A DNA stretch of 64,000 bases from Flavobacterium sp. ACN2 (GTDB lineage Bacteria > Bacteroidota > Bacteroidia > Flavobacteriales > Flavobacteriaceae). Below the pieces are notes generated by a model, which was not told the DNA's origin, did not search any database, and was given only the letters and a program-made list of their open reading frames with translations. The stretch covers positions 186,001 to 250,000 of the forward strand of contig NZ_MRCM01000005.1 in the NCBI RefSeq assembly GCF_002303885.1. The letters run 5' to 3'. This document shows, piece by piece, positions 1-64,000 of the stretch (position 1 is the first letter of the stretch; every line of letters begins with the position of its first letter). The translations under genes were made by a program, and so were the position numbers.

Positions 1-863
1 ATTTCGCTTACCAAAGCCAAAGACTGCAAAGCTCTTGGTCCCATTCCTTTTAAAAGCAATAACTCTTCAAAATCTTCAGGTTTATTTTCATGAGTAGCCC
101 AAAGCATAGCGCCCAGTCTTTTCATGTTTACATCTTCCATCCTCACATCATGATGTGCGGGCATAGAAAGATGCTGCATTTCTTTTATAATTTTAACGGG
201 TGATTCTTTTACCAATTCTAAAATACCTTCACGAGATTTTGTGGCCGCATTGGCTGTAAGATTTAAAATTGCACCTTGATTTTCGCCATAAATGAAAGTA
301 TGGGGTTCATTTATAAAAGACTTTAAATCTTGCGAATGCCAATGGTATCTTCTGGCAGTTCTAGAATCAGGATTCATTCCCTGCTGAATTACAGCCCATT
401 GCCCTTTATTATCGACAATAAAATTATGCTGGTACAATTGAAATCCGTCCTGAATGGCGGTATTGTCTACTTTGGCAGTAAGTCGGCTACAGTTGGCCAG
501 ATTAACCCCGTCGAGACCTGTTTTTTCGCCTACAAATAAAAGTTCCTGCGGCGTTGCCATCGAATGTTTTCCTTTGCCTCCGCAGATATAAATTCCGAGT
601 TCTTTGGAGTGCGGATTAACCGATTTTTTCAGTGCTCCAAGCACCGAAGTTGTAATTCCAGACGAATGCCAGTCCATTCCCATTACGGCTCCAAAACTCT
701 GAAACCAAAACGGATTACTCAGTTTACTTATCACTTCGGCAGTCGAAAATTCCATTGCAATGGTTTCTACAATCGCAAAACCAAGTTTAGACATTCGCTC
801 AGCAAGCCATAATGGAACATGCCCATAATGTAAAGGAAGATCTGCTGTACCGGAACGTTTCAT
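1..863 (-). CDS. DUF763 domain protein, 3' end outside window
   Basis: The minus-strand reading frame opens at an ATG at 863 and runs off the left edge without a stop, giving about 287 residues. The N-terminus MKRSGTADLPLHYGHVPLWL, then a VMGMDWHSSGIT segment and a CGGKGKHSMATPQEL segment, are the hallmarks of the DUF763 family, whose members are usually around 350-400 residues; I recognise these by memory of the family. The function is not established. The frame is intact over the visible part and has no signal peptide or membrane segment, so a cytoplasmic protein is likely. It is followed upstream by an AT-rich repeat tract and is not obviously in an operon with its neighbour. The family call is firm; any biochemical role is unknown. 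Confidence 0.85.
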   Translation of the reverse strand, partial: MKRSGTADLPLHYGHVPLWLAERMSKLGFAIVETIAMEFSTAEVISKLSNPFWFQSFGAVMGMDWHSSGITTSVLGALKKSVNPHSKELGIYICGGKGKHSMATPQELLFVGEKTGLDGVNLANCSRLTAKVDNTAIQDGFQLYQHNFIVDNKGQWAVIQQGMNPDSRTARRYHWHSQDLKSFINEPHTFIYGENQGAILNLTANAATKSREGILELVKESPVKIIKEMQHLSMPAHHDVRMEDVNMKRLGAMLWATHENKPEDFEELLLLKGMGPRALQSLALVSE

Positions 864-895
864 TTGCTAAAATTATAATCCTGCAAAAATACTTT

Positions 896-1047
896 ATTTA
901 ATTGTGAATTATAAATTGTGAATTGTTAATTCAAATGTAAAAAGTTTTGAGATGTGAAATGTTAATTGTGAAAGGTGCTATCTAAGTATTTTTTACTTTT
1001 TACTTTTACCCTTTCACATCTAACATTTCACATTTCACATCTTACAA
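896..1047. repeat. AT-rich intergenic repeat tract (AATTGTGAATTGT type)
   Basis: This spacer is made of tandem variants of AATTGTGAATT and of an inverted pair: GATGTGAAATGTTA on the left and TAACATTTCACATTTCACATC-like sequence on the right, able to fold into a long hairpin. Similar words recur around 2150-2220, 53765-53812 and 54775-54810. No open reading frame of interest lies inside it. It may double as a transcription end for the permease gene that finishes at its edge. Confidence 0.6.
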
Positions 1048-2139
1048 TTAACTAATTTCAATATCTTCTACAGGTTCTTCAATGGGTTCTGAATTATCAT
1101 CCAGCCAAGCAACAAAGAGTTTGTAACCTATTGAAAACACAATGGGTCCAACAAACAATCCGATAAAACCCGACATGATAAATCCGCCAATTACACCTAG
1201 AAAAATAACAAGCATAGGCACAAGAGCGCCTTTTCCTAGTAATAATGGTTTTAGAACATTATCTGATAATCCGCTGATAATGAAAAACACCGTCCAAAAA
1301 ATAGCATAACCAGAATCTCCTGTTGAAAAAAGATAAATAATAACGCCAATATTAATTATAATTGGTCCGATCTGTAGAATAGAAAATATCAGACAGATCA
1401 ACGTCAGAATTCCAGCATACGGAATATCGGCCCAAAACAATCCAATTGCCTGAATAATGGTCTGAATAACGGCAACGCCCAAAATACCTTTAACCACTTG
1501 GTAAATAGTTGAAACCGAAATGGTCATAATTTCTTCGGCTTCACTTCCGGCAATTTTTCTAAGGAACTTCATAAAGAAAGTTTTACCACCTGGGGATACT
1601 AATAAAACTCCCGCAATAATAACCGATAAAATAAACTGAAGAAATGCCGCACCAGAACTCAAAATACTGGCCATGATTTTAGACGACAATTCTCGTATCT
1701 GATCTTGATACTTCACAACGCTCTGTTCCAAATCTGTCGATAACGAAAGTAAAAACTCGTAGAGCGGTTTACCAATTATTGGCCACTCTTTTATAGAAGC
1801 ACCAGGCGGAGTAATTTTAAGTGTTCCTGCTTCAAAACTATTTTTCAGTTCTAAAAAATTACCCGTTGCCGCTTTCAAGAAATAAATTAGAGGCACCACC
1901 ATTATGGCAATAAGCAAAATAGTAATAACAACCGATGCCAGTGCTTTGCGCCCTTTTAATATTCGCTGCAGCGAATTAAACAAAGGATAAAACACAACCG
2001 AAAGTATTACCGCCCAAAGAATAGGCATAAAAAAAGGCAGCAACAATTTAAGACAAAATCCCACAAGGAGAAAAATGAAAAATAACTGCAAAATAGTATC
2101 GAAGAGTTCTTTCTTTTTATTCGAATTGGTTGTTTTCAT
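1048..2139 (-). CDS. AI-2E family transporter (YdiK/PerM-like permease)
   Basis: A polytopic inner-membrane protein of about 363 residues. The hydrophobic blocks are arranged as in the AI-2E transporter (PerM/YdiK/TqsA) family: two N-terminal helices (FFIFLLVGFCLKLLLPFFMP then AVILSVVFYPLF), a soluble middle section, then a helix-rich C-terminal half ending with GFIMSGFIGLFVGPIVFSIG, the conserved C-terminal glycine-rich motif. A longer frame starts at 2214, but its first 25 residues are translated repeat DNA (YHLQFTTHNLPLTIDHSPL), so I prefer the ATG at 2139 giving MKTTNSNKKKELFDT. Family members have been tied to autoinducer-2 export and to ion or proton exchange; the substrate here cannot be read from sequence. 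The acidic C-terminal tail (EEPVEDIEIS) is notable. Confidence 0.85.
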   Translation of the reverse strand: MKTTNSNKKKELFDTILQLFFIFLLVGFCLKLLLPFFMPILWAVILSVVFYPLFNSLQRILKGRKALASVVITILLIAIMVVPLIYFLKAATGNFLELKNSFEAGTLKITPPGASIKEWPIIGKPLYEFLLSLSTDLEQSVVKYQDQIRELSSKIMASILSSGAAFLQFILSVIIAGVLLVSPGGKTFFMKFLRKIAGSEAEEIMTISVSTIYQVVKGILGVAVIQTIIQAIGLFWADIPYAGILTLICLIFSILQIGPIIINIGVIIYLFSTGDSGYAIFWTVFFIISGLSDNVLKPLLLGKGALVPMLVIFLGVIGGFIMSGFIGLFVGPIVFSIGYKLFVAWLDDNSEPIEEPVEDIEIS

Positions 2140-2149
2140 GGTTATTGTT

Positions 2150-2266
2150 TTTAATGGTGAATGGTCAATTGTTAATGGTAAATTATGAGTTGTAAATTGT
2201 AAATGATAAATCAATTCTCCTCTATAAATCTTGACTCTTGTGTCTTTACTCTATATTCTATATTCT
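2150..2266. repeat. AT-rich intergenic repeat tract
   Basis: The spacer between the permease and the ion channel has AATTGTTAATGGTAAATT-type words followed by CTCTATATTCTATATTC, the same vocabulary as the spacers near 900, 3150 and 46090. It produces a spurious in-frame N-terminal extension of the permease gene. Confidence 0.5.
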
Positions 2267-2971
2267 TTACTCTTTATTCTTCCCCGTCTTATTAACAGCA
2301 AAATTGGCATCAGAAACCAGTCTTCCTATTAAGATTACAGGATACAGAACGCCTGTAAGCACTTCAATCTGAACTAGCGAACGAGCCAAAGGATGTAGAG
2401 GTACGATTTCGCCAAAACCCGTCGATGTGATACAGACATAACTGAAATACATAAAACTAGCCAGATCGCTATTACTTGAAAATTTAGATTCGGTTATTTG
2501 AAAAGCCCCTTCTATATGTTGGAAAAGAAATAAATAAAGTGTAGACCAAAAGTGAACTAGAATCATATATACCACAATTGAACCCACAATTCGATAAGTA
2601 GTTACTGGTCCAGGTTCTAAAACTTTCATTAAAACCAAAGTGATCAAAAGTAGCATAATCGCAACCGAAAGAATGAGATCGGCAAATAGGATAAAAATAT
2701 TATGTTCAAAGTAATTAATCCATTGTGTTATAATAAATAAAAAGGGAATTATCGAGATCAGAACAGCTTGCTTTTTATGCTTGGATAACGCAATAATTCC
2801 GGCAAAGAGAAATAGCATCCAAAATATATTGACTGCTACCATAAAACGCGAATAACTGCCAAAAAACGGAATGACAATAAAATGCATCATAAACAGAAGT
2901 ATCAGCATACCACTCAGTCCGCTTTCTTGTGTCCAAAAGCGATATAAAAAACGGCTTTTTTTAACTATCAT
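2267..2971 (-). CDS. Ion-channel protein with K+-channel-like pore loop
   Basis: A 234-residue membrane protein with roughly six hydrophobic segments followed by a pore-loop sequence at residues 177-195 (FSYVCITSTGFGEIVPLHP) and a last helix (VLTGVLYPVILIGRLVS). This is the Ion_trans_2 pattern of two-helix potassium channels, with the filter T184-G185-F186-G187-E188 where classic channels carry TVGYGD. Extra N-terminal helices make it longer than a minimal two-helix channel. No RCK/TrkA-N nucleotide-binding domain follows, so gating is not evident. Family membership is fairly safe; potassium selectivity is an inference because of the altered filter. Repeat tracts lie on both sides, so it is probably a single-gene unit. 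Confidence 0.75.
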   Translation of the reverse strand: MIVKKSRFLYRFWTQESGLSGMLILLFMMHFIVIPFFGSYSRFMVAVNIFWMLFLFAGIIALSKHKKQAVLISIIPFLFIITQWINYFEHNIFILFADLILSVAIMLLLITLVLMKVLEPGPVTTYRIVGSIVVYMILVHFWSTLYLFLFQHIEGAFQITESKFSSNSDLASFMYFSYVCITSTGFGEIVPLHPLARSLVQIEVLTGVLYPVILIGRLVSDANFAVNKTGKNKE

Positions 2972-3180
2972 AATACAAAATTCTAAATATTAAATTCCAA
3001 ATTCCAAATTCCAATCCCGAAGCCTAAGGATAAATTCCAAAAACTAAATTCCAAATTCCAATCCTGAAGCCTAAGCCTAAGGGCAAATTCCAAAAACTAA
3101 ATTCTAAATTCCAAATTCCAATATCAAGCCTAAGGACAAATTCTATATTCTATATTCTATATTCTTTACTCTTGCTTGCT
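2972..3180. repeat. Low-complexity repeat tract (AAATTCCAAATTCC / GAAGCCTAAGG)
   Basis: About 200 bp built of imperfect tandem copies of AAATTCCAAATTCCAAT, separated by GAAGCCTAAGGAYAAATTCC-like units repeated about three times, ending in TATATTCTATATTC runs. There is no coding frame. The unit length is irregular and there are no unique spacers of constant size, so it is not a CRISPR array. Related words recur at 46040-46135 and 56753-56905. Confidence 0.7.
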
Positions 3181-3196
3181 TCTTTCCTCTCCACCC

Positions 3197-4765
3197 TCAA
3201 ATCGGTATCGGCTCTACTTCTACCCTTCCAATTGGTCTTCGCCAAAGTTTGAAAAGCAGAATAATAAAAATGGGCAGAAAACAAACTGCCGACATTACCA
3301 GATAAATATCTTTGTATGCCAATAACATAGAAGTTTGAGAGGTTTGATTCGAAAGACTTTTCTCGGCTTTTTTCTGCGCTTCAGCATCTGATAATCCCAT
3401 AAATAAAAATTGCCTTTTTGAGTTTTCCAACTGTTGTTCGGCTTGTTTATTTAGCGGACTCAACTGCTGACTTAAACCTGTTTTATGCTGTACATTCATA
3501 TTCGAAATAAAAGTCCCGAGAACAGCGCCTCCAAGTAAAGAGGCAAAAACAGCCTGAGCGATGATTCCAGTCATCATGCGCGATGTGCTTAAAAAAGGAG
3601 GAATTCCTTCTGAAATGTATAATAGCGAAACAGGGAAAAGAAACCCCATTCCTAATCCTTTAAAAATTAAGGGCAAATAAAAATCCGATGCATCTATTCC
3701 GGGATAGAATCTGAAAAAAAGTATAATATGATACATTCCGTAGCAGGCAAAACCAATTACCCAAATCGTAGCCAGATAAATGCGTTTGTATAAAAGATAA
3801 GTCGAAAGCGGAATCGAAATGCACAACCCAATCAAAAGTGAAAGATGTGTTACTGCTCCCAAAACAGAATCAAAGCCTAGAATATTGGTCATATATCCTG
3901 TTACAACACTTCCGGTTCCATTTATTAATCCGATATAAAACATCAAAAAGGCACCTGCGATGACATTTTTAAATTTATAAACATCTGGATTTATCAGAGG
4001 TTCCGCCGTAAAACGAACGTGAAGCAGATAAATACCTGCCACAATAAATAAAACTGCAAAAGCCAAAGTTATTTTAGGATCACTGAACCAATTTCTGATC
4101 TGCCCTTCGGCACATAAAAAAAGAATAATCGCAAAAAACAAAATCAGGATGATCCAACCTCGCCAATCAAATTGGAATTTGGTTTTCATGGGCGCCACAT
4201 CGGCTTTGTAAAAATACCAAGCCAAAAGAATGCAAATCAAAAAATTGACATTCAGGAAATAAATTCCAAACGTCCAATTATGAAAACTTACAAAATGCGC
4301 TCCTAAATATTGATACAAATGCTGGCTTCCTTTCTGTATAAACTGGAAAATTCCGTACAGCAAAGCCATATTTAAAGCGGGATTGTATTTTAATAAAATA
4401 GGCACCATCGAAGCAAATATTCCAATGACTGAAACCATTGCCAAAAGAGAACGACATACAACAAACCAAGCAATTGTTGGTGCAAACAATGAAGCGGTAT
4501 TGAAGATTAACGATAAAAATGAAACCGATAAAATCATGGTTCTAACCTTGATTTGTTTTCCTAATTTCAAACCTAAAGGCAGAAAAGCCAGCATGACAAA
4601 AATCGGAACGTAAACCGTATAACTAAAAGCAGTCGTAGAAGATCCAAAATGTCCTAATATCTGCGAATTATCATAAGTCGTAACATTGAGTCCGTTAAAA
4701 AAAGGAATCGTCAGGATATACAATCCTGTCAGTGTAAAAACGCTTCCTTTTTTTCCTGCAAACAT
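3197..4765 (-). CDS. MFS efflux transporter, EmrB/DHA2-like
   Basis: A 522-residue inner-membrane transporter with about 14 hydrophobic segments, fitting the DHA2 drug:H+ antiporter class. It starts MFAGKKGSVFTLTGLYILTI and ends in a short basic and acidic tail. Towards the C-terminus a hydrophilic loop (around residues 415-480, SNMNVQHKTGLSQQLSPLNK onward) precedes the final helix, as in EmrB proteins, where it faces the periplasm. It is the last gene of a three-gene unit: a TolC-like outer-membrane factor, an HlyD-like adaptor 11 bp later, and this gene 3 bp after that. The trio would form an envelope-spanning pump. The substrate is unknown; toxic organic compounds are typical. The family call is strong. 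Confidence 0.88.
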   Translation of the reverse strand: MFAGKKGSVFTLTGLYILTIPFFNGLNVTTYDNSQILGHFGSSTTAFSYTVYVPIFVMLAFLPLGLKLGKQIKVRTMILSVSFLSLIFNTASLFAPTIAWFVVCRSLLAMVSVIGIFASMVPILLKYNPALNMALLYGIFQFIQKGSQHLYQYLGAHFVSFHNWTFGIYFLNVNFLICILLAWYFYKADVAPMKTKFQFDWRGWIILILFFAIILFLCAEGQIRNWFSDPKITLAFAVLFIVAGIYLLHVRFTAEPLINPDVYKFKNVIAGAFLMFYIGLINGTGSVVTGYMTNILGFDSVLGAVTHLSLLIGLCISIPLSTYLLYKRIYLATIWVIGFACYGMYHIILFFRFYPGIDASDFYLPLIFKGLGMGFLFPVSLLYISEGIPPFLSTSRMMTGIIAQAVFASLLGGAVLGTFISNMNVQHKTGLSQQLSPLNKQAEQQLENSKRQFLFMGLSDAEAQKKAEKSLSNQTSQTSMLLAYKDIYLVMSAVCFLPIFIILLFKLWRRPIGRVEVEPIPI

Positions 4766-4768
4766 CTC

Positions 4769-5833
4769 TTATTTTTTTACATCAACTGTTACATTCATTC
4801 CGGGTCTAACTTCCTGAAGCTCTTTTGTGGGAGTTTCAAATTCAATTTTAACTGGAATACGCTGCGTGATTTTTACAAAATTTCCAGTTGAATTATCAGG
4901 TTCAACCATAGAAAATTTAGCTCCTGTCGCGGGAGAAAATCCAGCTACTTTTCCTTTAAACTCTTTTCCATCCAAGGCATCAATCGTAATGGTTACTTCT
5001 TGCCCCTGTTTTATTTTCTCTATTTGAGTTTCTTTAAAATTGGCCGAAATCCATAATTTTTCATTCAGTACAATTGTCGCAATGGTTTGATTGGCATTGA
5101 TTAATTCTCCAATAGACAAATTTCGTTCGCCAACAAAACCACTCGTAGGAGCGGTAATAATAGTATATGATAACTGAAGTTTTGCCGCATCAAGATCTGC
5201 TTTCTTTCTGGCAACTGTGGCTGTGGCTGCTTCAAGATTAATCGAACTTTGTTTGGTAATAGAACTGCTGGCATCCAAACCTTTTTTTCCTGCCTTGACA
5301 TAAGCTTCTTCTGATTTTAATTTAGAAATAACCTGATCGTACTGATTCAGCGTTACGGCCGAATCGGCGTACATATTTTTGAAACGCTGATAATCTTTTT
5401 GCGCTTTGTCTAAACTCGCCAAATCCCCAGCCAATTTCTCTTTTCCCGAAGCCTGATTAGAAATAGAAGTCGTTATATTCTGCTGTAGCGAATGCAGATT
5501 TCCTTCGGCTATAGCCAGATCCGCTTCTGCTTGTTTGACCTTAATGATATATTCGGAATCGTCTAAAACAACCAATGTATCTCCTTTCTGCACCTTCTGA
5601 TTGGCTTCAAATCGTATTTCTTTTATATGTCCAGTCGCTCTTGCCACAACATTATTGATGTAAGCTTCAACCTGAGCATTATTGGTGGTTTCATAAGAAC
5701 TAAAATCAAAGAATAAACTTAAAATCCACAATCCGCCCGCAATCAAAAAAACAAATGACAATACCGTTAGAATTGTGTTTCTTCTTTTTTCATTTTTCTG
5801 AACTGCTCCGTTTTGTGTATCTGTTTCGCTCAT
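4769..5833 (-). CDS. HlyD/EmrA-family periplasmic adaptor
   Basis: A 354-residue membrane-fusion protein. One N-terminal anchor helix (ILTVLSFVFLIAGGLWILSL, residues about 20-40) is followed by a biotinyl-lipoyl half-motif (NVVARATGHIKEIRFEANQKVQKGDTLVVLD), a coiled-coil hairpin of about 100 residues, the second lipoyl half (IITAPTSGFVGERNLSIGELI) and a beta-barrel domain (ISANFKETQIEKIKQGQEV). This is the standard order for EmrA-type adaptors that pair with MFS pumps. It lies between the TolC-like and MFS genes with only 3-11 bp gaps, so co-transcription is nearly certain. It would link the inner-membrane pump to the outer-membrane channel. Confidence 0.9.
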   Translation of the reverse strand: MSETDTQNGAVQKNEKRRNTILTVLSFVFLIAGGLWILSLFFDFSSYETTNNAQVEAYINNVVARATGHIKEIRFEANQKVQKGDTLVVLDDSEYIIKVKQAEADLAIAEGNLHSLQQNITTSISNQASGKEKLAGDLASLDKAQKDYQRFKNMYADSAVTLNQYDQVISKLKSEEAYVKAGKKGLDASSSITKQSSINLEAATATVARKKADLDAAKLQLSYTIITAPTSGFVGERNLSIGELINANQTIATIVLNEKLWISANFKETQIEKIKQGQEVTITIDALDGKEFKGKVAGFSPATGAKFSMVEPDNSTGNFVKITQRIPVKIEFETPTKELQEVRPGMNVTVDVKK

Positions 5834-5844
5834 AACAAGATGTA

Positions 5845-7191
5845 TTAAAGTTTACCCATTGCATATTGAAGTGAGTAATATTGAATGATTAAATCTAAAT
5901 TGGCGTTTACAAGTGAAATTCGAGAGTTGTTCAGCTGTAATTCTGCATCAACAATCTCGCTGATTAAAGCAAAATCGTTGTCGTAACGGCTTTTTACAAT
6001 TTTATAATTGCTCATCGACAACTCCACATCTTTTTTGTAGGTTTTGATATTTTCTTTGCTTTCTGCATATCTCACATAAGCATTTTTAACTTCGGTCGTA
6101 ATCTGGTCTTTGGTAACTTCTAGGGCTATATTACTTTTATCGATTTCCAGTTTATCGCCGCTAATGCGATGTTTCAGATTATAGAAACTCGAAATATCCC
6201 AATTCAAAGAAAGTCCCGCCGCCCAATAATTGAGAATGTTTACATAATTGGGCCACTGCGCTGGATATTCGGTATTCAGAATAACATTTGCATTTAAGCT
6301 TGGCTTAAATCCGCTTTTGGTGAGACTTAGTGACGATTCAGACAACTTGATTCTTATATCTGCCCGTTTCATCTCTTCCCTGTTCAGAAAAGCTTCTTCC
6401 AAACTTTGCTGCAGGTTCATATTTTCTGTCGGAATCATGCTTTCCGTTACTTCTGGCTTCAGAATCGTATTGGTTGGAAAACCGATTAAAATATCCAGAT
6501 AATTGCTAATCAGCTCAATCGTATTGGTGCTTCTAAAAACCGAAACCTTAAAATTAGATTGCTGCAACTCGGTTCTCAAGAGATCACTCGTAAGGTTCTG
6601 ACCATTTTTTACACGTGATTTTAGCTGATTTATTCGAATATCGGTATTAATAATATTCTGTTTGGTAACCTCAATCTGACGATATAATTTCTCAAGTGTA
6701 AAATATTGTTCTGTAATCGCATTCTTGACATCGGCTTCTGTCATTTTTACAGCAGATTCCTGCATTTCACTGATTAATTCCTGCTGATTAATTCTAGTGT
6801 TTATGGCATTTCCAGCGTAAATTGGGAGTGAAGAAACAATATTGGCAAAACCTTGATGATCGTAATAATCTACGGTAACATTTCTGGCATAAAATCCTTC
6901 ATAGATTTTAGGATCACCAATATAATTGTATCCACCGTTTAAACTTATTCTTGGCGCTTTGGCAATTTTGGCCTGACTGACATTTTCATTTGCAATAGCC
7001 AAATCTGCATTGGCCAATTTTAATTGCCGGTTGTTTTTAATGCCCAATAAAATGGCTTCATCCAATCTTATTTTTTTAGCAGACGCCAGACTGATCGTAT
7101 CCTGCTGCGCAAAACTTACATTGAGGCTGCAGCTCAATAAAAAAAGAGCTAAATGCTTTAAACGAAAAACTTTAAACCGCCAATAGCTCAT
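5845..7191 (-). CDS. TolC-family outer-membrane efflux protein
   Basis: A 448-residue protein with a signal peptide (LALFLLSCSLNVSFAQQ) followed by the repeated alpha-hairpin pattern of outer-membrane efflux proteins: two long helical halves, each beginning with a motif like LDEAILLGIKNNRQLKLANADLAIANENV and ending with Asn-rich turns (LQLNNSRISLVNANLDLIIQYYSL). It opens the efflux operon; the adaptor starts 11 bp after its stop. The cellular place is the outer membrane and periplasm. Nothing in the sequence reveals the cargo. The start chosen is the first ATG; MKH-type alternatives are absent, and a few charged residues ahead of the hydrophobic core are acceptable. Confidence 0.9.
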   Translation of the reverse strand: MSYWRFKVFRLKHLALFLLSCSLNVSFAQQDTISLASAKKIRLDEAILLGIKNNRQLKLANADLAIANENVSQAKIAKAPRISLNGGYNYIGDPKIYEGFYARNVTVDYYDHQGFANIVSSLPIYAGNAINTRINQQELISEMQESAVKMTEADVKNAITEQYFTLEKLYRQIEVTKQNIINTDIRINQLKSRVKNGQNLTSDLLRTELQQSNFKVSVFRSTNTIELISNYLDILIGFPTNTILKPEVTESMIPTENMNLQQSLEEAFLNREEMKRADIRIKLSESSLSLTKSGFKPSLNANVILNTEYPAQWPNYVNILNYWAAGLSLNWDISSFYNLKHRISGDKLEIDKSNIALEVTKDQITTEVKNAYVRYAESKENIKTYKKDVELSMSNYKIVKSRYDNDFALISEIVDAELQLNNSRISLVNANLDLIIQYYSLQYAMGKL

Positions 7192-7440
7192 GAGATGATA
7201 TTGATTTAATTTTGCACTTTTGGGAAATTTGCAATCAACATTAGCAGAACTTTCGAGAGAATTAAATTTTAGCTAGGCGGAAAAATTACGATGGTTAATT
7301 TGGATTCTGCTATTCCAACATTATGATTTTCGTATAAATTTAAACAATTCTTATTCAATACTTTATAGTATAAACACTCAAAATTGTTTCATTTTATAAA
7401 ATGGAACAACTTCAAAGGTTTCTATGCCTATTTTAAACCA

Positions 7441-7480
7441 AAAAAAAATTGCAACAATCAAATGAGATCATTGCAATTTT
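7441..7480 (-). terminator. Rho-independent terminator of the cupin/oxidoreductase operon
   Basis: On the minus strand the inverted pair AAAATTGCAA (7480-7471) and TTGCAATTTT (7454-7445) encloses a 16-nt loop and runs into a T-tract (the A-run 7441-7448 on the plus strand). It sits 40 bp beyond the cupin stop. The remaining spacer, 7192-7440, should hold the promoter of the efflux operon; I could not find a convincing TTG/TAnnTTTG pair or an operator in it. Confidence 0.8.
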
Positions 7481-7520
7481 ACAAATAAATCAAAATGTAG
7501 TTATCGGCGTGTAATTTATA

Positions 7521-7994
7521 TTATTTTGCTTTTGTGGCATCCAATAAGATCGCCAATTGAATACAAGGCGAATCCGATCGATTGCTCCAAGCGTGATTGG
7601 TTCCGCGCTGAATTACAATATCTCCAGCTTGCAGTAAAGTCTCTTCTTCGTCTACAATCAAATAAATTTCACCCGAAATAATGATAATGTAATCTAAAGT
7701 ATCAGTCTGATGCATTAACGGATGTGGCTCTCCTTCGAGAGCAACAATTCCTAAATCTTTGTCGGGCGGAATCTGGACATAACGAAAATAACTTCCGTTT
7801 TTAGGCGTATTTGGAAAAGCGGTATTTTCAATAATTTTCTCCTCAAATCTTGCTGGCGTCGTATCTGTCGACCAGATATCTGAAATGATTAATCCTGGAA
7901 AATGTTCCGACACATTCGAAACGATTTCATCTTGTTCTATAATCGATTTTCCGTCTCGTAAACCTGTTACGATTCTTCTTGGTATTGTTCTCAT
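7521..7994 (-). CDS. Cupin-domain protein
   Basis: A small 157-residue soluble protein. The C-terminal half is a cupin fold: HQTDTLDYIIIISGEIYLIV (residues about 95-115) is the first cupin motif region, and LLQAGDIVIQRGTNHAW (about 120-137) matches the second motif with its G-D and H positions. The N-terminal half (RRIVTGLRDGKSIIEQDE) resembles single-domain cupins found with small-molecule oxidoreductases. Its start codon overlaps the stop of the upstream oxidoreductase in an ATGA, so the two are translationally coupled. The specific substrate is unknown. It probably belongs to the HxlR-controlled detoxification unit. Confidence 0.85.
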   Translation of the reverse strand: MRTIPRRIVTGLRDGKSIIEQDEIVSNVSEHFPGLIISDIWSTDTTPARFEEKIIENTAFPNTPKNGSYFRYVQIPPDKDLGIVALEGEPHPLMHQTDTLDYIIIISGEIYLIVDEEETLLQAGDIVIQRGTNHAWSNRSDSPCIQLAILLDATKAK

Positions 7995-8989
7995 TCTTGA
8001 TTAATCTGCATTATTAATTTTCTGCCACTGGTTTTGTTTTCTCTCAAAATAGTAAGTGCTTTATCTACTGTTTCTTGGCTCAACCCTCCAATTACATTAA
8101 TATTTGGCGGTGTAATTATTTCATTTTCTAATAAATCACTCAACTCTGTTAATCCGTTTTTATAGTAATCGTATTGTTTTTCAACTCCATACGCATAATT
8201 TGAAATATTATGAATTGTAGCACCTCTCGAAAAGAGAATTCCACGCGATTCTGGGGTAGAAAAATTTGTGACATCAATATACTTTCCGTTTATTTTTAAA
8301 AGTTTTGCAGCAATTTCTGCAACATGATTTCCAACTAAATCAACGGCGATATCAAATTTTTTATTTCCGTTTAAAGAAAAAGCGGCTTCGTAAATTTCTT
8401 CTTTTCGATAATTAATGATTTGTTCTTGTTTAACGCCAAGATTTATCAAAGAAGCGATACTTTCTTCGTTTCCAGCTGTAACCACAAAATTGGTAAAACC
8501 TTTAGCAATAAGCAGTTTCATAAAAACATTCCCTACTCCACCAGCACCGCCCGTAATTAATATCGAATCGGTTAAAGAAGCGTTCATTCGCTTAAAAGAT
8601 TGCAAAGCCGTGAGTCCAGCTGATGGAATTCCTGCCGCTTCTTCAAAAGAAATATTCTGTGGTTTCTTTACTGCAATTCCTGCTGGGACACAAATATATT
8701 CGGCATAAGTACCGTTTGATCCCATACTTCCAGAGCCGCAGAAAACAGCGTCTCCAATTTTAAGCTCCGTTACCTCATCACCAATTGCTGTTATAATTCC
8801 AGAAAATTCTCTTCCTAAAATTGGCGAATGTATCAGCTTCCTTTCAGAACCGTTTTCGGTCATTTGATAATCTATCGGATTAAATCCTGAAGCCACAATC
8901 TTTACCTGAATCTGATGTGATTCTGGTTGTGGAATTACCACTGTTTCCAGTTTAAATTCGCGGTTTTCCTGTAATACAATTGCTTTCAT
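7991..8989 (-). CDS. NAD(P)-dependent zinc-type alcohol dehydrogenase-like/quinone oxidoreductase
   Basis: A medium-chain dehydrogenase/reductase: GroES-like N-terminal domain (MKAIVLQENREFKLETVVIP, then GFNPIDYQ and ILGREFSGIITAIGDEV) and a Rossmann domain with the dinucleotide motif ILITGGAGGVGNVFMKL near residue 150. Structural and catalytic zinc ligands of true alcohol dehydrogenases are absent, which favours a quinone/enone reductase. A start nine bases further upstream (8998) is possible, but a TACTTTTG promoter element at 9015-9008 would leave almost no leader for it, so I prefer 8989. It is divergent from an HxlR regulator and coupled to a cupin gene; quinone or electrophile detoxification is the usual role of such sets. 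Confidence 0.85.
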   Translation of the reverse strand: MKAIVLQENREFKLETVVIPQPESHQIQVKIVASGFNPIDYQMTENGSERKLIHSPILGREFSGIITAIGDEVTELKIGDAVFCGSGSMGSNGTYAEYICVPAGIAVKKPQNISFEEAAGIPSAGLTALQSFKRMNASLTDSILITGGAGGVGNVFMKLLIAKGFTNFVVTAGNEESIASLINLGVKQEQIINYRKEEIYEAAFSLNGNKKFDIAVDLVGNHVAEIAAKLLKINGKYIDVTNFSTPESRGILFSRGATIHNISNYAYGVEKQYDYYKNGLTELSDLLENEIITPPNINVIGGLSQETVDKALTILRENKTSGRKLIMQINQE

Positions 8990-9007
8990 TTTTATCATTT
9001 TAGTTTA

Positions 9008-9015
9008 CAAAAGTA
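9008..9015 (-). promoter_or_regulatory. -7 element of the oxidoreductase promoter
   Basis: Minus-strand TACTTTTG matches the Bacteroidota TAnnTTTG element and is placed about 20 bp before the chosen start. A TTG at the usual -33 spacing is missing, suggesting a weak or regulated promoter. Confidence 0.5.
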
Positions 9016-9029
9016 TCGCCGTAATGCCT

Positions 9030-9037
9030 TATTTTTG
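9030..9037 (+). promoter_or_regulatory. -7 element of the HxlR-gene promoter
   Basis: Plus-strand TATTTTTG fits TAnnTTTG and lies just upstream of the palindromic operators, so transcription of the regulator gene would run directly into them. No clear -33 TTG is present. Confidence 0.5.
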
Positions 9038-9040
9038 TTA

Positions 9041-9067
9041 TGGGTTAACCCAAGGTAACCGGTTACC
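9041..9067. promoter_or_regulatory. Tandem palindromic operators, probably for the HxlR regulator
   Basis: Two perfect palindromes stand side by side: TGGGTTAACCCA (9041-9052) and GGTAACCGGTTACC (9054-9067). Both are built of GGTTA/TAACC half-sites. They sit between divergent genes, 15 bp before the regulator's start and downstream of its -7 element. HxlR proteins bind as dimers to such dyads, so repression of the regulator, and perhaps of the oxidoreductase/cupin operon, is the simplest reading. Confidence 0.7.
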
Positions 9068-9081
9068 AAAGAGAAACTAGT

Positions 9082-9459
9082 ATGGCAAAAATTAACGATA
9101 ACGGAGTACTTCGCGAGGCCAATTGTTCTGAAGAACTGATGGCAATGCGTGACAGTCTTGATGTTTTGGGCGGTAAATGGAAATTGATGATTCTAAGGTT
9201 TTTAACCAATAGAACGCATCAGGTGATTCATTTTAAAAAAATGCAGCGTGAAATTGATGGTATTTCGGCTAAAATGCTCAGCAAAGAACTCAAAGAATTG
9301 GAAACTAATTTACTTATTACCAGAGCCGAACAAAATACCAAACCCGCAACTGTCGTTTATGCCATTAGCGAATATGGAAAATCGGTGCTTCCCGTGACCG
9401 AAACTTTAGTCAATTGGGGATTGGCGCATCGAGAAAAAATTATCGAATCGCTTAAATAA
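9082..9459 (+). CDS. HxlR-family winged-helix regulator
   Basis: A 125-residue DNA-binding protein. The signature LDVLGGKWKLMILRFL near residues 29-44, the FKKMQREIDGISAKMLSKELKELE recognition region and the C-terminal LVNWGLAHREKI segment are typical of HxlR/YodB/HypR proteins. A single cysteine at position 15 (NCSEELMAMRDSLDVLGG) corresponds to the conserved N-terminal cysteine that, in several characterised members, senses quinones, aldehydes or disulfide stress. It is divergent from a quinone-oxidoreductase-like gene and has two palindromes directly upstream, so it is likely both autoregulator and pathway regulator. The inducer is not known. Confidence 0.92.
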   Translation: MAKINDNGVLREANCSEELMAMRDSLDVLGGKWKLMILRFLTNRTHQVIHFKKMQREIDGISAKMLSKELKELETNLLITRAEQNTKPATVVYAISEYGKSVLPVTETLVNWGLAHREKIIESLK

Positions 9460-9464
9460 ATAAA

Positions 9465-9606
9465 TTTTAAACACATAGAAACATAGTTTTTCTTTATCTA
9501 CAGAGGCGTTTCACTTGTTATAAAAAACATAGCTATGTGTTAGAAACTATTTTCTTTCCAAATCCTTATTCAATGTAAAAAAATCTATGTTTCTATGTGT
9601 TTAAAA
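9465..9606. repeat. 142-bp palindromic element with 22-bp perfect inverted ends (copy 1)
   Basis: The ends 9465-9486 (TTTTAAACACATAGAAACAT and two more bases) and 9585-9606 are exact reverse complements over 22 bp. Inside are a GGCGTTTCA word 40 bp from the left end and a central palindrome ACATAGCTATGT (9527-9538). There is no coding frame. A related, longer copy lies at 40200-40368. It could be a non-autonomous mobile element or a transcribed hairpin. Confidence 0.75.
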
Positions 9607-9619
9607 ACTACCATTTAAA

Positions 9620-9650
9620 AACCTAACAGGTTTTGAAAACCTGTTAGGTT
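9620..9650. terminator. Near-perfect hairpin, AACCTAACAGG family (copy 1)
   Basis: AACCTAACAGGTTTT and its exact complement AAAACCTGTTAGGTT flank one central G. It stands between the convergent HxlR and aminotransferase genes, a suitable place for a bidirectional terminator. The same core is repeated at 28452-28478, and a variant occurs at 41367-41394. Confidence 0.65.
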
Positions 9651-9659
9651 GACTACTAA

Positions 9660-11132
9660 CTAATCTAACTTAAACCATTCGTTTACTTCTCTTGCGATGG
9701 TATCTTTAATTTCCGGATTTTCAAATTCATTTGAAACCGGATTATATTCATAATCTTTTTTCCATTTTTTATAATTCAGAGCTACTTTTTCAATTGCATC
9801 GCAGATATAAAAAAGCTCTTCATTGCTCATAATCGGATGCAGTGACAAACGCACCCAACCTGGTTTATTGGTTTGATTTCGCTGCAATAATTCATTGGTA
9901 ATTTCAGCCGATTTCTTTTCGTTGATATTAAACAGATAATGCGCATAAGTACTCGCACACGACCAGCCTCCGCGAACCTGAATTCCGAAACGGTCATTTA
10001 AAAGCCTTACGATCAAATTATAATGAATATCTTCAATAACAAAAGAAACACAGCCAATTCGTTCTGTAGTTAGATCTCCTAAAATCGATAAACCTTCTAT
10101 TTTTTGAAGTCTTGAAAAACAAAGATCAAGCAGTTCTTTTTCTCTTTCTTTGATTTTCTCCACGCCCATTTGCTCTTTTAATTCTAAAGCCAATGCTGTT
10201 CTAATAACTTGAAGAAATCCAGGCGTACCACCATCTTCTCTCACTTCTATTACATCGCTGTAACAATATTTTCCTAGCGGATTGGTCCATTTTACATTTC
10301 CTCCGCCCGGATTATCCGGAAAATCAGATTGGTATAATTTTTCATTGAAAACCAAAATACCACAAGTTCCAGGTCCTCCTAAAAATTTATGCGGAGAAAA
10401 GAAAATAGCGTCCAATTGTTCTTCTGGATCTTTTGGATGCATATCGATTTTGACATACGGCGCCGAAGCTGCAAAATCTACAAAACAAAGTCCGCCGTTT
10501 TGGTGCATGATTTTGGCTAATTCGTGATAAGGCGTAATAATTCCTGTAACGTTCGAACAAGCCGTAAACGAACCTATTTTTAAGCTTCTGTTTGCATATT
10601 TTTTAATCGTTTCAGCAAGAACATTTGGGTCGACTAAATTGTTCTCATCAGGCGGAAGAATAATTACCTCTGCATTGGTCTCATACCACGAAACCTGATT
10701 AGAATGATGTTCCATGTGCGTAATAAAAACCACAGGTCTGTCTTCTTCCGATTTTGTTCGAAGCGCCATAATACGCTGCAGTTTTGATAAAGCTGCCGTC
10801 ATACCGCTTCCAGTTGTTACCAAAACATCCGAATCATTGGCATTAACCAATTTTTTAATAATATCTCTCGCATGCTGATAAGTATAAGTAGACGTTTTTC
10901 CTGTCTGACTTGAAAGTGAATGCGTATTGGCAATCATTGGACCAATTTTATTGAGCATTATATCTTCGATCGGATGGTATAATCTTCCGCTGGCAACCCA
11001 GTCTGCGTAAACCAGATTTTGTTCTCCGTAAACCGATTCGAAAGTATGGTCAATTCCTACTGTATTTTCTCTAAACTTAGAAAAGTAACATTCAGGCTCT
11101 GTTGGTTTTGTTGTTGGCTCAATCGCATTCAT
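9660..11132 (-). CDS. Aminotransferase class V PLP enzyme, cysteine-desulfurase-like
   Basis: A 490-residue PLP enzyme. Recognisable parts are LVTTGSGMTAAL (cofactor-phosphate loop, about 104-115), THMEHHSNQVSWY (about 138-150), FVDFAASAPYVKID (Asp for the pyridine nitrogen, about 217-230) and FFSPHKFLGGPG with the Schiff-base lysine K249. Near the C-terminus VRGGWSCASTYAH places a cysteine where SufS/Csd enzymes hold their persulfide cysteine. The length exceeds that of usual desulfurases (about 400), with extra sequence at both ends. It lies 84 bp after a TlpA-like gene, and the pair follows a SAM-I riboswitch, which argues for a role in sulfur-compound use. The precise substrate is uncertain. 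Confidence 0.75.
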   Translation of the reverse strand: MNAIEPTTKPTEPECYFSKFRENTVGIDHTFESVYGEQNLVYADWVASGRLYHPIEDIMLNKIGPMIANTHSLSSQTGKTSTYTYQHARDIIKKLVNANDSDVLVTTGSGMTAALSKLQRIMALRTKSEEDRPVVFITHMEHHSNQVSWYETNAEVIILPPDENNLVDPNVLAETIKKYANRSLKIGSFTACSNVTGIITPYHELAKIMHQNGGLCFVDFAASAPYVKIDMHPKDPEEQLDAIFFSPHKFLGGPGTCGILVFNEKLYQSDFPDNPGGGNVKWTNPLGKYCYSDVIEVREDGGTPGFLQVIRTALALELKEQMGVEKIKEREKELLDLCFSRLQKIEGLSILGDLTTERIGCVSFVIEDIHYNLIVRLLNDRFGIQVRGGWSCASTYAHYLFNINEKKSAEITNELLQRNQTNKPGWVRLSLHPIMSNEELFYICDAIEKVALNYKKWKKDYEYNPVSNEFENPEIKDTIAREVNEWFKLD

Positions 11133-11175
11133 TTCCTTATCATTTTAAATTAACTAATATGTATTCCTTCTCAAT

Positions 11176-11206
11176 TTTTGTCATTTCGAGGAACGACAAG
11201 ATTGCG
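11176..11206. repeat. Short GTCATTTCGAGGAACGA-type intergenic repeat
   Basis: TTGTCATTTCGAGGAACGAC lies between the TlpA-like gene and the aminotransferase and can fold as TTGTC/GACAA. Words of this kind are widespread bacterial intergenic repeats as far as I recall; only one copy is seen in this window. Confidence 0.4.
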
Positions 11207-11216
11207 TATTTCTTTA

Positions 11217-12209
11217 TTAAATTTTATTTTCTAAAAGCGTTTTTAGTGTAGCTTGTAATTCTTCTCCATGCAGATTTTTAGCGACGATTATTCCTTTAGA
11301 ATCCACTAAATAATTTCCTGGAATAGCTCTTACACCGTATAATTTAGCAACAGCACTGTTCCAGAAAAGTAAATCTGAAACATGTGTCCAGGTTAAATTA
11401 TCATCTTGGATTCCTTTAATCCAGTTTTCTTTCTTTTTATCTAGAGAAATCCCTACAATGTTGAATCCTTTATCATGAAATTCTTTGTAAGCGGCTACAA
11501 TATTCGGATTCTCTCTTCGGCATGGCCCGCACCATGAAGCCCAAAAATCAACTAGAGTATAACCTCCCTTTAAATTGTCATAAAGTCGAACTGGCTTTCC
11601 GTCAGGATCATTGGCTGTAAAATCAGGGGCTTTTTTACCAACTGCTAATCCGTCTAAAACAATAGCCAGTTCTTTTAATTCTTTCACGTAAGTGGTATTT
11701 TGAAGACTTTTATCCAGCAAAGCAATATTTTGTGTAATCTGCTCCGGCGTTAATCTATAAGACCAGTTTCTGTACAATACATAAGCCGAAACAATAGATT
11801 TTAGATGTTCGGTTATGAATTTACTGATTTCTACATCTTTGCTCTTTTTATAGATTTCGAACAAATCTTGAGAAGCCGAACCTTCAACTACAGAAGCAGT
11901 ATAATATTTCTTCGGACTCAGTTTTACTGTAATCGGGTCTTTTTCAAGAAAAACATACAAAGGCGAACTTTCTGTATTGACACTTAATCCGTATAATTCT
12001 GGTGTTTTTACTTTTGTTTTAAAACTAAAATTTCCATCTTTTACTTTTACCGAATCAATTGTAGTAAACATTTTATTGTGAAACTTTTGCAGGTAAACAT
12101 ATTGTGCTACGGTATCGACAACAGTCCCTTTTAATTGTAAATTATTTTCCTGCGCTTGAGTTTGAAAAGCTCCAAAAAGCAAAGCAAAACCGAATAGTAT
12201 TTTTTTCAT
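11217..12209 (-). CDS. TlpA-family thiol-disulfide oxidoreductase with N-terminal DUF4369-like domain
   Basis: About 330 residues from the preferred start MKKILFGFALLFGAFQTQAQ, a clear signal peptide; a frame nine residues longer begins at 12236. The first 100 residues (LQLKGTVVDTVAQYVYLQKF) resemble DUF4369, a beta-rich domain common before thioredoxins in Bacteroidota. The C-terminal half is an AhpC/TSA-Redoxin thioredoxin fold with VGKKAPDFTANDPDGKPV and the active site FWASWCGPC (Cys 227 and Cys 230). It should act in the periplasm as a reductant or disulfide enzyme. It is the first gene after the SAM-I riboswitch and precedes the class-V aminotransferase by 84 bp. A link to methionine or cysteine metabolism is inferred from the riboswitch only. 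Confidence 0.88.
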   Translation of the reverse strand: MKKILFGFALLFGAFQTQAQENNLQLKGTVVDTVAQYVYLQKFHNKMFTTIDSVKVKDGNFSFKTKVKTPELYGLSVNTESSPLYVFLEKDPITVKLSPKKYYTASVVEGSASQDLFEIYKKSKDVEISKFITEHLKSIVSAYVLYRNWSYRLTPEQITQNIALLDKSLQNTTYVKELKELAIVLDGLAVGKKAPDFTANDPDGKPVRLYDNLKGGYTLVDFWASWCGPCRRENPNIVAAYKEFHDKGFNIVGISLDKKKENWIKGIQDDNLTWTHVSDLLFWNSAVAKLYGVRAIPGNYLVDSKGIIVAKNLHGEELQATLKTLLENKI

Positions 12210-12448
12210 TTTATTTTTAGTTTTAAGATTAGACAAAAGAATTTTAGGCCAATGAAAAAGTCATTAGCGATATTGTTGTTTATAAAAGAAATTGGAGAGA
12301 AACTAGTCTTTTAGCCTTCAGAAAAAAGCAAAACTGTTTTCTTCAAAAATGGAATTCAAGAGTTCATAACTGGTGTACAAAATGGATTCTGCTTTCATAA
12401 TAAAGATTTTAATTGGATGATCTTAAACAGATTTACGGAGAAATCTTT

Positions 12449-12545
12449 CTTATCTGCCCGCACACAGCGGAAGGATTTAGCACCTTATTCGGCAACAGGT
12501 TGCTAAGACTTCAATGGGCCTATTCCCTCAGTCTTTCTGGATAAG
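12449..12545 (-). promoter_or_regulatory. SAM-I (S-box) riboswitch
   Basis: Read on the minus strand the segment begins CTTATCCAGAAAGACTGAGG and continues GGAATAGGCCCATTGAAG, CTTAGCAACC, GGTGCTAAATCC, a CCGC/GCGG hairpin and closing GATAAG. These are the S-box landmarks in order: P1 (CTTATC with GATAAG), the GAGGGA internal loop, the GGCCC pseudoknot partner, GCAACC, and the GGTGCTAAATCC P3/P4 strand. Just downstream AGATTT and AAATCT (12446-12441 and 12434-12429) can form a small hairpin, but no T-run follows, so control by translation or by a distal structure is possible. The controlled gene would be the TlpA-like one, 240 nt downstream. Confidence 0.94.
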
Positions 12546-12571
12546 TATCATTATATAAATTTTCTGTGATA

Positions 12572-12603
12572 CAAATATATATTAATTCTACCGAATTAGT
12601 CAA
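12572..12603 (-). promoter_or_regulatory. Promoter of the riboswitch-controlled operon
   Basis: Minus-strand TTG (12603-12601), 21 bp, then TATATTTG (12579-12572): a full match to the Bacteroidota -33/-7 consensus. The expected start site, about 5-8 nt downstream, places the S-box at the very 5' end of the transcript. The rest of the 12604-12734 spacer is AT-rich without a further recognisable signal. Confidence 0.75.
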
Positions 12604-12734
12604 GTTTAAAATCATTTTTTTTATTTTTTTTTATTAAAATAACCTTTCAATACAATTCAAGATTTTAAAAATCAACATCTTAAAATAAAAAACACTTTTT
12701 AGCAAGCCCTTTTTTTATAAAAGAAAACATCGTT

Positions 12735-13190
12735 TTATTCTGCAAGAAAAACATGCAAATATTTATTCTTTTCAAGATTTGAAAAAGTTTCTTTTACTCC
12801 ATTTTCAAGGTTTGAAGTAATTAATCTCAAGACCTGTTTTAAGTCGTCAAAATTATTTGGTTTCACAAAATAGCAGAGCGCTCCAAGATTGGCAGCCGTA
12901 TCCATATCATTTATGTATGAAGAAGTAGAAATCATAATTACAGGAATATCTCTATATCGTTCTTCTGATTTTAATTGCTTCAGACATTCCCAGCCGTTCA
13001 TAACTGGCATATTTAAATCTAGAAAAACAATTTCTGGAATCTTCTCCTGATTTTTCAGCGTATTTAGCACACCGCTACCATTTTCTAAACAATGACAAAC
13101 AATACTTTCATCTATTTCTGCCAATGCTTCGCAAAACATTTCTGCATCATCCTGATCGTCATCTGCCAATAAAATCATCTTTTCTTGCAT
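12735..13190 (-). CDS. Single-domain response regulator
   Basis: A 151-residue stand-alone receiver domain. Acidic residues D10-D12 (LLADDDQDD), the phosphoacceptor D58 in FLDLNMPVMNGW, S88 in VIMISTSS and K110 in YFVKPNNF are all in place. No output domain follows; the C-terminal 25 residues (ETFSNLEKNKYLHVF) are a short tail. The gene starts 2 bp after the stop of the PAS-rich histidine kinase and must be translated from the same message, so that kinase is its likely partner. Such Rcp1-like receivers usually act through protein contacts or a phosphorelay. Confidence 0.92.
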   Translation of the reverse strand: MQEKMILLADDDQDDAEMFCEALAEIDESIVCHCLENGSGVLNTLKNQEKIPEIVFLDLNMPVMNGWECLKQLKSEERYRDIPVIMISTSSYINDMDTAANLGALCYFVKPNNFDDLKQVLRLITSNLENGVKETFSNLEKNKYLHVFLAE

Positions 13191-13192
13191 AC

Positions 13193-15865
13193 TTAAATGT
13201 CTTTTACTTTTTGCTCAAATGGCAATGTTATAATAAAAATGGCTCCTTTATTAGCAATTCCTGTGGCTGTAATACTTCCGCCGTGACGTTCGGCTATTTT
13301 TTTGCAAAGCGATAACCCTAACCCCGTTCCTTCATAACGATCCTTAGAATTTAAGCGTGTAAAGGTTTCAAAAATTCGTCCTGTTTGATCAAGATCAAAA
13401 CCAATTCCGTTATCTTCTACTGTAATTATCGCAATTCTGTTCCCTTCTTCAATTTGTTCTGTTGCTGTAATACTTATTTCTGGCGGAGTATCTTCTTTAG
13501 CAAATTTAATAGAATTATTAATAAGATTATAAAACAGCTGATACAACAATACTGAAGCACCTTCTATAATAGGAAGTTCTTCAAAATAAATGGTCCCATT
13601 TGTATTTTGAAGCGCAATTTCAAGATCTGTTTCTATATTTTTAATAACTTCATTTAAATCGACTATTGTCGTTTTTTGCGAATCGGCATTCATTTTCGAA
13701 TACGCTAATACACCATCAATCATATTAAACATTCGATCTGCCGCGACATGAATTCGTTCAATATATTTTGATGAAGATTCGTCAAACTGTCCTGCCATAT
13801 GATCTTCTAGACGGCTTAAAAAAGTTTTAATCTTTCGAACCGGTTCTTTTAAATCATGCGAAGCAACATGCGCAAACTGCTGTAAATCGTCGTTAGATCT
13901 TTGCAGTTCTTTAGTACGATCTTTTACCAAAATTTCAAGTTTTTCAGTAATCGATTTTTGTTCATGAATATCTGTACAGGTACCAAACCAATTGGTAATG
14001 ATGCCTTCTTTATCTCTAATAGGAAGCGCTTTACTTAAAAACCAGCGGTATTCTCCTGTATTGGCATTTTTTAAACGAAATTCCGTCTGATAAGGAACTC
14101 CGGCATGAACACTTTCGTACCACATTTTTGACACTAAATAAACATCATCTGCATGTAATTTTGAAATCCAGCTTGGATCTCCAAATTCATCTTCTATGTA
14201 ACCCGTATATTCGTACCAGCGGCTATTGTAATAATCAACAAAACCTTCTGAATTGGCTGTCCAAATAATTTGAGGAACCAAATCTGCAAGCTGTCTAAAT
14301 CGTTCCCCACTTTCTGCAATAACATTTTGAAGTTCTTTCTGCGAAGTAATATCACTCGATGCACCAAACCATTCAATAATTTTTTCTTGATCGTCTAATA
14401 TCGGTACTACTCTAGAGAAAACCCAGCTAACAGAATCGTCTTTATTTATAACCCTGTGCTCCATTTCAAAAATGGATTTTTCTACTATCGATTTAGAAAT
14501 AAGATGTACAGCCATCTGCAAATCGCTTGAATGAATAAATTTATCCAACCAATTGACACCACGTTCTCTTTGATTAGTCGAACTTCCATCTCCTTCTAAA
14601 TCTTGCATAATCATCCAATCGGCATCCATTCTATAAACCAAATCAGATGATGCGTTGATTAAAGCTCGAAAACGGCTTTCACTCTCCTCCATTTTTTGGC
14701 GTGCTACAACTTGTTGCGTAACCTCAACCGCCACTTGTATCATTCCTGTTATCTCTCCATCTTCAATTAATGGGCGATAAGCCAAATTATAATAATAGTT
14801 TTTTAATTCACCTGTACGATTGTGCGGTACCAAAACTTCACTTTGATCAAAGGGAATTCCTTCATTGTAAACCTTTAAAACTTGCTCCCACACATATTGT
14901 CCTTCGAGTTCTGGCAAAACATCAATCAGTCGCATGCCAATAATTTCTTCTCCTCGTCCAATCATTTGCAACATATGCTTATTGATCTGCTCAATAATAA
15001 GATCATCGCCTTTAAGCACTAAAGTCGGAGCGGGAGTTTGGTGAATCATTTTGCGAAAACGATTCTCACTTTGCTGTAATTTTTCTTCGGCTTGTTTACT
15101 TTCTGTAATATCTCGAGTTGTTCCAGCAACAAGCTCTACTTCACCATTTTCATTAAAAACGGGAACAAAAATATAATCGTAAATTCTTCTTCCCAATTCT
15201 GCGTGTGGAAAAGAAACTGTTCCTCGAACTGGTTTTTTCGTAGCTACTACAGTATCTATTTCTTGTTCATGCATTTCGGCATGCCAATCTTCATAACCAT
15301 TTTCAATTAATCCGCGTCCAATTGCGTCTTCTTCAGACTTGCCCCACATCGTCAATAAAGCTTTGTTTGCGTAAGTAAATTTATAATCGAGACTAAAGAC
15401 ATAAGCCAGATCAGGAGTTCCATTTAATATAGAATTGTATAGCCTTTTTTGTTTTTCTGCATCAAGCAATGCATTATGAAGAGCGGTTTCGGCATGTTTC
15501 TTTTCTGTGATATCTTCCATGGTCACCACCAAAACATCATCTTGTTTTACAGCAGTAAATCTGAAACATTGTTTATTGGTTTCCTCTCCACACCATTGCT
15601 CAAAATTGGCTGTAACTCCAGTTTCTGCAGTCTCAATAAACTGTTCTAAAATATTGGTTTTATTTATTTTAGAGAAAACTTTACTGAATGGTTTTTCTTT
15701 GTATTCTTTATCATCAATCCAGTTGATGATATAAGTATTAAACAATAATATTGAAAAATCTTCTATTTTGCCTTTATTATCGTACAAAGACTTTAAAACT
15801 GCTATTCCATTTGGCGCAGAATTAAAGACGGTTTGAAAAAGGTCTAAATTATTTATTAGCTCCAT
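13193..15865 (-). CDS. Multi-PAS sensor histidine kinase
   Basis: An 890-residue kinase without membrane helices, so probably cytosolic. About five PAS/PAC units follow one another (roughly 5-120, 140-255, 268-385, 395-507 and 522-637; note repeated GTTRDITESK, GASSDITSQK and GTCTDIHEQK PAC ends). Then come the dimerisation helix with H670 in VASHDLKEP, and an ATPase domain with YNLINNSIKFAKE (N box), VEDNGIGFDL (G1) and GTGLGLSLCKKIAERHGG (G2). The arrangement resembles phytochrome-like or light/redox-sensing bacteroidal kinases, but no GAF or chromophore domain is visible. The signal is unknown. The downstream receiver gene follows after 2 bp. Confidence 0.92.
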   Translation of the reverse strand: MELINNLDLFQTVFNSAPNGIAVLKSLYDNKGKIEDFSILLFNTYIINWIDDKEYKEKPFSKVFSKINKTNILEQFIETAETGVTANFEQWCGEETNKQCFRFTAVKQDDVLVVTMEDITEKKHAETALHNALLDAEKQKRLYNSILNGTPDLAYVFSLDYKFTYANKALLTMWGKSEEDAIGRGLIENGYEDWHAEMHEQEIDTVVATKKPVRGTVSFPHAELGRRIYDYIFVPVFNENGEVELVAGTTRDITESKQAEEKLQQSENRFRKMIHQTPAPTLVLKGDDLIIEQINKHMLQMIGRGEEIIGMRLIDVLPELEGQYVWEQVLKVYNEGIPFDQSEVLVPHNRTGELKNYYYNLAYRPLIEDGEITGMIQVAVEVTQQVVARQKMEESESRFRALINASSDLVYRMDADWMIMQDLEGDGSSTNQRERGVNWLDKFIHSSDLQMAVHLISKSIVEKSIFEMEHRVINKDDSVSWVFSRVVPILDDQEKIIEWFGASSDITSQKELQNVIAESGERFRQLADLVPQIIWTANSEGFVDYYNSRWYEYTGYIEDEFGDPSWISKLHADDVYLVSKMWYESVHAGVPYQTEFRLKNANTGEYRWFLSKALPIRDKEGIITNWFGTCTDIHEQKSITEKLEILVKDRTKELQRSNDDLQQFAHVASHDLKEPVRKIKTFLSRLEDHMAGQFDESSSKYIERIHVAADRMFNMIDGVLAYSKMNADSQKTTIVDLNEVIKNIETDLEIALQNTNGTIYFEELPIIEGASVLLYQLFYNLINNSIKFAKEDTPPEISITATEQIEEGNRIAIITVEDNGIGFDLDQTGRIFETFTRLNSKDRYEGTGLGLSLCKKIAERHGGSITATGIANKGAIFIITLPFEQKVKDI

Positions 15866-16003
15866 TATCGTACTAAATAAAGGTAATTTCTAAAGTTGTT
15901 TAATAAAAAAAAGGCATTGAAACGGTTAAACTGTTTCTCAAATATAGAGAAAAACGTTTTTATTTTTAACATTCGTTCAATTCTTTTATCTGATTCTAAA
16001 ATC

Positions 16004-16033
16004 AAAAAAGCTGAATCATTAAGATTCAGCTTT
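16004..16033 (-). terminator. Rho-independent terminator of the small lipoprotein gene
   Basis: AAAGCTGAATC (16007-16017) and GATTCAGCTTT (16023-16033) form an 11-bp stem with a 5-nt loop; on the minus strand it runs into six T residues. It stops transcription from the lipoprotein gene before the kinase operon, whose promoter must lie between 15866 and 16003 but is not obvious. Confidence 0.85.
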
Positions 16034-16055
16034 CTACTATTTTTTTGCCGAATAA

Positions 16056-16259
16056 TTATTTCGTAATTGTATCGGCTTTAACTGTTACAGTTGTATCCAT
16101 ATTAATCGTATCCACTTCTGGTCCAACGGTATCAATAGTGTTTTGAATAGAATCATTTTCGGATGAGTCTATTGTAGTGCTTTCGTTCTTTTTACAAGAA
16201 AATGCTAGTCCCGTAAGAAGAATTACGAAAGCAAGTTTCATTTTTATTTGCCTTTTCAT
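16056..16259 (-). CDS. Small lipoprotein of unknown function
   Basis: A 67-residue protein with a lipoprotein signal: MKLAFVILLTGLAFSC gives the lipobox L-A-F-S-C with the cysteine at residue 22, then KKNES. The mature part is only about 45 residues, rich in Thr, Asp and Ser (TTIDSSENDSIQNTID and DTINMDTTVTVKADTITK), likely unstructured and anchored in a membrane. Translation may start at M1 or at M7. A strong terminator follows and another hairpin precedes, so it is a single-gene unit. I do not recognise a family. Confidence 0.7.
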   Translation of the reverse strand: MKRQIKMKLAFVILLTGLAFSCKKNESTTIDSSENDSIQNTIDTVGPEVDTINMDTTVTVKADTITK

Positions 16260-16400
16260 AATCCTATATTTTTAAATAAATATTTCCTTCTTTAATACTG
16301 TAAAAATACTGAATTTCGCCCTTGCTCACCTTACATAATTTCAGTAACTTATTATATAACAAGTTTTTAATTTTATTATAATTGTGATAACTAACAATAA

Positions 16401-16425
16401 AAAGAGCGGAAAATTTCCGCTCTTT
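16401..16425 (-). terminator. Rho-independent terminator after the 86-residue gene
   Basis: AAAGAGCGGAAA (16401-16412) and TTTCCGCTCTTT (16414-16425) are perfect complements around one base, with a T-run following on the minus strand. It starts 11 bp after the gene's stop. Confidence 0.85.
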
Positions 16426-16435
16426 ATTTCTCTTT

Positions 16436-16696
16436 TTAGTCTGTTTTTGTTGCTTCATTTTCAGCAATATCTCTATTGAGAGTGTTTTTATGCCTAAGTT
16501 CTTCGTAATCGGCATCATCTCCCCAATCTCCCGTATTTTGCTGGTGCACAGGATCATCTGTTTCGTTTAGGTGTTCGTGCTTATTTTCATCATTCGGAAA
16601 ATACATCTGATATCCTAAAATAGGATCCCAATTGGTTTCTTGCGTACGATCAATTCCATCTTGGAATAAATCGTTTTTTTCATCTCGTGTATCCAT
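16436..16696 (-). CDS. Small acidic conserved-looking hypothetical protein
   Basis: An 86-residue, strongly hydrophilic and acidic protein (MDTRDEKNDLFQDGIDRTQE, then GDWGDDADYEELRHKN). There is no signal peptide, membrane helix or known motif; two aromatic stretches (NWDPILGYQMYFPNDENKHE and GDWGDD) suggest a conserved short fold or a disordered interaction peptide. A strong terminator sits directly behind it and the start is clear, which supports a real gene. A second frame that overlaps it (ending at 16264) lacks these supports. I do not know its function. Confidence 0.65.
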   Translation of the reverse strand: MDTRDEKNDLFQDGIDRTQETNWDPILGYQMYFPNDENKHEHLNETDDPVHQQNTGDWGDDADYEELRHKNTLNRDIAENEATKTD

Positions 16697-16921
16697 TTCT
16701 AATTCTTTTTATACCATCAAAAACTGAAAGTATGATTATTACTTTGTTTTCATAGACTCGTAAAATTGAAAAAAATAGCTCGAAAATTTGTTACATGATT
16801 TTGTATAAAATTTATATGATTCTATTTCAAGGCTTTAATTATTTTTTCCCTCTTTGTTTTTTATCTTCAGCAGAATGTTCTAAGAATAATAATTACCTTT
16901 AAAATTCTATAAAATTGATCT

Positions 16922-17752
16922 ATGACTGAGATTTTCAAAATGTTTAAAATTACAACTGCCGAATCTGAAAAAATTATGCAATCGGTAAACGAACCTCATG
17001 CACATGATTTTGAAGAACTTATTATTGGAAATAAAGGTCAGCTGGAACATTTTATAGATTTTCAATCCAAATTAATCGAAGCGCCTTTTATCAGTTTTGT
17101 CACTCAAGGAAAAATTCATCGCGCAAAACCTCTTGTAAAAGATGGTAATTGTGATATGTGGGTTTTACGATTTAAAAGTGAATTTATTGCCGAAACTACT
17201 TTTAGCCTTTATGCTTCCTTTCATGACAAAGCAAATATTAGTTTGCAGAGCAATCAGTGTTTTGAAAAACTAGATACGATCTGCAAAATTATTTTTGATG
17301 AATACCAACAAGAAGCTCCTGATCTTGCCGTTATCAAACAATTATTAAGCGCGCTTTTTACGATTATTGAATCGGAAAGACGCAAATTGAATTTGAATAA
17401 TGATGAATCGAAAAAAATTCAAAGTTCTACGTTTAAAAACTTTCTGAGATTGTTAGAAGAGCATTATAAAGAATCTAAAGACGTTAATTTCTATGCAGAA
17501 AAACTCTTTATGACTTCGCGCAATTTAAATATTATCTGCCAGAATATTCTACAGCAAAGCGTTTCGGAAATTATTGAAACCCGAAAATTGACTGAAGCCA
17601 AAAACTTATTAATGACCACCGATAAAAACATTGCCGAAATAGGTTATGAACTCGGTTTTAATGAAAAAACCTATTTTACACACGCTTTCAAACGAAAAGC
17701 AGGAATGACTCCAACCGAATTTAGAGAAGAAATGAAGAAGCTTCTTTCTTAA
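16922..17752 (+). CDS. AraC-family transcriptional regulator
   Basis: A 276-residue regulator. The N-terminal part has a cupin-like ligand domain (NEPHAHDFEELIIGNKGQLE then FVTQGKIHRAKPL). The C-terminal 90 residues carry the double helix-turn-helix: FYAEKLFMTSRNLNIICQNI for the first motif, and NIAEIGYELGFNEKTYFTHA followed by KAGMTPTEFREE for the second, the AraC signature. It is 102 bp upstream of, and codirectional with, a LigB-type dioxygenase gene and its esterase partner, so local control of these genes is plausible but not demonstrated by a visible operator. The effector is unknown. Confidence 0.92.
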   Translation: MTEIFKMFKITTAESEKIMQSVNEPHAHDFEELIIGNKGQLEHFIDFQSKLIEAPFISFVTQGKIHRAKPLVKDGNCDMWVLRFKSEFIAETTFSLYASFHDKANISLQSNQCFEKLDTICKIIFDEYQQEAPDLAVIKQLLSALFTIIESERRKLNLNNDESKKIQSSTFKNFLRLLEEHYKESKDVNFYAEKLFMTSRNLNIICQNILQQSVSEIIETRKLTEAKNLLMTTDKNIAEIGYELGFNEKTYFTHAFKRKAGMTPTEFREEMKKLLS

Positions 17753-17854
17753 AAACACAACCTTTCTTCCGAAAATCGTTACCTCTTTGGTTATAATTAA
17801 ATGCAATTTTGTATCACAAATAAAAGATACTTTTTAAGCAATTAATTATAAAAA

Positions 17855-18745
17855 ATGAATCGTAAAGATTTTCTAAAAACCATGGCAATTTTACCTATCG
17901 GAGCTGCAGCAATGAAACTCAGCTCACTCAAAACGGCCGTAGATACTTTTGGCCCAACAGAACGAATGCCAGTACTTTTTCTTGGACACGGAAATCCCAT
18001 GAATGCATTGGCAGATAATAATTTTACGCAAGGTTTTCAGCAAGTAGCCAAAACATTGCCAAAGCCAAGAGCCATACTTTGTATTTCGGCGCATTGGGAA
18101 ACCAAAGGAACTTTTGTAACCGCAATGCAAAAACCACCCACTATTCATGATTTTGGAGGTTTTCCGCAGGCACTTTTTGATGTGCAATATCCTGCGCCTG
18201 GAAGTCCCGAATTGGCTTTGGAAACACAAAAACTGATTACTTCAACTTCGGTTGGTTTAGACAATAGCTGGGGGTTGGACCATGGATGCTGGACGGTTGT
18301 AAAATTTCTTTATCCAAACGCCGATATTCCAATTATCGAAATGAGCATTGATTATACGCAACCTGCTTCTTATCATTATGAATTAGGAAAAGAATTGGCT
18401 GCTTTACGCCGAAAAGGTGTTCTTATTGTCGGAAGCGGAAATACGGTTCACAACTTACGTCTAGCGGCATGGGACAAAATGATGGTTCCTGGTTATGCCT
18501 TCGAATGGGCGCATATTGCAAATGAAAAAATGAAAAGCATGATTTTGGACAATGACCATAAATCGCTTATTCAGTTTGATAAACAAGGACGAGAATTTGA
18601 ATTGGCGGTTCCAACACCAGAACATTATCTTCCATTATTGTACATTTTATCGCTTCAAGAAAAAGACGAAAAAGCGACTGTTTTTAATGACGAACTTGTT
18701 GCCGGATCACTCAATATGATGTCTGTAAAAATAGACAAAGCATGA
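17855..18745 (+). CDS. ygiD: 4,5-DOPA-extradiol-dioxygenase-like (LigB/YgiD family)
   Basis: A 296-residue member of the LigB superfamily. Landmarks are VLFLGHGNPMNAL (metal-binding histidine, near residue 45), ILCISAHWETKGTFVT (second histidine), DNSWGLDHGCWTVVKFLYP (third histidine), IIEMSIDYTQPASYHYELG and VLIVGSGNTVHNLR. This matches YgiD/DODA-type enzymes. The N-terminus NRKDFLKTMAILPIGAAAMK looks like a twin-arginine-derived or hydrophobic leader, although only one Arg-Lys pair is present, so export is uncertain. The downstream esterase overlaps by an ATGA. The true substrate in flavobacteria is not known; ring opening of catechol-type compounds is the family reaction. Confidence 0.88.
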   Translation: MNRKDFLKTMAILPIGAAAMKLSSLKTAVDTFGPTERMPVLFLGHGNPMNALADNNFTQGFQQVAKTLPKPRAILCISAHWETKGTFVTAMQKPPTIHDFGGFPQALFDVQYPAPGSPELALETQKLITSTSVGLDNSWGLDHGCWTVVKFLYPNADIPIIEMSIDYTQPASYHYELGKELAALRRKGVLIVGSGNTVHNLRLAAWDKMMVPGYAFEWAHIANEKMKSMILDNDHKSLIQFDKQGREFELAVPTPEHYLPLLYILSLQEKDEKATVFNDELVAGSLNMMSVKIDKA

Positions 18746-19479
18746 GTATAAAAAAGCCTTTTTGGATAGCATTTGCTGTCCTTATTACCTTATCAATTTT
18801 CAGTTTTACGATTATGAATTCAACCAAAGAAAAAACTAAACTGCATTATTTAATTAGAGAACCAAAAATAAAAACGGCAAATCCGCCTTTGGTGATTTTG
18901 CTTCATGGCGTTGGCGGAAACGAACAAAATCTCTTTTCGTTTGCTCCCGAATTGCCAGATAACTTTGTCGTAGTTTCTGCGCGCGGCCCGCTAACTTTCG
19001 GCCCAAATAGTTTTGCTTGGTTTCAGGTAGATTTTTCTACTGGAAAACCTCAAATAAATGCTGAACAAGCAGAAAAATCAAGAGTAATGCTGATTGATTT
19101 TGTTACTGATTTAAAATCTGAAATCAACTTTAATCCAGATGAAGTTTATTTAATGGGATTTAGCCAAGGCGGAATTATGAGTTACAGTGTTGCGCTTACT
19201 GCTCCAGAAAAAGTAAAGGGAATTGCTGTAATGAGCGGAAGACTTTTACCAGAAATACAACCGTTTATGGCAGATGAAAAACGTCTTGAAAATCTTAAAA
19301 TCTTCATTTCGCACGGAAAACAAGATGCCGTTTTAAATTATCAATATGCCTTAGATGCTTCTGATTTTCTAAAAACAAAAAACTTAAATCCAAATTTTCA
19401 TTCTTACGAAGAAGGCCATACCGTAAATAAACAGATGTTTGATGATGTCAATCTTTGGCTAAAGAAGAATAACCTTTAA
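18742..19479 (+). CDS. Phospholipase/carboxylesterase-type alpha/beta hydrolase
   Basis: A 245-residue alpha/beta hydrolase with one N-terminal hydrophobic segment (FWIAFAVLITLSIFSFTIM) that is either a signal or an anchor. The domain shows VILLHGVGGNEQNLF (oxyanion region), the nucleophile elbow MGFSQGGIMS, and HGKQDAVLNY plus the histidine region SYEEGHTVNKQ. This is the YpfH/Abhydrolase_2 type. Its start overlaps the dioxygenase stop, so the two enzymes are made together, perhaps serving successive steps on a phenolic ester; that is inference. Confidence 0.88.
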   Translation: MSIKKPFWIAFAVLITLSIFSFTIMNSTKEKTKLHYLIREPKIKTANPPLVILLHGVGGNEQNLFSFAPELPDNFVVVSARGPLTFGPNSFAWFQVDFSTGKPQINAEQAEKSRVMLIDFVTDLKSEINFNPDEVYLMGFSQGGIMSYSVALTAPEKVKGIAVMSGRLLPEIQPFMADEKRLENLKIFISHGKQDAVLNYQYALDASDFLKTKNLNPNFHSYEEGHTVNKQMFDDVNLWLKKNNL

Positions 19480-19480
19480 T

Positions 19481-19520
19481 AAAAAAAAAGCCTGTAAACG
19501 TAATATTTACAGGCTTTTTT
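19481..19520. terminator. Bidirectional terminator between convergent genes
   Basis: GCCTGTAAA (19490-19498) and TTTACAGGC (19506-19514) form the stem, flanked by an A-run on the left and six T on the right, so it works for both the esterase operon and the TonB receptor gene. Confidence 0.9.
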
Positions 19521-19550
19521 ACAAAAAACTAATTTCCTAAATCAAGTAAT

Positions 19551-21413
19551 TTAAAAAGTAACTAATTTCACTCCCAATGTAAACCATCTAGAAGGCAGCG
19601 GCACTGCTCCTACTTCATAATACGTTGCATTAAAGATATTTTGTCCATCTAAGAAAATGGTGAATTTATTAATTGACTGACTTACTCTAAAATCATTTAC
19701 CCAGTAAGAAGGTCCTGTAATTCTTTCGTTAAAACGAGTTGCAAACATTACAGATAAGTTTTTAAACTGATAATCTATCGTGTTGGTAATTTGATGCTTT
19801 AATGAAGAAATGGAATACTTCGAATACGTTTCTGTACGCGCAGTTTTAAATTCAGAATCTAAATAGGTGTATCCTAAAAGGATGTTCAGTCTAGAATCTT
19901 TAGAGAAATCGAATCTATAAGTTCCACGCAAATTGATACCGTTGGTGTTCAAATCTCCAGTGTTTTGACTTTGCCACGGCTGCGTTGTAAGATTACGCAT
20001 CCAGTCGATATAGTTGTCTATTTTTCTGTAGAAATAATTCGCATTAAAGCTCAAAGCTCTTTTGTTGTACTTAAACCCGATTTCGCTCTGAAACGCATTT
20101 TCTGAATCTAATTCTGGATTTCCGATATTTCCCGTCTGTTTCAAGTATAAATCGGTAAACGATGGAATTCTTTGACTTGTTCCCACATTTCCAATAATTT
20201 TAAATGCATCTGTAATGGCATAACTAGCATCAATCCCTGGATAAATCTGCCATTTGTAATCTGAATTATAGTTTAAATATGTTCCGATATTTACATCTAG
20301 TTTTTCAGTAAAACTCGTTCTGTATTCAGCATACAATCCAACATTTTCGCGATCGTGATCTCCAATATTTGAAGAGTGAATGTTTTCGTTTCTAAATTCA
20401 GCTCCAAAACCAATTTCTCCTTTAGATAATTTAACGGTAGAGTTCAATTCTCCCGCAATTGAATTCGTATAGTGCTGACTTCTTCCAACAGCCAAATTTG
20501 AGTTTCCTAAATAACGGTAATCATCATAATTGTATCTGTACGTTACTCTCGGCATAATTTTCCAACTGTCCGTAATTTGATGATTGGACTGAATGTTGGC
20601 AAATGTAGTCTGAACAATTTCGGTTGAGTTTTTATCTCCAGGCGCTGCGTAAAATCCGTTTGCACCAAATCCGTTATTGATATAACCAGCAGAACCTAGA
20701 ATTTCGTTTTTATCATTGATCTGAACATTTCCTTGATAGAAAATTTTGTTGTTTTCGAATGCAGTATTGTAGCGGTAACCATTGCTTTTATCATGCGAAG
20801 CAAAAAGTAAATGCTGCTGTTTTTCTTTACCTAAAACAGCTCCTGCTTGAATTCCTGTTCCGTAAAAAGTATCGCCTGTATCTTGCGTATCTTTTTCGAA
20901 ATTAGAACCTGCATAAGTGCTTACCATAAAACCAGAATCTGTTGGTTTTTTAGTAATAATATTAATTGCTCCAGTTAAACTGTTAATTCCGTAAATTCTC
21001 GCAGCTGGACCACGAACTACTTCTATTCTTTCAATTGCTTCAACCGGAAGAGGCAGATTCAACATATTATGGGCAGTTTGCGAGTCGATTACTTTTGCTC
21101 CGTTTAGCAAAACAACGGTTTGCTCAAAACTTCCACCGTCAACACTAATGTCGGCTTGAGTTCCAAATGGTCCTCTTTGTCTGATGTCTACACCGTTTGC
21201 ATATTGCAATACTTCTTGCAACGTTCTTCCTGGCAGTTTTTTAATGGTTTCGCTCGAGATAACATATACATTTCTGTTTTGTTTAGAAATTGGTGTATTA
21301 AAACGGCCTTCATTAATAATAACTTCATCCATTTGGTTGATGGAATCGTTCTTTGTCTGTGCGTAAAAATTGGTACAAATTACTGTAAAGACAGCAAAAT
21401 AGATCTTTTTCAT
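19551..21413 (-). CDS. TonB-dependent outer-membrane receptor (BtuB-like)
   Basis: A 620-residue receptor. Signal peptide MKKIYFAVFTVICTNFYAQ; TonB-box-like MDEVIINEGRF near residue 30; plug domain with LQEVLQYANGVDIRQRG and IERIEVVRGPAARIYGINSL; then the 22-strand barrel, ending in an aromatic C-terminal strand (SRWFTLGVKLVTF). The size and plug suit the BtuB/cobalamin and siderophore group rather than SusC. No carboxypeptidase-like N-terminal domain, no cobalamin riboswitch and no partner lipoprotein are present, so the ligand cannot be named. A 65-bp element shared with the MocR gene start lies upstream and may tie its expression to that regulator. Confidence 0.9.
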   Translation of the reverse strand: MKKIYFAVFTVICTNFYAQTKNDSINQMDEVIINEGRFNTPISKQNRNVYVISSETIKKLPGRTLQEVLQYANGVDIRQRGPFGTQADISVDGGSFEQTVVLLNGAKVIDSQTAHNMLNLPLPVEAIERIEVVRGPAARIYGINSLTGAINIITKKPTDSGFMVSTYAGSNFEKDTQDTGDTFYGTGIQAGAVLGKEKQQHLLFASHDKSNGYRYNTAFENNKIFYQGNVQINDKNEILGSAGYINNGFGANGFYAAPGDKNSTEIVQTTFANIQSNHQITDSWKIMPRVTYRYNYDDYRYLGNSNLAVGRSQHYTNSIAGELNSTVKLSKGEIGFGAEFRNENIHSSNIGDHDRENVGLYAEYRTSFTEKLDVNIGTYLNYNSDYKWQIYPGIDASYAITDAFKIIGNVGTSQRIPSFTDLYLKQTGNIGNPELDSENAFQSEIGFKYNKRALSFNANYFYRKIDNYIDWMRNLTTQPWQSQNTGDLNTNGINLRGTYRFDFSKDSRLNILLGYTYLDSEFKTARTETYSKYSISSLKHQITNTIDYQFKNLSVMFATRFNERITGPSYWVNDFRVSQSINKFTIFLDGQNIFNATYYEVGAVPLPSRWFTLGVKLVTF

Positions 21414-21434
21414 TTTGGTTTACTATTTTTTTTG

Positions 21435-21500
21435 CAAAAGTAGTTTCTTACCGTACCAATAAAGCATACCAGTTTTATAATTATAACTAGTCCGGATGAA
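21435..21500. promoter_or_regulatory. TonB-receptor promoter region with MocR-like direct repeats
   Basis: Minus-strand TACTTTTG (21442-21435) is the likely -7 element. Overlapping its upstream side are the direct repeats GTACCA (21453-21458) and ATACCA (21466-21471), 13 bp apart, followed by TAGTCCGG at 21488-21495. Positions 21436-21500 match 47838-47902 at about 50 of 65 bases without a gap. GabR-type MocR regulators are known to use direct ATACCA-like repeats. Confidence 0.6.
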
Positions 21501-21543
21501 TAAATGATCTATTTTGCTACAATCTAAGCAAATCTGAGAGATA

Positions 21544-22683
21544 TTACTTATAAATCAAATATTTAGCACGCATTTTTTTAAATGTTGCCACACCTTCTTT
21601 CCAGCTGTTTCTAATTTCTTCTTCCGAAATTCCGGCTTCAATTTGCTGTTGCAGTTTTTCGTTGCCAGCACGAATGGCAAATTTTCTTTTATCAAAAAAC
21701 TTCGATTTATCAGAAGTGGTCTGATAGGCTTTAATTAACCATTTTATTTCTAATCTGTTTATTTTTGGAATTGCAGATAAATCTTCTCCGTTACATTCCA
21801 CGCCTTTATACAAAGGATCTTTATCGCCAAAATTAGGTTTTGGAGTAAAAGCAAAATCACTTTTAGGAAGATAAGGTGAACCATAAATCTGAAATTGCTT
21901 TTCGGTTCCGCGTCCCATGCTCACATTGGTTCCTTCAAAAAGACATAAACTCACATATAAATTAATCGATTGATCGTTTGGTAAATTTGGCGAAGGCCTA
22001 ACGGGAAGACTATAGGTGCTTTTTCTAGTATAATTTAAACACGGAATTACGGTCAATTTACATTGAATTCCATCTTTCAGCCATTTCTGTCCGTTGATCA
22101 TTTTTGCTTCTTCGCCCAAAGTCATTCCGTGCAATAAAGGCGTTGGATGCATTCCTATACCACTTTTAAAAGCAATGTCCAAAACCGGACCGTCAACAAT
22201 CGCGATATTCGGATTGGGACGATCCAGTACAATCAGTGGAACATTGTTCTCAGCGCAAGCTTCCATAATGCGGTGCATTGTAGAAACATACGTGTATAAT
22301 CGCGTTCCAACATCCTGCAAATCAAAAATCATAATATCAATTCCTTTTAATTGCTCTGGTGTTGGCTTATTGTTTTTTCCGTATAATGAAGTAATGGATA
22401 ACCCTGTTTTAGAATCGATTTCGTCAGATACATGTTCGCCCGCATCCGCCGTTCCTCTAAAACCGTGTTCTGGTGCAAAAATGGTTTTGATTTTTACTTT
22501 TTGTTCTACTAAAAAATCGACTAAGTGTTTTTCTTTAGTGATAATTCCCGTTTGATTGGTAACGATTCCTACGGTTTTGCCTTTCAATAAAGGCAAGTAT
22601 TTTTCAGAATTCTCAGCGCCGGTTTTTATTTGCTGCGCAAAAGAAACTGCTGAAATTAGTATGCAGATTATTATATTTTTCAT
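21544..22683 (-). CDS. namZ: Exo-beta-N-acetylmuramidase NamZ (DUF1343, GH171), copy 1
   Basis: A 379-residue secreted enzyme of the DUF1343 family, now known from Bacillus NamZ to release terminal MurNAc from peptidoglycan fragments. Signal peptide MKNIIICILISAVSFAQQ; conserved motifs GIVTNQTGI, IFAPEHGFRGTADAGEHV (holding the conserved glutamate), IMIFDLQDVGTRLYTYVSTM, VPLIVLDRPNPN, PVRPSPNLPNDQSINLY and FEGTNVSMGRGTEKQFQIYGSP. It ends the leftward arm of the MurNAc locus, after the beta-lactamase-fold hydrolase, with a repeat-filled 210-bp gap between. A paralogue with the same motifs is in the other arm. Confidence 0.92.
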   Translation of the reverse strand: MKNIIICILISAVSFAQQIKTGAENSEKYLPLLKGKTVGIVTNQTGIITKEKHLVDFLVEQKVKIKTIFAPEHGFRGTADAGEHVSDEIDSKTGLSITSLYGKNNKPTPEQLKGIDIMIFDLQDVGTRLYTYVSTMHRIMEACAENNVPLIVLDRPNPNIAIVDGPVLDIAFKSGIGMHPTPLLHGMTLGEEAKMINGQKWLKDGIQCKLTVIPCLNYTRKSTYSLPVRPSPNLPNDQSINLYVSLCLFEGTNVSMGRGTEKQFQIYGSPYLPKSDFAFTPKPNFGDKDPLYKGVECNGEDLSAIPKINRLEIKWLIKAYQTTSDKSKFFDKRKFAIRAGNEKLQQQIEAGISEEEIRNSWKEGVATFKKMRAKYLIYK

Positions 22684-22705
22684 AATGTTTATGTTTTTTT
22701 GCCAC

Positions 22706-22854
22706 TCCCGATAGCTATCGGGATAAAAGAATTAAAAAGGATTTTTTTATTTGGCTGTGCTTAGTTTTTCACGCAGATTTTGCAGATTCTAGCAGATTTG
22801 TTTAAATCTTATAATCTGTCTTGATCTGTTTAAATCTGTAAAATCTGCGTGAAA
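22706..22854. repeat. REP-like palindrome plus 88-nt hairpin element
   Basis: TCCCGATAGCTATCGGGA (22706-22723) is an 18-bp perfect palindrome. Next, 22767-22788 (TTTCACGCAGATTTTGCAGA and two bases) and 22833-22854 are complementary over 22 bp with one G-T exception, enclosing AGATTTGTTTAAATC-type words. The whole gap between the two hydrolase genes is filled by these repeats. CGCAGATTT-type words also recur at 28370-28440. They may act as a terminator or mRNA stabiliser. Confidence 0.65.
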
Positions 22855-22893
22855 CAAGAAATCTTTTTAATTTTTTTAATCTGGGGCTAAATT

Positions 22894-24198
22894 TTAATTA
22901 TTAATTTGCCTCCAGATTTTAGCACTAAAATCGTCTTTGTACATTAATCGGTTTGTTCTTGTTGGATTAACTCGATTCGTAAGAATAATTAAAAATCTAT
23001 TGGTATTTCTATTCATAAAGAAAAAAGTTCCTGTAAAACCCGTATGTCCAAAATCGTCTTTTGTAAAAAACTCGTCTGGTTTTCTTTTATCAAAACCTAA
23101 ACCTCTATAAATTCCTTCTTTCGCAAGCGGAGAATCGGTAAACTCTTTGACAACATTTGCTTTTAAAATCTGTTTGCCTTTATAATTTCCGTTGTTCATG
23201 AGCATTTTGCAGATTACGGCAATCGATTCTGCGTTGGCGAACAAACCTGCATTTCCAGAAACACCGCCAAAAATTGCCGCTGCTTCATCGTGCACATAAC
23301 CTTTAATAGTATCTTTTCTGAAAAAATTATCCACTTCAGTTGGCATGACATTATCTATCGAAGTCCATTTTAACGGATTGTATCCAATTTTTGAAATTCC
23401 CAATTCAGTATAAATTTCATTTGTGAACTGATCAAGTTTTTTGCCTGTTTTGGTTTCAATCATTTGCTTTACCAAAAGCAAGTTTAAATCGCTGTACAAA
23501 TATTTCCCTCTCGGATTTGTATTCGCCTTCGCAATCCTTTCATAAACTGATGGATAAAATTCTGGATTCAGCCACATATTTTTATAAATCTGAACCCAAT
23601 TTTCTTTTGGTTCAAAAACCAAATATTTAGAATCGTAAACAATGTTTTTGTTTACGTACATATTGTCAAACTGCTCAGGATATTGCTCTGATTTTTGATT
23701 GCTCAGCAAAGGCGAATTATCTGGCGTGGAAAGCAATGCTTGATAAAAAGTAATACTTGGCGTTAATCCTGAAGTATGCGTTAAGAGTTCAAAAAGCGTC
23801 AAATCCGAAATTGCTGTATTTTTGTACATCGGAACAATTTGACCAACTTGGTCTGTCAATTTAATTTTTCCATCTCCAACCAAACGCATTGTAACTAGCG
23901 TTGCGCCTAAAACTTTAGACATTGAAGCTAGATCAAAAACGTCATCTGATTTTACTAACTGCTTTTTGGAATAATCGTGATAACCGTAATTTTTGTAAAT
24001 CAAGTTAAAATCTCCTGTTCCTACGATAATTTGTGCTCCTGGAAAAAAACCTTTTTCAAGAGCATTTGTCATCATCGAATCGATGTAAACTTCATTTCTT
24101 TTTACATCAAAAGATTGCTTTGCCTTTTTCTGTGAATAACCATTTATTCCCAAGAAAATCAAGGAAACCATTATAATTTTGACACCAATATTTTTCAT
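22894..24198 (-). CDS. Beta-lactamase-fold serine hydrolase (muropeptide amidase candidate)
   Basis: A 434-residue class-C beta-lactamase/AmpH-like protein with a signal peptide (KIIMVSLIFLGINGYSQ). Active-site elements are S92-M-S-K95 (FDLASMSKVLG), YSD in GKYLYSDLNLLL and HTG in DDFGHTGFTGTFF. In Bacillus the equivalent neighbour of nagZ/namZ is AmiE (YbbE), a beta-lactamase-fold N-acetylmuramyl-L-alanine amidase; the same role here is an inference from context. It resembles the C-terminal part of the fusion protein at 43041-46037 (shared order HDEAAAIFGGVSGNAGLFAN). It starts 4 bp after the GH20 gene, so the two are cotranscribed. Confidence 0.88.
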   Translation of the reverse strand: MKNIGVKIIMVSLIFLGINGYSQKKAKQSFDVKRNEVYIDSMMTNALEKGFFPGAQIIVGTGDFNLIYKNYGYHDYSKKQLVKSDDVFDLASMSKVLGATLVTMRLVGDGKIKLTDQVGQIVPMYKNTAISDLTLFELLTHTSGLTPSITFYQALLSTPDNSPLLSNQKSEQYPEQFDNMYVNKNIVYDSKYLVFEPKENWVQIYKNMWLNPEFYPSVYERIAKANTNPRGKYLYSDLNLLLVKQMIETKTGKKLDQFTNEIYTELGISKIGYNPLKWTSIDNVMPTEVDNFFRKDTIKGYVHDEAAAIFGGVSGNAGLFANAESIAVICKMLMNNGNYKGKQILKANVVKEFTDSPLAKEGIYRGLGFDKRKPDEFFTKDDFGHTGFTGTFFFMNRNTNRFLIILTNRVNPTRTNRLMYKDDFSAKIWRQINN

Positions 24199-24202
24199 AG
24201 TA

Positions 24203-26704
24203 CTACGGATTAATTTTTAAGTCCTGCCCCGCCATCAAAGGCTCATTATTGGTTCCTGTAATTTGAATTCTAACTGCTTTTACAGGCTGTTTCGGATAAA
24301 TGGATGCATTTCCGTAATCGAAATTATCGCCTTTTATAAAATCAGTTCCATTATATGAAAACTCAACAAAACCGTTGTTTATTATAAATCTCGGATGATG
24401 CGGAATTCCAGTTAAAACATCAATTTTAGAAGATGTTACAGGATTAGTAAAAGTATACAAAATCCAATCGCCGTCTTTACACGCAACATCGGTACGCAAG
24501 TACGTTTCTTCATTATAATCTTGCAGATTCGCAATTGGGAACTTCGGATTTTCTGCCATCGACGAAGTCACTTTTACTTCTGGTTCTTGATAAGGCGAAC
24601 AATTGAATTTTACATTTGCTGCAGACTTTTTCTCTTCTTTATTTTCGACCGTAAAATCTAATCTATAGGTATTTTTTGCGTTGTAATTTTCAATTAGAAA
24701 TCTCAAGCGAGGTTTTGATTTTAAAGCTTTTTCATCAGCGTAAGTCTGAACCAATTTATCATTTTCAAAAAGCGAAACATTTTTGATTGTTCCGTTTGCT
24801 CCATCGTCTGTTGGATTAAAAGTCATATACCAAATGCCCTTTTTGTCTACATGATCTGAGATGTTTTCAGAAATAGTCAGAACTTCCGCTTTTGAAGTAT
24901 TCCAAGTAGCAACAGGCAATTTCTCCACTTTTACAGCTGGACTTGCCGACGTTTCATTGAAAAAAACTCTAAACATATACTGCTCGTAATCTTTCGTCTG
25001 AATTGGTCCAGTATACAAAGGCGATTGTCTTGTTGGCTCATTTCCATCTTTATCAAATCGTACAACGGCACCTTCATAAGGAGGCGTTACGCTAATTGTT
25101 CCGTTTTTATAAATAGCTGTTGGAGGGAAATCTCTAAATGCAATTCCCATATTGGCTAATCTTTGCAAATGGCTGTGTGTTAATCTTCCATAAAAATCAT
25201 CCCAGTTTTTATCTTCTTTTTTAGACCAGCCAATTTCAGACAAAGCACTGATTCTCGGATAACTCTGGTATTCCATGATTCTTGTCGGGCGATCCAGATA
25301 TTCGCTCCATAAAGCGCCTTGAACTCCAATTATATTTTTCTGTTCTTCTGGAGTTAAATCGGCATCAGGAATTGGTTCAAAAGAATACGCTCTTTTTGTA
25401 TCGGTAATTGCTGCCCAGCGGTGACCGCGTTCTGTTTCTGATTGCGCCATATCATAATACGTAAACTGTCCTGGCATCATGATGGTTTTATATCCTTTTT
25501 TAGCCGATTCAATTCCGTAACTAATTCCCTGCCAAGCAGAAATAAGAGTATTTGGATTGATTTCTCCGCCTTTCAGAATTTCATTCCATCCATCTGTTTT
25601 TTTATGGTATTTATCGACAATTGTTTGAACCCTTCTAAAGAAATAATTCTGAAGCTGAAAACTATCTGTAAATCCTTCTTTTGCCATTAAAGCTTGACAT
25701 TTTGGACAATGTTCCCAATTGGCACGATTCACTTCGTCTCCTGCAATATGAATATATTCAAAAGGAAATAGTCCAGAAACTTCTTTGATTATTGAATCCA
25801 AAAGATCATAATTTTCTTCACGCCCTACACACCAAACATTTTTTACTTCTCCCTGAACACTTTTAAGTTCCTGCGTTATCGCACAACCCACTTCTGGATA
25901 TGAAGCCGTTACCGCACGCGAATGTCCCGGAATTTCAATCTCTGGCATAACCGAAATACCACGATCTGCAGCATAAGCTACGACTTCTCTAATATCTTCT
26001 TGTGTATAAAAACCGCCATAACGTTTATCTCCCGAACCATAAGACGGCAATAGAACTTCTCCTGGTCCTCTCCAAGCACCTTTTAAAGTTAAATCTGGCA
26101 ATGATTTGATTTCGATTCTCCAACCGTTATCATCTGTTAAATGCCAATGAAAAACATTCATTTTATGAGCGGCCAACCAGTCGATATAATTTTTTACGGT
26201 TTGTTTATCGAAAAATTGTCTTGAACAATCGAGCATCATTCCGCGCCAATCAAAACGAGGATAATCTTCTATTTTTACAAACGGAACAGTTCCTTTTTTG
26301 ACTTCTTTTGCAGAACAGATTTGCAGTAAAGTTTGGAATCCGTTTAAAACGCCTTTATCCGTTTTTCCTTTTACGAAAATTCCTTTTTCATTTATTTCTA
26401 ATTGATAACCTTCATCTGGCAGATCCAATTTCTTATCTACTAGAAATGAAATAGTATTTTTTCCGTGTTTTTTTTCAATGGAAATAATTGGGGTAATTCC
26501 AGTATTTTTTGAAAAACCAGCTGTGATATAATCGGCGCTATTTTTAAGTTTTTTGTCTACAACAATTTTTAATGGCGAAGGCAAAACAAACTCTCCCGCA
26601 CTTTGCTGAACGGATACAGGTTTCGGAATTAGGTCTAATTTTTGGGCTTGTACAAAACTAAGCGAACTTAGAAATACGGCTAATAGAAGAATACTTTTTC
26701 TCAT
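24203..26704 (-). CDS. GH20 beta-N-acetylhexosaminidase
   Basis: An 833-residue secreted glycosidase. Signal peptide MRKSILLLAVFLSSLSFVQA; GH20b domain to about residue 145; GH20 catalytic TIM barrel from YPRFDWRGMMLDCSRQFF (about 148-165) with HWHLTDDNGWRIEIK and the catalytic pair D323-E324 in HIAGDEVNRANW, plus WQGISYG and ALWSEYL. The C-terminal 300 residues carry a chitobiase-like beta domain and a discoidin-like segment (SKIDVLTGIPHHPRFIINNG). It removes terminal GlcNAc or GalNAc. With namZ, GH3 and murQ nearby, GlcNAc release from peptidoglycan or chitin-like oligomers is expected. It is the middle gene of a tight three-gene run (13 and 4 bp gaps). Confidence 0.95.
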   Translation of the reverse strand: MRKSILLLAVFLSSLSFVQAQKLDLIPKPVSVQQSAGEFVLPSPLKIVVDKKLKNSADYITAGFSKNTGITPIISIEKKHGKNTISFLVDKKLDLPDEGYQLEINEKGIFVKGKTDKGVLNGFQTLLQICSAKEVKKGTVPFVKIEDYPRFDWRGMMLDCSRQFFDKQTVKNYIDWLAAHKMNVFHWHLTDDNGWRIEIKSLPDLTLKGAWRGPGEVLLPSYGSGDKRYGGFYTQEDIREVVAYAADRGISVMPEIEIPGHSRAVTASYPEVGCAITQELKSVQGEVKNVWCVGREENYDLLDSIIKEVSGLFPFEYIHIAGDEVNRANWEHCPKCQALMAKEGFTDSFQLQNYFFRRVQTIVDKYHKKTDGWNEILKGGEINPNTLISAWQGISYGIESAKKGYKTIMMPGQFTYYDMAQSETERGHRWAAITDTKRAYSFEPIPDADLTPEEQKNIIGVQGALWSEYLDRPTRIMEYQSYPRISALSEIGWSKKEDKNWDDFYGRLTHSHLQRLANMGIAFRDFPPTAIYKNGTISVTPPYEGAVVRFDKDGNEPTRQSPLYTGPIQTKDYEQYMFRVFFNETSASPAVKVEKLPVATWNTSKAEVLTISENISDHVDKKGIWYMTFNPTDDGANGTIKNVSLFENDKLVQTYADEKALKSKPRLRFLIENYNAKNTYRLDFTVENKEEKKSAANVKFNCSPYQEPEVKVTSSMAENPKFPIANLQDYNEETYLRTDVACKDGDWILYTFTNPVTSSKIDVLTGIPHHPRFIINNGFVEFSYNGTDFIKGDNFDYGNASIYPKQPVKAVRIQITGTNNEPLMAGQDLKINP

Positions 26705-26717
26705 TTCTTTTTATATT

Positions 26718-28199
26718 TTATTTTGTTGAAAATTCAATCGGACTGCTTTCTGTCTGAGTCTGACTCAAAGCGGTGAGCGCATAAACATAGTTTTCCAAAT
26801 CTGGGTTTGGCACTTCTAGTTTTAGAGCCGTTGTCACATAATAAATATTCTGAGGATTTGAGAAATCGGTAATTTTTCCTTTTGGAAATCTGTAAATCAC
26901 ATATTTTTTGTCATTGAAAGCCGCTTTCCAAGTTAAAACTGCTTTATCGCCTTTTTTAACTATTACTGCATTTGTTGGCGGTTCTGGTTTTAATCTCGTA
27001 ATTCTGTTTGCTTCTGGAGTTAAAGCGATGTATTTGTATTCTTTTTGAAGAAGAGGATTTCTAAGCGTATCTCCTTTTTTTAGGAAAGTCGAAGCAGTAA
27101 AATGCATTGAACCATCAATTTGAGGCATTTTGCGAATCATTTCAATCTGCTTTACAATTTGATCAGGACTTCTCCATTCCGGTTCTTTAGCAGTAGTTGA
27201 AATTTTGTAATCGCCATGACCCACGTAAACATTTGCTCCATATTTGTGTTCTGCCCACCATTTTGCTAGAACTTCAAAATTAGCTCTGTCAAAACCAATG
27301 TGCCAATAGATTTGAGGCGTTACATAATCGATCCAATTCTCTTTTTGCCATTTTAAGATATTCGCATACAAGTCATCATAATTGGTTGCTCCTGCTTTTG
27401 TATTAGAACCTTGCGAATCTTTGGCAATATTTCTCCAAACTCCAAATGGCGAAATTCCGAATTCGACTGCAGGTTTATTGGCAATAATAGTATCTCTGAT
27501 TTGTTTGATGATTAAATCGACATTGTCTCTTCTCCAATCGTCTTTGTCTTTAAACTGGCGCGGTTCTTTAGCGAATGCTTTTTCATCTGGAAATTCCTGC
27601 CCTTCAATTTTATAGGGATAAAAATAATCATCCATATGCACGGCCTGAATATCGTATTTACGAACAATCTCGCCTACAACAGAAGCAACAAAATTTCTGG
27701 TTTCTTGCAAACCTGGATTAAAATATCTGGTTTTTCCGTACGTCAGGAAAAGGTCTGGTCTTTTAAAATATAGGTGATTTTTTGAAAGCGCATCTCTTAC
27801 CGTATCTTTCTGAACACGATACGGATTAAGCCACACATGAACGTTCATTCCGCGTTTTCCTGCTTCGTCAATCATCATCTGCAACGGATCGAAACCTGGA
27901 GCAACGCCTTGAGTTCCGGTTATCCAATGCGATGCAGGTTCTTTGGTCGATTTGTAATACGCATCGGCAGTTGGGCGAATCTGAAAAATTACAGTATTCA
28001 TATTATAAGAACGTAGATTATCCAGAATGGCAATCATTTCGTTCTTCATTTCTTTGTCTGATAATCCTGGTTTAGAAGGCCAGTCAATGTTTTCTACGGT
28101 AGAAATCCAAGCGGCTCGCATTTCTCTTTTTGGAGACTGCTGACTGAAAATTTTGGTCTGAATCAGCAATACCAAAATCATAATTTTTAGGCTTTTCAT
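26718..28199 (-). CDS. GHL10 (DUF187) family glycoside-hydrolase-like protein
   Basis: A 493-residue secreted protein. Signal peptide MKSLKIMILVLLIQTKIFSQ; then MRAAWISTVENIDWPS, YNMNTVIFQIRPTADAYY, NVHVWLNPYRV, VHMDDYFYPY, VEFGISPFGVWRN and YVTPQIYWHIGF: the YngK/YddW (GHL10) set. C-terminal about 110 residues look like a fibronectin-type domain (PPTNAVIVKKGDKAVLTWKA). Some GHL10 members act on peptidoglycan denuded of stems, which fits the locus, but activity here is inferred. It leads the three-gene glycosidase run in the leftward arm. Acidic catalytic candidates are the Asp pair in VHMDDYF. Confidence 0.88.
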   Translation of the reverse strand: MKSLKIMILVLLIQTKIFSQQSPKREMRAAWISTVENIDWPSKPGLSDKEMKNEMIAILDNLRSYNMNTVIFQIRPTADAYYKSTKEPASHWITGTQGVAPGFDPLQMMIDEAGKRGMNVHVWLNPYRVQKDTVRDALSKNHLYFKRPDLFLTYGKTRYFNPGLQETRNFVASVVGEIVRKYDIQAVHMDDYFYPYKIEGQEFPDEKAFAKEPRQFKDKDDWRRDNVDLIIKQIRDTIIANKPAVEFGISPFGVWRNIAKDSQGSNTKAGATNYDDLYANILKWQKENWIDYVTPQIYWHIGFDRANFEVLAKWWAEHKYGANVYVGHGDYKISTTAKEPEWRSPDQIVKQIEMIRKMPQIDGSMHFTASTFLKKGDTLRNPLLQKEYKYIALTPEANRITRLKPEPPTNAVIVKKGDKAVLTWKAAFNDKKYVIYRFPKGKITDFSNPQNIYYVTTALKLEVPNPDLENYVYALTALSQTQTESSPIEFSTK

Positions 28200-28535
28200 A
28201 AATTATTATTTTAGGTAGTTAGTATAATATTTTTGGCAGAAAATTTTAACCGCAAAGAGCGCAGTGGTTTACGCTATGTTCGCAAAAGTTTTATTTTCTT
28301 TTTTTTTTAATCTCGCAAAGGCGCAGAGGCGCAAAGTTTTTTCTTTTTTTATTCTTTGTCGGTTATTTTCTCTCGCAGATTTAGCAGATTTAATAGATTT
28401 AATTTTTGACAAAAAAATCTTTTTTAATCTTTTAATCTGTGGCAAAAAATACCTAACAGGTTTTGAAAACCTGTTAGGATAACCAACCAAAATTTATGCA
28501 TTACGAATTATCGGTAGTTCGCAATGCACTTAACA
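28200..28535. repeat. Repeat-filled spacer with hairpin copy 2
   Basis: The 336-bp spacer holds GCAAAGGCGCAGAGGCGCAA tandem words, CGCAGATTTAGCAGATTTAA words and, at 28452-28478, CCTAACAGGTTTT and AAAACCTGTTAGG around a single G, identical to the core of the 9620-9650 hairpin. It ends the esterase transcript or begins the glycosidase one. Frames of 72-73 codons on both strands here are translated repeat and not genes. Confidence 0.6.
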
Positions 28536-29363
28536 TTACTTTGTTTTTATGTTTTCGTTGAAGAAATCATGAAAAAATAAAAGCTGATATTTTAAAGAAT
28601 TCTCCCAGTATTTAAGATTATGTTCGCCTGGACGTTCGATATAATCGTGATTTATTTTTAGATCCAGCATTTTTGCATGCAGTTCTCTGTTTACTTTCAT
28701 AAAGAAATCATCAACTCCGCAGTCAATAATCAGTTTTAGTTTATTGTCTTTTACCAAGTCTAACATATTGGTCACGGTATTCTGATTCCAGTTTTCTGGG
28801 AATTCGGTAATTGGACCTAATCGTTTTTTGATATCCCAATTTTCAGGAAACGGACGAAAATCTACCCCTCCGCTCATACTTCCTGCTGCACCAAATACAT
28901 CTTGATGTTTAAATGACAGATACAAAGCACCATGCCCGCCCATGCTTAAACCTGAAATGGCTCTTGCTTTACGGTCTGCAATTGTTCTATACTGTTTATC
29001 AATAAATGGAACCAATTCTTTTACCACATAAGTTTCATATTTAAAACTCGGATCAATCGGACTGTCAAAATACCAGCTTGAGTAATTTCCGTCTACTCCA
29101 ACCACTATAAATCCGTATTGATCTACTTGTTTTCCTAGTTCTTTAAAATCTTTGGCCCATGAAGCATAATTTCCGCTATAGCCGTGAAGCAGATAAACAA
29201 CTGGAAATGCTTTCTTACTCTTTTTATAATTGTCCGGAACTACTACACAAGTTTTAATGTTCTTCTGCATCGAAGGACTAAAAACTTGCAAAGTGTCAAC
29301 CTTTGCTGCTCTTGCCGTAAAAATTAGAAATGCGAACAAAAAGGTGTAAATTGTTTTTTTCAT
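28536..29363 (-). CDS. Secreted esterase, Fes/EstD-type alpha/beta hydrolase
   Basis: About 275 residues from the preferred start MKKTIYTFLFAFLIFTARAA, a signal peptide; an in-frame start 17 codons earlier is unlikely. The alpha/beta hydrolase shows VYLLHGYSGNYASW, the elbow ISGLSMGGHGALYLS (serine nucleophile), CGVDDFFMKVNREL and a terminal histidine region RPGEHNLKYWENS. This is the putative-esterase family that includes acetyl-xylan and feruloyl esterases and S-formylglutathione hydrolases. Within this locus removal of O-acetyl groups from MurNAc or GlcNAc would be useful, but that is a guess. It is preceded by the dehydrogenase gene (55 bp gap from its stop) and likely cotranscribed with it. 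Confidence 0.85.
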   Translation of the reverse strand: MKKTIYTFLFAFLIFTARAAKVDTLQVFSPSMQKNIKTCVVVPDNYKKSKKAFPVVYLLHGYSGNYASWAKDFKELGKQVDQYGFIVVGVDGNYSSWYFDSPIDPSFKYETYVVKELVPFIDKQYRTIADRKARAISGLSMGGHGALYLSFKHQDVFGAAGSMSGGVDFRPFPENWDIKKRLGPITEFPENWNQNTVTNMLDLVKDNKLKLIIDCGVDDFFMKVNRELHAKMLDLKINHDYIERPGEHNLKYWENSLKYQLLFFHDFFNENIKTK

Positions 29364-29418
29364 AATTGATGTTTTTATAAAATAATATTTTTGAAAAGCA
29401 CTGGGAAAATACAAAAAA

Positions 29419-32334
29419 TTATTTCAAACAATCTTTTAAAATAGTTACGGGATGCATGGCTTTTCTGCTAGTTCCGTCAAAAATCTGATGGCGGCAACTG
29501 GTTCCTGCGGCTGCAATTTCTGTTGATGGCTCTGTTGCCCTGATTTTCGGAAACAGCGTATCTTCACCCATCTTCATACTGATTTCGTAATGTTCTTTTT
29601 CATATCCAAATGAACCTGCCATTCCGCAACAGCCAGAATTATAAATCGTAACCGTATTATTTTTTGGAATATTCAGCATCGCAAAAGAAGCTTCTACACT
29701 ACTCAATGATTTTTGATGGCAATGCCCATGAATTTTGATATTTTTCTCTTTTTCAGAAAATTGTCCCGCGTGAATTTTTCCGTTTCCAATTTCTCTTTTG
29801 AAAAACTCTTCGACTGTAAAAGTATTTTTGGCTAATTTTTCAGCATTTTCCTTATCTGCAGCCAATCGGAGATATTCGTCTCTGAAAGTCAATATCGCCG
29901 AAGGTTCAATTCCGATTAAAGGCGTATTTTCAGAAATTATATTTTTAAAGGTATTGATGTTTTTATTGGCGATTTCCTGCGCTTCTTCCAGAAAACCTTT
30001 TGATATAAAAGCTCTTCCGCTTTCTTCATGATCGATTATAATGACGTTATAACCTAATTTGGTTAATAATTCATAGGCATCGATTCCGACTGAAACATCG
30101 TAATAATTGGTAAATTCATCACAAAAAAGATAAACATTGCCATTCTCAAAAGAGCTGTTTATATTACGTTTCTTGTTCTTTTCGTACCATTTTCTAAATG
30201 TCTTTGGAGCCAGTAACGGCACTTGTCTTTCAGGCGCAATTCCCATTCGTTTTTTAACGAAAGAAAGGTTGGATGCCCAATTGGTAACGGATGGCGCAAT
30301 ACTTCCCAATTCATTCAATTTTGAATTGAAAGCAAAAATTTTATTTCGGAAAGAAAAACCATTTGCTTTTTGGTATTGGTATAAAAATTCAGCTTTTAAT
30401 GTCGCTACGTCTACGTTACTCGGGCATTCGCTGGCACAGGCTTTACAGCTTACACACAATTCAAAAACCTTGTATAATTCTTCGTGATCAAATTTATTTT
30501 CTTTTTCAGAATTCGTTAGATATTCTCTTAAAGCGTTGGCGCGTGCACGTGTAGTATCTTTTTCATTTCTTGTAGCACGATAACTCGGACATAAAGTTCC
30601 ACCCGCCGAAGGCATTTTTCGGCAATCACCCGAACCGTTGCATTTTTCTGCAGCGCGTAAAACCCCTAAACTATCTGAGAAATCCTGAATCGTTTTTATT
30701 TCAGGTTCTACTCGTCCCCCTTCAAAACGAAGGTTTTCATCCATTTTAGAAGCATTTACAATTTTCCCAACATTCAAAATAGTATCAGGATCAAATGCTT
30801 TTTTTACTCTTTTTAATAGTTCGTAGTTTTTATCGCCAATCATAAACGGCAAAAACTCTCCACGCAGAATTCCGTCACCATGTTCGCCACTTAACGAACC
30901 CCTATATTTTTTTACCAAATGTGCTACTTCAGTAGATAAATTTCTGAATTGATGCAATCCTTCTTTTGTCTTCAAATTTATCTTCGGACGCAAATGCAGC
31001 TCTCCCGCTCCAGCATGCGCATAATAAATGGCACTTTGTCCGTGTCTTTCCATCATCGCTGCAAAATCGGCAATGTAATTGGGAAGATCACTTAATTCTA
31101 CTGCTGTATCTTCAATAGAATCGGCTGCTTTATCATCGCCCACAATACTTCCTAAAAGTCCAAGACCTGCTTTTCTTACCTCGTTTACTTTGTCAATATC
31201 AGTTCCGTAAATTTTTGGCAAGGCATATCCAAAACCATTAATTTGAAGATCTTTAATTAAAGCATCGGCTTGCAATTCGGCATCTTCCATACTAATGTGC
31301 GATCCAACTTCGAGCATAATCACTGCTTTTGGTTCGCCTACAATAAAAAATCGGTTTTTAGCCTGTTCTCTATTGGTTTTTGTACAATCTAAAATCGTGT
31401 CATCCATCATTTCGCAAGTGTACAAATGATGTTTCATGGCAGTGACAACGGCTTCCAAGCTTTCTTGAATGGTATGAAAATGTGCCACAACCATAATATT
31501 GTTTACTGGTGGCAGATCGTCTACTTTCAAAGTGATTTCTGTCGTAAAGGCCAAAGTTCCTTCACTTCCGCAAAGGAGTTTTCCTAAATTGATGGTATCT
31601 TCTGTTCCCGAAAAAAGTTTCGATTTCAGTAAAATATCAATTGCATAACCGGTATTTCGTCTGTGAATTTCTGGTTTTGGAAATTCTTTTAAGATTTCTT
31701 CCTGATTTTCTTTGTTCGAAAGTTCGTCGTAAATCGTTTTATAAATTTTATTTTCTAAAGAATCCCCTTTTGTTTTCTCGATAAATTCATCCGAAGTTAA
31801 ATCTCTAAATACTGCAGTAGTTCCGTCACTTAAAACGGCTTTTATTTCTACAATTTTATCTCGGGTAACACCATAACGAATTGAAGTTGTTCCCGACGAA
31901 TTGTTTCCGACCATTCCGCCAATCATGCATCTATTGGTTGTCGATGTAGTTGGAGCAAAAAAGAGTCCGTGTGGTTTTAGATATAAATTCAGTTCATCGC
32001 GAATTACTCCAGGCTGAACGGTTATGGTTTTCTTTTTAGGATCAAAAGAAACAATTTTATTAAAATGTTTTGAGACGTCTACAATGATTCCGCTTCCAAT
32101 AGTCTGTCCCGCCAAAGATGTTCCTGCTGTTCTGGGCGTTATGGAAATTTTATTTTTGGAAGCAAACCGAATAATATTTACAATATCATTTTCTGATTTT
32201 GGAATGGCCACGGCAAGAGGCATAATTCTATAAGCAGAGGCATCTGTGGCGTATATTTTTTTATGAAGGTCATCATAAAAAAGAGTTCCTTCTAAAGAAG
32301 TTTCTAATTCTTGTAATTGGAGAGAATCGGACAT
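29419..32334 (-). CDS. FAD/Fe-S D-lactate dehydrogenase-like oxidoreductase (Dld-II type)
   Basis: A 971-residue two-part enzyme. The first half is a FAD_binding_4 flavoprotein (ITPRTAGTSLAGQTIGSGII, RCMIGGMVGNNSSGTTSIRY, GSEGTLAFTTEITLKV) with an FAD-oxidase C domain (LSGEHGDGILRGEF). The second half has CNGSGDCRKMPSAGGTLCPS, the cluster motif CVSCKACASECPSNVDV and a CCG-type segment HGHCHQKSLS plus NSGCCGMAGSFGYEKEHYE. This is the long D-lactate dehydrogenase/glycolate-oxidase-like form; electrons would go to the quinone pool. MurQ releases D-lactate, so its presence beside the MurNAc genes fits well. DeoR-like repeats stand upstream. Glycolate or another 2-hydroxyacid as substrate remains possible. 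Confidence 0.88.
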   Translation of the reverse strand: MSDSLQLQELETSLEGTLFYDDLHKKIYATDASAYRIMPLAVAIPKSENDIVNIIRFASKNKISITPRTAGTSLAGQTIGSGIIVDVSKHFNKIVSFDPKKKTITVQPGVIRDELNLYLKPHGLFFAPTTSTTNRCMIGGMVGNNSSGTTSIRYGVTRDKIVEIKAVLSDGTTAVFRDLTSDEFIEKTKGDSLENKIYKTIYDELSNKENQEEILKEFPKPEIHRRNTGYAIDILLKSKLFSGTEDTINLGKLLCGSEGTLAFTTEITLKVDDLPPVNNIMVVAHFHTIQESLEAVVTAMKHHLYTCEMMDDTILDCTKTNREQAKNRFFIVGEPKAVIMLEVGSHISMEDAELQADALIKDLQINGFGYALPKIYGTDIDKVNEVRKAGLGLLGSIVGDDKAADSIEDTAVELSDLPNYIADFAAMMERHGQSAIYYAHAGAGELHLRPKINLKTKEGLHQFRNLSTEVAHLVKKYRGSLSGEHGDGILRGEFLPFMIGDKNYELLKRVKKAFDPDTILNVGKIVNASKMDENLRFEGGRVEPEIKTIQDFSDSLGVLRAAEKCNGSGDCRKMPSAGGTLCPSYRATRNEKDTTRARANALREYLTNSEKENKFDHEELYKVFELCVSCKACASECPSNVDVATLKAEFLYQYQKANGFSFRNKIFAFNSKLNELGSIAPSVTNWASNLSFVKKRMGIAPERQVPLLAPKTFRKWYEKNKKRNINSSFENGNVYLFCDEFTNYYDVSVGIDAYELLTKLGYNVIIIDHEESGRAFISKGFLEEAQEIANKNINTFKNIISENTPLIGIEPSAILTFRDEYLRLAADKENAEKLAKNTFTVEEFFKREIGNGKIHAGQFSEKEKNIKIHGHCHQKSLSSVEASFAMLNIPKNNTVTIYNSGCCGMAGSFGYEKEHYEISMKMGEDTLFPKIRATEPSTEIAAAGTSCRHQIFDGTSRKAMHPVTILKDCLK

Positions 32335-32556
32335 TTAATTGGTTCTGTTGCTTTTGGTTCTTTAATAAATGTTTTACTTCTGCACTTCGCTAAAAAGCTA
32401 TTCAGCAAAAACAATACATTCTAAATTTTATTAGAATTCAATATTTATTAAAGTTTCTTTTAAAAGCTTTGAACTTTTTCAAATGCAGCACAAAAATGGT
32501 ATGCAGACGAAGAAATGATTTTGATAAATATATCTGACTAATAAAATTAGTTTTAA

Positions 32557-32641
32557 CAAATATAGATACAAAAAGCATACAAATACATTATTTTGCGTTT
32601 TTTAACATAATAAAATTCAAATAACGCAACAAAACGCAAAA
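32557..32641 (-). promoter_or_regulatory. Promoter and operator of the D-lactate dehydrogenase gene
   Basis: Minus-strand TATATTTG (32564-32557) is a clean -7 element. Upstream stand TTTTGCGTTTT (32591-32601) and its exact complement AAAACGCAAAA (32631-32641), with AAATAACGCAA (32619-32629) between. ATTTTGCGTTTTTTAA (32590-32605) is repeated exactly in the SusC promoter region. The repeats lie just upstream of the -33 position. The remainder of 32335-32556 shows nothing recognisable. Confidence 0.75.
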
Positions 32642-32663
32642 ACTACACTAAATAAGTTTAAAG

Positions 32664-33413
32664 TTATAAGATAAAGACTCCCGATTTTCTATATTCATCT
32701 AGTTTTTCATCTTCTGGATCTAATTCTGTTACAATAGTATCCAGCTGGGTAAGATCGCAAACACCATGAGGCATTTTGGTATTTAATTTATTTGAAGCAA
32801 ACATCGAAACCACTCTATCAGAAGCTTCTATCATTGCTTTTTTGACAATTGAGATTTCGTAACCTACTTCTGTAAGTCCTTGTTTGATATTAATACTGCT
32901 GGCACCAATGAAACAAATATCGGCTTTAATTTTAGAAACCACCTGAATTACATCCATACCTATTGTTACCATTGCGTTTTTCTGCATTTTGCCGCCAATA
33001 AAAATCAAATCAATATTAGGATGCTGAGACAACTGCATGGCGATTGGTAAACTATAAGTATATATTGTAGCTTTCAAATCGGCCGGAATTAACTTTGCAA
33101 AAACCAAATTAGTGCTTCCTCCACTCATTATAATAACCTGATCATCATGAAGAAGAGACAATGCTTTTGTTACGATTTGCTTTTTCTGTTCTTCTGCCGT
33201 TATGGCAATATCAAATACATTTGCAGGTTTTTCTTTAACTTGAACAGCACCGCCGTATACTTTCTCTAACTGCTTTCTGCTATCCAATTCATTTAAATCT
33301 CTTCTTATGGTATCTTCAGACAAATCGAGAGCCAAAGCTAAATCTGTTGTAACAACTTTTTGGTCTTCAATAAGTTTAGTCATTATGTATTTATGTCTCT
33401 CGGCTTTCAGCAT
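32664..33413 (-). CDS. DeoR/GlpR-family transcriptional regulator
   Basis: About 249 residues from MLKAERHKYIMTKLIEDQKV. The N-terminal helix-turn-helix VVTTDLALALDLSEDTIRRD and the linker LNELDSRKQLEKVYGGAVQV are the DeoR signature; the C-terminal sugar-phosphate-binding (ISOCOT) domain shows MSGGSTNLVFAKLI, IFIGGKM and CFIGASSINIKQGLTEVGYE. A start nine codons upstream would use GTG and overlap a promoter element at 33440-33447, so the inner ATG is chosen. DeoR proteins respond to phosphorylated sugars; MurNAc-6-P, GlcNAc-6-P or GlcN-6-P are candidates. It is divergent from susC across a region with repeated TGCGTT sites. Confidence 0.92.
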   Translation of the reverse strand: MLKAERHKYIMTKLIEDQKVVTTDLALALDLSEDTIRRDLNELDSRKQLEKVYGGAVQVKEKPANVFDIAITAEEQKKQIVTKALSLLHDDQVIIMSGGSTNLVFAKLIPADLKATIYTYSLPIAMQLSQHPNIDLIFIGGKMQKNAMVTIGMDVIQVVSKIKADICFIGASSINIKQGLTEVGYEISIVKKAMIEASDRVVSMFASNKLNTKMPHGVCDLTQLDTIVTELDPEDEKLDEYRKSGVFIL

Positions 33414-33439
33414 TTTTTTATAAAAGTTAAAATTCATCA

Positions 33440-33447
33440 CAAATATA
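33440..33447 (-). promoter_or_regulatory. -7 element of the deoR-like gene
   Basis: Minus-strand TATATTTG, about 27 bp before the chosen ATG at 33413, which gives a short normal leader. No TTG stands at the expected -33 distance. Confidence 0.6.
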
Positions 33448-33548
33448 TCAAATATTTCATTCTATATCAGAAAAGAGCCCAAAAACTGCAAAATCATGCA
33501 TTAGTAAGATTTTAAAAACAAAATCAATAATTATTTTTTATCAAAACT

Positions 33549-33630
33549 TGCGTTATTTTGCGTTTTTTAAATTATTTTTAGAAAAAAAATCCAAAATAAC
33601 GCATTTATATGCAATAAATAAATATATTTG
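33549..33630 (+). promoter_or_regulatory. SusC promoter with DeoR-like operator repeats
   Basis: TGCGTTATTTT (33549-33559) and AAAATAACGCA (33593-33603) are perfect 11-bp inverted repeats; a further TTTTGCGTTTTTTAA overlaps the left arm. The 16-mer ATTTTGCGTTTTTTAA at 33555-33570 is identical to the one in front of the dehydrogenase gene. The -7 element TATATTTG is at 33623-33630, so the right operator arm covers the -33 position, where no TTG is visible. This arrangement suits a repressor. Confidence 0.78.
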
Positions 33631-33663
33631 CTTCAACAACAACCATAAAAAACCAGATTAATC

Positions 33664-36600
33664 ATGAAAAAGTTACTCTTTATTTCAGTGTTGTTTTTGT
33701 GCATTCAAGCAGCATTTGGACAAGCAAAAACAGTTACTGGAACAGTAAAAAGCAAAGCAGACGGAATTCCAATTCCAGGAGTCAGCGTCGTTATTCAAGG
33801 AACAAATAATGGCACAACCACTGACTTTGATGGAAACTACAGCATTTCTGTAGCGCCGGGACGAACTCTAAGCTTTAGTTATATGGGTTATGAAACTCAA
33901 TCAATTAAAGTGGAAAGCCAACAGAAAATAAATGTTGGTCTTATAGAAAGCACTTCGAAACTAGACGAAGTTGTTGTTGTAGGTTTTGCTTCTCAGAAAA
34001 AAACGAACTTAACAGGAGCTGTTGCCAATATTGATGTTGCTAAAACAATTGGAAGCAGACCTTTAACTGATGTTAGTAAAGCTTTACAAGGTACTACTCC
34101 GGGTGTAAACATTAATTTTAACTCAGGAAATATTAACCGTGCCGCAAAAATCAACATTCGTGGAGCGGGTACAATTAATGGTTCAGACGATCCTTTAATA
34201 TTAGTAGACGGTGTTCCTACCGACTTATCATTGATTAACCCAAATGATATCGCAACGATGTCTGTACTTAAAGATGCTGCTTCTGCATCTATTTATGGTG
34301 CTCGTGCTGCGTTTGGTGTTGTTCTTATTACTACAAAAAGCGGAAAAACGGGTGAAGGAAAAGTGAGATTTTCGTATTCAGCAAATACTGCTTTTGTAAA
34401 TCCGATTTCTACACTTAAATTCTTAGATCCAACAGAAGAAATTCCAGGATTGATCGCTGCAGGAACAAGAACGGATGGTTCTACTCCAGAGATTTTTGGT
34501 CAGAACTACAGCATTTTATTAGACGGAATTAAAAATTGGAAAGCAAAATACGCAAACAATCGTACCAGTAATGAAATGGTTTATGGAGAAGATTGGGAAA
34601 TAAAAAATGGTGTTCCTTATTTTTACAGAGTTTGGGATGCAAATAAAGAATTGTATGCTAGTAATGCGTTACAAACAACGCATAATGTTTCTGCACAAGG
34701 AAATTTAGGTGATAAAAGTTCATTCTTTGCTTCGTTCGGATTGACCAACCAAGATGGTATGTTAAGAGTAAATCAGGAAAAAAGACAAAGAATCAACATC
34801 AACTTAGGTTTTACAACAAAATTAGCAGATTGGCTTACTGGAGATTTCAAAGTAATGACAATCAATAGTTCTTACGATCAGCCGTTTAACTATTATGGAG
34901 GTTCTGGAACCGATGACACAGGTTACGGAGGTTACTTTGGTTATGCGCTTCGTTGGGGGCAATATTTCCCGAATTTTGGAACTTACAGAGGATACAATTT
35001 CCGTACAGCTGGAGGATATTTATCTAATGCTTCTAGAAACGAAAACAATAAACGCAATACAAGGTTAAGCGCTAGATTTACAGCAGATATTACAAAAGAT
35101 TTAAACCTTATCACTGAAATTAGCAGTGTAAACGATTATTACAACAGAAAACAAAATGGTGGTAAATTCTTAGCATGGGACAGCTGGTCTGCAATGCCAT
35201 ACGATGCAACTACAATTCAAACTGCAACTCCTGCAACTCTTGAAACAGGAAATGATTTTGTTGGACAATCAAAACAAGAGTCAACTACAAATGTGGTAAA
35301 CATTTATGGTAACTATAAAAAACAATTTGACAAGCATAATTTCAAATTCTTAGCTGGTTTCAACTCAGAATGGCAAAATTTATCTCGCAACTATGCAAGA
35401 AGAAATACGCTTTTAGACAAATCAAAACCAGAATTTAACCTTGCGGTAGGAGAACAATTTGTTTCTGGAGCTGCAAACACAGATTTAAATCCAACGGTAA
35501 CAGAATACTCAATTGCAGGTTTCTTTGGACGTGTGAATTATGATTATAACGGAATTTATTTAGTTGAATTAAATGCTCGTTACGATGGTTCTTCAAGATT
35601 CCCAACTAACGAACAATGGGGATTCTTCCCTTCTGCTTCTGTAGGATACAAAATTGTGAACGAGAAATTTATGGAAGGAACTCGCGGATGGTTAAATGAT
35701 CTTAAATTGCGTGGTTCTATCGGATCAATCGGTAACCAAAATGTTGGAAACAATGCTTTCTTATCGATCATGACAGCTAAAAATCCTTCTTGGGTAAATA
35801 GCGGTGCTACTCTTCCTCCTTCTACAAACTTACCAACAAACGTAGACCCTGCATTAACTTGGGAAAAAGTAATGACAAAAGATGTGGGTATCGATGTTAA
35901 AATATTTGATATGCTGGGTGCTTCTTTTGATTGGTATCAGCGTGATACAAAAGGAATGCTTGCTCCTGGTATAACACTTCCAGGTTCATTTGGACAGACT
36001 TCTGCACAAACTAACTCAGGAAACATGAGAACTCAAGGTTGGGAGCTTTCTTTGAACTTTAATAAAAATTTAAGCGAAACGGCTTCTGTTTTTGTTGATC
36101 TTGCTTTATCTGATTCTAAATCGGTTATTACAAAATGGAACAACTCTTCTAAATTATTAGCTTTAGTTACTCCAGATACGAAACCTTACTATGATGGTTA
36201 TGAAATTGGTCAAATCTGGGGATTAACTAGTGATAGACTTTTACAGGCTGATGACGTAATTACTAATAACGGAAAAACGGTAAATGGTGTTGACTACTCT
36301 AAAACAATGGGTGGAAACTTTAAGTACGGAGCTGGAGACGTTCATTATGTAGACGTAGATGGTGATGGAGCGATTACTCGTGGAGCTGGAACTGCAGATG
36401 ATCATGGAGATTTGAAAAAAATTGGTAACTCAACTCCTCGTTACAGATACGGTATCACATTAGGTGGTAAATTCCGCGGATTTGATATTTCTACTTTCTT
36501 CCAAGGAGTTGGAAAACGTGATTACTGGGCTGCTTCAGATGCTGTATTGCCTTTCTTCCGTGCGCCTCAGCAAATGTACGCCAACCAAGCAGATTACTGG

Positions 36601-36951
36601 ACTCCAGAAAACACAGATGCTTATTTTCCAAATCCATACTATGGTAACGAAGCAAATACTTTTGGGTCAGGTACTCAAGGTCAGAACAACTTTGTTACTT
36701 CTACAAGATATTTGTTAGACATGTCTTATTTCCGTCTAAAAAACTTTACTATCGGATATAATTTGCCAGTAGCTCTTGTAAAAAAAGCAGGATTAGAAAA
36801 AGTAAGATTATATACTTCTGGTGAAAATATTGCGACTTGGGCAGACAAACGTCTTCCTGTAGATCCTGAAATCGACGAAACAGAAGTTTTCTGGGGAAGA
36901 GCTTATCCTTACACAAAAACATGGTCAGTTGGTGTTGATATCTCTTTCTAA
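33664..36951 (+). CDS. SusC/RagA-family TonB-linked outer-membrane transporter
   Basis: A 1095-residue SusC-type protein. Signal peptide MKKLLFISVLFLCIQAAFGQ; CarboxypepD_reg-like domain (VTGTVKSKADGIPIPGVSVV, ending FSYMGYETQSIKV); TonB box LDEVVVVGFASQKK; plug (LTDVSKALQGTTPGVNIN, INIRGAGTINGSDDPLILVD, SVLKDAASASIYGARAAFGV); barrel ending WSVGVDISF. It forms, with the SusD-like lipoprotein 25 bp downstream, a bed-bin glycan importer of the outer membrane. With MurQ, NamZ and NagZ-like genes following, muropeptides or MurNAc-GlcNAc oligomers are the likely cargo. It is the first gene of the rightward arm. Confidence 0.96.
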   Translation: MKKLLFISVLFLCIQAAFGQAKTVTGTVKSKADGIPIPGVSVVIQGTNNGTTTDFDGNYSISVAPGRTLSFSYMGYETQSIKVESQQKINVGLIESTSKLDEVVVVGFASQKKTNLTGAVANIDVAKTIGSRPLTDVSKALQGTTPGVNINFNSGNINRAAKINIRGAGTINGSDDPLILVDGVPTDLSLINPNDIATMSVLKDAASASIYGARAAFGVVLITTKSGKTGEGKVRFSYSANTAFVNPISTLKFLDPTEEIPGLIAAGTRTDGSTPEIFGQNYSILLDGIKNWKAKYANNRTSNEMVYGEDWEIKNGVPYFYRVWDANKELYASNALQTTHNVSAQGNLGDKSSFFASFGLTNQDGMLRVNQEKRQRININLGFTTKLADWLTGDFKVMTINSSYDQPFNYYGGSGTDDTGYGGYFGYALRWGQYFPNFGTYRGYNFRTAGGYLSNASRNENNKRNTRLSARFTADITKDLNLITEISSVNDYYNRKQNGGKFLAWDSWSAMPYDATTIQTATPATLETGNDFVGQSKQESTTNVVNIYGNYKKQFDKHNFKFLAGFNSEWQNLSRNYARRNTLLDKSKPEFNLAVGEQFVSGAANTDLNPTVTEYSIAGFFGRVNYDYNGIYLVELNARYDGSSRFPTNEQWGFFPSASVGYKIVNEKFMEGTRGWLNDLKLRGSIGSIGNQNVGNNAFLSIMTAKNPSWVNSGATLPPSTNLPTNVDPALTWEKVMTKDVGIDVKIFDMLGASFDWYQRDTKGMLAPGITLPGSFGQTSAQTNSGNMRTQGWELSLNFNKNLSETASVFVDLALSDSKSVITKWNNSSKLLALVTPDTKPYYDGYEIGQIWGLTSDRLLQADDVITNNGKTVNGVDYSKTMGGNFKYGAGDVHYVDVDGDGAITRGAGTADDHGDLKKIGNSTPRYRYGITLGGKFRGFDISTFFQGVGKRDYWAASDAVLPFFRAPQQMYANQADYWTPENTDAYFPNPYYGNEANTFGSGTQGQNNFVTSTRYLLDMSYFRLKNFTIGYNLPVALVKKAGLEKVRLYTSGENIATWADKRLPVDPEIDETEVFWGRAYPYTKTWSVGVDISF

Positions 36952-36976
36952 TCTCTAACTATTCAAAACTCTTACA

Positions 36977-38710
36977 ATGAAAAAATATAATATAAAATCT
37001 AAGTTTCTGCTAATGTTTGCAACTGCTTTACTTGCAGGAAGCGCAGTTAGCTGTTCAGATTATCTTACTGATGATCCTGCAGATAAATTTACAAACGATA
37101 ACTTTTGGCAGTCAGAAGATAACGTAAAAACCTTTTCATGGCTTAATTATGATACTTTTTATGGTTATGGAAACGGAACGACAATCGGACTTTCTTTCTT
37201 CTACTACCATGGAAGTGATTATAGAGTAGATGATAACTTGTCTGCCTTTACTTTCTATCAAATGCCAGTTACAGCTGCAACTACGAATCTTTATTCTTGG
37301 AATGAATATTACACGCTTATCCGTCGTTGCAACTTGATGCTGGAAAAAGTACCAACAGTAAGTATGTCTACGGAGAAAAAGAACCACTATATTGGAGTTG
37401 CCAAATTTTTTAGAGCTTACACTTATTTCCGTTTAGTGCAAAAATTTGGTGATGTACCGTATACTGATCAGTATTTAGCTCAAGCTGATGCAGAAGTATA
37501 CGCTCCTGCAAAACCAAGAGCCGAAATTATGGACAAAGTAATTGCAGAATTACAAGAAGCTGCAGATTTAATGTTGGTTAGCGATGATAAAAACGTTACA
37601 GCAAATAAATACACTGCTTACGCTGCTTTAAGTAATGCTTGTCTTTACGAAGGTACGTACAGAAAATACCATTTAGGACAAGATGGAAGCGCTTACTTAA
37701 ACAAAGCAAAAGCAGCTTCATTGATGATCATGAACAATCCAAGCTACAAATTGAATGCAGATTGGAAAGGACTTTACAACTCAGTTGAATTGCTTGGAAA
37801 TACAGAGGTGATATTGGCAAAACGTTATTTAACAAACGTATTAATGCACTCACTTCAAAACTACACGAATACTTCAACGATTCAGTATGGTTTAACAAAA
37901 TGGGCGGCTGACAGTTATGTAACGACAAACGGATTGCCAATTCAGCAAACTGGAAACAGCCAATATACTGGTGACGATACGGCTGCTAAAACATTTGCTA
38001 ACAGAGATCCTCGCTTTGCAAAAACAGTAAACCCAGCAAATTATGGTTATAAAGGAAAACCTTTTGGTACTGCAGCTTTGGTTTCTATGTCAGGATATGT
38101 ATTTGAATTGTACAACAACCCTGCTACAACAGGTCCAGATGTAACTACTGGAGGACGTAACTACACAGATGCTCCATTATTTACTTTAAGTGAAGTTTAT
38201 TTAAATTATGCTGAAGCTTGCGCTGAATTAGGAACAGCAACCAACAGCGATCTTGATTTATCGATCAACAAAGTTCGTGCACGTGCAGGAATCGCTCCAT
38301 TAACTACTGACGGAGTAAATGCTTCCGCAAATGGTGTTCAGATTAACGACCCAAGAAGAACTTCTTCTTTAGAGCAATTAACTGGAGTAGTTAATCCGTT
38401 AATTTGGGAAGTTCGTCGTGAACGTCAAATCGAATTCATGAGCTGGACTACTTTAAGACAAGCTGATATTTACCGTTGGAAAAAAGGAGATTACCTAGAC
38501 ACTAGCAAAAACCCTGACGTGAACCTAGGAGCTAGAATTGGAACTCCAATTGGATCGCAAACTGTTGTGGACGGAAATGGATATGTGAAAATATACCCAG
38601 CAAGCACAAGAACTTTCGAACCTAAGCATTATTTAATGAACATTCCAACAAATGACATTGATTTGTACAAAGCTCAAGGTGTCGATTTAAAACAAAATCC
38701 AGGCTGGTAA
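36977..38710 (+). CDS. SusD/RagB-family nutrient-binding lipoprotein
   Basis: A 577-residue surface lipoprotein. The signal ends LLAGSAVSCSDYLTDDPAD, with cysteine at about residue 27. SusD-like N-terminal motif DDPADKFTNDNFWQSEDNVK, TPR-like helices (IGVAKFFRAYTYFRLVQKFGDVPY, the classic SusD motif) and the C-terminal RagB/SusD domain (LFTLSEVYLNYAEACAELG; LIWEVRRERQIEFMSWT) are present. It caps SusC on the cell surface and binds substrate. It is separated from susC by 25 bp and followed by a strong hairpin. Confidence 0.96.
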   Translation: MKKYNIKSKFLLMFATALLAGSAVSCSDYLTDDPADKFTNDNFWQSEDNVKTFSWLNYDTFYGYGNGTTIGLSFFYYHGSDYRVDDNLSAFTFYQMPVTAATTNLYSWNEYYTLIRRCNLMLEKVPTVSMSTEKKNHYIGVAKFFRAYTYFRLVQKFGDVPYTDQYLAQADAEVYAPAKPRAEIMDKVIAELQEAADLMLVSDDKNVTANKYTAYAALSNACLYEGTYRKYHLGQDGSAYLNKAKAASLMIMNNPSYKLNADWKGLYNSVELLGNTEVILAKRYLTNVLMHSLQNYTNTSTIQYGLTKWAADSYVTTNGLPIQQTGNSQYTGDDTAAKTFANRDPRFAKTVNPANYGYKGKPFGTAALVSMSGYVFELYNNPATTGPDVTTGGRNYTDAPLFTLSEVYLNYAEACAELGTATNSDLDLSINKVRARAGIAPLTTDGVNASANGVQINDPRRTSSLEQLTGVVNPLIWEVRRERQIEFMSWTTLRQADIYRWKKGDYLDTSKNPDVNLGARIGTPIGSQTVVDGNGYVKIYPASTRTFEPKHYLMNIPTNDIDLYKAQGVDLKQNPGW

Positions 38711-38744
38711 TTCGGTAAAACTGAAAAACCATATCTATAATACC

Positions 38745-38777
38745 ACTGCCTCCGACGTGAGACTTTTCGGAGGCAGT
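38745..38777 (+). terminator. Terminator after susCD
   Basis: ACTGCCTCCGA and TCGGAGGCAGT form an 11-bp GC-rich stem with an 11-nt loop, followed by ATTTT. It separates the susCD transcript from the downstream catabolic genes, which may rely on read-through or on their own promoter in 38778-38965, where I see no clear consensus. Confidence 0.8.
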
Positions 38778-38965
38778 ATTTTAAAATACTCTTTTTAAAC
38801 ACATTTTGACCAATAAAAAGGCCAAATAAAAAAATTAATCCTGATTCATGCAGGTTATATCTTGTTAGTATTTAGATTCCCCAAATCTGCCTAAAACATT
38901 CATATACTCCGATAAAATCTTAATTTTATTAGTCCATTTTGTCTCTAACTAATAACTGTATTAAA

Positions 38966-40168
38966 ATGATAAAATTTATAGCAAAAAGTGCTTTTGTTAC
39001 AGCATTTCTGTTTTATAGCCCGTCATATTCTGCAACCATTCAACCAGATAAAAATGTTATTTCAGCAGAAATTAATAACGCTGTTATAAAAACAGGTGCA
39101 GACAACTACGAAAAATACTTACCGCTTTTAAAAGATAAAAAAGTTGGAATTGTAACCAACCAGACCGGAATTTTATCTGATAAAACGCATGTGGTTGATT
39201 TTCTATTGGAGAAAAAAATTGCTGTTCAAACTATTTTTGCTCCCGAGCACGGATTTAGAGGAATAGCCGATGCCGGTGAACATATCGTTGATGGAAAAGA
39301 TCCGAAAACAGGTCTTCCGATTATTTCACTTTATGGCGACAACAAAAAACCAAAACGAGCGCAGTTATCTGGAATTGATGTCATGATTTTTGATTTACAA
39401 GACGTAGGAGCACGATTCTATACCTACATTTCTTCTTTGCATTATGTAATGGAAGCTTGTGCAGAAAACAATATTCAGCTTATTGTTTTTGATCGTCCAA
39501 ATCCAAATGGTTCTATTGTTGACGGACCGCTTTTAGAAAAAGAATTTACCAGTTTTGTCGGCATGCACCCTATTCCGCTCCTTCACGGAATGACAATTGG
39601 TGAATATGCGCAAATGGTAAATGGTGAAAAATGGCTAAAAGATGGCGCTCAATGTAAACTAACCGTTATTCCTTGTGTCGATTACAGCAGAACAATGCCT
39701 TACAGTTTATTGGTAAAACCATCTCCGAATTTACCAAATGACCAGTCTATAAATTTATACGCAAGTTTATGTCTTTTTGAAGGAACAAATGTGAGTATGG
39801 GACGCGGAACTGAGAAACAATTTCAAATCTATGGCTCTCCATTCTTAACCAAAACCAATTTCAGTTTTACTCCGAAACCCAATTTTGGAGCAAAAGACCC
39901 TTTATATGATGGTAAAGAATGCTTTGGAGAAGATTTAACGGCTTACCCAAAATTGAAACAATTAGAATTGAAATGGCTTATTAAAGCGTACCAGAATACC
40001 AGCGACAAAACAAAATTCTTCAACGCATTTTTTACCAAACTGGCTGGAACAAAAAAACTACAGCAGCAAATTGAAAGCGGTGTTTCTGAAAAAGAGATAA
40101 GAAAAACTTGGCAGAAAGATCTTGAAGCTTTCAAAAAAATGCGAACAAAATACCTGATTTATAAATAA
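38966..40168 (+). CDS. namZ: Exo-beta-N-acetylmuramidase NamZ (DUF1343, GH171), copy 2
   Basis: About 400 residues from the ATG in front of MIKFIAKSAFVTAFLFYSPS; an earlier in-frame TTG is less likely. After the signal peptide an extra 30 residues precede the conserved domain: GIVTNQTGILS, IFAPEHGFRGIADAGEHIV, VMIFDLQDVGARFYTYISSL, FDRPNPNGSIVDGP, LHGMTIGEYAQMVNG, VKPSPNLPNDQSINLYASLC and FEGTNVSMGRGTEKQFQIYG. The motifs match copy 1 almost word for word while loops differ, so these are paralogues that may differ in substrate length or location. It lies between susCD and murQ. Confidence 0.92.
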   Translation: MIKFIAKSAFVTAFLFYSPSYSATIQPDKNVISAEINNAVIKTGADNYEKYLPLLKDKKVGIVTNQTGILSDKTHVVDFLLEKKIAVQTIFAPEHGFRGIADAGEHIVDGKDPKTGLPIISLYGDNKKPKRAQLSGIDVMIFDLQDVGARFYTYISSLHYVMEACAENNIQLIVFDRPNPNGSIVDGPLLEKEFTSFVGMHPIPLLHGMTIGEYAQMVNGEKWLKDGAQCKLTVIPCVDYSRTMPYSLLVKPSPNLPNDQSINLYASLCLFEGTNVSMGRGTEKQFQIYGSPFLTKTNFSFTPKPNFGAKDPLYDGKECFGEDLTAYPKLKQLELKWLIKAYQNTSDKTKFFNAFFTKLAGTKKLQQQIESGVSEKEIRKTWQKDLEAFKKMRTKYLIYK

Positions 40169-40199
40169 TATTTCTAATTCAGTTCCCTTAGACTTAATT

Positions 40200-40368
40200 T
40201 TTTAAACAATAGAAACATAGACTTTGATAGACTTACACAAAAGCGTTTCATTAGCATACACACACATATATATTGCTATGCAGAAATGTAGTTCTCTTTG
40301 GTTTGCTTTTTAAAGATTGGTTACCTTTTTAAACAAAAATCAAAACCTGTGTTTCTATGTTTTTAAAA
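40200..40368. repeat. 169-bp palindromic element (copy 2 of the 9465-9606 family)
   Basis: Left end TTTTAAACAATAGAAACATA and right end CTGTGTTTCTATGTTTTTAA echo the inverted ends of the first copy, and GCGTTTCA again stands 43 bp from the left end. The arms are less perfect, so this copy has diverged. It occupies most of the spacer between namZ copy 2 and murQ. Confidence 0.65.
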
Positions 40369-40461
40369 TTAAATTCTAGATAAAAATATCAAACTATTAA
40401 TGCAAAATAGAGAAGCCTGATATTGGAAAAATCTCGGTTTCAAAAATCAAAAAAAAGAAAA

Positions 40462-41289
40462 ATGAAAAATAAAAACCCTGAAACTGAACAAGAATCTTTG
40501 TACAAAGACTTGGATCAAATGAGCGTGAAAGAACTTCTTACAAACATTAATACAGAAGACAAAAAAGTTCCGCATATTATTGAAGAACAGATTCCTAAAA
40601 TAGAAAAACTGGTTAAGGCCATTGTAAAAAAAATGCAGCTGGGCGGAAGATTATTTTATATTGGAGCTGGAACTTCTGGGAGAATCGGAATTTTAGACGC
40701 ATCTGAATGTCCGCCTACTTTTGGTGTTCCGCATGATATGATTATCGGAATCATTGCTGGTGGGGACACTGCCATTAGAAAAGCGGTAGAAAATGCTGAA
40801 GACGACACCGAACAAGCATGGAAGGATTTAGCAAAATTCGAAATTTCAAGCTTAGATATGATTATCGGAATTGCAGCTTCTGGTAATACACCTTACGTTT
40901 TAGGAGCCCTTAAAAAAGCTAAAGAACACAACATCAAAACAGGAAGTATTTCTTGTATCAGCAACGGACTTATTGCTCAAGAAGCTGATTATCCGATTGA
41001 GTTAATTGTAGGGCCTGAATTCTTAACAGGAAGTACGAGAATGAAAGCTGGAACGGCTCAAAAACTTACTTTAAATATGATTTCTACTTCGGTAATGATC
41101 AAATTAGGAAAAGTAAAAGGCAACAAAATGGTTGACATGCAGCTGTCTAACGAAAAATTGGTTAAACGCGGTATCAAGATGATTATGGAAGAACTTGGCA
41201 TTGAATACGATGTTGCCGAAGAATTACTGCACACACATAAAAGCGTTAGAGCTGTACTTTCAGCTCACAACAAAAATCACGAAAACTAA
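40462..41289 (+). CDS. murQ: N-acetylmuramic acid 6-phosphate etherase
   Basis: About 275 residues from the inner ATG (MKNKNPETEQESLYKDLDQM); 13 codons upstream remain open but are lysine-rich and start-like only at 40423. SIS-fold landmarks of MurQ are FYIGAGTSGRIGILDASECP, TFGVPHDMIIGIIAGGD, MIIGIAASGNTPYVLGALK, ELIVGPEFLTGSTRMKAGTA and the C-terminal VRAVLSA. The enzyme splits MurNAc-6-P into GlcNAc-6-P and D-lactate in the cytoplasm. Its neighbours supply the rest: NamZ and GH3 outside, a symporter for uptake, a D-lactate dehydrogenase in the divergent arm and nagA at 59.3 kb. No MurNAc kinase is visible nearby. Confidence 0.96.
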   Translation: MKNKNPETEQESLYKDLDQMSVKELLTNINTEDKKVPHIIEEQIPKIEKLVKAIVKKMQLGGRLFYIGAGTSGRIGILDASECPPTFGVPHDMIIGIIAGGDTAIRKAVENAEDDTEQAWKDLAKFEISSLDMIIGIAASGNTPYVLGALKKAKEHNIKTGSISCISNGLIAQEADYPIELIVGPEFLTGSTRMKAGTAQKLTLNMISTSVMIKLGKVKGNKMVDMQLSNEKLVKRGIKMIMEELGIEYDVAEELLHTHKSVRAVLSAHNKNHEN

Positions 41290-41366
41290 AAACCTATCAA
41301 AATCTTTTTATAGATTTATACAAATTCAAAAGCTGAATAAATTCATTTTTTGGAGTTTTTAACACC

Positions 41367-41394
41367 GACCTAACAGAGTAAAATCTGTTAGGTC
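41367..41394. terminator. Hairpin of the GACCTAACAGA type (variant copy 3)
   Basis: GACCTAACAGA and TCTGTTAGGTC form an 11-bp stem with loop GTAAAA in the spacer between murQ and the symporter gene. The core CTAACAG/CTGTTAG is shared with the hairpins at 9620 and 28452. The T-run is poor, so termination may be partial. Confidence 0.5.
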
Positions 41395-41456
41395 AATTAA
41401 AAAAATTTTTGATTTGAATTATTTATAAAAACCAAAAAAAACACCAAAACTATAAA

Positions 41457-42965
41457 ATGACACCAAGTACCATCCTTCTCCTTATTATCGTTTATTTCGG
41501 AACATTATTTTATATATCGCACAGAGTCAGCAGAAAAGACAGTGGAAATGAAGCCTTTTTTACTGCCAATAAAAATTCAAAATGGTATTTAGTTGCTTTC
41601 GGAATGATCGGAACGGCTCTTTCAGGAGTAACCTTTATTTCTGTTCCTGGAGAAGTTGGCGCACCAAGCGGTGAACAATTTAAATATTTTCAGTTTGTTT
41701 TAGGAAATGCGCTTGGATTTATTGTCATTACAAAATTATTGCTGCCTTTGTATTATAGAATGAATCTGACTTCGATTTATGGGTATATTGAGCAAAGAAT
41801 GGGCTTTTTCAGCTATAAAACAGCCGCTTCTATTTTCTTAATTAGCCGTACAATAAGTTCTGCTTTTAGATTGTATTTGGTAGTAATCGTTTTACAGCGT
41901 TTTGTATTCGATTTTTATCATGTTCCTTTTGCGTTTACGGTTTTAATTTCGCTGTTGCTTATCTTTTCTTATACCTATAAAGGCGGATTAAAAACAATTA
42001 TTATTACCGATACTTTACAAACGTTTTTCCTTGTAACTTCTGTTTTCCTTACTATTTATTTCATTTGCGATCGTATGGATTTGAGTGCCATTAGCGCATT
42101 TGAAGAAGTAAAAAACAGTAACTATTCTAAGATCTTTTTCTTTGATGATTTCTTTGGAAGTAAATTTCATTTTGTAAAACAAATTCTGGGCGGAATGTTC
42201 GTAACCATTGCCATGACTGGTTTGGATCAAGATTTAATGCAAAAAAACTTGAGCTGTAAAAACATTGGCGAAGCACAAAAAAATATGTTCACTTTTACAG
42301 GAATCTTTGTTGTAATCAATATTTTCTTTTTGAGCGTCGGAGCACTTTTATACATCTATGCAAACAAAAACGGAATTGCTGTTCCTACAGATTTAGTTAC
42401 AGGAAAACCAAGAACCGATTTGCTTTTCCCTGAAATTGCTTTAAATCACTTAGCACTTATTCCTGCAATTGTATTTTTATTAGGAATTATTGCTGCCACT
42501 TTTGCAACAACAGATTCTGCCCTAACAGCTCTAACAACTTCTTTTTGCGTTGACTTTCTAGGAATGGACAAAGCGGAAAATAGCCATAAGAAAAACACCG
42601 TAAAAATTAGACATTTAGTACATATCAGTTTCTCTATTTTAATCTTTTTTATCATCCTGATTTTTAACTCAATCAATGATAGTTCAGTCGTAGGAATGAT
42701 CTTTAAAGTTGCCTCTTACACTTACGGTCCATTATTAGGATTGTATGCTTTTGGTTTGTTCCAAAAATCAAGACATGTAAATGACAAACTAGTTCCGTTT
42801 ATCTGTTTACTATCCCCATTATTTACCTATTTTATCAATGAATATTCTAAAGTTTTATTTGCAGGATATGTTTTTGATAATGAATTAATTACACTAAACG
42901 GATTAATTACTTATTTCGGTTTATTTGTTACTAGTTCTCGCAGTGAGAAAGAAATAAGTTTCTAA
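41457..42965 (+). CDS. Sodium:solute symporter (SSS family)
   Basis: A 502-residue inner-membrane protein with about 13 helices. Landmarks include FFTANKNSKWYLVAFGMIGT near the N-terminus, LSGVTFISVPGEV, QFVLGNALGFIV, SRTISSAFRLYLVV, FSYTYKGGLKTIIITDTLQ, GLDQDLMQKNLSCKN and ATFATTDSALTALTTSF, all classic for the SSS family. In this position, between murQ and a NagZ-like gene, it is the natural candidate for import of MurNAc, GlcNAc or a disaccharide across the inner membrane. The specific substrate is inferred from context. Confidence 0.92.
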   Translation: MTPSTILLLIIVYFGTLFYISHRVSRKDSGNEAFFTANKNSKWYLVAFGMIGTALSGVTFISVPGEVGAPSGEQFKYFQFVLGNALGFIVITKLLLPLYYRMNLTSIYGYIEQRMGFFSYKTAASIFLISRTISSAFRLYLVVIVLQRFVFDFYHVPFAFTVLISLLLIFSYTYKGGLKTIIITDTLQTFFLVTSVFLTIYFICDRMDLSAISAFEEVKNSNYSKIFFFDDFFGSKFHFVKQILGGMFVTIAMTGLDQDLMQKNLSCKNIGEAQKNMFTFTGIFVVINIFFLSVGALLYIYANKNGIAVPTDLVTGKPRTDLLFPEIALNHLALIPAIVFLLGIIAATFATTDSALTALTTSFCVDFLGMDKAENSHKKNTVKIRHLVHISFSILIFFIILIFNSINDSSVVGMIFKVASYTYGPLLGLYAFGLFQKSRHVNDKLVPFICLLSPLFTYFINEYSKVLFAGYVFDNELITLNGLITYFGLFVTSSRSEKEISF

Positions 42966-42986
42966 TTCAGCATATCAATATTGATG

Positions 42987-43025
42987 AATCTATTTGAGTC
43001 TAAGTGTATTAAACTCAAATAGATT
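42987..43025 (+). terminator. Hairpin between symporter and GH3 fusion gene
   Basis: AATCTATTTGAGT and ACTCAAATAGATT form a perfect 13-bp stem with a 13-nt loop, 22 bp after the symporter stop and 15 bp before the next start. Only four T follow, so it may be a partial terminator or an mRNA-stability element. Confidence 0.5.
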
Positions 43026-43040
43026 TTAAAAAAAAATTAT

Positions 43041-46037
43041 ATGAAAAATTCATTCATAAAAATTAGTTTATACGCCGCTTTTATATTTTTAATTACCAAT
43101 TGCGCATCCAAAAAAAATAATGGCGCAACAGATGATAAAAAGGATATTCCTTTACAAGACACTGTTGTTTATGTACCAAAAAACACTTCAGAGAAAAAAA
43201 ACTTCTTTAAAGATTCTGATAAAGAAACCGCTTGGGTTGACAGCATTTACAGTAAAATGACCGTACAGGAAAAAATCGGGCAATTGTTTATGGTTTCTGC
43301 CTATTCCAACAAAGATTCTGTACACGTGAACCAAATCAGTAAACTGATTGAAGATTATAAAATAGGAAACGTTATTTTCTTTCAAGGCGGGCCAGTTCGT
43401 CAGGCGAAATTGACCAACTTATATCAATCGAAAGCTAAAGTTCCTTTGATGATCGGAATCGATGCCGAATGGGGATTAGCCATGCGATTAGATTCAACTT
43501 ATCGTTATCCTTGGAATATGACTTTGGGCGCTATTCAGGATTTAAACTTAATTGAAAATGTGGGAAGAAATATGGCAGCCGAAAACAAACGAATCGGTGT
43601 TCATTTTAACTTTGCACCAGTTTTAGATATTAACACCAATCCGAAAAATCCAATTATCGGAAACCGTTCTTTTGGCGAAGATAAAGTCAATGTAACCGAA
43701 AAAGCTCTTGCTTTAATGAAAGGCATACAAGGAAATGGCGTTTTCTGCACCGGAAAACACTTTCCTGGACATGGCGATACTTCAACCGATTCGCACCACG
43801 CCTTGCCTACCGTTAATTTTTCTAAAGAACGTATGGAATTGGTCGAACTATATCCGTACAAGAAACTGTTTGACGAAGGCCTGGCTTCTGTTATGGTGGC
43901 GCACCTTAATATTCCGAGTTTAGAATCGCAGCCAAATTGTCCTTCTTCGGCTTCTTATAATGTGGTTACCAATCTGCTTCAAAAAGAATTAGGTTTCAAC
44001 GGATTAATTTTTACAGATGGTTTGGCGATGAAAGGCGCTGCCAATTTTAAAGGTCCTGGAGATCTAGAAATCGCTGTTATTTTAGCAGGAAACGATATTT
44101 TGCTTTGTCCAGAAAATGTACCTGTTGCTTTTCAGAAACTGGAAGTTGCTTACAATGAAAAAGTAATTACAGAAGAACGATTGGCGCATTCGGTTAAAAA
44201 AATTCTTCATTTTAAATACAAAGCAGGACTGAACAAATACAAACCAATCGATTTAAACAATTTATACAATGATTTGAATCCGTCGCAAAATGATGCTTTG
44301 CATTATAAGTTGTATGAAAATGCGATTACGGTTTTAAAAAACGAAAAAGAAATTCTTCCGATAAAAGATTTAAGTGAAAAAATTGCTTACGTAAAACTAG
44401 GCGAAGACACGAACAGCGCTTTTATTTCTACGCTAAAAAAATATACTGAAATTACAGAAGTGAAAGACACGAATCTTGACAGTCTAAATAAAGAATTGAG
44501 AAAATTTGACAAGGTAATTATCAGCTATCATAAAGTAAATAAAGCTTGGGAAAAACAAGAATTCACATTACAAGAAATGCTTTGGCTGAAAGAAATTGCA
44601 AAACACAACAAAGTGATTTTGGACATATTTGCAAAACCATATTCGTTATTATCAATCAACAATTTTGATGATATTGAAGGATTGGTGGTTTCGTATCAAA
44701 ACTCAGATATTAGTCAGGTTGTTTCGGCAGGATTGCTTTTTGGTGCTATTGAAGCCAAAGGAAAATTGCCTGTTTCAATCAATGATGCTTTTCATGTAAA
44801 TGATGGTTTGACCACCGAAAAACTAAATCGTCTTGCTTTTACAGCTCCAGAAAATGTAAATATGAATCCGGCAATTTTATCCAAAATTGATGCTGTGGCA
44901 CAAAAAGCAATTGATGGAAAAATGGCGCCTGGAATGCAGGTTTTGGTGGCTAGAAAAGGAAATGTAATTTTTCAGAAATCGTACGGAGCCCAAACTTATG
45001 ATAATGGCAAGAAAGTAACCGATTCAGATTTATACGACGTGGCTTCGATTTCAAAAATGATTTCGACACTACCAAATGTGATGCAATTGTATGATAAAAA
45101 TAAAGTAGAGCTGGATACCAAACTGAAAGATATGTTGCCTTTTTTTGCTAAAACAAACAAAGAAAACATCACTTTCAAAGATCTCCTAAATCATTATGCA
45201 GGACTTCAAGCTTGGATTCCGTTTTACAAAGCGACGTTAGACAGCAACAATCAGCCTTCTGAAAAATACTATCGAAAAGCAGCCGAAAACGGTTTTACAA
45301 CAAAAGTTGCCGACAATCTTTATATTCGAAACGATTATCATGATACGATTATGAAAATCATTGCTGAAAGTCCTGTAGCTCTGAAAAAAGAATACAAATA
45401 CAGCGATTTTACTTTTATCATTTTAAAAGAATATTTAGAAAGAAAAACACATAAAAAATTAGAAGAGCTGAGTCAAGAAAATTTCTACAGCACTCTAGGA
45501 ATGACTAATACGCTTTATAATCCGCTAGATAAATTTAACAAAAGTAATATTGCTCCAACTGAAATTGATAACTATTTCAGACATCAAGTCATTCAAGGTT
45601 ATGTACACGACATGGCCGCGGCAATGGAAGGCGGAGTTGCAGGTCACGCAGGAATTTTTTCTAATGCGATGGATGTTGCCAAAATGATGCAGCTTTATCT
45701 GCAGAAAGGAAATTATGGCGGTATTCAATATTTTTCTCCACAGACTTTTGATGCTTTTAATACGTGTTATTACAAAGATCAAGGCGTTCTAAGAGGTTTA
45801 GGATTTGATAAAAGAGTGCACAAAGGCGGACCAACCTGCGACTGTGTTTCTGAGGCAAGTTTCGGCCACACCGGTTTTACAGGAAACATGGCTTGGGCAG
45901 ATCCAGAAACCGAAATTGTATATGTTTTTCTATCCAACAGAACCTATCCAGAAGTAGTGAATGACGAAAATAAATTAGCCAAAGGAAAAATCAGAGAAGA
46001 AATTCAACAGATCATTCAAGACGCGATAATAAGATAA
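43041..46037 (+). CDS. GH3 beta-N-acetylglucosaminidase (NagZ-type) fused to beta-lactamase-fold hydrolase
   Basis: A 998-residue lipoprotein. Signal LYAAFIFLITNCASKKNN puts the lipid cysteine at residue 21. Residues about 65-400 are GH3 with the NagZ signature K239-H-F-P-G-H-G-D-T-S-T-D-S-H252 (catalytic His/Asp dyad) and a nucleophile candidate D326 in IFTDGLAMKGA. A GH3 C-terminal-like domain follows to about 600. Residues about 610-990 form a class-C beta-lactamase-like domain with S669-I-S-K672, YSDFTFIIL and FGHTGFTGN. In Bacillus NagZ and AmiE are separate proteins made from one operon; here both functions seem joined. Role: release of GlcNAc from muropeptides, and stem-peptide removal by the second domain (inferred). 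Confidence 0.92.
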   Translation: MKNSFIKISLYAAFIFLITNCASKKNNGATDDKKDIPLQDTVVYVPKNTSEKKNFFKDSDKETAWVDSIYSKMTVQEKIGQLFMVSAYSNKDSVHVNQISKLIEDYKIGNVIFFQGGPVRQAKLTNLYQSKAKVPLMIGIDAEWGLAMRLDSTYRYPWNMTLGAIQDLNLIENVGRNMAAENKRIGVHFNFAPVLDINTNPKNPIIGNRSFGEDKVNVTEKALALMKGIQGNGVFCTGKHFPGHGDTSTDSHHALPTVNFSKERMELVELYPYKKLFDEGLASVMVAHLNIPSLESQPNCPSSASYNVVTNLLQKELGFNGLIFTDGLAMKGAANFKGPGDLEIAVILAGNDILLCPENVPVAFQKLEVAYNEKVITEERLAHSVKKILHFKYKAGLNKYKPIDLNNLYNDLNPSQNDALHYKLYENAITVLKNEKEILPIKDLSEKIAYVKLGEDTNSAFISTLKKYTEITEVKDTNLDSLNKELRKFDKVIISYHKVNKAWEKQEFTLQEMLWLKEIAKHNKVILDIFAKPYSLLSINNFDDIEGLVVSYQNSDISQVVSAGLLFGAIEAKGKLPVSINDAFHVNDGLTTEKLNRLAFTAPENVNMNPAILSKIDAVAQKAIDGKMAPGMQVLVARKGNVIFQKSYGAQTYDNGKKVTDSDLYDVASISKMISTLPNVMQLYDKNKVELDTKLKDMLPFFAKTNKENITFKDLLNHYAGLQAWIPFYKATLDSNNQPSEKYYRKAAENGFTTKVADNLYIRNDYHDTIMKIIAESPVALKKEYKYSDFTFIILKEYLERKTHKKLEELSQENFYSTLGMTNTLYNPLDKFNKSNIAPTEIDNYFRHQVIQGYVHDMAAAMEGGVAGHAGIFSNAMDVAKMMQLYLQKGNYGGIQYFSPQTFDAFNTCYYKDQGVLRGLGFDKRVHKGGPTCDCVSEASFGHTGFTGNMAWADPETEIVYVFLSNRTYPEVVNDENKLAKGKIREEIQQIIQDAIIR

Positions 46038-46039
46038 AA

Positions 46040-46135
46040 ATTCCAAAATTTAAATCCCAATTCCAAAACCAAAAAATCTCAAATCTATATTCTATATTCT
46101 AAAATCTAAAATTCTAACCCTATCTAAAATATCAA
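46040..46135. repeat. AT-rich repeat tract (AAATTCC / CTATATTCT type)
   Basis: The spacer between the GH3 fusion and the NagX-like gene consists of AATTCCAAAATTTAAATCCC and TATATTCTATATTCTAAAAT words like those at 2972-3180. No other signal is seen. Confidence 0.5.
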
Positions 46136-46139
46136 CCCA

Positions 46140-47411
46140 ATGACAAAAGAACGTTTAACCTCACTCGATGTCTTTAGAGGATTTACCATTCTCTTAATGA
46201 CGATTGTCAATAATCCGGGAAGCTGGTCATCTATTTACCCGCCTTTAGAACATGCTGAATGGCATGGTTGCACGCCTACTGATCTAGTTTTCCCGTTTTT
46301 TGTTTTTATTATGGGAACGGCTATTCCGTTTGCAATGCCTGTAAAACATTTTGACGGAAGTGTTTTCAATAAAATTTTAGTTCGATCGCTTCGTATTTTC
46401 TGTTTAGGATTGTTTTTAAGTGTTTTCAGCAGAATTCATTTATTTGGTTTAGAAGGAATTCCGTTATTAGGATTGCGATTAATAATTGCTTTTGCGGTTG
46501 CGTATACCCTTTTAGGAAACTTTTCAATGAAAGTCAAAACCATTCTTGCCATTGGTGTGTTTCTAATCCTTATTTCATTATCATTTAGCGGACTTGAACA
46601 TTTTGAAGACACGAGAATTCCAGGTGTTTTACAGCGAATTGCCATTGTGTATTTCTTTACTTCTATTTTGTATTTAAAGACTAATTTAAAGACACAGCTT
46701 TTGGTTTTAGCAGGGCTTTTAGTTGGATATTGGCTTGTAATGGCTTTTGTTCCCGTTCCCGGATTTGGTCCTGCCAATTTTGATAAAGGAACCAATCTTG
46801 CCGCTTGGATAGACGATACGCTTTTGAACGGACATTTATGGGCATCTTCTAAAACTTGGGATCCAGAAGGAATTTTGAGCACTTTGCCAGCCATTGGAAC
46901 CGGAATTTTAGGAATGTACATTGGTCAGCTGTTAAATTTATCTGTTGATAAAATGGAAATCGTAAAAAAGACCGCCATTGCTGGAACTGCTTTAGTAATT
47001 GGAGGTTTAATTTGGAACATCTTCTTCCCGATCAACAAATCGCTTTGGACAAGTTCTTATGTTTTATATACAGCCGGAATTGCAACTTTATGTTTAACGC
47101 TTTTGTATTATATAATCGATATTAAAGGACATAAAAAATGGACGAAATTATTCCTGATCTGGGGAGTTAACCCGATGATTGTGTTTTTCTTTTCTGGAAT
47201 AATTCCGAGAGTTTTAAGTGCTATAAAAGTAGCCGATCCCGAAAAAGCAGGTGAAGAAATTGGACTTCAAGCCTATATTTATAATCATGGTATTGTTCCT
47301 TGTTTTGAAAACCCATTAAATGCATCACTCGCTTATGCTTTATCTTATGCTCTTTTCTGGTCGTTTATCTTATGGATTTTCTACAAAAAGAAACTGATTT
47401 TTAAAGTGTAA
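46140..47411 (+). CDS. nagX: NagX-like membrane protein (heparan-alpha-glucosaminide N-acetyltransferase-like, DUF5009)
   Basis: A 423-residue protein with about 11 membrane helices. N-terminus RLTSLDVFRGFTILLMTIVN, then HAEWHGCTPTDLVFPFFVFI, LGLRLIIAFAVAYTL, RIPGVLQRIAIVYFFTS, DPEGILSTLPAIGTGILGMY and ILWIFYKKKL: the COG4299/NagX family, relatives of the lysosomal glucosaminide N-acetyltransferase. NagX genes occur in chitin and GlcNAc loci of many bacteria, but their role is not settled; acetylation of an amino sugar at the membrane is one proposal. It closes the rightward arm of the MurNAc locus. Confidence 0.9.
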   Translation: MTKERLTSLDVFRGFTILLMTIVNNPGSWSSIYPPLEHAEWHGCTPTDLVFPFFVFIMGTAIPFAMPVKHFDGSVFNKILVRSLRIFCLGLFLSVFSRIHLFGLEGIPLLGLRLIIAFAVAYTLLGNFSMKVKTILAIGVFLILISLSFSGLEHFEDTRIPGVLQRIAIVYFFTSILYLKTNLKTQLLVLAGLLVGYWLVMAFVPVPGFGPANFDKGTNLAAWIDDTLLNGHLWASSKTWDPEGILSTLPAIGTGILGMYIGQLLNLSVDKMEIVKKTAIAGTALVIGGLIWNIFFPINKSLWTSSYVLYTAGIATLCLTLLYYIIDIKGHKKWTKLFLIWGVNPMIVFFFSGIIPRVLSAIKVADPEKAGEEIGLQAYIYNHGIVPCFENPLNASLAYALSYALFWSFILWIFYKKKLIFKV

Positions 47412-47450
47412 TTAATATTATAATGAATTACCACAACGAGTTACAATTTA

Positions 47451-47623
47451 ATATTCCGTAGGAATATCTGGTCGGTAGAAAAAGAATATATCATTTTGCA
47501 TTGTGTTCCAGAGGAACACCTGATTTTATATAACAGCGTTCCGTTTTACCAATCAAACGTTCCTACGGAACGTATAACCGCAATCCAAATTAAATTCTAC
47601 CGATGAAACATTCCTACGGAATG
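47451..47623. repeat. REP-like cluster of TTCC-NNN-GGAA hairpins
   Basis: Four short palindromes share one plan: ATATTCCGTAGGAATAT (47451-47467), GTGTTCCAGAGGAACAC (47503-47519), ACGTTCCTACGGAACGT (47557-47573) and CATTCCTACGGAATG (47609-47623). TCGGTAGAA (47472-47480) and TTCTACCGA (47595-47603) bracket the inner part as an inverted pair. Such clusters resemble REP/BIME elements. The remaining spacer up to 47830 shows no gene. Confidence 0.75.
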
Positions 47624-47837
47624 AATTGTTTTTGAGAATATATAATCACAATATTTAGCATAAACTTCGCAGAAAAAAATGACGCAGTTAAATGCTTGTT
47701 CAATTTCAGCCAACGGATTAATTGCATCTTATTCATTAAATAAAAAATATTTCAGCCGGACTTAATAGTTTGATTTGGTCATCGTTCTAGCACTTATTTA
47801 GGTAAGATCACTTTTCTTTTTTTCTAAAAATTTTAAG

Positions 47838-47902
47838 AAAAGCAGTATCTTGCCGTACCAATAAAAAGTGTCAGTTTATAAATTATGGATAGTCCGGTTG
47901 AA
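47838..47902. promoter_or_regulatory. MocR-gene start region with direct repeats (autoregulatory site)
   Basis: GTACCA (47855-47860) and GTGTCA (47868-47873) are spaced 13 bp and TAGTCCGG (47890-47897) lies 35 bp from the first, exactly as in the TonB-receptor promoter at 21435-21500. The ATG at 47885 lies within the site, so binding here would block the gene's own expression. Confidence 0.6.
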
Positions 47903-49375
47903 ATTCCTTTTAAAAGCTTTATTCAGCTTAAACCAGAAGAGAGCACTGCTATTTATCTGCAGCTTGTTTTTGAGTTTATCAAAGCCATACAAACGGGTTT
48001 TCTTCCCGAAGGCACCAAACTTCCCGGTACCAGAATTTTATGTAAAGTGCTTTCTGTTAACCGAAACACTTTAATCAAAGCCTTTCAGGATTTAGAATCG
48101 CAAGGCTGGATTGAAACACTTCCGAATAAAGGAACTTTTATCTTATCACAGCAAAAACAAAAAAACAAGGCTGAATTTATTCTTTCGAAAGAACAAAATG
48201 TATCTCAAGATAATATTGGCTTTAGTTTTCAGCGTTCTACTATTCTTGAAAGCCCAATAGAAATCAGTAATCTGCCGTATCAATTTAATGACGGAATGCC
48301 TGATTTAAGATTAGTTCAAACCGATGTTTTGGCCAGATTATATGTTTCGAAATTAAAGAGAAGAAAAACTTCTAAAACCTACGAGCAGATAGAATTGCGT
48401 TCGCATTCGAATTTTAAAACTCATTTTTCTAATTATCTGAATCTTACTCGCGGAATTCGTATTTCAACTTCAAATCTTCTTACGACAAGCAGTCACGAAA
48501 TTGCTTTGTATTTGGTAACAAAAGTGCTTATTGCTCCAGGCGATAAAGTCGTTGTAGCTTCGCCGGGATATTATATGTCAAACATGACGCTGACCAATAC
48601 GGGAGCGCAGATAATTTCTATTCCGGTAAATGAAGACGGAATTGACACCAAACGTTTAAAAGAAATTTGCGAAACAACCAAAATTAGGGTTTTATACTTG
48701 ACATCCAATTATCATTATCCAACCACGATTTCGCTTAGTGCTAAAAAAAGAATCGAAGTTTTGGAATTGGCCAACCAATACGGATTTGTGATTTTGGAAG
48801 ACGATTATGATTTTGAGTTTCATTACGATAATAATCCTGTTTTGCCTTTAGCCGCTTTTGATTCCAATCAGAAAGTGGTTTATATCGGTTCTTTCGGAAA
48901 ATCATTGCCATCAGGATTCAGTTATGGTTTTGTGGCCGCGCCTGCGGAATTTATCAAAGAACTCGAAAAGCATCAAAATATTCTTGAACCGAGAATAGAT
49001 GTCATAAAAGAACAGGTTCTTACTGAATGGATTACCGAGGGGGAAGTGCATCGTCTTTCTAAGAAAAATAAAAAAATCTACAAAGAACGACGCGATCATT
49101 TTGTTTCGATTCTTAACGATAAACTAAAAGATAGAATTAAGTTTAAAATCCCGCCAAGAGGACTGGCAATCTGGGTCGAATGGCTGGATCATTTTAATCT
49201 GGTTCAGTTTCAAAAAGAATGTTCCAAACAGGGTTTATTTCTGCCAAAGACCATTTTATATCAGACCAAAAATCTTACCGCGACCCGTTTAGGATTTGGA
49301 CATTTAGAGAAAGATGAAATGGAAAAAGCAGTTTCTATTTTGAGGGAATGTCTTGAAATAATTTTAGAGAAATAG
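47885..49375 (+). CDS. MocR-type regulator: GntR helix-turn-helix fused to aminotransferase domain
   Basis: A 496-residue protein with an N-terminal GntR winged helix (IYLQLVFEFIKAIQTGFLPE, LPGTRILCKVLSVNRNTLIK, LESQGWIETLPNKGTFIL; residues about 20-90) and a class-I/II PLP aminotransferase-like domain: LTTSSHEIALYLVTKVLI, VVVASPGYYMSNM, YLTSNYHYPTTISLS, ILEDDYDFEFHY and the lysine motif YIGSFGKSLPSGFSYGF. MocR proteins use PLP or an amino compound as effector and often bind direct repeats; PdxR and GabR are model cases. No pdx or gab gene is beside it, but a shared site in front of the TonB receptor suggests a distant target. Confidence 0.93.
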   Translation: MDSPVEIPFKSFIQLKPEESTAIYLQLVFEFIKAIQTGFLPEGTKLPGTRILCKVLSVNRNTLIKAFQDLESQGWIETLPNKGTFILSQQKQKNKAEFILSKEQNVSQDNIGFSFQRSTILESPIEISNLPYQFNDGMPDLRLVQTDVLARLYVSKLKRRKTSKTYEQIELRSHSNFKTHFSNYLNLTRGIRISTSNLLTTSSHEIALYLVTKVLIAPGDKVVVASPGYYMSNMTLTNTGAQIISIPVNEDGIDTKRLKEICETTKIRVLYLTSNYHYPTTISLSAKKRIEVLELANQYGFVILEDDYDFEFHYDNNPVLPLAAFDSNQKVVYIGSFGKSLPSGFSYGFVAAPAEFIKELEKHQNILEPRIDVIKEQVLTEWITEGEVHRLSKKNKKIYKERRDHFVSILNDKLKDRIKFKIPPRGLAIWVEWLDHFNLVQFQKECSKQGLFLPKTILYQTKNLTATRLGFGHLEKDEMEKAVSILRECLEIILEK

Positions 49376-49429
49376 TTTCTAATCTTTTCATCCATTAGGA
49401 TACAAAATGAATATCTATTTCAAACATAA

Positions 49430-49481
49430 CCCGTGGTTTCAGCCACGGGCTATTTTTGAATATAAATGCGTATAAAACAAA
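49430..49481. repeat. CCCGTGG-hairpin repeat (copy 1)
   Basis: CCCGTGG and CCACGGG (49430-49449) form a hairpin followed by GCTATTTTTGAATATA and TGCGTATAAAACAAAA. The same unit recurs at 53822-53877. The rest of the 49376-49851 spacer has no convincing gene; a plus-strand -7-like TAACTTTG lies at 49811-49818, 34 bp before the next start. Confidence 0.65.
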
Positions 49482-49810
49482 AATTGGATGTCTTTTGCTA
49501 AAGCCATTTTTGCAATTTATTACAGTATTATTTCTATTTCCCAGAAACGATGTCTTCCTAATATTTTTATAAACAAAATGGTGATAATTGTCTTCGCTCT
49601 TTTCACTTGTCAAAATAAATTTATAATTATATCAAAATTGTTTTGGTTTTTCAAAACAATAGACAACCAAAGTTAGATTAGTTTTCAAGTTAAATTTTAT
49701 ACTTAACGGTTATAACATTCGAATCTTAAAATATTTGAAAACCAATATTTTACTGATAATTATATAAGTGCTTTTTTTAATCCTATAACATAAAACAGCC
49801 TTTTTAAAAG

Positions 49811-49818
49811 TAACTTTG
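49811..49818 (+). promoter_or_regulatory. -7 element before the membrane protein/LigD unit
   Basis: TAACTTTG matches TAnnTTTG and precedes the ATG at 49852 by 34 bp. A TTG at -33 is not evident. Confidence 0.45.
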
Positions 49819-49851
49819 ATAAAGAGTTTTTAATTCAAAAACAAGGTCAAT

Positions 49852-50331
49852 ATGATTTACACCATTATACAAGTAATTTTAATTTCTATTGTGGCAACAT
49901 CGGCTATGACATGGTTTAGTTATGCTATGTCGGAAAATTTTAAAGAATTGTATAAAGAACCTGTTTTATTGAGTTTTGCTCTAAAAAAAACAAATACAAG
50001 CCTTTCCGAAGAATCTCAGAAAACTTGGGGATGGCTAATACATTACATTATTGGTTTTCTATTTGTTATGGGATATCATATAGTATGGGTAAAGAATATT
50101 TTACCAATTTCTCCACTAAATGCTCTTATATTAGGAGTTATCAGTGGTGTAATTGGCATATTCAGCTGGATTATTATATTTAAAATGACCAATCATCAAC
50201 CCCCAATTGATTTTAAAGGTTATTATATTCAGCTGTTCTTTGCCCATATTATTTTTGCTGTCACGGCAACGGCGCTTTACTCTATTTCATTAACCACTTT
50301 AATTCTTTTGAAAGATTATGTCACTGTCTAA
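49852..50331 (+). CDS. Small membrane protein of unknown function upstream of ligD
   Basis: A 159-residue protein with four predicted membrane helices: IIQVILISIVATSAMTWFSY, HYIIGFLFVMGYHIVWV, ALILGVISGVIGIFSWIII and LFFAHIIFAVTATALYSISL. A soluble loop follows helix 1 (ENFKELYKEPVLLSFALKKT). No enzyme motif is visible and I do not recognise a named family with confidence. Its last codons overlap the start of ligD by 14 bp in another frame, which implies translational coupling, though a role in DNA repair is not suggested by the sequence. Confidence 0.8.
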   Translation: MIYTIIQVILISIVATSAMTWFSYAMSENFKELYKEPVLLSFALKKTNTSLSEESQKTWGWLIHYIIGFLFVMGYHIVWVKNILPISPLNALILGVISGVIGIFSWIIIFKMTNHQPPIDFKGYYIQLFFAHIIFAVTATALYSISLTTLILLKDYVTV

Positions 50332-52906
50332 ATACCATCAAAAAAGAGATTTTAAACAAACTCGTGAACCAAAAGGAAAAGTAGAAAAATCGGCTAACGA
50401 ATTAATTTTTGTGGTACAGAAACATGCCGCATCGCATCTTCATTACGATTTTAGGTTAGAAATGGATGGCGTTTTAAAAAGCTGGGCAGTGCCAAAAGGT
50501 CCGTCAATGGATCCTGAAGTAAAACGTCTCGCAATGATGGTAGAAGATCATCCGTATAGTTACAAGGATTTTGAAGGTACAATTCCAGAAGGAAACTATG
50601 GTGCCGGAAATGTGATTGTTTGGGATAATGGAACGTATACTTCAGATGAAAAAACAGCTTCGGACGAAAAACAATTATTAAGCGATTTAGAAAAAGGACG
50701 TTTGAGTTTTGTTTTAAAAGGAAAAAAACTCAAAGGCGAATTTTCGTTGGTTAAACTTCATGGCAAACAAGAAAATGCTTGGCTTTTAATCAAGAAAAAT
50801 GATAAATATGCTTCTACTGAAGATATTTTAGAAAAAAATAAATCGGTTATTTCTAAAAGAAGTTTGGAACAGCTGATAGAAAAATCTGAAAAACTGGCTT
50901 CAAAAACAGAAGAAAAAACAGTTGAGAAAAAAACAGCAAAAAAAAAGTCTAATCCGAAAGTTAAAATAGCTGAGTTTATAAAACCCATGCTTGCCAGTGT
51001 GAGCGAAAAGCCATTTGATGATGACGAATGGGTTTTCGAAAATAAATACGATGGCTACAGGACGATTGCCGTTATTAATGATCAGCAGGTAGATTTATTC
51101 AGCAGAAATCAGCTTTCATTTACTGATAATTTCAAACCAATCGCCGAAGAATTACAACAAATAGATCATAACGTAGTTTTGGATGGCGAAGTTGTGGTGG
51201 AAAATGATGCAGGAAAAGCCGATTTCCAACTGCTTCAAAATTACATGAAAACCGGAATTGGGAATCTCAAATATTACGTCTTTGATTTATTGAATTTGGA
51301 TGGAAATCTGATTACCGAATTATCGCTTTTGGAACGAAAAGAACTGCTGAAAATTCTCTTCAATAAATATCCTTTTTCGAATGTTTTTTATTCTGAACAT
51401 ACCGTTGGCGAAGGAATAAAACAATTTGAGAAAGCAGTTAAAAATAAAACGGAAGGTATACTTGCCAAAAGAGCCGATAGCACTTATGCTGCAAACAGAA
51501 GAAGTACAAACTGGCTCAAAATAAAAACAGCAAATGAAGAAGAAGCCATAATTATTGGAATCACCGAACCTAAAAATTCGAGAAAGTATTTTGGCGCGCT
51601 TCTTCTAGGTCAATATCATGGTAAAAAACTGCAATATATTGGCAAATGCGGAACGGGTTTTACAGAAGCTGTGCTGAAAGATTTATACACTCAACTCGAG
51701 CCTTACTTTTTAGAAAAATCTCCGCTTGACGAAAAAATCTCTTTGCGCGATCCCATTCAATGGTTGAAACCAAAAGTGGTATGTCAGGTAAAATTTTCCG
51801 AATGGACGCAGGATCAGCATTTGCGACATCCTGTTTATCTTGGATTAAGGGTTGATAAAAAAGCTGAGGAAGTGAATTTTAATGGTAATGAAAATGGCAA
51901 TGACAATGGCAAAATCAATTTGGAAAACGATGTTAATGGGAGTTCTAATTTAATTGAAATGGAAAAATCAAATAAACACAAAACTGAGAATGATTACGAT
52001 TTAAAAATTGGTAAAACTACCTTACATCTTACCAATCAGAATAAAATTTATTTTCCAAAAGATGGAATTACAAAAGGTGATATTGTGCAATATTATAATG
52101 AAGTTTCAGAACTGATTTTACCGTATTTAAAAGATCGTCCAGAATCGATGAACCGTTTCCCGAACGGAATTGATTCTCCTAGTTTTTATCAGAAAGATGT
52201 CGATGTCGATAAAATTCCGAAATGGCTTAAAACCAAGAAGATCTTCTCAGAATCCAACAATGCCAACATTGATTATCTTATTTGCAATAATAAAGAAACA
52301 CTACTTTATATGGCCAATTTAGGCTGTATCGAAATGAATCCCTGGAATTCGACCATAAAACATATTCAGAATCCAGATTGGCTCGTAATTGATTTAGATC
52401 CCGCAAAAGACGACTTTAAACTAGTGGTTCAAACTGCTTTGGTTGTAAAAGAAGTTTTAGACGAATTGGAAACCGAATGTTTGTGCAAAACTTCGGGCGC
52501 TTCTGGGCTTCATATTTACATTCCGCTTGGCGCGCAATACGATTATGATTCGATTAAAATTCTAGCCGAATTAATTGCCAAAGAGGTACATTCCAGACTG
52601 CCTGATATTACCTCGATTGACAGAAGCATAAAAAAAAGGAAAAATAAACTGTACATCGATTTTTTACAAAACCGACGCGGACAAACTTTGGCAGCGCCGT
52701 ATTCTGTTCGTCCAAAACCTGGCGCAACAGTTTCTACGCCTTTAGAATGGAGTGAGGTAAATGATAAACTGCATCCGTCGCAATTTACCATCAAAAATGT
52801 ATTAAGTCGTTTTGAGAAAAAAGGCGATTTATGGAAACCTGTTTTATCGAAAGGCGCCAACATTAAAAAGATTATTCACAAACTAGAAAATAGCCAAAAG
52901 GCTTAA
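50318..52906 (+). CDS. ligD: ATP-dependent DNA ligase LigD (PE-ligase-polymerase)
   Basis: An 862-residue three-domain NHEJ enzyme. Phosphoesterase domain, residues about 1-165 ([59 protein letters not shown]); ligase domain from about 215 with the adenylated lysine K243 in [20 protein letters not shown] and TEGILAKR; then a polymerase/primase domain from about 565 ([31 protein letters not shown] with the metal-binding Asp pair, [13 protein letters not shown]). The order PE-LIG-POL differs from mycobacterial POL-PE-LIG. An Asn/Gly-rich linker ([11 protein letters not shown]) joins ligase and polymerase. It converges on ku. Confidence 0.96.
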
Positions 52907-53682
52907 GAAGATTTTTTCTTTTTGTTTTCGAGACTGGCTTTCAGCATTTCCATTAAATCGTCGCTTTGTTTGTGCACGACTTTTAGTTTTGGAGCCGCTT
53001 TCTGTGGTTTTCCTTTGGCTTTCTTTTTAATGATATCCAAAAGCTTAGCGGTATATTCATCTTTAAAGCCAGAAATATCAAATTTCTCCGTTAGCTGATC
53101 GATTAGTTTTTCGGCCATGTCCATTTCTTTTGTCGCTTTTTTAGACATTGGAGGCAATTTTAATTCTGCTGTACTTCGAATCTCTTGTTCAAATCGAATT
53201 CTGTTTAAAACAATGACATTTTTATACGGTTTTAAAATCGCTAGACTTTCTTTATTTCGCAGTACAAATCTTGTAACACCTACTTTTCCTGAAGCTTCGA
53301 GCGCATCGCGAAGTAACCCGTAGGCATTCATGGCGCCTTTATCGGGTTCGAGATAATAGGGCTGTTCGTAATAAATACTTTGGATTTCTTTTTCGAAAGC
53401 AAAACTTTCAATATCGATTGTTTTGGTTTTAATAGCGTCTGCAGCTTCAAAATCAGAATCTTCCAAAACAATATATTTACCTTCCAGATTATATCCCTTT
53501 ACAATATTGGCAAAATCTACTTCTTTACCCGTATTTTCGTTAACACGTTTAAACTTGATATTAGCGTGATCTTTTGCGTCAAGCATATCCATATCCAGAC
53601 TGCTTTCCTGCACCGCCGAAAACATTTTTATTGGAATATTAATTAACCCAAAACTTACCGAACCTGTCCAAATCGATCTCAT
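52903..53682 (-). CDS. ku: Ku DNA end-binding protein
   Basis: A 259-residue bacterial Ku homologue: [20 protein letters not shown] at the N-terminus, [60 protein letters not shown] and a lysine-rich tail ([17 protein letters not shown]) typical for DNA and LigD contact. It binds double-strand ends as a homodimer and recruits LigD. Its stop overlaps that of ligD on the opposite strand: both TAA codons come from one TTAA at 52903-52906. This tail-to-tail layout leaves no room for a terminator between them. Confidence 0.96.
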
Positions 53683-53821
53683 GGCTTTTGCTTTAAAAAT
53701 TGAACTCTAATTTAATTCAATAAAAAAACGTAAGCATTACAAAATCAACAGATTGTTTTATATAATTGTTAATGGTAAATGGTGAATTGTGAATTGTGAA
53801 TTGTGAAATACCATCGTGGTT

Positions 53822-53877
53822 CCCGTGGTTGAAACCACGGGCTATGTTTGAATATATGTGCGTATATAACAAAAAAA
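53822..53877. repeat. CCCGTGG-hairpin repeat (copy 2)
   Basis: CCCGTGGTT and AACCACGGG surround GA, followed by GCTATGTTTGAATATA and TGCGTATATAAC, paralleling 49430-49481. Ahead of it (53765-53812) lie AATTGTGAATTGT words like those at 900. Confidence 0.65.
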
Positions 53878-53930
53878 AAATGAGTTATGAATTATAAGTT
53901 AGGCAACACTCCTAACTTATAACTCATAAC
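53871..53930 (-). terminator. Terminator of the metNIQ operon
   Basis: Minus-strand arms 53930-53911 and 53903-53884 (CCTAACTTATAACTCATAAC against its complement) pair over 20 bp with one exception, loop of 7, followed by ten T (the A-run at 53871-53880). It begins 24 bp after metQ. Confidence 0.85.
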
Positions 53931-53953
53931 TTTTAACTTTTAACTTAAAAAAA

Positions 53954-54766
53954 TTACCAGCCTTTAACTGCTCCTCCTTTAAATTCTTGTTCAGCAGCTT
54001 TTTCTACTTCTGGAGATTGAAAAGCCTGTAAAAACTGTTTTACTTTTTCTTCGTTTTTATTGTCTTCGCGGCTTACCACCAAATTTACATAAGGAGAATC
54101 TTTGTCTTCAACAAACAAAGCATCACGAGATGGAACCAATCCTGCTGCAGAAGCAAAAGTATTGTTGATGATCGCAATAGACACATTCTGGTCGTCTAAA
54201 GCACGAGGCAATTGAGGTGCTTCTAATTCTAAGATTTTTAAGTTTTTAGGATTGCCAACAATGTCTGTTACTTTTGGCAATAAACCAACACCATCTTTCA
54301 ACTTCAATAATCCGTTTTTTTGTAGAAGCAATAACGAACGTCCTCCGTTTGTTGGATCATTTGGGATAATAATTGTGCTTTCGTTTTTCAATTCAGAAAG
54401 GCTTTTTATTTTTTTAGAATACCCAGCAATCGGATACACGAATGTATTCCCGATAATGGCTAATTTGTAACCTCTTTGTTTCGATTGCTCATCTAAATAC
54501 GGTTTGTGCTGAAATGCATTCGCATCGATATCACCCTGGCTCAAAGCTTCGTTTGGAATCACGTAATCGTTGAAAGAAACTAGTTCTACTTCCAATCCAT
54601 ATTTTTCTTTAGCTACTTTTTTAGCCGCTTCCGCCACTTTTAGTTCTGGACCAGAAGCCACACCTACTTTTATAAAATGAGGATCGTTATTTTTTTTGTT
54701 TCCGCAATTGGATAAAACAAGCGCCAAAGCCAAAACTCCAGCCGTTTTTAAAATATTAAGTTTCAT
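53954..54766 (-). CDS. metQ: MetQ/NlpA-family D/L-methionine-binding lipoprotein
   Basis: A 270-residue substrate-binding lipoprotein. Signal VLALALVLSNC places the lipid cysteine at residue 22. NlpA-type motifs: FIKVGVASGPELKVAEAAKK, YGLEVELVSFNDYVIPNEAL, GDIDANAFQHKPYLDEQSKQ, IIIPNDPTNGGRSLLLLQ and the end EQEFKGGAVKGW. It delivers methionine to the MetNI permease. Third gene of metN-metI-metQ, 45 bp after metI, and closed by a strong terminator. Confidence 0.94.
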   Translation of the reverse strand: MKLNILKTAGVLALALVLSNCGNKKNNDPHFIKVGVASGPELKVAEAAKKVAKEKYGLEVELVSFNDYVIPNEALSQGDIDANAFQHKPYLDEQSKQRGYKLAIIGNTFVYPIAGYSKKIKSLSELKNESTIIIPNDPTNGGRSLLLLQKNGLLKLKDGVGLLPKVTDIVGNPKNLKILELEAPQLPRALDDQNVSIAIINNTFASAAGLVPSRDALFVEDKDSPYVNLVVSREDNKNEEKVKQFLQAFQSPEVEKAAEQEFKGGAVKGW

Positions 54767-54811
54767 ATATTTCTAATTGTAAATTGTTAATTATAAATTA
54801 TTAATTGAGGA

Positions 54812-55465
54812 TTATCTATGATCGAATCGTTTTGATAATCTGTCTCCAGCAAACTGAATTACGAATACCAGAATAACCAATAAAGCCAAAACCGAGTTCA
54901 TTGTTACGGCATCATAACCAATATATCCGTATTGATACCCAACTTGTCCTAAACCACCTGCTCCAACAGCTCCTCCCATTGCAGAATATCCAACAAGAGT
55001 AATTAAAGTTATTGATGCTGCATTGATTAAAGAAGGCAAAGCTTCTGGCAATAATACTTTGTACACAATTTGTAAAGGAGTTGCACCCAATGCTCTCGCT
55101 GCTTCGATTAATCCCGACGGTAAGCCTAGCAAACTATTTTCTACCAAACGGGCAATAAACGGTGCTGCACCAATACTTAATGGAACCAAAGCGGCACTCA
55201 CACCAATAGAAGTCCCAACAATAGCGCGTGTAAACGGAATCATCCAAACGATTAAAATAATGAATGGAATAGAACGAAAAACGTTTACCACAACTGATAA
55301 TGTTCTGTTTAAAACCGGCTGTTCCAGAATCTGGTTTTTACGAGTTAAGAATAATAAAATTCCTGTTGGAAGTCCTAACAAAAACCCGAAAAAGCCCGAT
55401 ACAAAAGTCATAACAATGGTTTCCCATGTTCCTTTTAACAATAAATCTATAAGAGAATCAGACAT
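54812..55465 (-). CDS. metI: MetI methionine ABC-transporter permease
   Basis: A 217-residue inner-membrane permease with five helices ([94 protein letters not shown]). The coupling EAA-type loop [20 protein letters not shown] is clear. It overlaps the end of metN by 8 bp. Together with MetN and MetQ it imports methionine and related compounds. Confidence 0.95.
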
Positions 55466-56489
55466 AACCTATAATTTCTGTTTTAATATGTTTTGAATTA
55501 AAATATTGAATTGCAGCGTTGTAATTTTCGCGTTTCCCTGAAAGTTCAATCAGCATTACACCAAAATTCACTTCGCCAGCCTGATCCATTTGCGCGCTAA
55601 CGATTTTAAAATCGGTATCAAAAAGTCTTGAAACTTCTGAGATAACAGGTTCGTTAACTGATTTTCCTGTCATTTCCAGTTTCAATAACGGATTCAGATT
55701 TCCGTTGTCTTCTTTCTGCAATTTTTCCTGATAAACAGACGGAACTTCGATATGAAGCGAAGAAGAAATAAATTCTCTTGTTAGTTCATGTTTTGGGTCT
55801 GCAAAGATTTCGCCCACACTTCCCTGCTCAATTAATTTTCCGTGACTGATTACCGCTACTTCATCGCAAATTGATTTCACCACTTCCATTTGGTGTGTGA
55901 TCAGCAGGACCGTAATGTTAAGACGTTTGTTAATGTCTTTCAGTAAATTTAAAATCGATCTCGTTGTTGCAGGATCCAATGCACTTGTCGCTTCATCGCA
56001 CAGTAAAACTTTCGGATTATTGGCCAAAGTTCTTGCAATGGCAACTCTTTGTTTTTGTCCTCCCGAAAGACTTGCTGGATAATCATTGGCTTTTTCGGCC
56101 AATCCGACTAATTGCAATAATTCTAAAACGCGAGTTTTGATTTCGGTTTTTGGCGTTCCAGCCAATTCTAGCGGAAAAGCCACATTTTCGAAAACCGTTC
56201 TCGAAGAAAGTAAATTGAAATGTTGAAAAATCATTCCGATTTGTCTTCTTTCAATCGCCAATTCAGCATTTGACAACTGCATCAAAGCTTTTCCGTCAAC
56301 GATAATTTCGCCAGAAGTTGGTCTTTCCAACAAATTCACGCAGCGAATCAAAGTACTTTTTCCTGCTCCGGAAGTTCCAATTACACCAAAAATTTTCCCC
56401 TGAGGAACCCTTAGAGAGACATCAGACAAAGCAGCTACAATTCTGTCTTTCTGATGAAAAGTTTTGGTTACATTTTTTAATTCAATCAT
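55458..56489 (-). CDS. metN: MetN methionine ABC-transporter ATPase
   Basis: A 343-residue ABC ATPase. Walker [11 protein letters not shown]-loop [17 protein letters not shown], signature [16 protein letters not shown], Walker [13 protein letters not shown] and H-loop LLITHQMEV are all there. The C-terminal 90 residues form the NIL domain ([20 protein letters not shown]), the methionine sensor that mediates trans-inhibition in E. coli MetNI. It is the first structural gene of the operon; upstream a terminator hairpin and a Met/Cys-rich leader ORF indicate attenuation. Confidence 0.96.
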
Positions 56490-56501
56490 TCTTTACAGTT
56501 T

Positions 56502-56539
56502 AAAAAACAAAAAAGCCTTCCATTAATTAGTTGAAAGGC
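56502..56539 (-). terminator. Leader terminator (attenuator) of metNIQ
   Basis: Minus strand: GCCTTTC (56539-56533) and GGAAGGC (56521-56515) pair around AACTAATTAAT, with one irregular position, followed by TTTTTTGTTTTTTA. It stands between the leader ORF and metN, 13 bp ahead of the metN ATG, so transcription must pass it to reach the operon. Confidence 0.8.
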
Positions 56540-56570
56540 GTTTTCGAAATAAATTTTATCATTTTATATA

Positions 56571-56660
56571 TTAAGCCAGATCAATAAACACCATAACAGC
56601 ACCACAGCACATCATACTGCGACGATAATAATTATTCATTTTCTGGTTCTGTTTCTTCAT
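56571..56660 (-). CDS. 29-residue Met/Cys-rich leader peptide of metNIQ
   Basis: A short ORF starts with ATG at 56660 and ends in TAA at 56571. It reads MKKQNQKMNNYYRRS, then MMCCGAV, then MVFIDLA: five methionines and two cysteines among 29 residues, including four sulfur-residue codons in a row (ATG ATG TGC TGT, codons 16-19). A minus-strand -7 element ends 8 nt before the ATG. The stop is 31 nt before the terminator stem. GGCTT in the last codons could pair with AACGCC at the foot of the terminator, offering an antiterminator when the ribosome stalls upstream. Role as an attenuation leader is inferred; expression is not shown. Confidence 0.75.
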   Translation of the reverse strand: MKKQNQKMNNYYRRSMMCCGAVMVFIDLA

Positions 56661-56668
56661 AGCGAGTG

Positions 56669-56676
56669 CAAATTTA
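56669..56676 (-). promoter_or_regulatory. -7 element of the metNIQ leader transcript
   Basis: Minus-strand TAAATTTG fits TAnnTTTG. The start site would fall within about 0-5 nt of the leader ATG, making the leader mRNA nearly leaderless. No well-spaced TTG is evident. Confidence 0.55.
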
Positions 56677-56752
56677 AATAGTTATTTTCAATTTTAAGCT
56701 ATAAATTGTTAAAACTTTTATTAACCTATCAATTTAGTAGGTTATTTTTTTG

Positions 56753-56905
56753 AAATTCCAATATTTGAAATTCCAAATTCCAATCTTGAGAATCGAAATT
56801 TTATTTCAATTCAAAAAAAATCCAAATTCCAATTTGCCCGAGACTTCGGAATTGGAATTTGGAATTTTTATTCTTTGGAATTTCAAATTTCAAATATTGG
56901 AATTT
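56753..56905. repeat. Nested inverted repeat of AATTCCAAA words
   Basis: Outer arms 56753-56772 (AAATTCCAATATTTGAAATT) and 56886-56905 are perfect 20-bp complements. An inner pair CCAAATTCCAATT and AATTGGAATTTGG brackets TGCCCGAGACTTCGG. The element lies directly behind the propeller-lipoprotein gene and likely ends its transcript. It uses the same words as 2972-3180. Confidence 0.75.
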
Positions 56906-56913
56906 AAAAAAAA

Positions 56914-57918
56914 CTAGTTGTTTTGTTCCGCAATTACTGACTTATTCAACTTTATTATTCTGATTTTTTTATTGGTATTATCAGATAAGAAAATACGATC
57001 GTCAAGTTGTGCTGTTCCAACAATAGTTCCAAAAGCATTTTGCCCTAAAATATCAGAAACGCTTAAAGCTGCTTTATAATTCTTTTTAATGAACTCTTCT
57101 TTTGGATATAATTTTAAATAAGATGCACTTCCAACATTTTCTGAAGTAACTGCCCAATCTTTGCTAAAAGATACTGCAATTGGCTTAACGTCTACAAATT
57201 GCACTTTTTCTGGCTCGATAGGAGTTGTTAACGAAGCTGCAGCGTTGGCTTTAATATTGGCAATATTATAATATAAATAGCTTTTGGCATCTCTTCCTCC
57301 TACAACCAAATTTCCATCATAAACATCCAATGAATATATTTCTGTATATCCGTTTAAAGTATTCAATTTGGCAATAGGCTTTAAATTCCAATCGCTTGTT
57401 TCTGTAATTTGAGTAGCGTCAAGAACTTTTATGCTCTTTTCTTTTTCTTTTACAAACACCAATCCGTCTTTTGCTACAACGCCAAAAACGTGCACAAAAG
57501 TCTGCCACCACTGGCCATTTCCAACAGTACTAATTCCAGCATTTGTAATCTCATCAAAAACAAATAATCTCGATTCTGTACTACCAACGTAAATACGGCC
57601 AGCATCAACAGAAACCGATGTTAAACTTGTTAGCGCAATAGTTGTGTTTCCTTTTTTATATTCTTTTATTGTTTTAATATGTTCTAAAGTCAGAGCATTA
57701 AAAATCTCTAATACATTTCCGTTAATCACATACAATTTTTCATTTGCAATAGTAATTCCTTTTGGATCAAATGCTTCTGTGCTTCCTGGAATATTTTCGT
57801 TTGTAATAGAAGCTTCATCAGTCGGATAATAATAGGTATAATCTTTAGATGCTGGATCGTCTTTACTGCAACTTGTAAACAAACAAATTGCTAAAATTAG
57901 GGGCAGAATATGTTTCAT
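56914..57918 (-). CDS. Lipoprotein with beta-propeller-like repeats, unknown function
   Basis: About 334 residues from MKHILPLILAICLFTSCSKDD, a lipoprotein signal with cysteine at residue 17; an earlier ATG at 57942 would overlap the upstream gene and add only eight residues. The mature protein has recurring strand patterns with Asp/Gly turns: KGITIANEKLYVINGNVLEIF, SVSVDAGRIYVGSTESRLFVF, VVAKDGLVFVKEKEKSIKVL, SLDVYDGNLVVGGRDAKSYL. This suggests a beta-propeller. It follows the metzincin-like lipoprotein gene by 14 bp and is likely its partner. I know no named family with certainty. Confidence 0.75.
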   Translation of the reverse strand: MKHILPLILAICLFTSCSKDDPASKDYTYYYPTDEASITNENIPGSTEAFDPKGITIANEKLYVINGNVLEIFNALTLEHIKTIKEYKKGNTTIALTSLTSVSVDAGRIYVGSTESRLFVFDEITNAGISTVGNGQWWQTFVHVFGVVAKDGLVFVKEKEKSIKVLDATQITETSDWNLKPIAKLNTLNGYTEIYSLDVYDGNLVVGGRDAKSYLYYNIANIKANAAASLTTPIEPEKVQFVDVKPIAVSFSKDWAVTSENVGSASYLKLYPKEEFIKKNYKAALSVSDILGQNAFGTIVGTAQLDDRIFLSDNTNKKIRIIKLNKSVIAEQNN

Positions 57919-57932
57919 GTGTAGTTTATGTT

Positions 57933-59147
57933 TTAGTTCCATTTTCCTTCGCCTTTATATTTTAGCAAAAATGGATTTTTAGGATTAACAGTAAATACTG
58001 GTTTCTTGTAAGTTCCTTTTACGTAAGCTGTTTTTGAATACGTTTTTAAAACGTCTGGATCTGTAAACGGAAGATCATTTAAATAAATTAAGTATTTATA
58101 AAAATGAGTAAGCATTTCCTGCTGGCCTCCGCCTTCGCCGCTATTCGCCAAATTACTGCTGTGGTTAAAACCAATATGATGCGAATATTCGTGAGACCAA
58201 ACCGACATTTCTCCAACCCAATGTCCGGTTACATAACCCGATTCCCATTGCGATGCCAGATTTCCTCCGCCCCAAGCAGAATCTCCTCCAACCATTGCCA
58301 GCCACACGGTTCTTTTATCTAGATAATTCCAGTATATTTTTTCGATTTCTTCTTTAGAATAATAATCGTAAACACCCTCTACATCATCAGCATTTCCGTG
58401 CCAGTTTAAAGCGCCGTTTATAGCTGTTCCTGCTGTCGCTGCCTGTTCTTGTTTGTATTTGTCAAAATTGGTAAAAGTGTCATAATACATAGGATGGCTT
58501 AAGGCATAAGAATAATTAATAATCATGGTAATTGCTTCTTTTGCCAATGCAGGATTCATCGGAAGAAATTTACCCAGTTCATTAATATGGTATCCGTCAT
58601 GAAACTGAACTAAATGATTTGATTTTATTTTTTTGAATTTTTTAAACAAAGGATCATCTGATTCTACAGAAAATTCGATCGCTCCAGATGAAAATCCTTC
58701 AATTTTATCGATCGTTACTGTGTTTCCTGTTTCTAACAGATAATCGTTTTTTTGCTCTGTCAAAGGAATTTTATGAAAAGAACGGTGAAAAGCAGGAACT
58801 TTTGAAAAACTATAAAGCAAAAACTTTTTATCGTAATTAGGCAATTTTGCATACACTTTTACGTCTGTTAATCCAACTGGAGAATAAAGCGAAATTTGTA
58901 CAGAATCTTTTCCTTTTTGAATAATTTGAAACGGTTCGTTTACTCTAAACCAACGATCTGTTTTGTCATACATTTTTGAAGGACTTTCGTCATCTTCAAA
59001 CATGGTCATTGGTTTATTTTCTGCTGGTAAAGCCGAAGCATCTATGCTTGCTAGGTAATTTGGCTTGTAGTTTTCGCCATCGTCACTACATCCAAAAATA
59101 ATACTTGCCAATAGGGCAAATACAAAAAAGTGAGTGTTTTTTCTCAT
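57933..59147 (-). CDS. Metzincin-like zinc metalloprotease lipoprotein
   Basis: A 404-residue lipoprotein. Signal FFVFALLASIIFGCSDDGEN with cysteine at residue 20. The key motif is HEYSHHIGFNH, an HExxHxxGxxH zinc-binding signature of metzincins, at about residue 315, preceded by GGNLASQWESGYVTGHW. The N-terminal 190 residues resemble a M60-like or lipoprotein attachment module (RWFRVNEPFQIIQKGKDSVQ, DVKVYAKLPNYDKKFLLYS). A full Bacteroidota promoter stands upstream. Substrate unknown: surface proteins, glycoproteins or mucin-like material are possible. The next gene, a propeller-type lipoprotein, is in the same operon. Confidence 0.82.
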   Translation of the reverse strand: MRKNTHFFVFALLASIIFGCSDDGENYKPNYLASIDASALPAENKPMTMFEDDESPSKMYDKTDRWFRVNEPFQIIQKGKDSVQISLYSPVGLTDVKVYAKLPNYDKKFLLYSFSKVPAFHRSFHKIPLTEQKNDYLLETGNTVTIDKIEGFSSGAIEFSVESDDPLFKKFKKIKSNHLVQFHDGYHINELGKFLPMNPALAKEAITMIINYSYALSHPMYYDTFTNFDKYKQEQAATAGTAINGALNWHGNADDVEGVYDYYSKEEIEKIYWNYLDKRTVWLAMVGGDSAWGGGNLASQWESGYVTGHWVGEMSVWSHEYSHHIGFNHSSNLANSGEGGGQQEMLTHFYKYLIYLNDLPFTDPDVLKTYSKTAYVKGTYKKPVFTVNPKNPFLLKYKGEGKWN

Positions 59148-59181
59148 CAGTAAGTAAGTAGGTTTGGGGTTAAATATGGTG

Positions 59182-59211
59182 CAAAACTATCAATATACTT
59201 CGTATAAGCAA
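59182..59211 (-). promoter_or_regulatory. Promoter of the metalloprotease operon
   Basis: Minus-strand TTG (59211-59209), 19 bp, TAGTTTTG (59189-59182): full consensus, about 35 bp before the start codon at 59147. Confidence 0.75.
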
Positions 59212-59301
59212 GTTAAATGCAAGAAAAATATGAATATAAAATATACTAAAAGTAAGTTTTTATAAACACCTACTATACTTAAAGGTCAGGTTTTAAAGTT
59301 T

Positions 59302-60423
59302 CTATTCCCTAAAATCTAAAGTCTTGATTACAGTTAAATCAGAATTGAACTCAACAAAGCTTGCGGGAAAATCTGCACGTATTTTTCCTATTTTATTTTG
59401 CATGCCAATTGCAGCAGCCACTCTTGTAGTTGCCATTTTTATAGCTTCATCTGCCGAAACATTTAAATGATTAAAAGCATTTTGCACTGCTTCTGTCATT
59501 GAGATGGAAGCGCCTGCAAGATTGCCATCCTCATTTCTATAGAAACCATCAACCAAATGAGCATCAAAATTATCCCATTTAAAATTGGCTACTTTACGCC
59601 CTAAAAAGGTAGCGTCGCTGATTAAGAAGAATTTATCCTGTTTTAGTTTGTACGCTATTTTTGCAGCTGCATAATCGCAATGCACTCCATCTAGGATAAC
59701 AGGAGCGTAGACTTCTTCGTTTTCAAAAACAGCTCCAACCAAACCTGGTTCGCGATGTCCGAATTGTGTCATGGCATTAAACAAGTGTGTAACCAGATTT
59801 ATTCCTTTTGCAAAATAAGGCTGTGCTTCTTTATGCGTAATAGTAGAATGTCCGATCGAAATTGTAATACCGCTTTCGATCAGCATAGTAAGCTGTTTTT
59901 CTGTAAAACATTCTGGAGCTATGGTAATGACTTTTATAACGTCTTTTCCTTTGCTGATAATTTCTTGAAGTTCTTCGTCAGTTGGTTTTCGAACCTGATC
60001 AATACTATGTGCCCCGCGTCTTTGCGGATTTAAAAATGGTCCTTCTAAGTGCATTCCGATTACACCATTTTGATGCTTTTTCATGTAATTGCGAACCGCT
60101 TCAATTCCTTCTAAAATGGTTTCTTTTGATGAAGATATTAAACAAGGTAAAACATGCGTTGTGCCATATTTCATACTGGCATCGTAAATATCCTGAATGG
60201 TTTCTTCGTTGGGTGTCTGGCTGAAATAATACTTTTCTCCGCCATTGATCTGAATATCTATAAATCCTGCCGCAAGATGATTTCCTTTTAAATCAATTGT
60301 CTTGATATCGTTCGGAATTTCTTTTTGTACTGAAATAATAGTTCCGTTTTCTACAACTACAACTCCGTTTTCTATTATTTCTTCTCCCGTGTGTACGACA
60401 GCATTTATGATCGCTTGTTTCAT
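59302..60423 (-). CDS. nagA: N-acetylglucosamine-6-phosphate deacetylase
   Basis: A 373-residue amidohydrolase. HLAAGFIDIQINGG (start of the barrel), GVIGMHLEGPFLNPQRRGAH (metal-binding Glu), ITISIGHSTITHKEA and INLVTHLFNAM (metal His pair), APVILDGVHCDYAA and LISDATFLG (catalytic Asp) are the NagA hallmarks. It converts GlcNAc-6-P to GlcN-6-P plus acetate, the step after MurQ. It has its own promoter and lies about 12 kb from the MurNAc locus. No nagB (deaminase) is adjacent within the window. Confidence 0.95.
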   Translation of the reverse strand: MKQAIINAVVHTGEEIIENGVVVVENGTIISVQKEIPNDIKTIDLKGNHLAAGFIDIQINGGEKYYFSQTPNEETIQDIYDASMKYGTTHVLPCLISSSKETILEGIEAVRNYMKKHQNGVIGMHLEGPFLNPQRRGAHSIDQVRKPTDEELQEIISKGKDVIKVITIAPECFTEKQLTMLIESGITISIGHSTITHKEAQPYFAKGINLVTHLFNAMTQFGHREPGLVGAVFENEEVYAPVILDGVHCDYAAAKIAYKLKQDKFFLISDATFLGRKVANFKWDNFDAHLVDGFYRNEDGNLAGASISMTEAVQNAFNHLNVSADEAIKMATTRVAAAIGMQNKIGKIRADFPASFVEFNSDLTVIKTLDFRE

Positions 60424-60446
60424 TTTGTTTATTTCTTATAACGTTC

Positions 60447-60475
60447 CAAAGTTAAATATAATAAGTTTTAAGCAA
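60447..60475 (-). promoter_or_regulatory. Promoter of nagA
   Basis: Minus-strand TTG (60475-60473), 18 bp, TAACTTTG (60454-60447), about 24 bp before the ATG. The match to the Bacteroidota consensus is complete. No TGCGTT-type DeoR site is visible next to it. Confidence 0.72.
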
Positions 60476-60510
60476 AATAAACTCTTTTAAAATCGCCAGA
60501 AATAATTTGA

Positions 60511-61314
60511 TCAATCTGCACCACCATCAACACTATCAAATGTTTCACGTTCTTTTGGTTTTACGCTGTATTTTAATGAAACCATTGGTCCGTAGTAAAC
60601 GTCAAACTGAGTTCCGTTTGTACGCAACTGCATCTGTCCTATTACGCCTGCCAAAAAATGAATATTCGGCGTAATTCCAGCAGTATAATAAACCGAAAGT
60701 CTGAAAATATCAAAATGTTCGTCGGCATAATCTTTAGAAGCAAACTTTAGCATTAGTTCTGTATAATACCCAATATTTGGCGCTAAAAAAATTGGTTTTT
60801 CCTTACTTTGTCTCAAATAATGATTGACTCCAAAAAGGGCTCTTAATCTTGGTATTGTCTGATGATTGCCATTTCTATCATCAAAAAATTTGGTTTCAAA
60901 TCGCACTTGTTCGAAAATAGATCCTTTTGGCATTTCTTGAGTATAGGTTCCCATAACAATAAGTCGGTTTTCCAAAGTTTTGTAATTCCCCGCTTCTTCT
61001 ATTGCATACTTCTGGTTGTGTGCGTATCCTAACCAAAGCTTCATATTTTTAAAACCCGAATAAATAATCCAAGGTCTTATTACTTTTCGCTGTGTATATT
61101 CAAAAGGATTTCCGTTTGTGTAAGCACCTTGCGTCACGAGCTGCAAATCGGCCTGACCGCTCAAATGCCATTTTTCTATTAAAGGAAACGCAACATCAAC
61201 TTCGCTTATAGATGCCGGAATAAATCCCATTGTATAAGGAGCATCCTGCACTTTTGAAACTTGAGACAAAATAATGCAACAGAATAAAAGAAAAGTCTTG
61301 TTTAATAAACTCAT
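60511..61314 (-). CDS. Outer-membrane beta-barrel-type protein (DUF2490-like)
   Basis: A 267-residue exported protein with signal peptide MSLLNKTFLLFCCIILSQVS. The mature part alternates aromatic and polar residues in short strands (WHLSGQADLQLVTQGAY, MKLWLGYAHNQKYAI, RLIVMGTYTQEM, VRFETKFFDD, PRLRALFGVNHYLRQ, FDVYYGPMVSLKYSVKP), as in DUF2490-type barrels. It lacks an obvious enzyme motif. It is preceded by a likely promoter and two terminators, so it forms its own unit. Family assignment is tentative. Confidence 0.6.
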   Translation of the reverse strand: MSLLNKTFLLFCCIILSQVSKVQDAPYTMGFIPASISEVDVAFPLIEKWHLSGQADLQLVTQGAYTNGNPFEYTQRKVIRPWIIYSGFKNMKLWLGYAHNQKYAIEEAGNYKTLENRLIVMGTYTQEMPKGSIFEQVRFETKFFDDRNGNHQTIPRLRALFGVNHYLRQSKEKPIFLAPNIGYYTELMLKFASKDYADEHFDIFRLSVYYTAGITPNIHFLAGVIGQMQLRTNGTQFDVYYGPMVSLKYSVKPKERETFDSVDGGAD

Positions 61315-61360
61315 AATCGATCAATGTTAAATTACAAGGCTGTGAAATAGGAAAGTCTAT

Positions 61361-61394
61361 CAAATTTAAAGAAAGAAGTTTTTAACTTTTTCAA
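61361..61394 (-). promoter_or_regulatory. Promoter of the barrel-protein gene
   Basis: Minus-strand TTG (61394-61392), 23 bp, TAAATTTG (61368-61361). The spacing is long but within the accepted range; the TTG is part of the neighbouring hairpin arm. Confidence 0.5.
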
Positions 61395-61431
61395 AAAGCG
61401 GTTTCATGTTATAATTTGAAACCGCTTTTTG
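61392..61431. terminator. Strong hairpin, first of a tandem pair
   Basis: CAAAAAGCGGTTTCA and TGAAACCGCTTTTTG are perfect 15-bp arms around a 10-nt loop, with U-type runs in both directions. It insulates the barrel-protein gene from the export operon upstream. Confidence 0.8.
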
Positions 61432-61451
61432 AAAACATTTCTACCAAATAA

Positions 61452-61484
61452 AAAAAAGCTTTAGAAAATATCTAAAGCTTTTTT
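61452..61484. terminator. Strong hairpin, second of a tandem pair
   Basis: AAAAAAGCTTTAGA and TCTAAAGCTTTTTT are perfect 14-bp arms with loop AAATA; the terminal A/T runs make it work in both directions. It ends the TolC/HlyD export operon, about 95 bp after the TolC stop. Confidence 0.88.
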
Positions 61485-61578
61485 AACTCAAATTCTGAAA
61501 AAATTAATATAATGCAGACAGGTACAAAGCTGACTGTTATTTTTGTGTATACCTAATACATTTTATATCGTTAGGACT

Positions 61579-62976
61579 TTAATCTGGATTCGCCAATATT
61601 TTGTACAATTCGGCATTCGACAGATAAAACTGATTCTCTAAACTTATTTGCGACAATTTTGCGCTTACGAGATTATTTTCTCTCGAATTGATTAAGAAAA
61701 TCGAACTCTCGCCAAATGAGAATAATTTTTCTTCTGAGTTCAGCATCGTCATATAATCTTGTACAAGATTGTCGATTACGATTTTCTGTTTTCTTAAGGA
61801 AGCAATTTCTGTCTGCTGCGCTTTGATTTTATTTTTAAGTTCCAATCGCTGCTGTCCAATATCATATTGCATATCCTGAATTTTCAGTTTAGCCATTTTT
61901 AAACTTCCACGTTCTTTTCTTAAGAAAATCGGGAAACTGAAATCGATGTTAAACTTATAATCATCGGCGTTGAAATTATTCCAGTAATTGGGTTCTGAAA
62001 TGTAATTGTAGCCCACATTTATTTTCGGAAGCAATGAATTGGCTTTCAGCTGGCGGTTGACTTCCAAAATATCCATTTTAGTTTCTAAAGATTGAATCTT
62101 TGGGTGAGAGTCTAATGATTCAACATCGACCATCATGGCATCTGTTTTCAAAGTTTCCTCAATGGTCTGAATTAGATTTTGTTCTGGTTTTACCAAATCT
62201 CCCAATTCAACCGGAACATTTTCAATCCATAAAAAATTGGCCAGTTTCAATTTTGCTTTCGCTAATTTCAAATTTCCGTTTTCAACATTCAGTTCTCTAT
62301 TTCGCACGGTAATTTTAGCTTCAACGCTGTCAATTGCTGGCGAATCTCCCGCTGCAATTAGTTTTTTAACCCCCTCAAAACGAGTGCTCGCAAAACCTAA
62401 ATAGTTTTTATACAATTCTGCTTCGTTATAACTTCTTCTCCATTCAAAATAAGCTTCACTTGCTTGATATAAAACTTCAATTGCTCTCAATTTTCGCTGT
62501 GCATCGCTCAGTTTTACTTGAAGTTTTCCTTCGCGAACATCGGCCATTCTTTGGTTAATAAACATTCCCTGACCTAGAGCAACATTAATTCCGAGCGAAG
62601 TTAAACCTGCTTCTGGAGTTTTGTTCTGCGGATTGTAATAGTCTCCACTTGTATCGTCAAAACCTGCTTTTACTTCAATTCCATACCAAGTCGGAATTTT
62701 GAAACTGCTGTTTAATAACGAATAATATTCTGTGCCTTTAAATTCTTTCTTATTGTAATCTACTTCCAGTTTTGGATCAAATCCGCCTCGAGCCATCATC
62801 AATTTTGCTTGAGCATTTGTCACTTCAAGATTGGCTTGTTTTACCAACGGATGATATTTTTTTACATATCCCAAGTACTCGATAAAAGTAAGTTCCTCTT
62901 GATTAAAATTCTGGCTATGAAGTGTAGAAAAACAAAATAGTATTAAGAAAGAAAACAATTTTACAAGATTTCTCAT
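61579..62976 (-). CDS. TolC-family outer-membrane protein of an export operon
   Basis: About 465 residues from MRNLVKLFSFLILFCFSTLH, a signal peptide; a longer frame to 63042 would overlap the adaptor gene and is rejected. Outer-membrane efflux domain in two halves: EYLGYVKKYHPLVKQANLEV, then GLTSLGINVALGQGMFINQR; a helical hairpin (SEAYFEWRRSYNEAELYKNY), and the second half QSLETKMDILEVNRQLKANS, ending in IFLINSRENNLVSAKL. It is separated from the adaptor by one base, so they are one operon. The partner pump lies beyond the right edge. Distinct from the TolC-like protein at 5.8-7.2 kb. Confidence 0.88.
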   Translation of the reverse strand: MRNLVKLFSFLILFCFSTLHSQNFNQEELTFIEYLGYVKKYHPLVKQANLEVTNAQAKLMMARGGFDPKLEVDYNKKEFKGTEYYSLLNSSFKIPTWYGIEVKAGFDDTSGDYYNPQNKTPEAGLTSLGINVALGQGMFINQRMADVREGKLQVKLSDAQRKLRAIEVLYQASEAYFEWRRSYNEAELYKNYLGFASTRFEGVKKLIAAGDSPAIDSVEAKITVRNRELNVENGNLKLAKAKLKLANFLWIENVPVELGDLVKPEQNLIQTIEETLKTDAMMVDVESLDSHPKIQSLETKMDILEVNRQLKANSLLPKINVGYNYISEPNYWNNFNADDYKFNIDFSFPIFLRKERGSLKMAKLKIQDMQYDIGQQRLELKNKIKAQQTEIASLRKQKIVIDNLVQDYMTMLNSEEKLFSFGESSIFLINSRENNLVSAKLSQISLENQFYLSNAELYKILANPD

Positions 62977-62977
62977 T

Positions 62978-64000
62978 TTACTTTTTCTCCTTTCCTTTAT
63001 CTTCTTTTTCTCCTGAATTATAATAGTTTGGCGGAAAACCATTTAAGTTTCGCCAAATCTCGTACCATACCGAAACGGTTTCTAGCAATGCAATACTTTG
63101 CGCACCTGCACCAATACTCAATTCTTTTGGCCAGTGGCGATCTTCTCCATCTGGTGAAACCAAAATTCTGTATTTCCCGTTCGGACTTATAAAGTTTTCT
63201 ATCGCTACAACTTTACCTCCATAAGTTCCATAAGACAATCCAGGCCATCCAGAAAATACGATTCTAGGCCATCCATCAAACCAAACACGAACTTTTGCAC
63301 CACGATGCACAAGCGGTAAATCGATTGGATCTACGTAAGTTTCTACCGCAATATCATATTTAGAAGGCATAATGCTCACAACAGGAGTTCCTTCTTTAAT
63401 CGTTTCTCCAAGACCAGCCAGTAAAGCTCGGTTTACGTAACCGCTCTGTGGCGCTGTAATATAATATAAACCGTTTCTAAGTCTGTAATTAGTATATTGG
63501 TTTTCTAGCTTATTTACCTGAGCTTCTGTATCGTATTGTGTGCTTAAAGCAGTAAATTTATCGCTTCTTGATTTTGATATTTTTTCAGCATATTCAGCAG
63601 TAATTCTATTGATTTCTACTTTTGCATTTATCAATTCATTTTTGCTGCTCAACAATTTATTTTCCTGCGTAATCACATAAGCTTCTGACTCTTGCAGTTT
63701 TAATCTTTTCTGCTCGACATCTGTCAGCGGTTTAAGACCTTCTTTGTTTAAAGCAGTCGAACGGTCAAATTGTGTTTTTGCAATTCGAAGCTGAGTTTTT
63801 ACTGCTACAAGATCCATACTGTCGCTTTTTATTTTCAATTGTGACTGACGAATTTTGTTTTGCGCTTGCTGCAATTTCAACTGTCTTTCCGTGTTAAGCG
63901 ACTGCGCCTGCACGTCAAGAGAGTTTACTTTATCTCCATACGATTCTACAGCCATTTTTTTGGCATCTACTTGCTGTTTGGTATTATTAACCAAATTAGG
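62978..64000 (-). CDS. HlyD-family secretion adaptor, 5' end outside window
   Basis: The frame is open to the right edge, so only about 341 C-terminal residues are seen. A long coiled coil (DVQAQSLNTERQLKLQQAQN, LRIAKTQFDRSTALNKEGLK, LSSKNELINAKVEINRITAE) leads into the lipoyl half YYITAPQSGYVNRALLAGLG and the barrel domain TYVDPIDLPLVHRGAKVRVW. The C-terminus has a short tail rich in Lys and Glu (NSGEKEDKGKEKK). This is the adaptor type found with ABC exporters of type I secretion. The upstream ABC transporter is not in view. Confidence 0.85.
   Translation of the reverse strand, partial: PNLVNNTKQQVDAKKMAVESYGDKVNSLDVQAQSLNTERQLKLQQAQNKIRQSQLKIKSDSMDLVAVKTQLRIAKTQFDRSTALNKEGLKPLTDVEQKRLKLQESEAYVITQENKLLSSKNELINAKVEINRITAEYAEKISKSRSDKFTALSTQYDTEAQVNKLENQYTNYRLRNGLYYITAPQSGYVNRALLAGLGETIKEGTPVVSIMPSKYDIAVETYVDPIDLPLVHRGAKVRVWFDGWPRIVFSGWPGLSYGTYGGKVVAIENFISPNGKYRILVSPDGEDRHWPKELSIGAGAQSIALLETVSVWYEIWRNLNGFPPNYYNSGEKEDKGKEKK

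Follow-up and report, generated by a model that had tools for sequence, protein, structure and literature searches.

The leaders trpL and hisL of Escherichia coli combine an open reading frame (ORF) holding control codons, three alternating pairings, a stop codon at region 2 and an intrinsic terminator. Methionine genes are controlled by SAM riboswitches and T-boxes, which bind SAM or tRNA directly. A T-box placed before a methionine transporter is described in the relevant part of PMC2965389. In Streptomyces lividans TK24, metL is a leaderless leader of 29 amino acids before metNIQ; its peptide ends GARCMCRRMCAF and has three cysteines besides methionine, and in the portion of the article that treats it, the authors refer to methionine and threonine and note the lack of a typical Rho-independent terminator (PMC8079986). 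In Campylobacter jejuni, a translated MetL and a Met-rich small ORF (sORF) before Cj0772c have the support of ribosome profiling (PMC11955535), and in Rhodobacterales the uORFC-8-2 motif upstream of cysS is presented as a Cys-codon attenuator (PMC8632094). Cys-rich leader ORFs are described for the cys and cbs operons of actinobacteria (PMC1262725), and translation attenuation of cysteine genes is mentioned for M. smegmatis (PMC13236596). For Flavobacterium psychrophilum, leader-peptide attenuators have been suggested (PMC9723704), and leader-like sORFs are reported for Bacteroides thetaiotaomicron (PMC7366714).

The initial annotation of the locus presented here knew of no flavobacterial case for methionine uptake. 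This stands, given that no leader of such a kind at metNIQ in Bacteroidota was found among the literature matches listed, which stop short of the 64-leader supplement of PMC9723704; what has to be added is that leader peptides have been published in other phyla.

The leader locus and its distribution

The window, that is, the whole stretch of 64,000 nucleotides of Flavobacterium sp. ACN2 DNA that was analysed, carries on its minus strand a -7 box, a 29-codon ORF, an AU hairpin, a stem with a T-run and the genes metN-metI-metQ, in this order. The elements that had been pointed out at first (the ORF with its Met-Met-Cys-Cys codons, the -7 element, and the terminator with its T-run before metN) are all present on this strand. 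The -7 promoter element TAAATTTG (56669-56676) matches the consensus TAHHTTTG (PMC6847099) and is separated from the leader ATG by 8 nt. If transcription starts the usual 4-5 nt after the box, the 5' UTR would be about 3-4 nt long and the mRNA nearly leaderless; such a predicted start site, 3-4 nt before the AUG, is unusual. The leader ORF (56571-56660) runs from the ATG at 56660 through 29 codons to a TAA at 56573-56571, with Met16, Met17, Cys18 and Cys19 encoded by ATG ATG TGC TGT (56604-56615). Region 1, CCAGA (56642-56646), extends from the end of codon 5 to the start of codon 7 and is the predicted partner of region 2 when no ribosome is present. Region 2, TCTGGCTT (56573-56580), is found at the end of the ORF, where it would be masked by a ribosome sitting on the leader stop codon. 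The AU hairpin (56547-56564) lies between regions 2 and 3. The terminator is formed by region 3, GCCTTTCA (56532-56539), as the 5' arm, preceded here by AAC and in relatives by AA or AG, by region 4, TGGAAGGC (56515-56522), as the 3' arm, and by the T-run TTTTTTGTTTTTT (56502-56514). A mechanical scan called no terminator at this leader, probably because it permits loops of up to 8 nt and the loop here has 9 nt. The three genes that follow on the same strand all score above their NCBIfam cut-offs: metN (55458-56489; TIGR02314, 550 bits versus 499.7), metI (54812-55465; NF008049, 386 bits versus 212) and a metQ-type lipoprotein gene (53954-54766; NF008285, 435 bits versus 374).

Upstream of the leader, two genes (342 and 404 aa; 56914-59147, minus strand) have no Pfam match at an E-value of 0.001. 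AT-rich inverted repeats of the AATTGGAATTTGGAATTT kind are located at 56745-56913 and 2992-3123, with eight matches (up to two mismatches) in the window versus 0.06 expected by chance, and repeats resembling them also adjoin some leaders in other genomes. Elsewhere in the window, a SAM-I riboswitch (12447-12547, minus strand; 78.4 bits), the sole Rfam match at gathering level, lies ahead of two genes, one for a thioredoxin-like protein with AhpC-TSA and DUF4369 domains (12236-11217) and one for a class V aminotransferase (11132-9660). As targets of a SAM riboswitch, these two genes are odd.

When the 29-residue peptide was used as the query, 18 of 150 genus genomes, among them that of the window, had a match at E < 4e-4; one peptide match (L026) turned out to be unrelated once its sequence was read. 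A fairer denominator is provided by the MetI search, which found metI in 75 of 398 genus genomes. Leader and terminator precede metN in 62 of the 74 metI-bearing genomes that are readable, L104 being left out given that its contig ends 21 nt upstream of metN. The other 12 (L102, L103 and L105-L114) have no leader within 600 nt by script or 215 nt by eye, and carry a divergent metNIQ, with a metI identity of at most 88%. Because the motif used to find the leaders, AAATTTG-N(3-9)-ATG, itself contains the -7 box, part of the constancy of this box is built in; the 62 leaders nonetheless all have a spacer of 8 nt between box and ATG, where the motif permitted 3-9 nt.

Named genomes gave at least 80 metI loci. 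Among the 80 listed, 52 (L115-L166) have a leader of the window type, all eight Chryseobacterium loci and three other flavobacteria (L169, L178 and L179) have unlike Cys-bearing leaders, 16 have no leader, and the upstream region of L168 is unreadable. The genus and named sets combined hold 114 leaders of the window type, 75 of them distinct. Alignment A1, on which the pairings were evaluated, comprises 61 of 62 rows (60 distinct), L043 being left out as identical to L042. At the family level, metI was found in 2 of 397 genomes, both from the window's genus, and therefore no new genus was gained. The comparison across genomes confirms that the leader before metNIQ is real, conserved and more than chance.

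In an order-level sample of 296 genomes, metI is present in 43 genomes from 4 of 90 genera; ten Flavobacterium genomes of this sample were left out of the leader reading. The genus g241 is here called Chryseobacterium, since its leader and sequences match the named Chryseobacterium loci. In it, 26 of 27 metNIQ operons start with another Cys- and Met-bearing leader, the contig of G829 ending too early. This leader, of the MMMYCCMP type, is directly before metN in 13 genomes, and in 13 further genomes the leader precedes another gene that stands before metN. This intervening gene looks like that of L190, which is an EamA-type transporter according to Pfam; for the other loci the likeness was judged by eye. 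An EamA-like gene lies between leader and metN in L190, L193, L179 (F. cerinum) and L240-L252, so that leader and operon stay together while the first gene changes. Short leaders with CC (e.g., MLKFVCCIRFI) are found in all five genomes of g277, and the single genome of g299 (L238) has no leader by eye.

Predicted alternative pairings of the leader RNA

All 61 rows of A1 carry GGCT in region 2 and GCCTTTC in region 3 without change. When the RNA is folded up to region 2, CCAG of codons 5-6 pairs with CUGG (1:2) with P > 0.5 in 56 of the 60 distinct leaders, the four failures being L064, L079, L087 and L093, and the mean P is 0.93, versus 0.50 in controls with permuted codon order between the two regions. 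Including region 3 in the fold lowers the count to 47 of 60. This first pairing is an addition to the earlier reading of the locus. In the alignment, 77.4% of the 1:2 cells are paired versus at most 53.7% in slid controls, and the covariation score also stands out; at 6 pairs and 16 cells, double changes are not distinct from those of the slid controls (up to 5 pairs and up to 27 cells). A tree-aware test of region 1 versus region 2 is not significant (2 same, 0 opposite, 1 none; p 0.5), given that there are too few changes. According to the folds, AUACCA pairs with UGGUAU in one subgroup and AUGAA with UUCAU in the others. The terminator is the sole structure that RNAalifold called on the full alignment, and 1:2 was probably missed because the register of this helix shifts between subgroups.

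With the ribosome stalled and arm 4 not yet transcribed, GGCUU is predicted to pair with AAGCC (2:3) with P > 0.5 in 58 of 60 leaders (mean 0.96), and in the alignment 98.0% of the 2:3 cells are paired. Covariation of 2:3 is absent in Flavobacterium because the pairing hardly varies, and its paired percentage was reached by 248 of 500 shuffles. The terminator is paired in 99.3% of the cells over the 60 distinct rows, and its T-run is present. Once arm 4 is available, the terminator always wins at equilibrium, which means that the switch must be kinetic.

The position of the stop codon follows region 2. In all 60 distinct leaders it falls between -10 and +10 nt relative to GGCT, and in the 9 of 52 named leaders where it begins 6-10 nt before GGCT, the GGCT is still kept; the class of stop shows at least seven changes on the metN-metI tree. 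With a ribosome footprint assumed to reach 12 nt beyond the A-site codon, the leading edge of a ribosome at the stop would be 2-22 nt past the start of GGCT.

It had been proposed at first that the last leader codons (GGCTT) pair with the foot of the window's terminator (AACGCC). This pairing is found in relatives, as GGCTT with AAGCC, and not in the window, which has AACGCC where relatives mostly have AAGCC and for which the usual 2:3 is not predicted (P 0.00). The substitution breaks GGCTT:AAGCC and also takes one pair from the terminator, which has -13.4 kcal/mol versus a mean of -16.2. The same change permits a substitute, GGUGUUU:AAACGCC, in the stalled-state fold (-8.2 kcal/mol), where seven pairs join 56592-56586 with 56543-56537; GGTGTTT (56586-56592, minus strand) is the predicted substitute antiterminator strand of this copy. 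The antiterminator of the window thus seems to have shifted to another pairing, and this copy may have been rewired locally or may be a switch that has weakened.

The Chryseobacterium-type leaders reach a comparable arrangement with other sequences. Region 2 consists of GUGGU at the stop and CCUU, and faces ACCAC and AAGG of the terminator arm. This antiterminator is paired in 90.1% of the cells of alignment A2 (19 rows of 21, the duplicates L207 and L211 being removed and 13 later leaders not included) versus at most 55.0% in slid controls, and these counts are lowered by the misalignment of L189, L210, L213 and L228, where region 2 is three nt upstream. In L229, L237 and L239, GGAGU with ACUCC replaces GUGGU/ACCAC, with two pairs changed on both sides. 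The six double-changed cells were reached by 0 of 500 shuffles and the two double-changed pairs by 97 of 500, and the changes in these three leaders are probably one event. With the ribosome stalled at CMP, all 32 distinct leaders (from 34 loci, with two duplicates) have at least nine expected pairs between the stop region and the terminator arm. In g277, CUUUCAU of the terminator has its complement, AUGAAG, close to the stop. For a stalled ribosome, the antiterminator is predicted as the best fold of L232, L233 and L235 and as a partial one of L236, and it does not appear in L234. The leaders of L169 (F. subsaxonicum) and L178 (F. zepuense) have CCC plus CC and are followed by terminators. 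Folding of these two gave no antiterminator over the terminator arm; a hairpin of the GTATAG/CTATAC type lies beside the arm and not over it, and the switch of L169 and L178 may for this reason work differently.

Control codons and the signal that is probably read

A Cys codon is in frame in all 75 distinct Flavobacterium leaders, with CC in 63, and Cys was not a requirement in the leader searches. In the first set of 60 distinct leaders, there is one Cys in 5 leaders, two in 27, three in 26 and four in 2. Non-start Met codons number from 1 to 6 per leader in all 60, with MMCC in 38, MCC in 49 and Met adjoining Cys in 55. GGCT is present in every one of the 75 leaders. The last central Cys was taken as the final one found 19-36 nt from GGCT; it precedes GGCT by 22-32 nt, and these distances do not all agree modulo 3. 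Five of the 75 (L068, L071, L098, L101 and L148) have no Met among the four codons that lead up to the central Cys; two further leaders flagged by the script are not counted, given that MM or IM directly precedes their Cys and that an earlier Cys alone had triggered the flag. According to these counts, it is Cys, and not Met, that is constant in Flavobacterium. The initial annotation had taken Met and Cys together as the signal, and both are indeed present, with Cys the more constant of the two in this genus (0 of 75 leaders lack it). In Chryseobacterium, MM and CMP occur in all 19 and in all 13 distinct leaders, and Met is therefore as constant there as Cys.

From these codons and pairings, we find it probable that the leader is a ribosome-mediated transcription attenuator that reads charged cysteinyl-tRNA and methionyl-tRNA and so sets the expression of metNIQ. 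Judging from the promoter, the transcript would begin within a few nt of the leader AUG. In the absence of a ribosome, CCAG of codons 5-6 and CUGG would pair (1:2) and the terminator (3:4) would form. With Cys and Met in ample supply, the ribosome would reach the stop, at most 10 nt from GGCU, and hide region 2, and the terminator would form as well. When Cys (or Met) is short, the ribosome would pause at Met-Met-Cys-Cys and hold 1:2 apart, and this pause would free GGCUU for AAGCC (2:3) before arm 4 is made, allowing RNA polymerase to continue into metNIQ. The general proposal of a sulfur-amino-acid leader peptide and attenuator before metNIQ, with which the analysis started, is what comparison, folding and gene context support best.

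The same attenuator could have methionine as its main signal, as the substrate of the operon suggests, with the Cys codons as auxiliaries. This is in line with the non-start Met of all 60 leaders, with the Met directly before Cys in 55 of them, with the MM and CMP of every Chryseobacterium-type leader, and with the fact that the authors of the published methionine-transport leaders, in the passages that describe them, call theirs methionine leaders. Nonetheless, the five Flavobacterium leaders without Met before the central Cys speak against it, as do two leaders of g277, L232, which has CC with the start Met only, and L235, which has one more Met. We consider a main role of methionine rather unlikely.

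A translation-independent element, either a riboswitch or an ordinary partial terminator, in which the ORF is incidental, would account for the strong RNA structure under sequence constraint and for the lack of selection at the peptide level. The in-frame pN/pS of the leader is 0.54 over 177 close pairs and 0.67 over the 44 nearest pairs; with 0.58-0.72 in the other frames, the in-frame value is not clearly lower, and purifying selection on the whole peptide is not visible. The conserved peptide with synonymous changes that the initial annotation had proposed as a check is thus not seen over the full length, and what is kept is the open frame and the control codons. This pattern fits a leader where only the control codons and the RNA matter. 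Against an incidental ORF, frame 0 is free of stops from the ATG to the control codons in 75 of 75 leaders, with stops in frame 1 in 75 and in frame 2 in 74 (counts that share conserved sequence and are not independent), Cys is always in frame, the position of the stop is tied to region 2, and the unlike leaders of other genera keep Cys codons. Moreover, no Rfam family reaches its gathering score at the leader, the best weak match having 23.1 bits versus the 65 needed; Rfam lists no SAM riboswitch (S-box) for 56480-56740 up to an E-value of 5, and no T-box at gathering level or in the relaxed search. An element that works without translation is therefore very unlikely.

It is also highly improbable that the nascent peptide itself acts, either as an arrest peptide or through a CC motif that senses metal or redox state, rather than codon starvation. 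Cys pairs are known metal ligands, which would suit such a role, but the residues around CC vary, single-Cys forms occur (YC, CY, CR and CW), and, with the pN/pS values above, neither purifying selection nor the conserved peptide near the stall site that would mark an arrest peptide is seen. Short ORFs abound in the mechanical ORF list, and this one could lie by chance ahead of an ordinary terminator close to the promoter; such a coincidence is practically dismissed by the presence of the leader in 62 of 74 readable genus genomes and its recurrence in two further genera.

If the attenuator of Cys and Met codons works as proposed, transcription and translation in Bacteroidota would be coupled closely enough for a ribosome to steer termination. 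Bacteroidota are without Shine-Dalgarno sequences. Given that the ribosome must trail RNA polymerase closely, these leaders would be ready-made reporters of coupling for this phylum. The metNIQ importer of many Flavobacterium and Chryseobacterium species gains a proposed, testable control switch, with its terminator and antiterminator, and the constant Cys codons before a methionine importer suggest that published methionine leaders elsewhere merit re-examination for cysteine. The presence of unlike leaders ahead of one operon also makes a good system for the study of attenuator origin and partner change. It is conceivable, and put forward here tentatively, that a dual sulfur-amino-acid attenuator with its ORF at the 5' end has arisen several times before the same operon, in Flavobacterium, in Chryseobacterium, in a third genus and perhaps in Streptomyces.

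Comparison with known leaders

With trpL and hisL, the leader shares a control-codon ORF, alternating pairings, a stop at region 2 and a terminator. An operon of related function is preceded by a short ORF that sits between the promoter and a terminator; the in-frame control codons of this ORF specify a related amino acid (Cys in 75 of 75 leaders); an intrinsic terminator with a T-run follows; 1:2 would protect the terminator without translation, with modest covariation; 2:3 and the terminator are mutually exclusive in the folds (58 of 60); and the stop is placed so that a terminating ribosome would mask region 2 in 60 of 60 leaders under the assumed footprint. These are the defining features that sequence can address, and they support the view that the leader would work like a trp-type attenuator. 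Unlike in trpL and hisL, the operon here encodes an importer, the control codons are mixed Cys and Met codons, the AUG is almost at the promoter, and the organism belongs to Bacteroidota. SAM riboswitches and T-boxes are likewise RNA leaders that control methionine uptake, but neither family is matched by Rfam at this leader.

Among leaders of sulfur genes, uORFC-8-2 is alike by its description, with the tandem Cys codons of a short ORF lying within the first stem and an intrinsic terminator after it; it differs, on the same description, in that it precedes cysS, for cysteinyl-tRNA synthetase, in another phylum and that no Met codons are mentioned. The actinobacterial cys and cbs leaders resemble the present one in their runs of Cys codons upstream of sulfur genes, whereas for the Mycobacterium cases the pertinent part of PMC1262725 gives no conserved terminator hairpins. 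The attenuators suggested for F. psychrophilum belong to the same genus and share, as they are outlined, the leader peptide and the control of transcription elongation; they concern amino acid biosynthesis operons, and the words 'methionine' and 'metN' do not occur in the main text of PMC9723704.

In C. jejuni, the leader candidate is also just before a methionine-transport substrate-binding gene (Cj0772c), in another phylum; the word 'cysteine' is absent from the main text of PMC11955535, where, as far as that text goes, the mechanism is not worked out. The metL of S. lividans, likened here by its printed peptide alone, has the same length of 29 amino acids, the same operon, and both Met and Cys, with CMC and MC near its end. 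It differs in belonging to Actinobacteria and, in the portion of the article that describes it, in that cysteine is not named and no alternative pairings are given. As far as these published descriptions extend, the leader has relatives in other phyla and joins a known class of methionine-transporter leader peptides.
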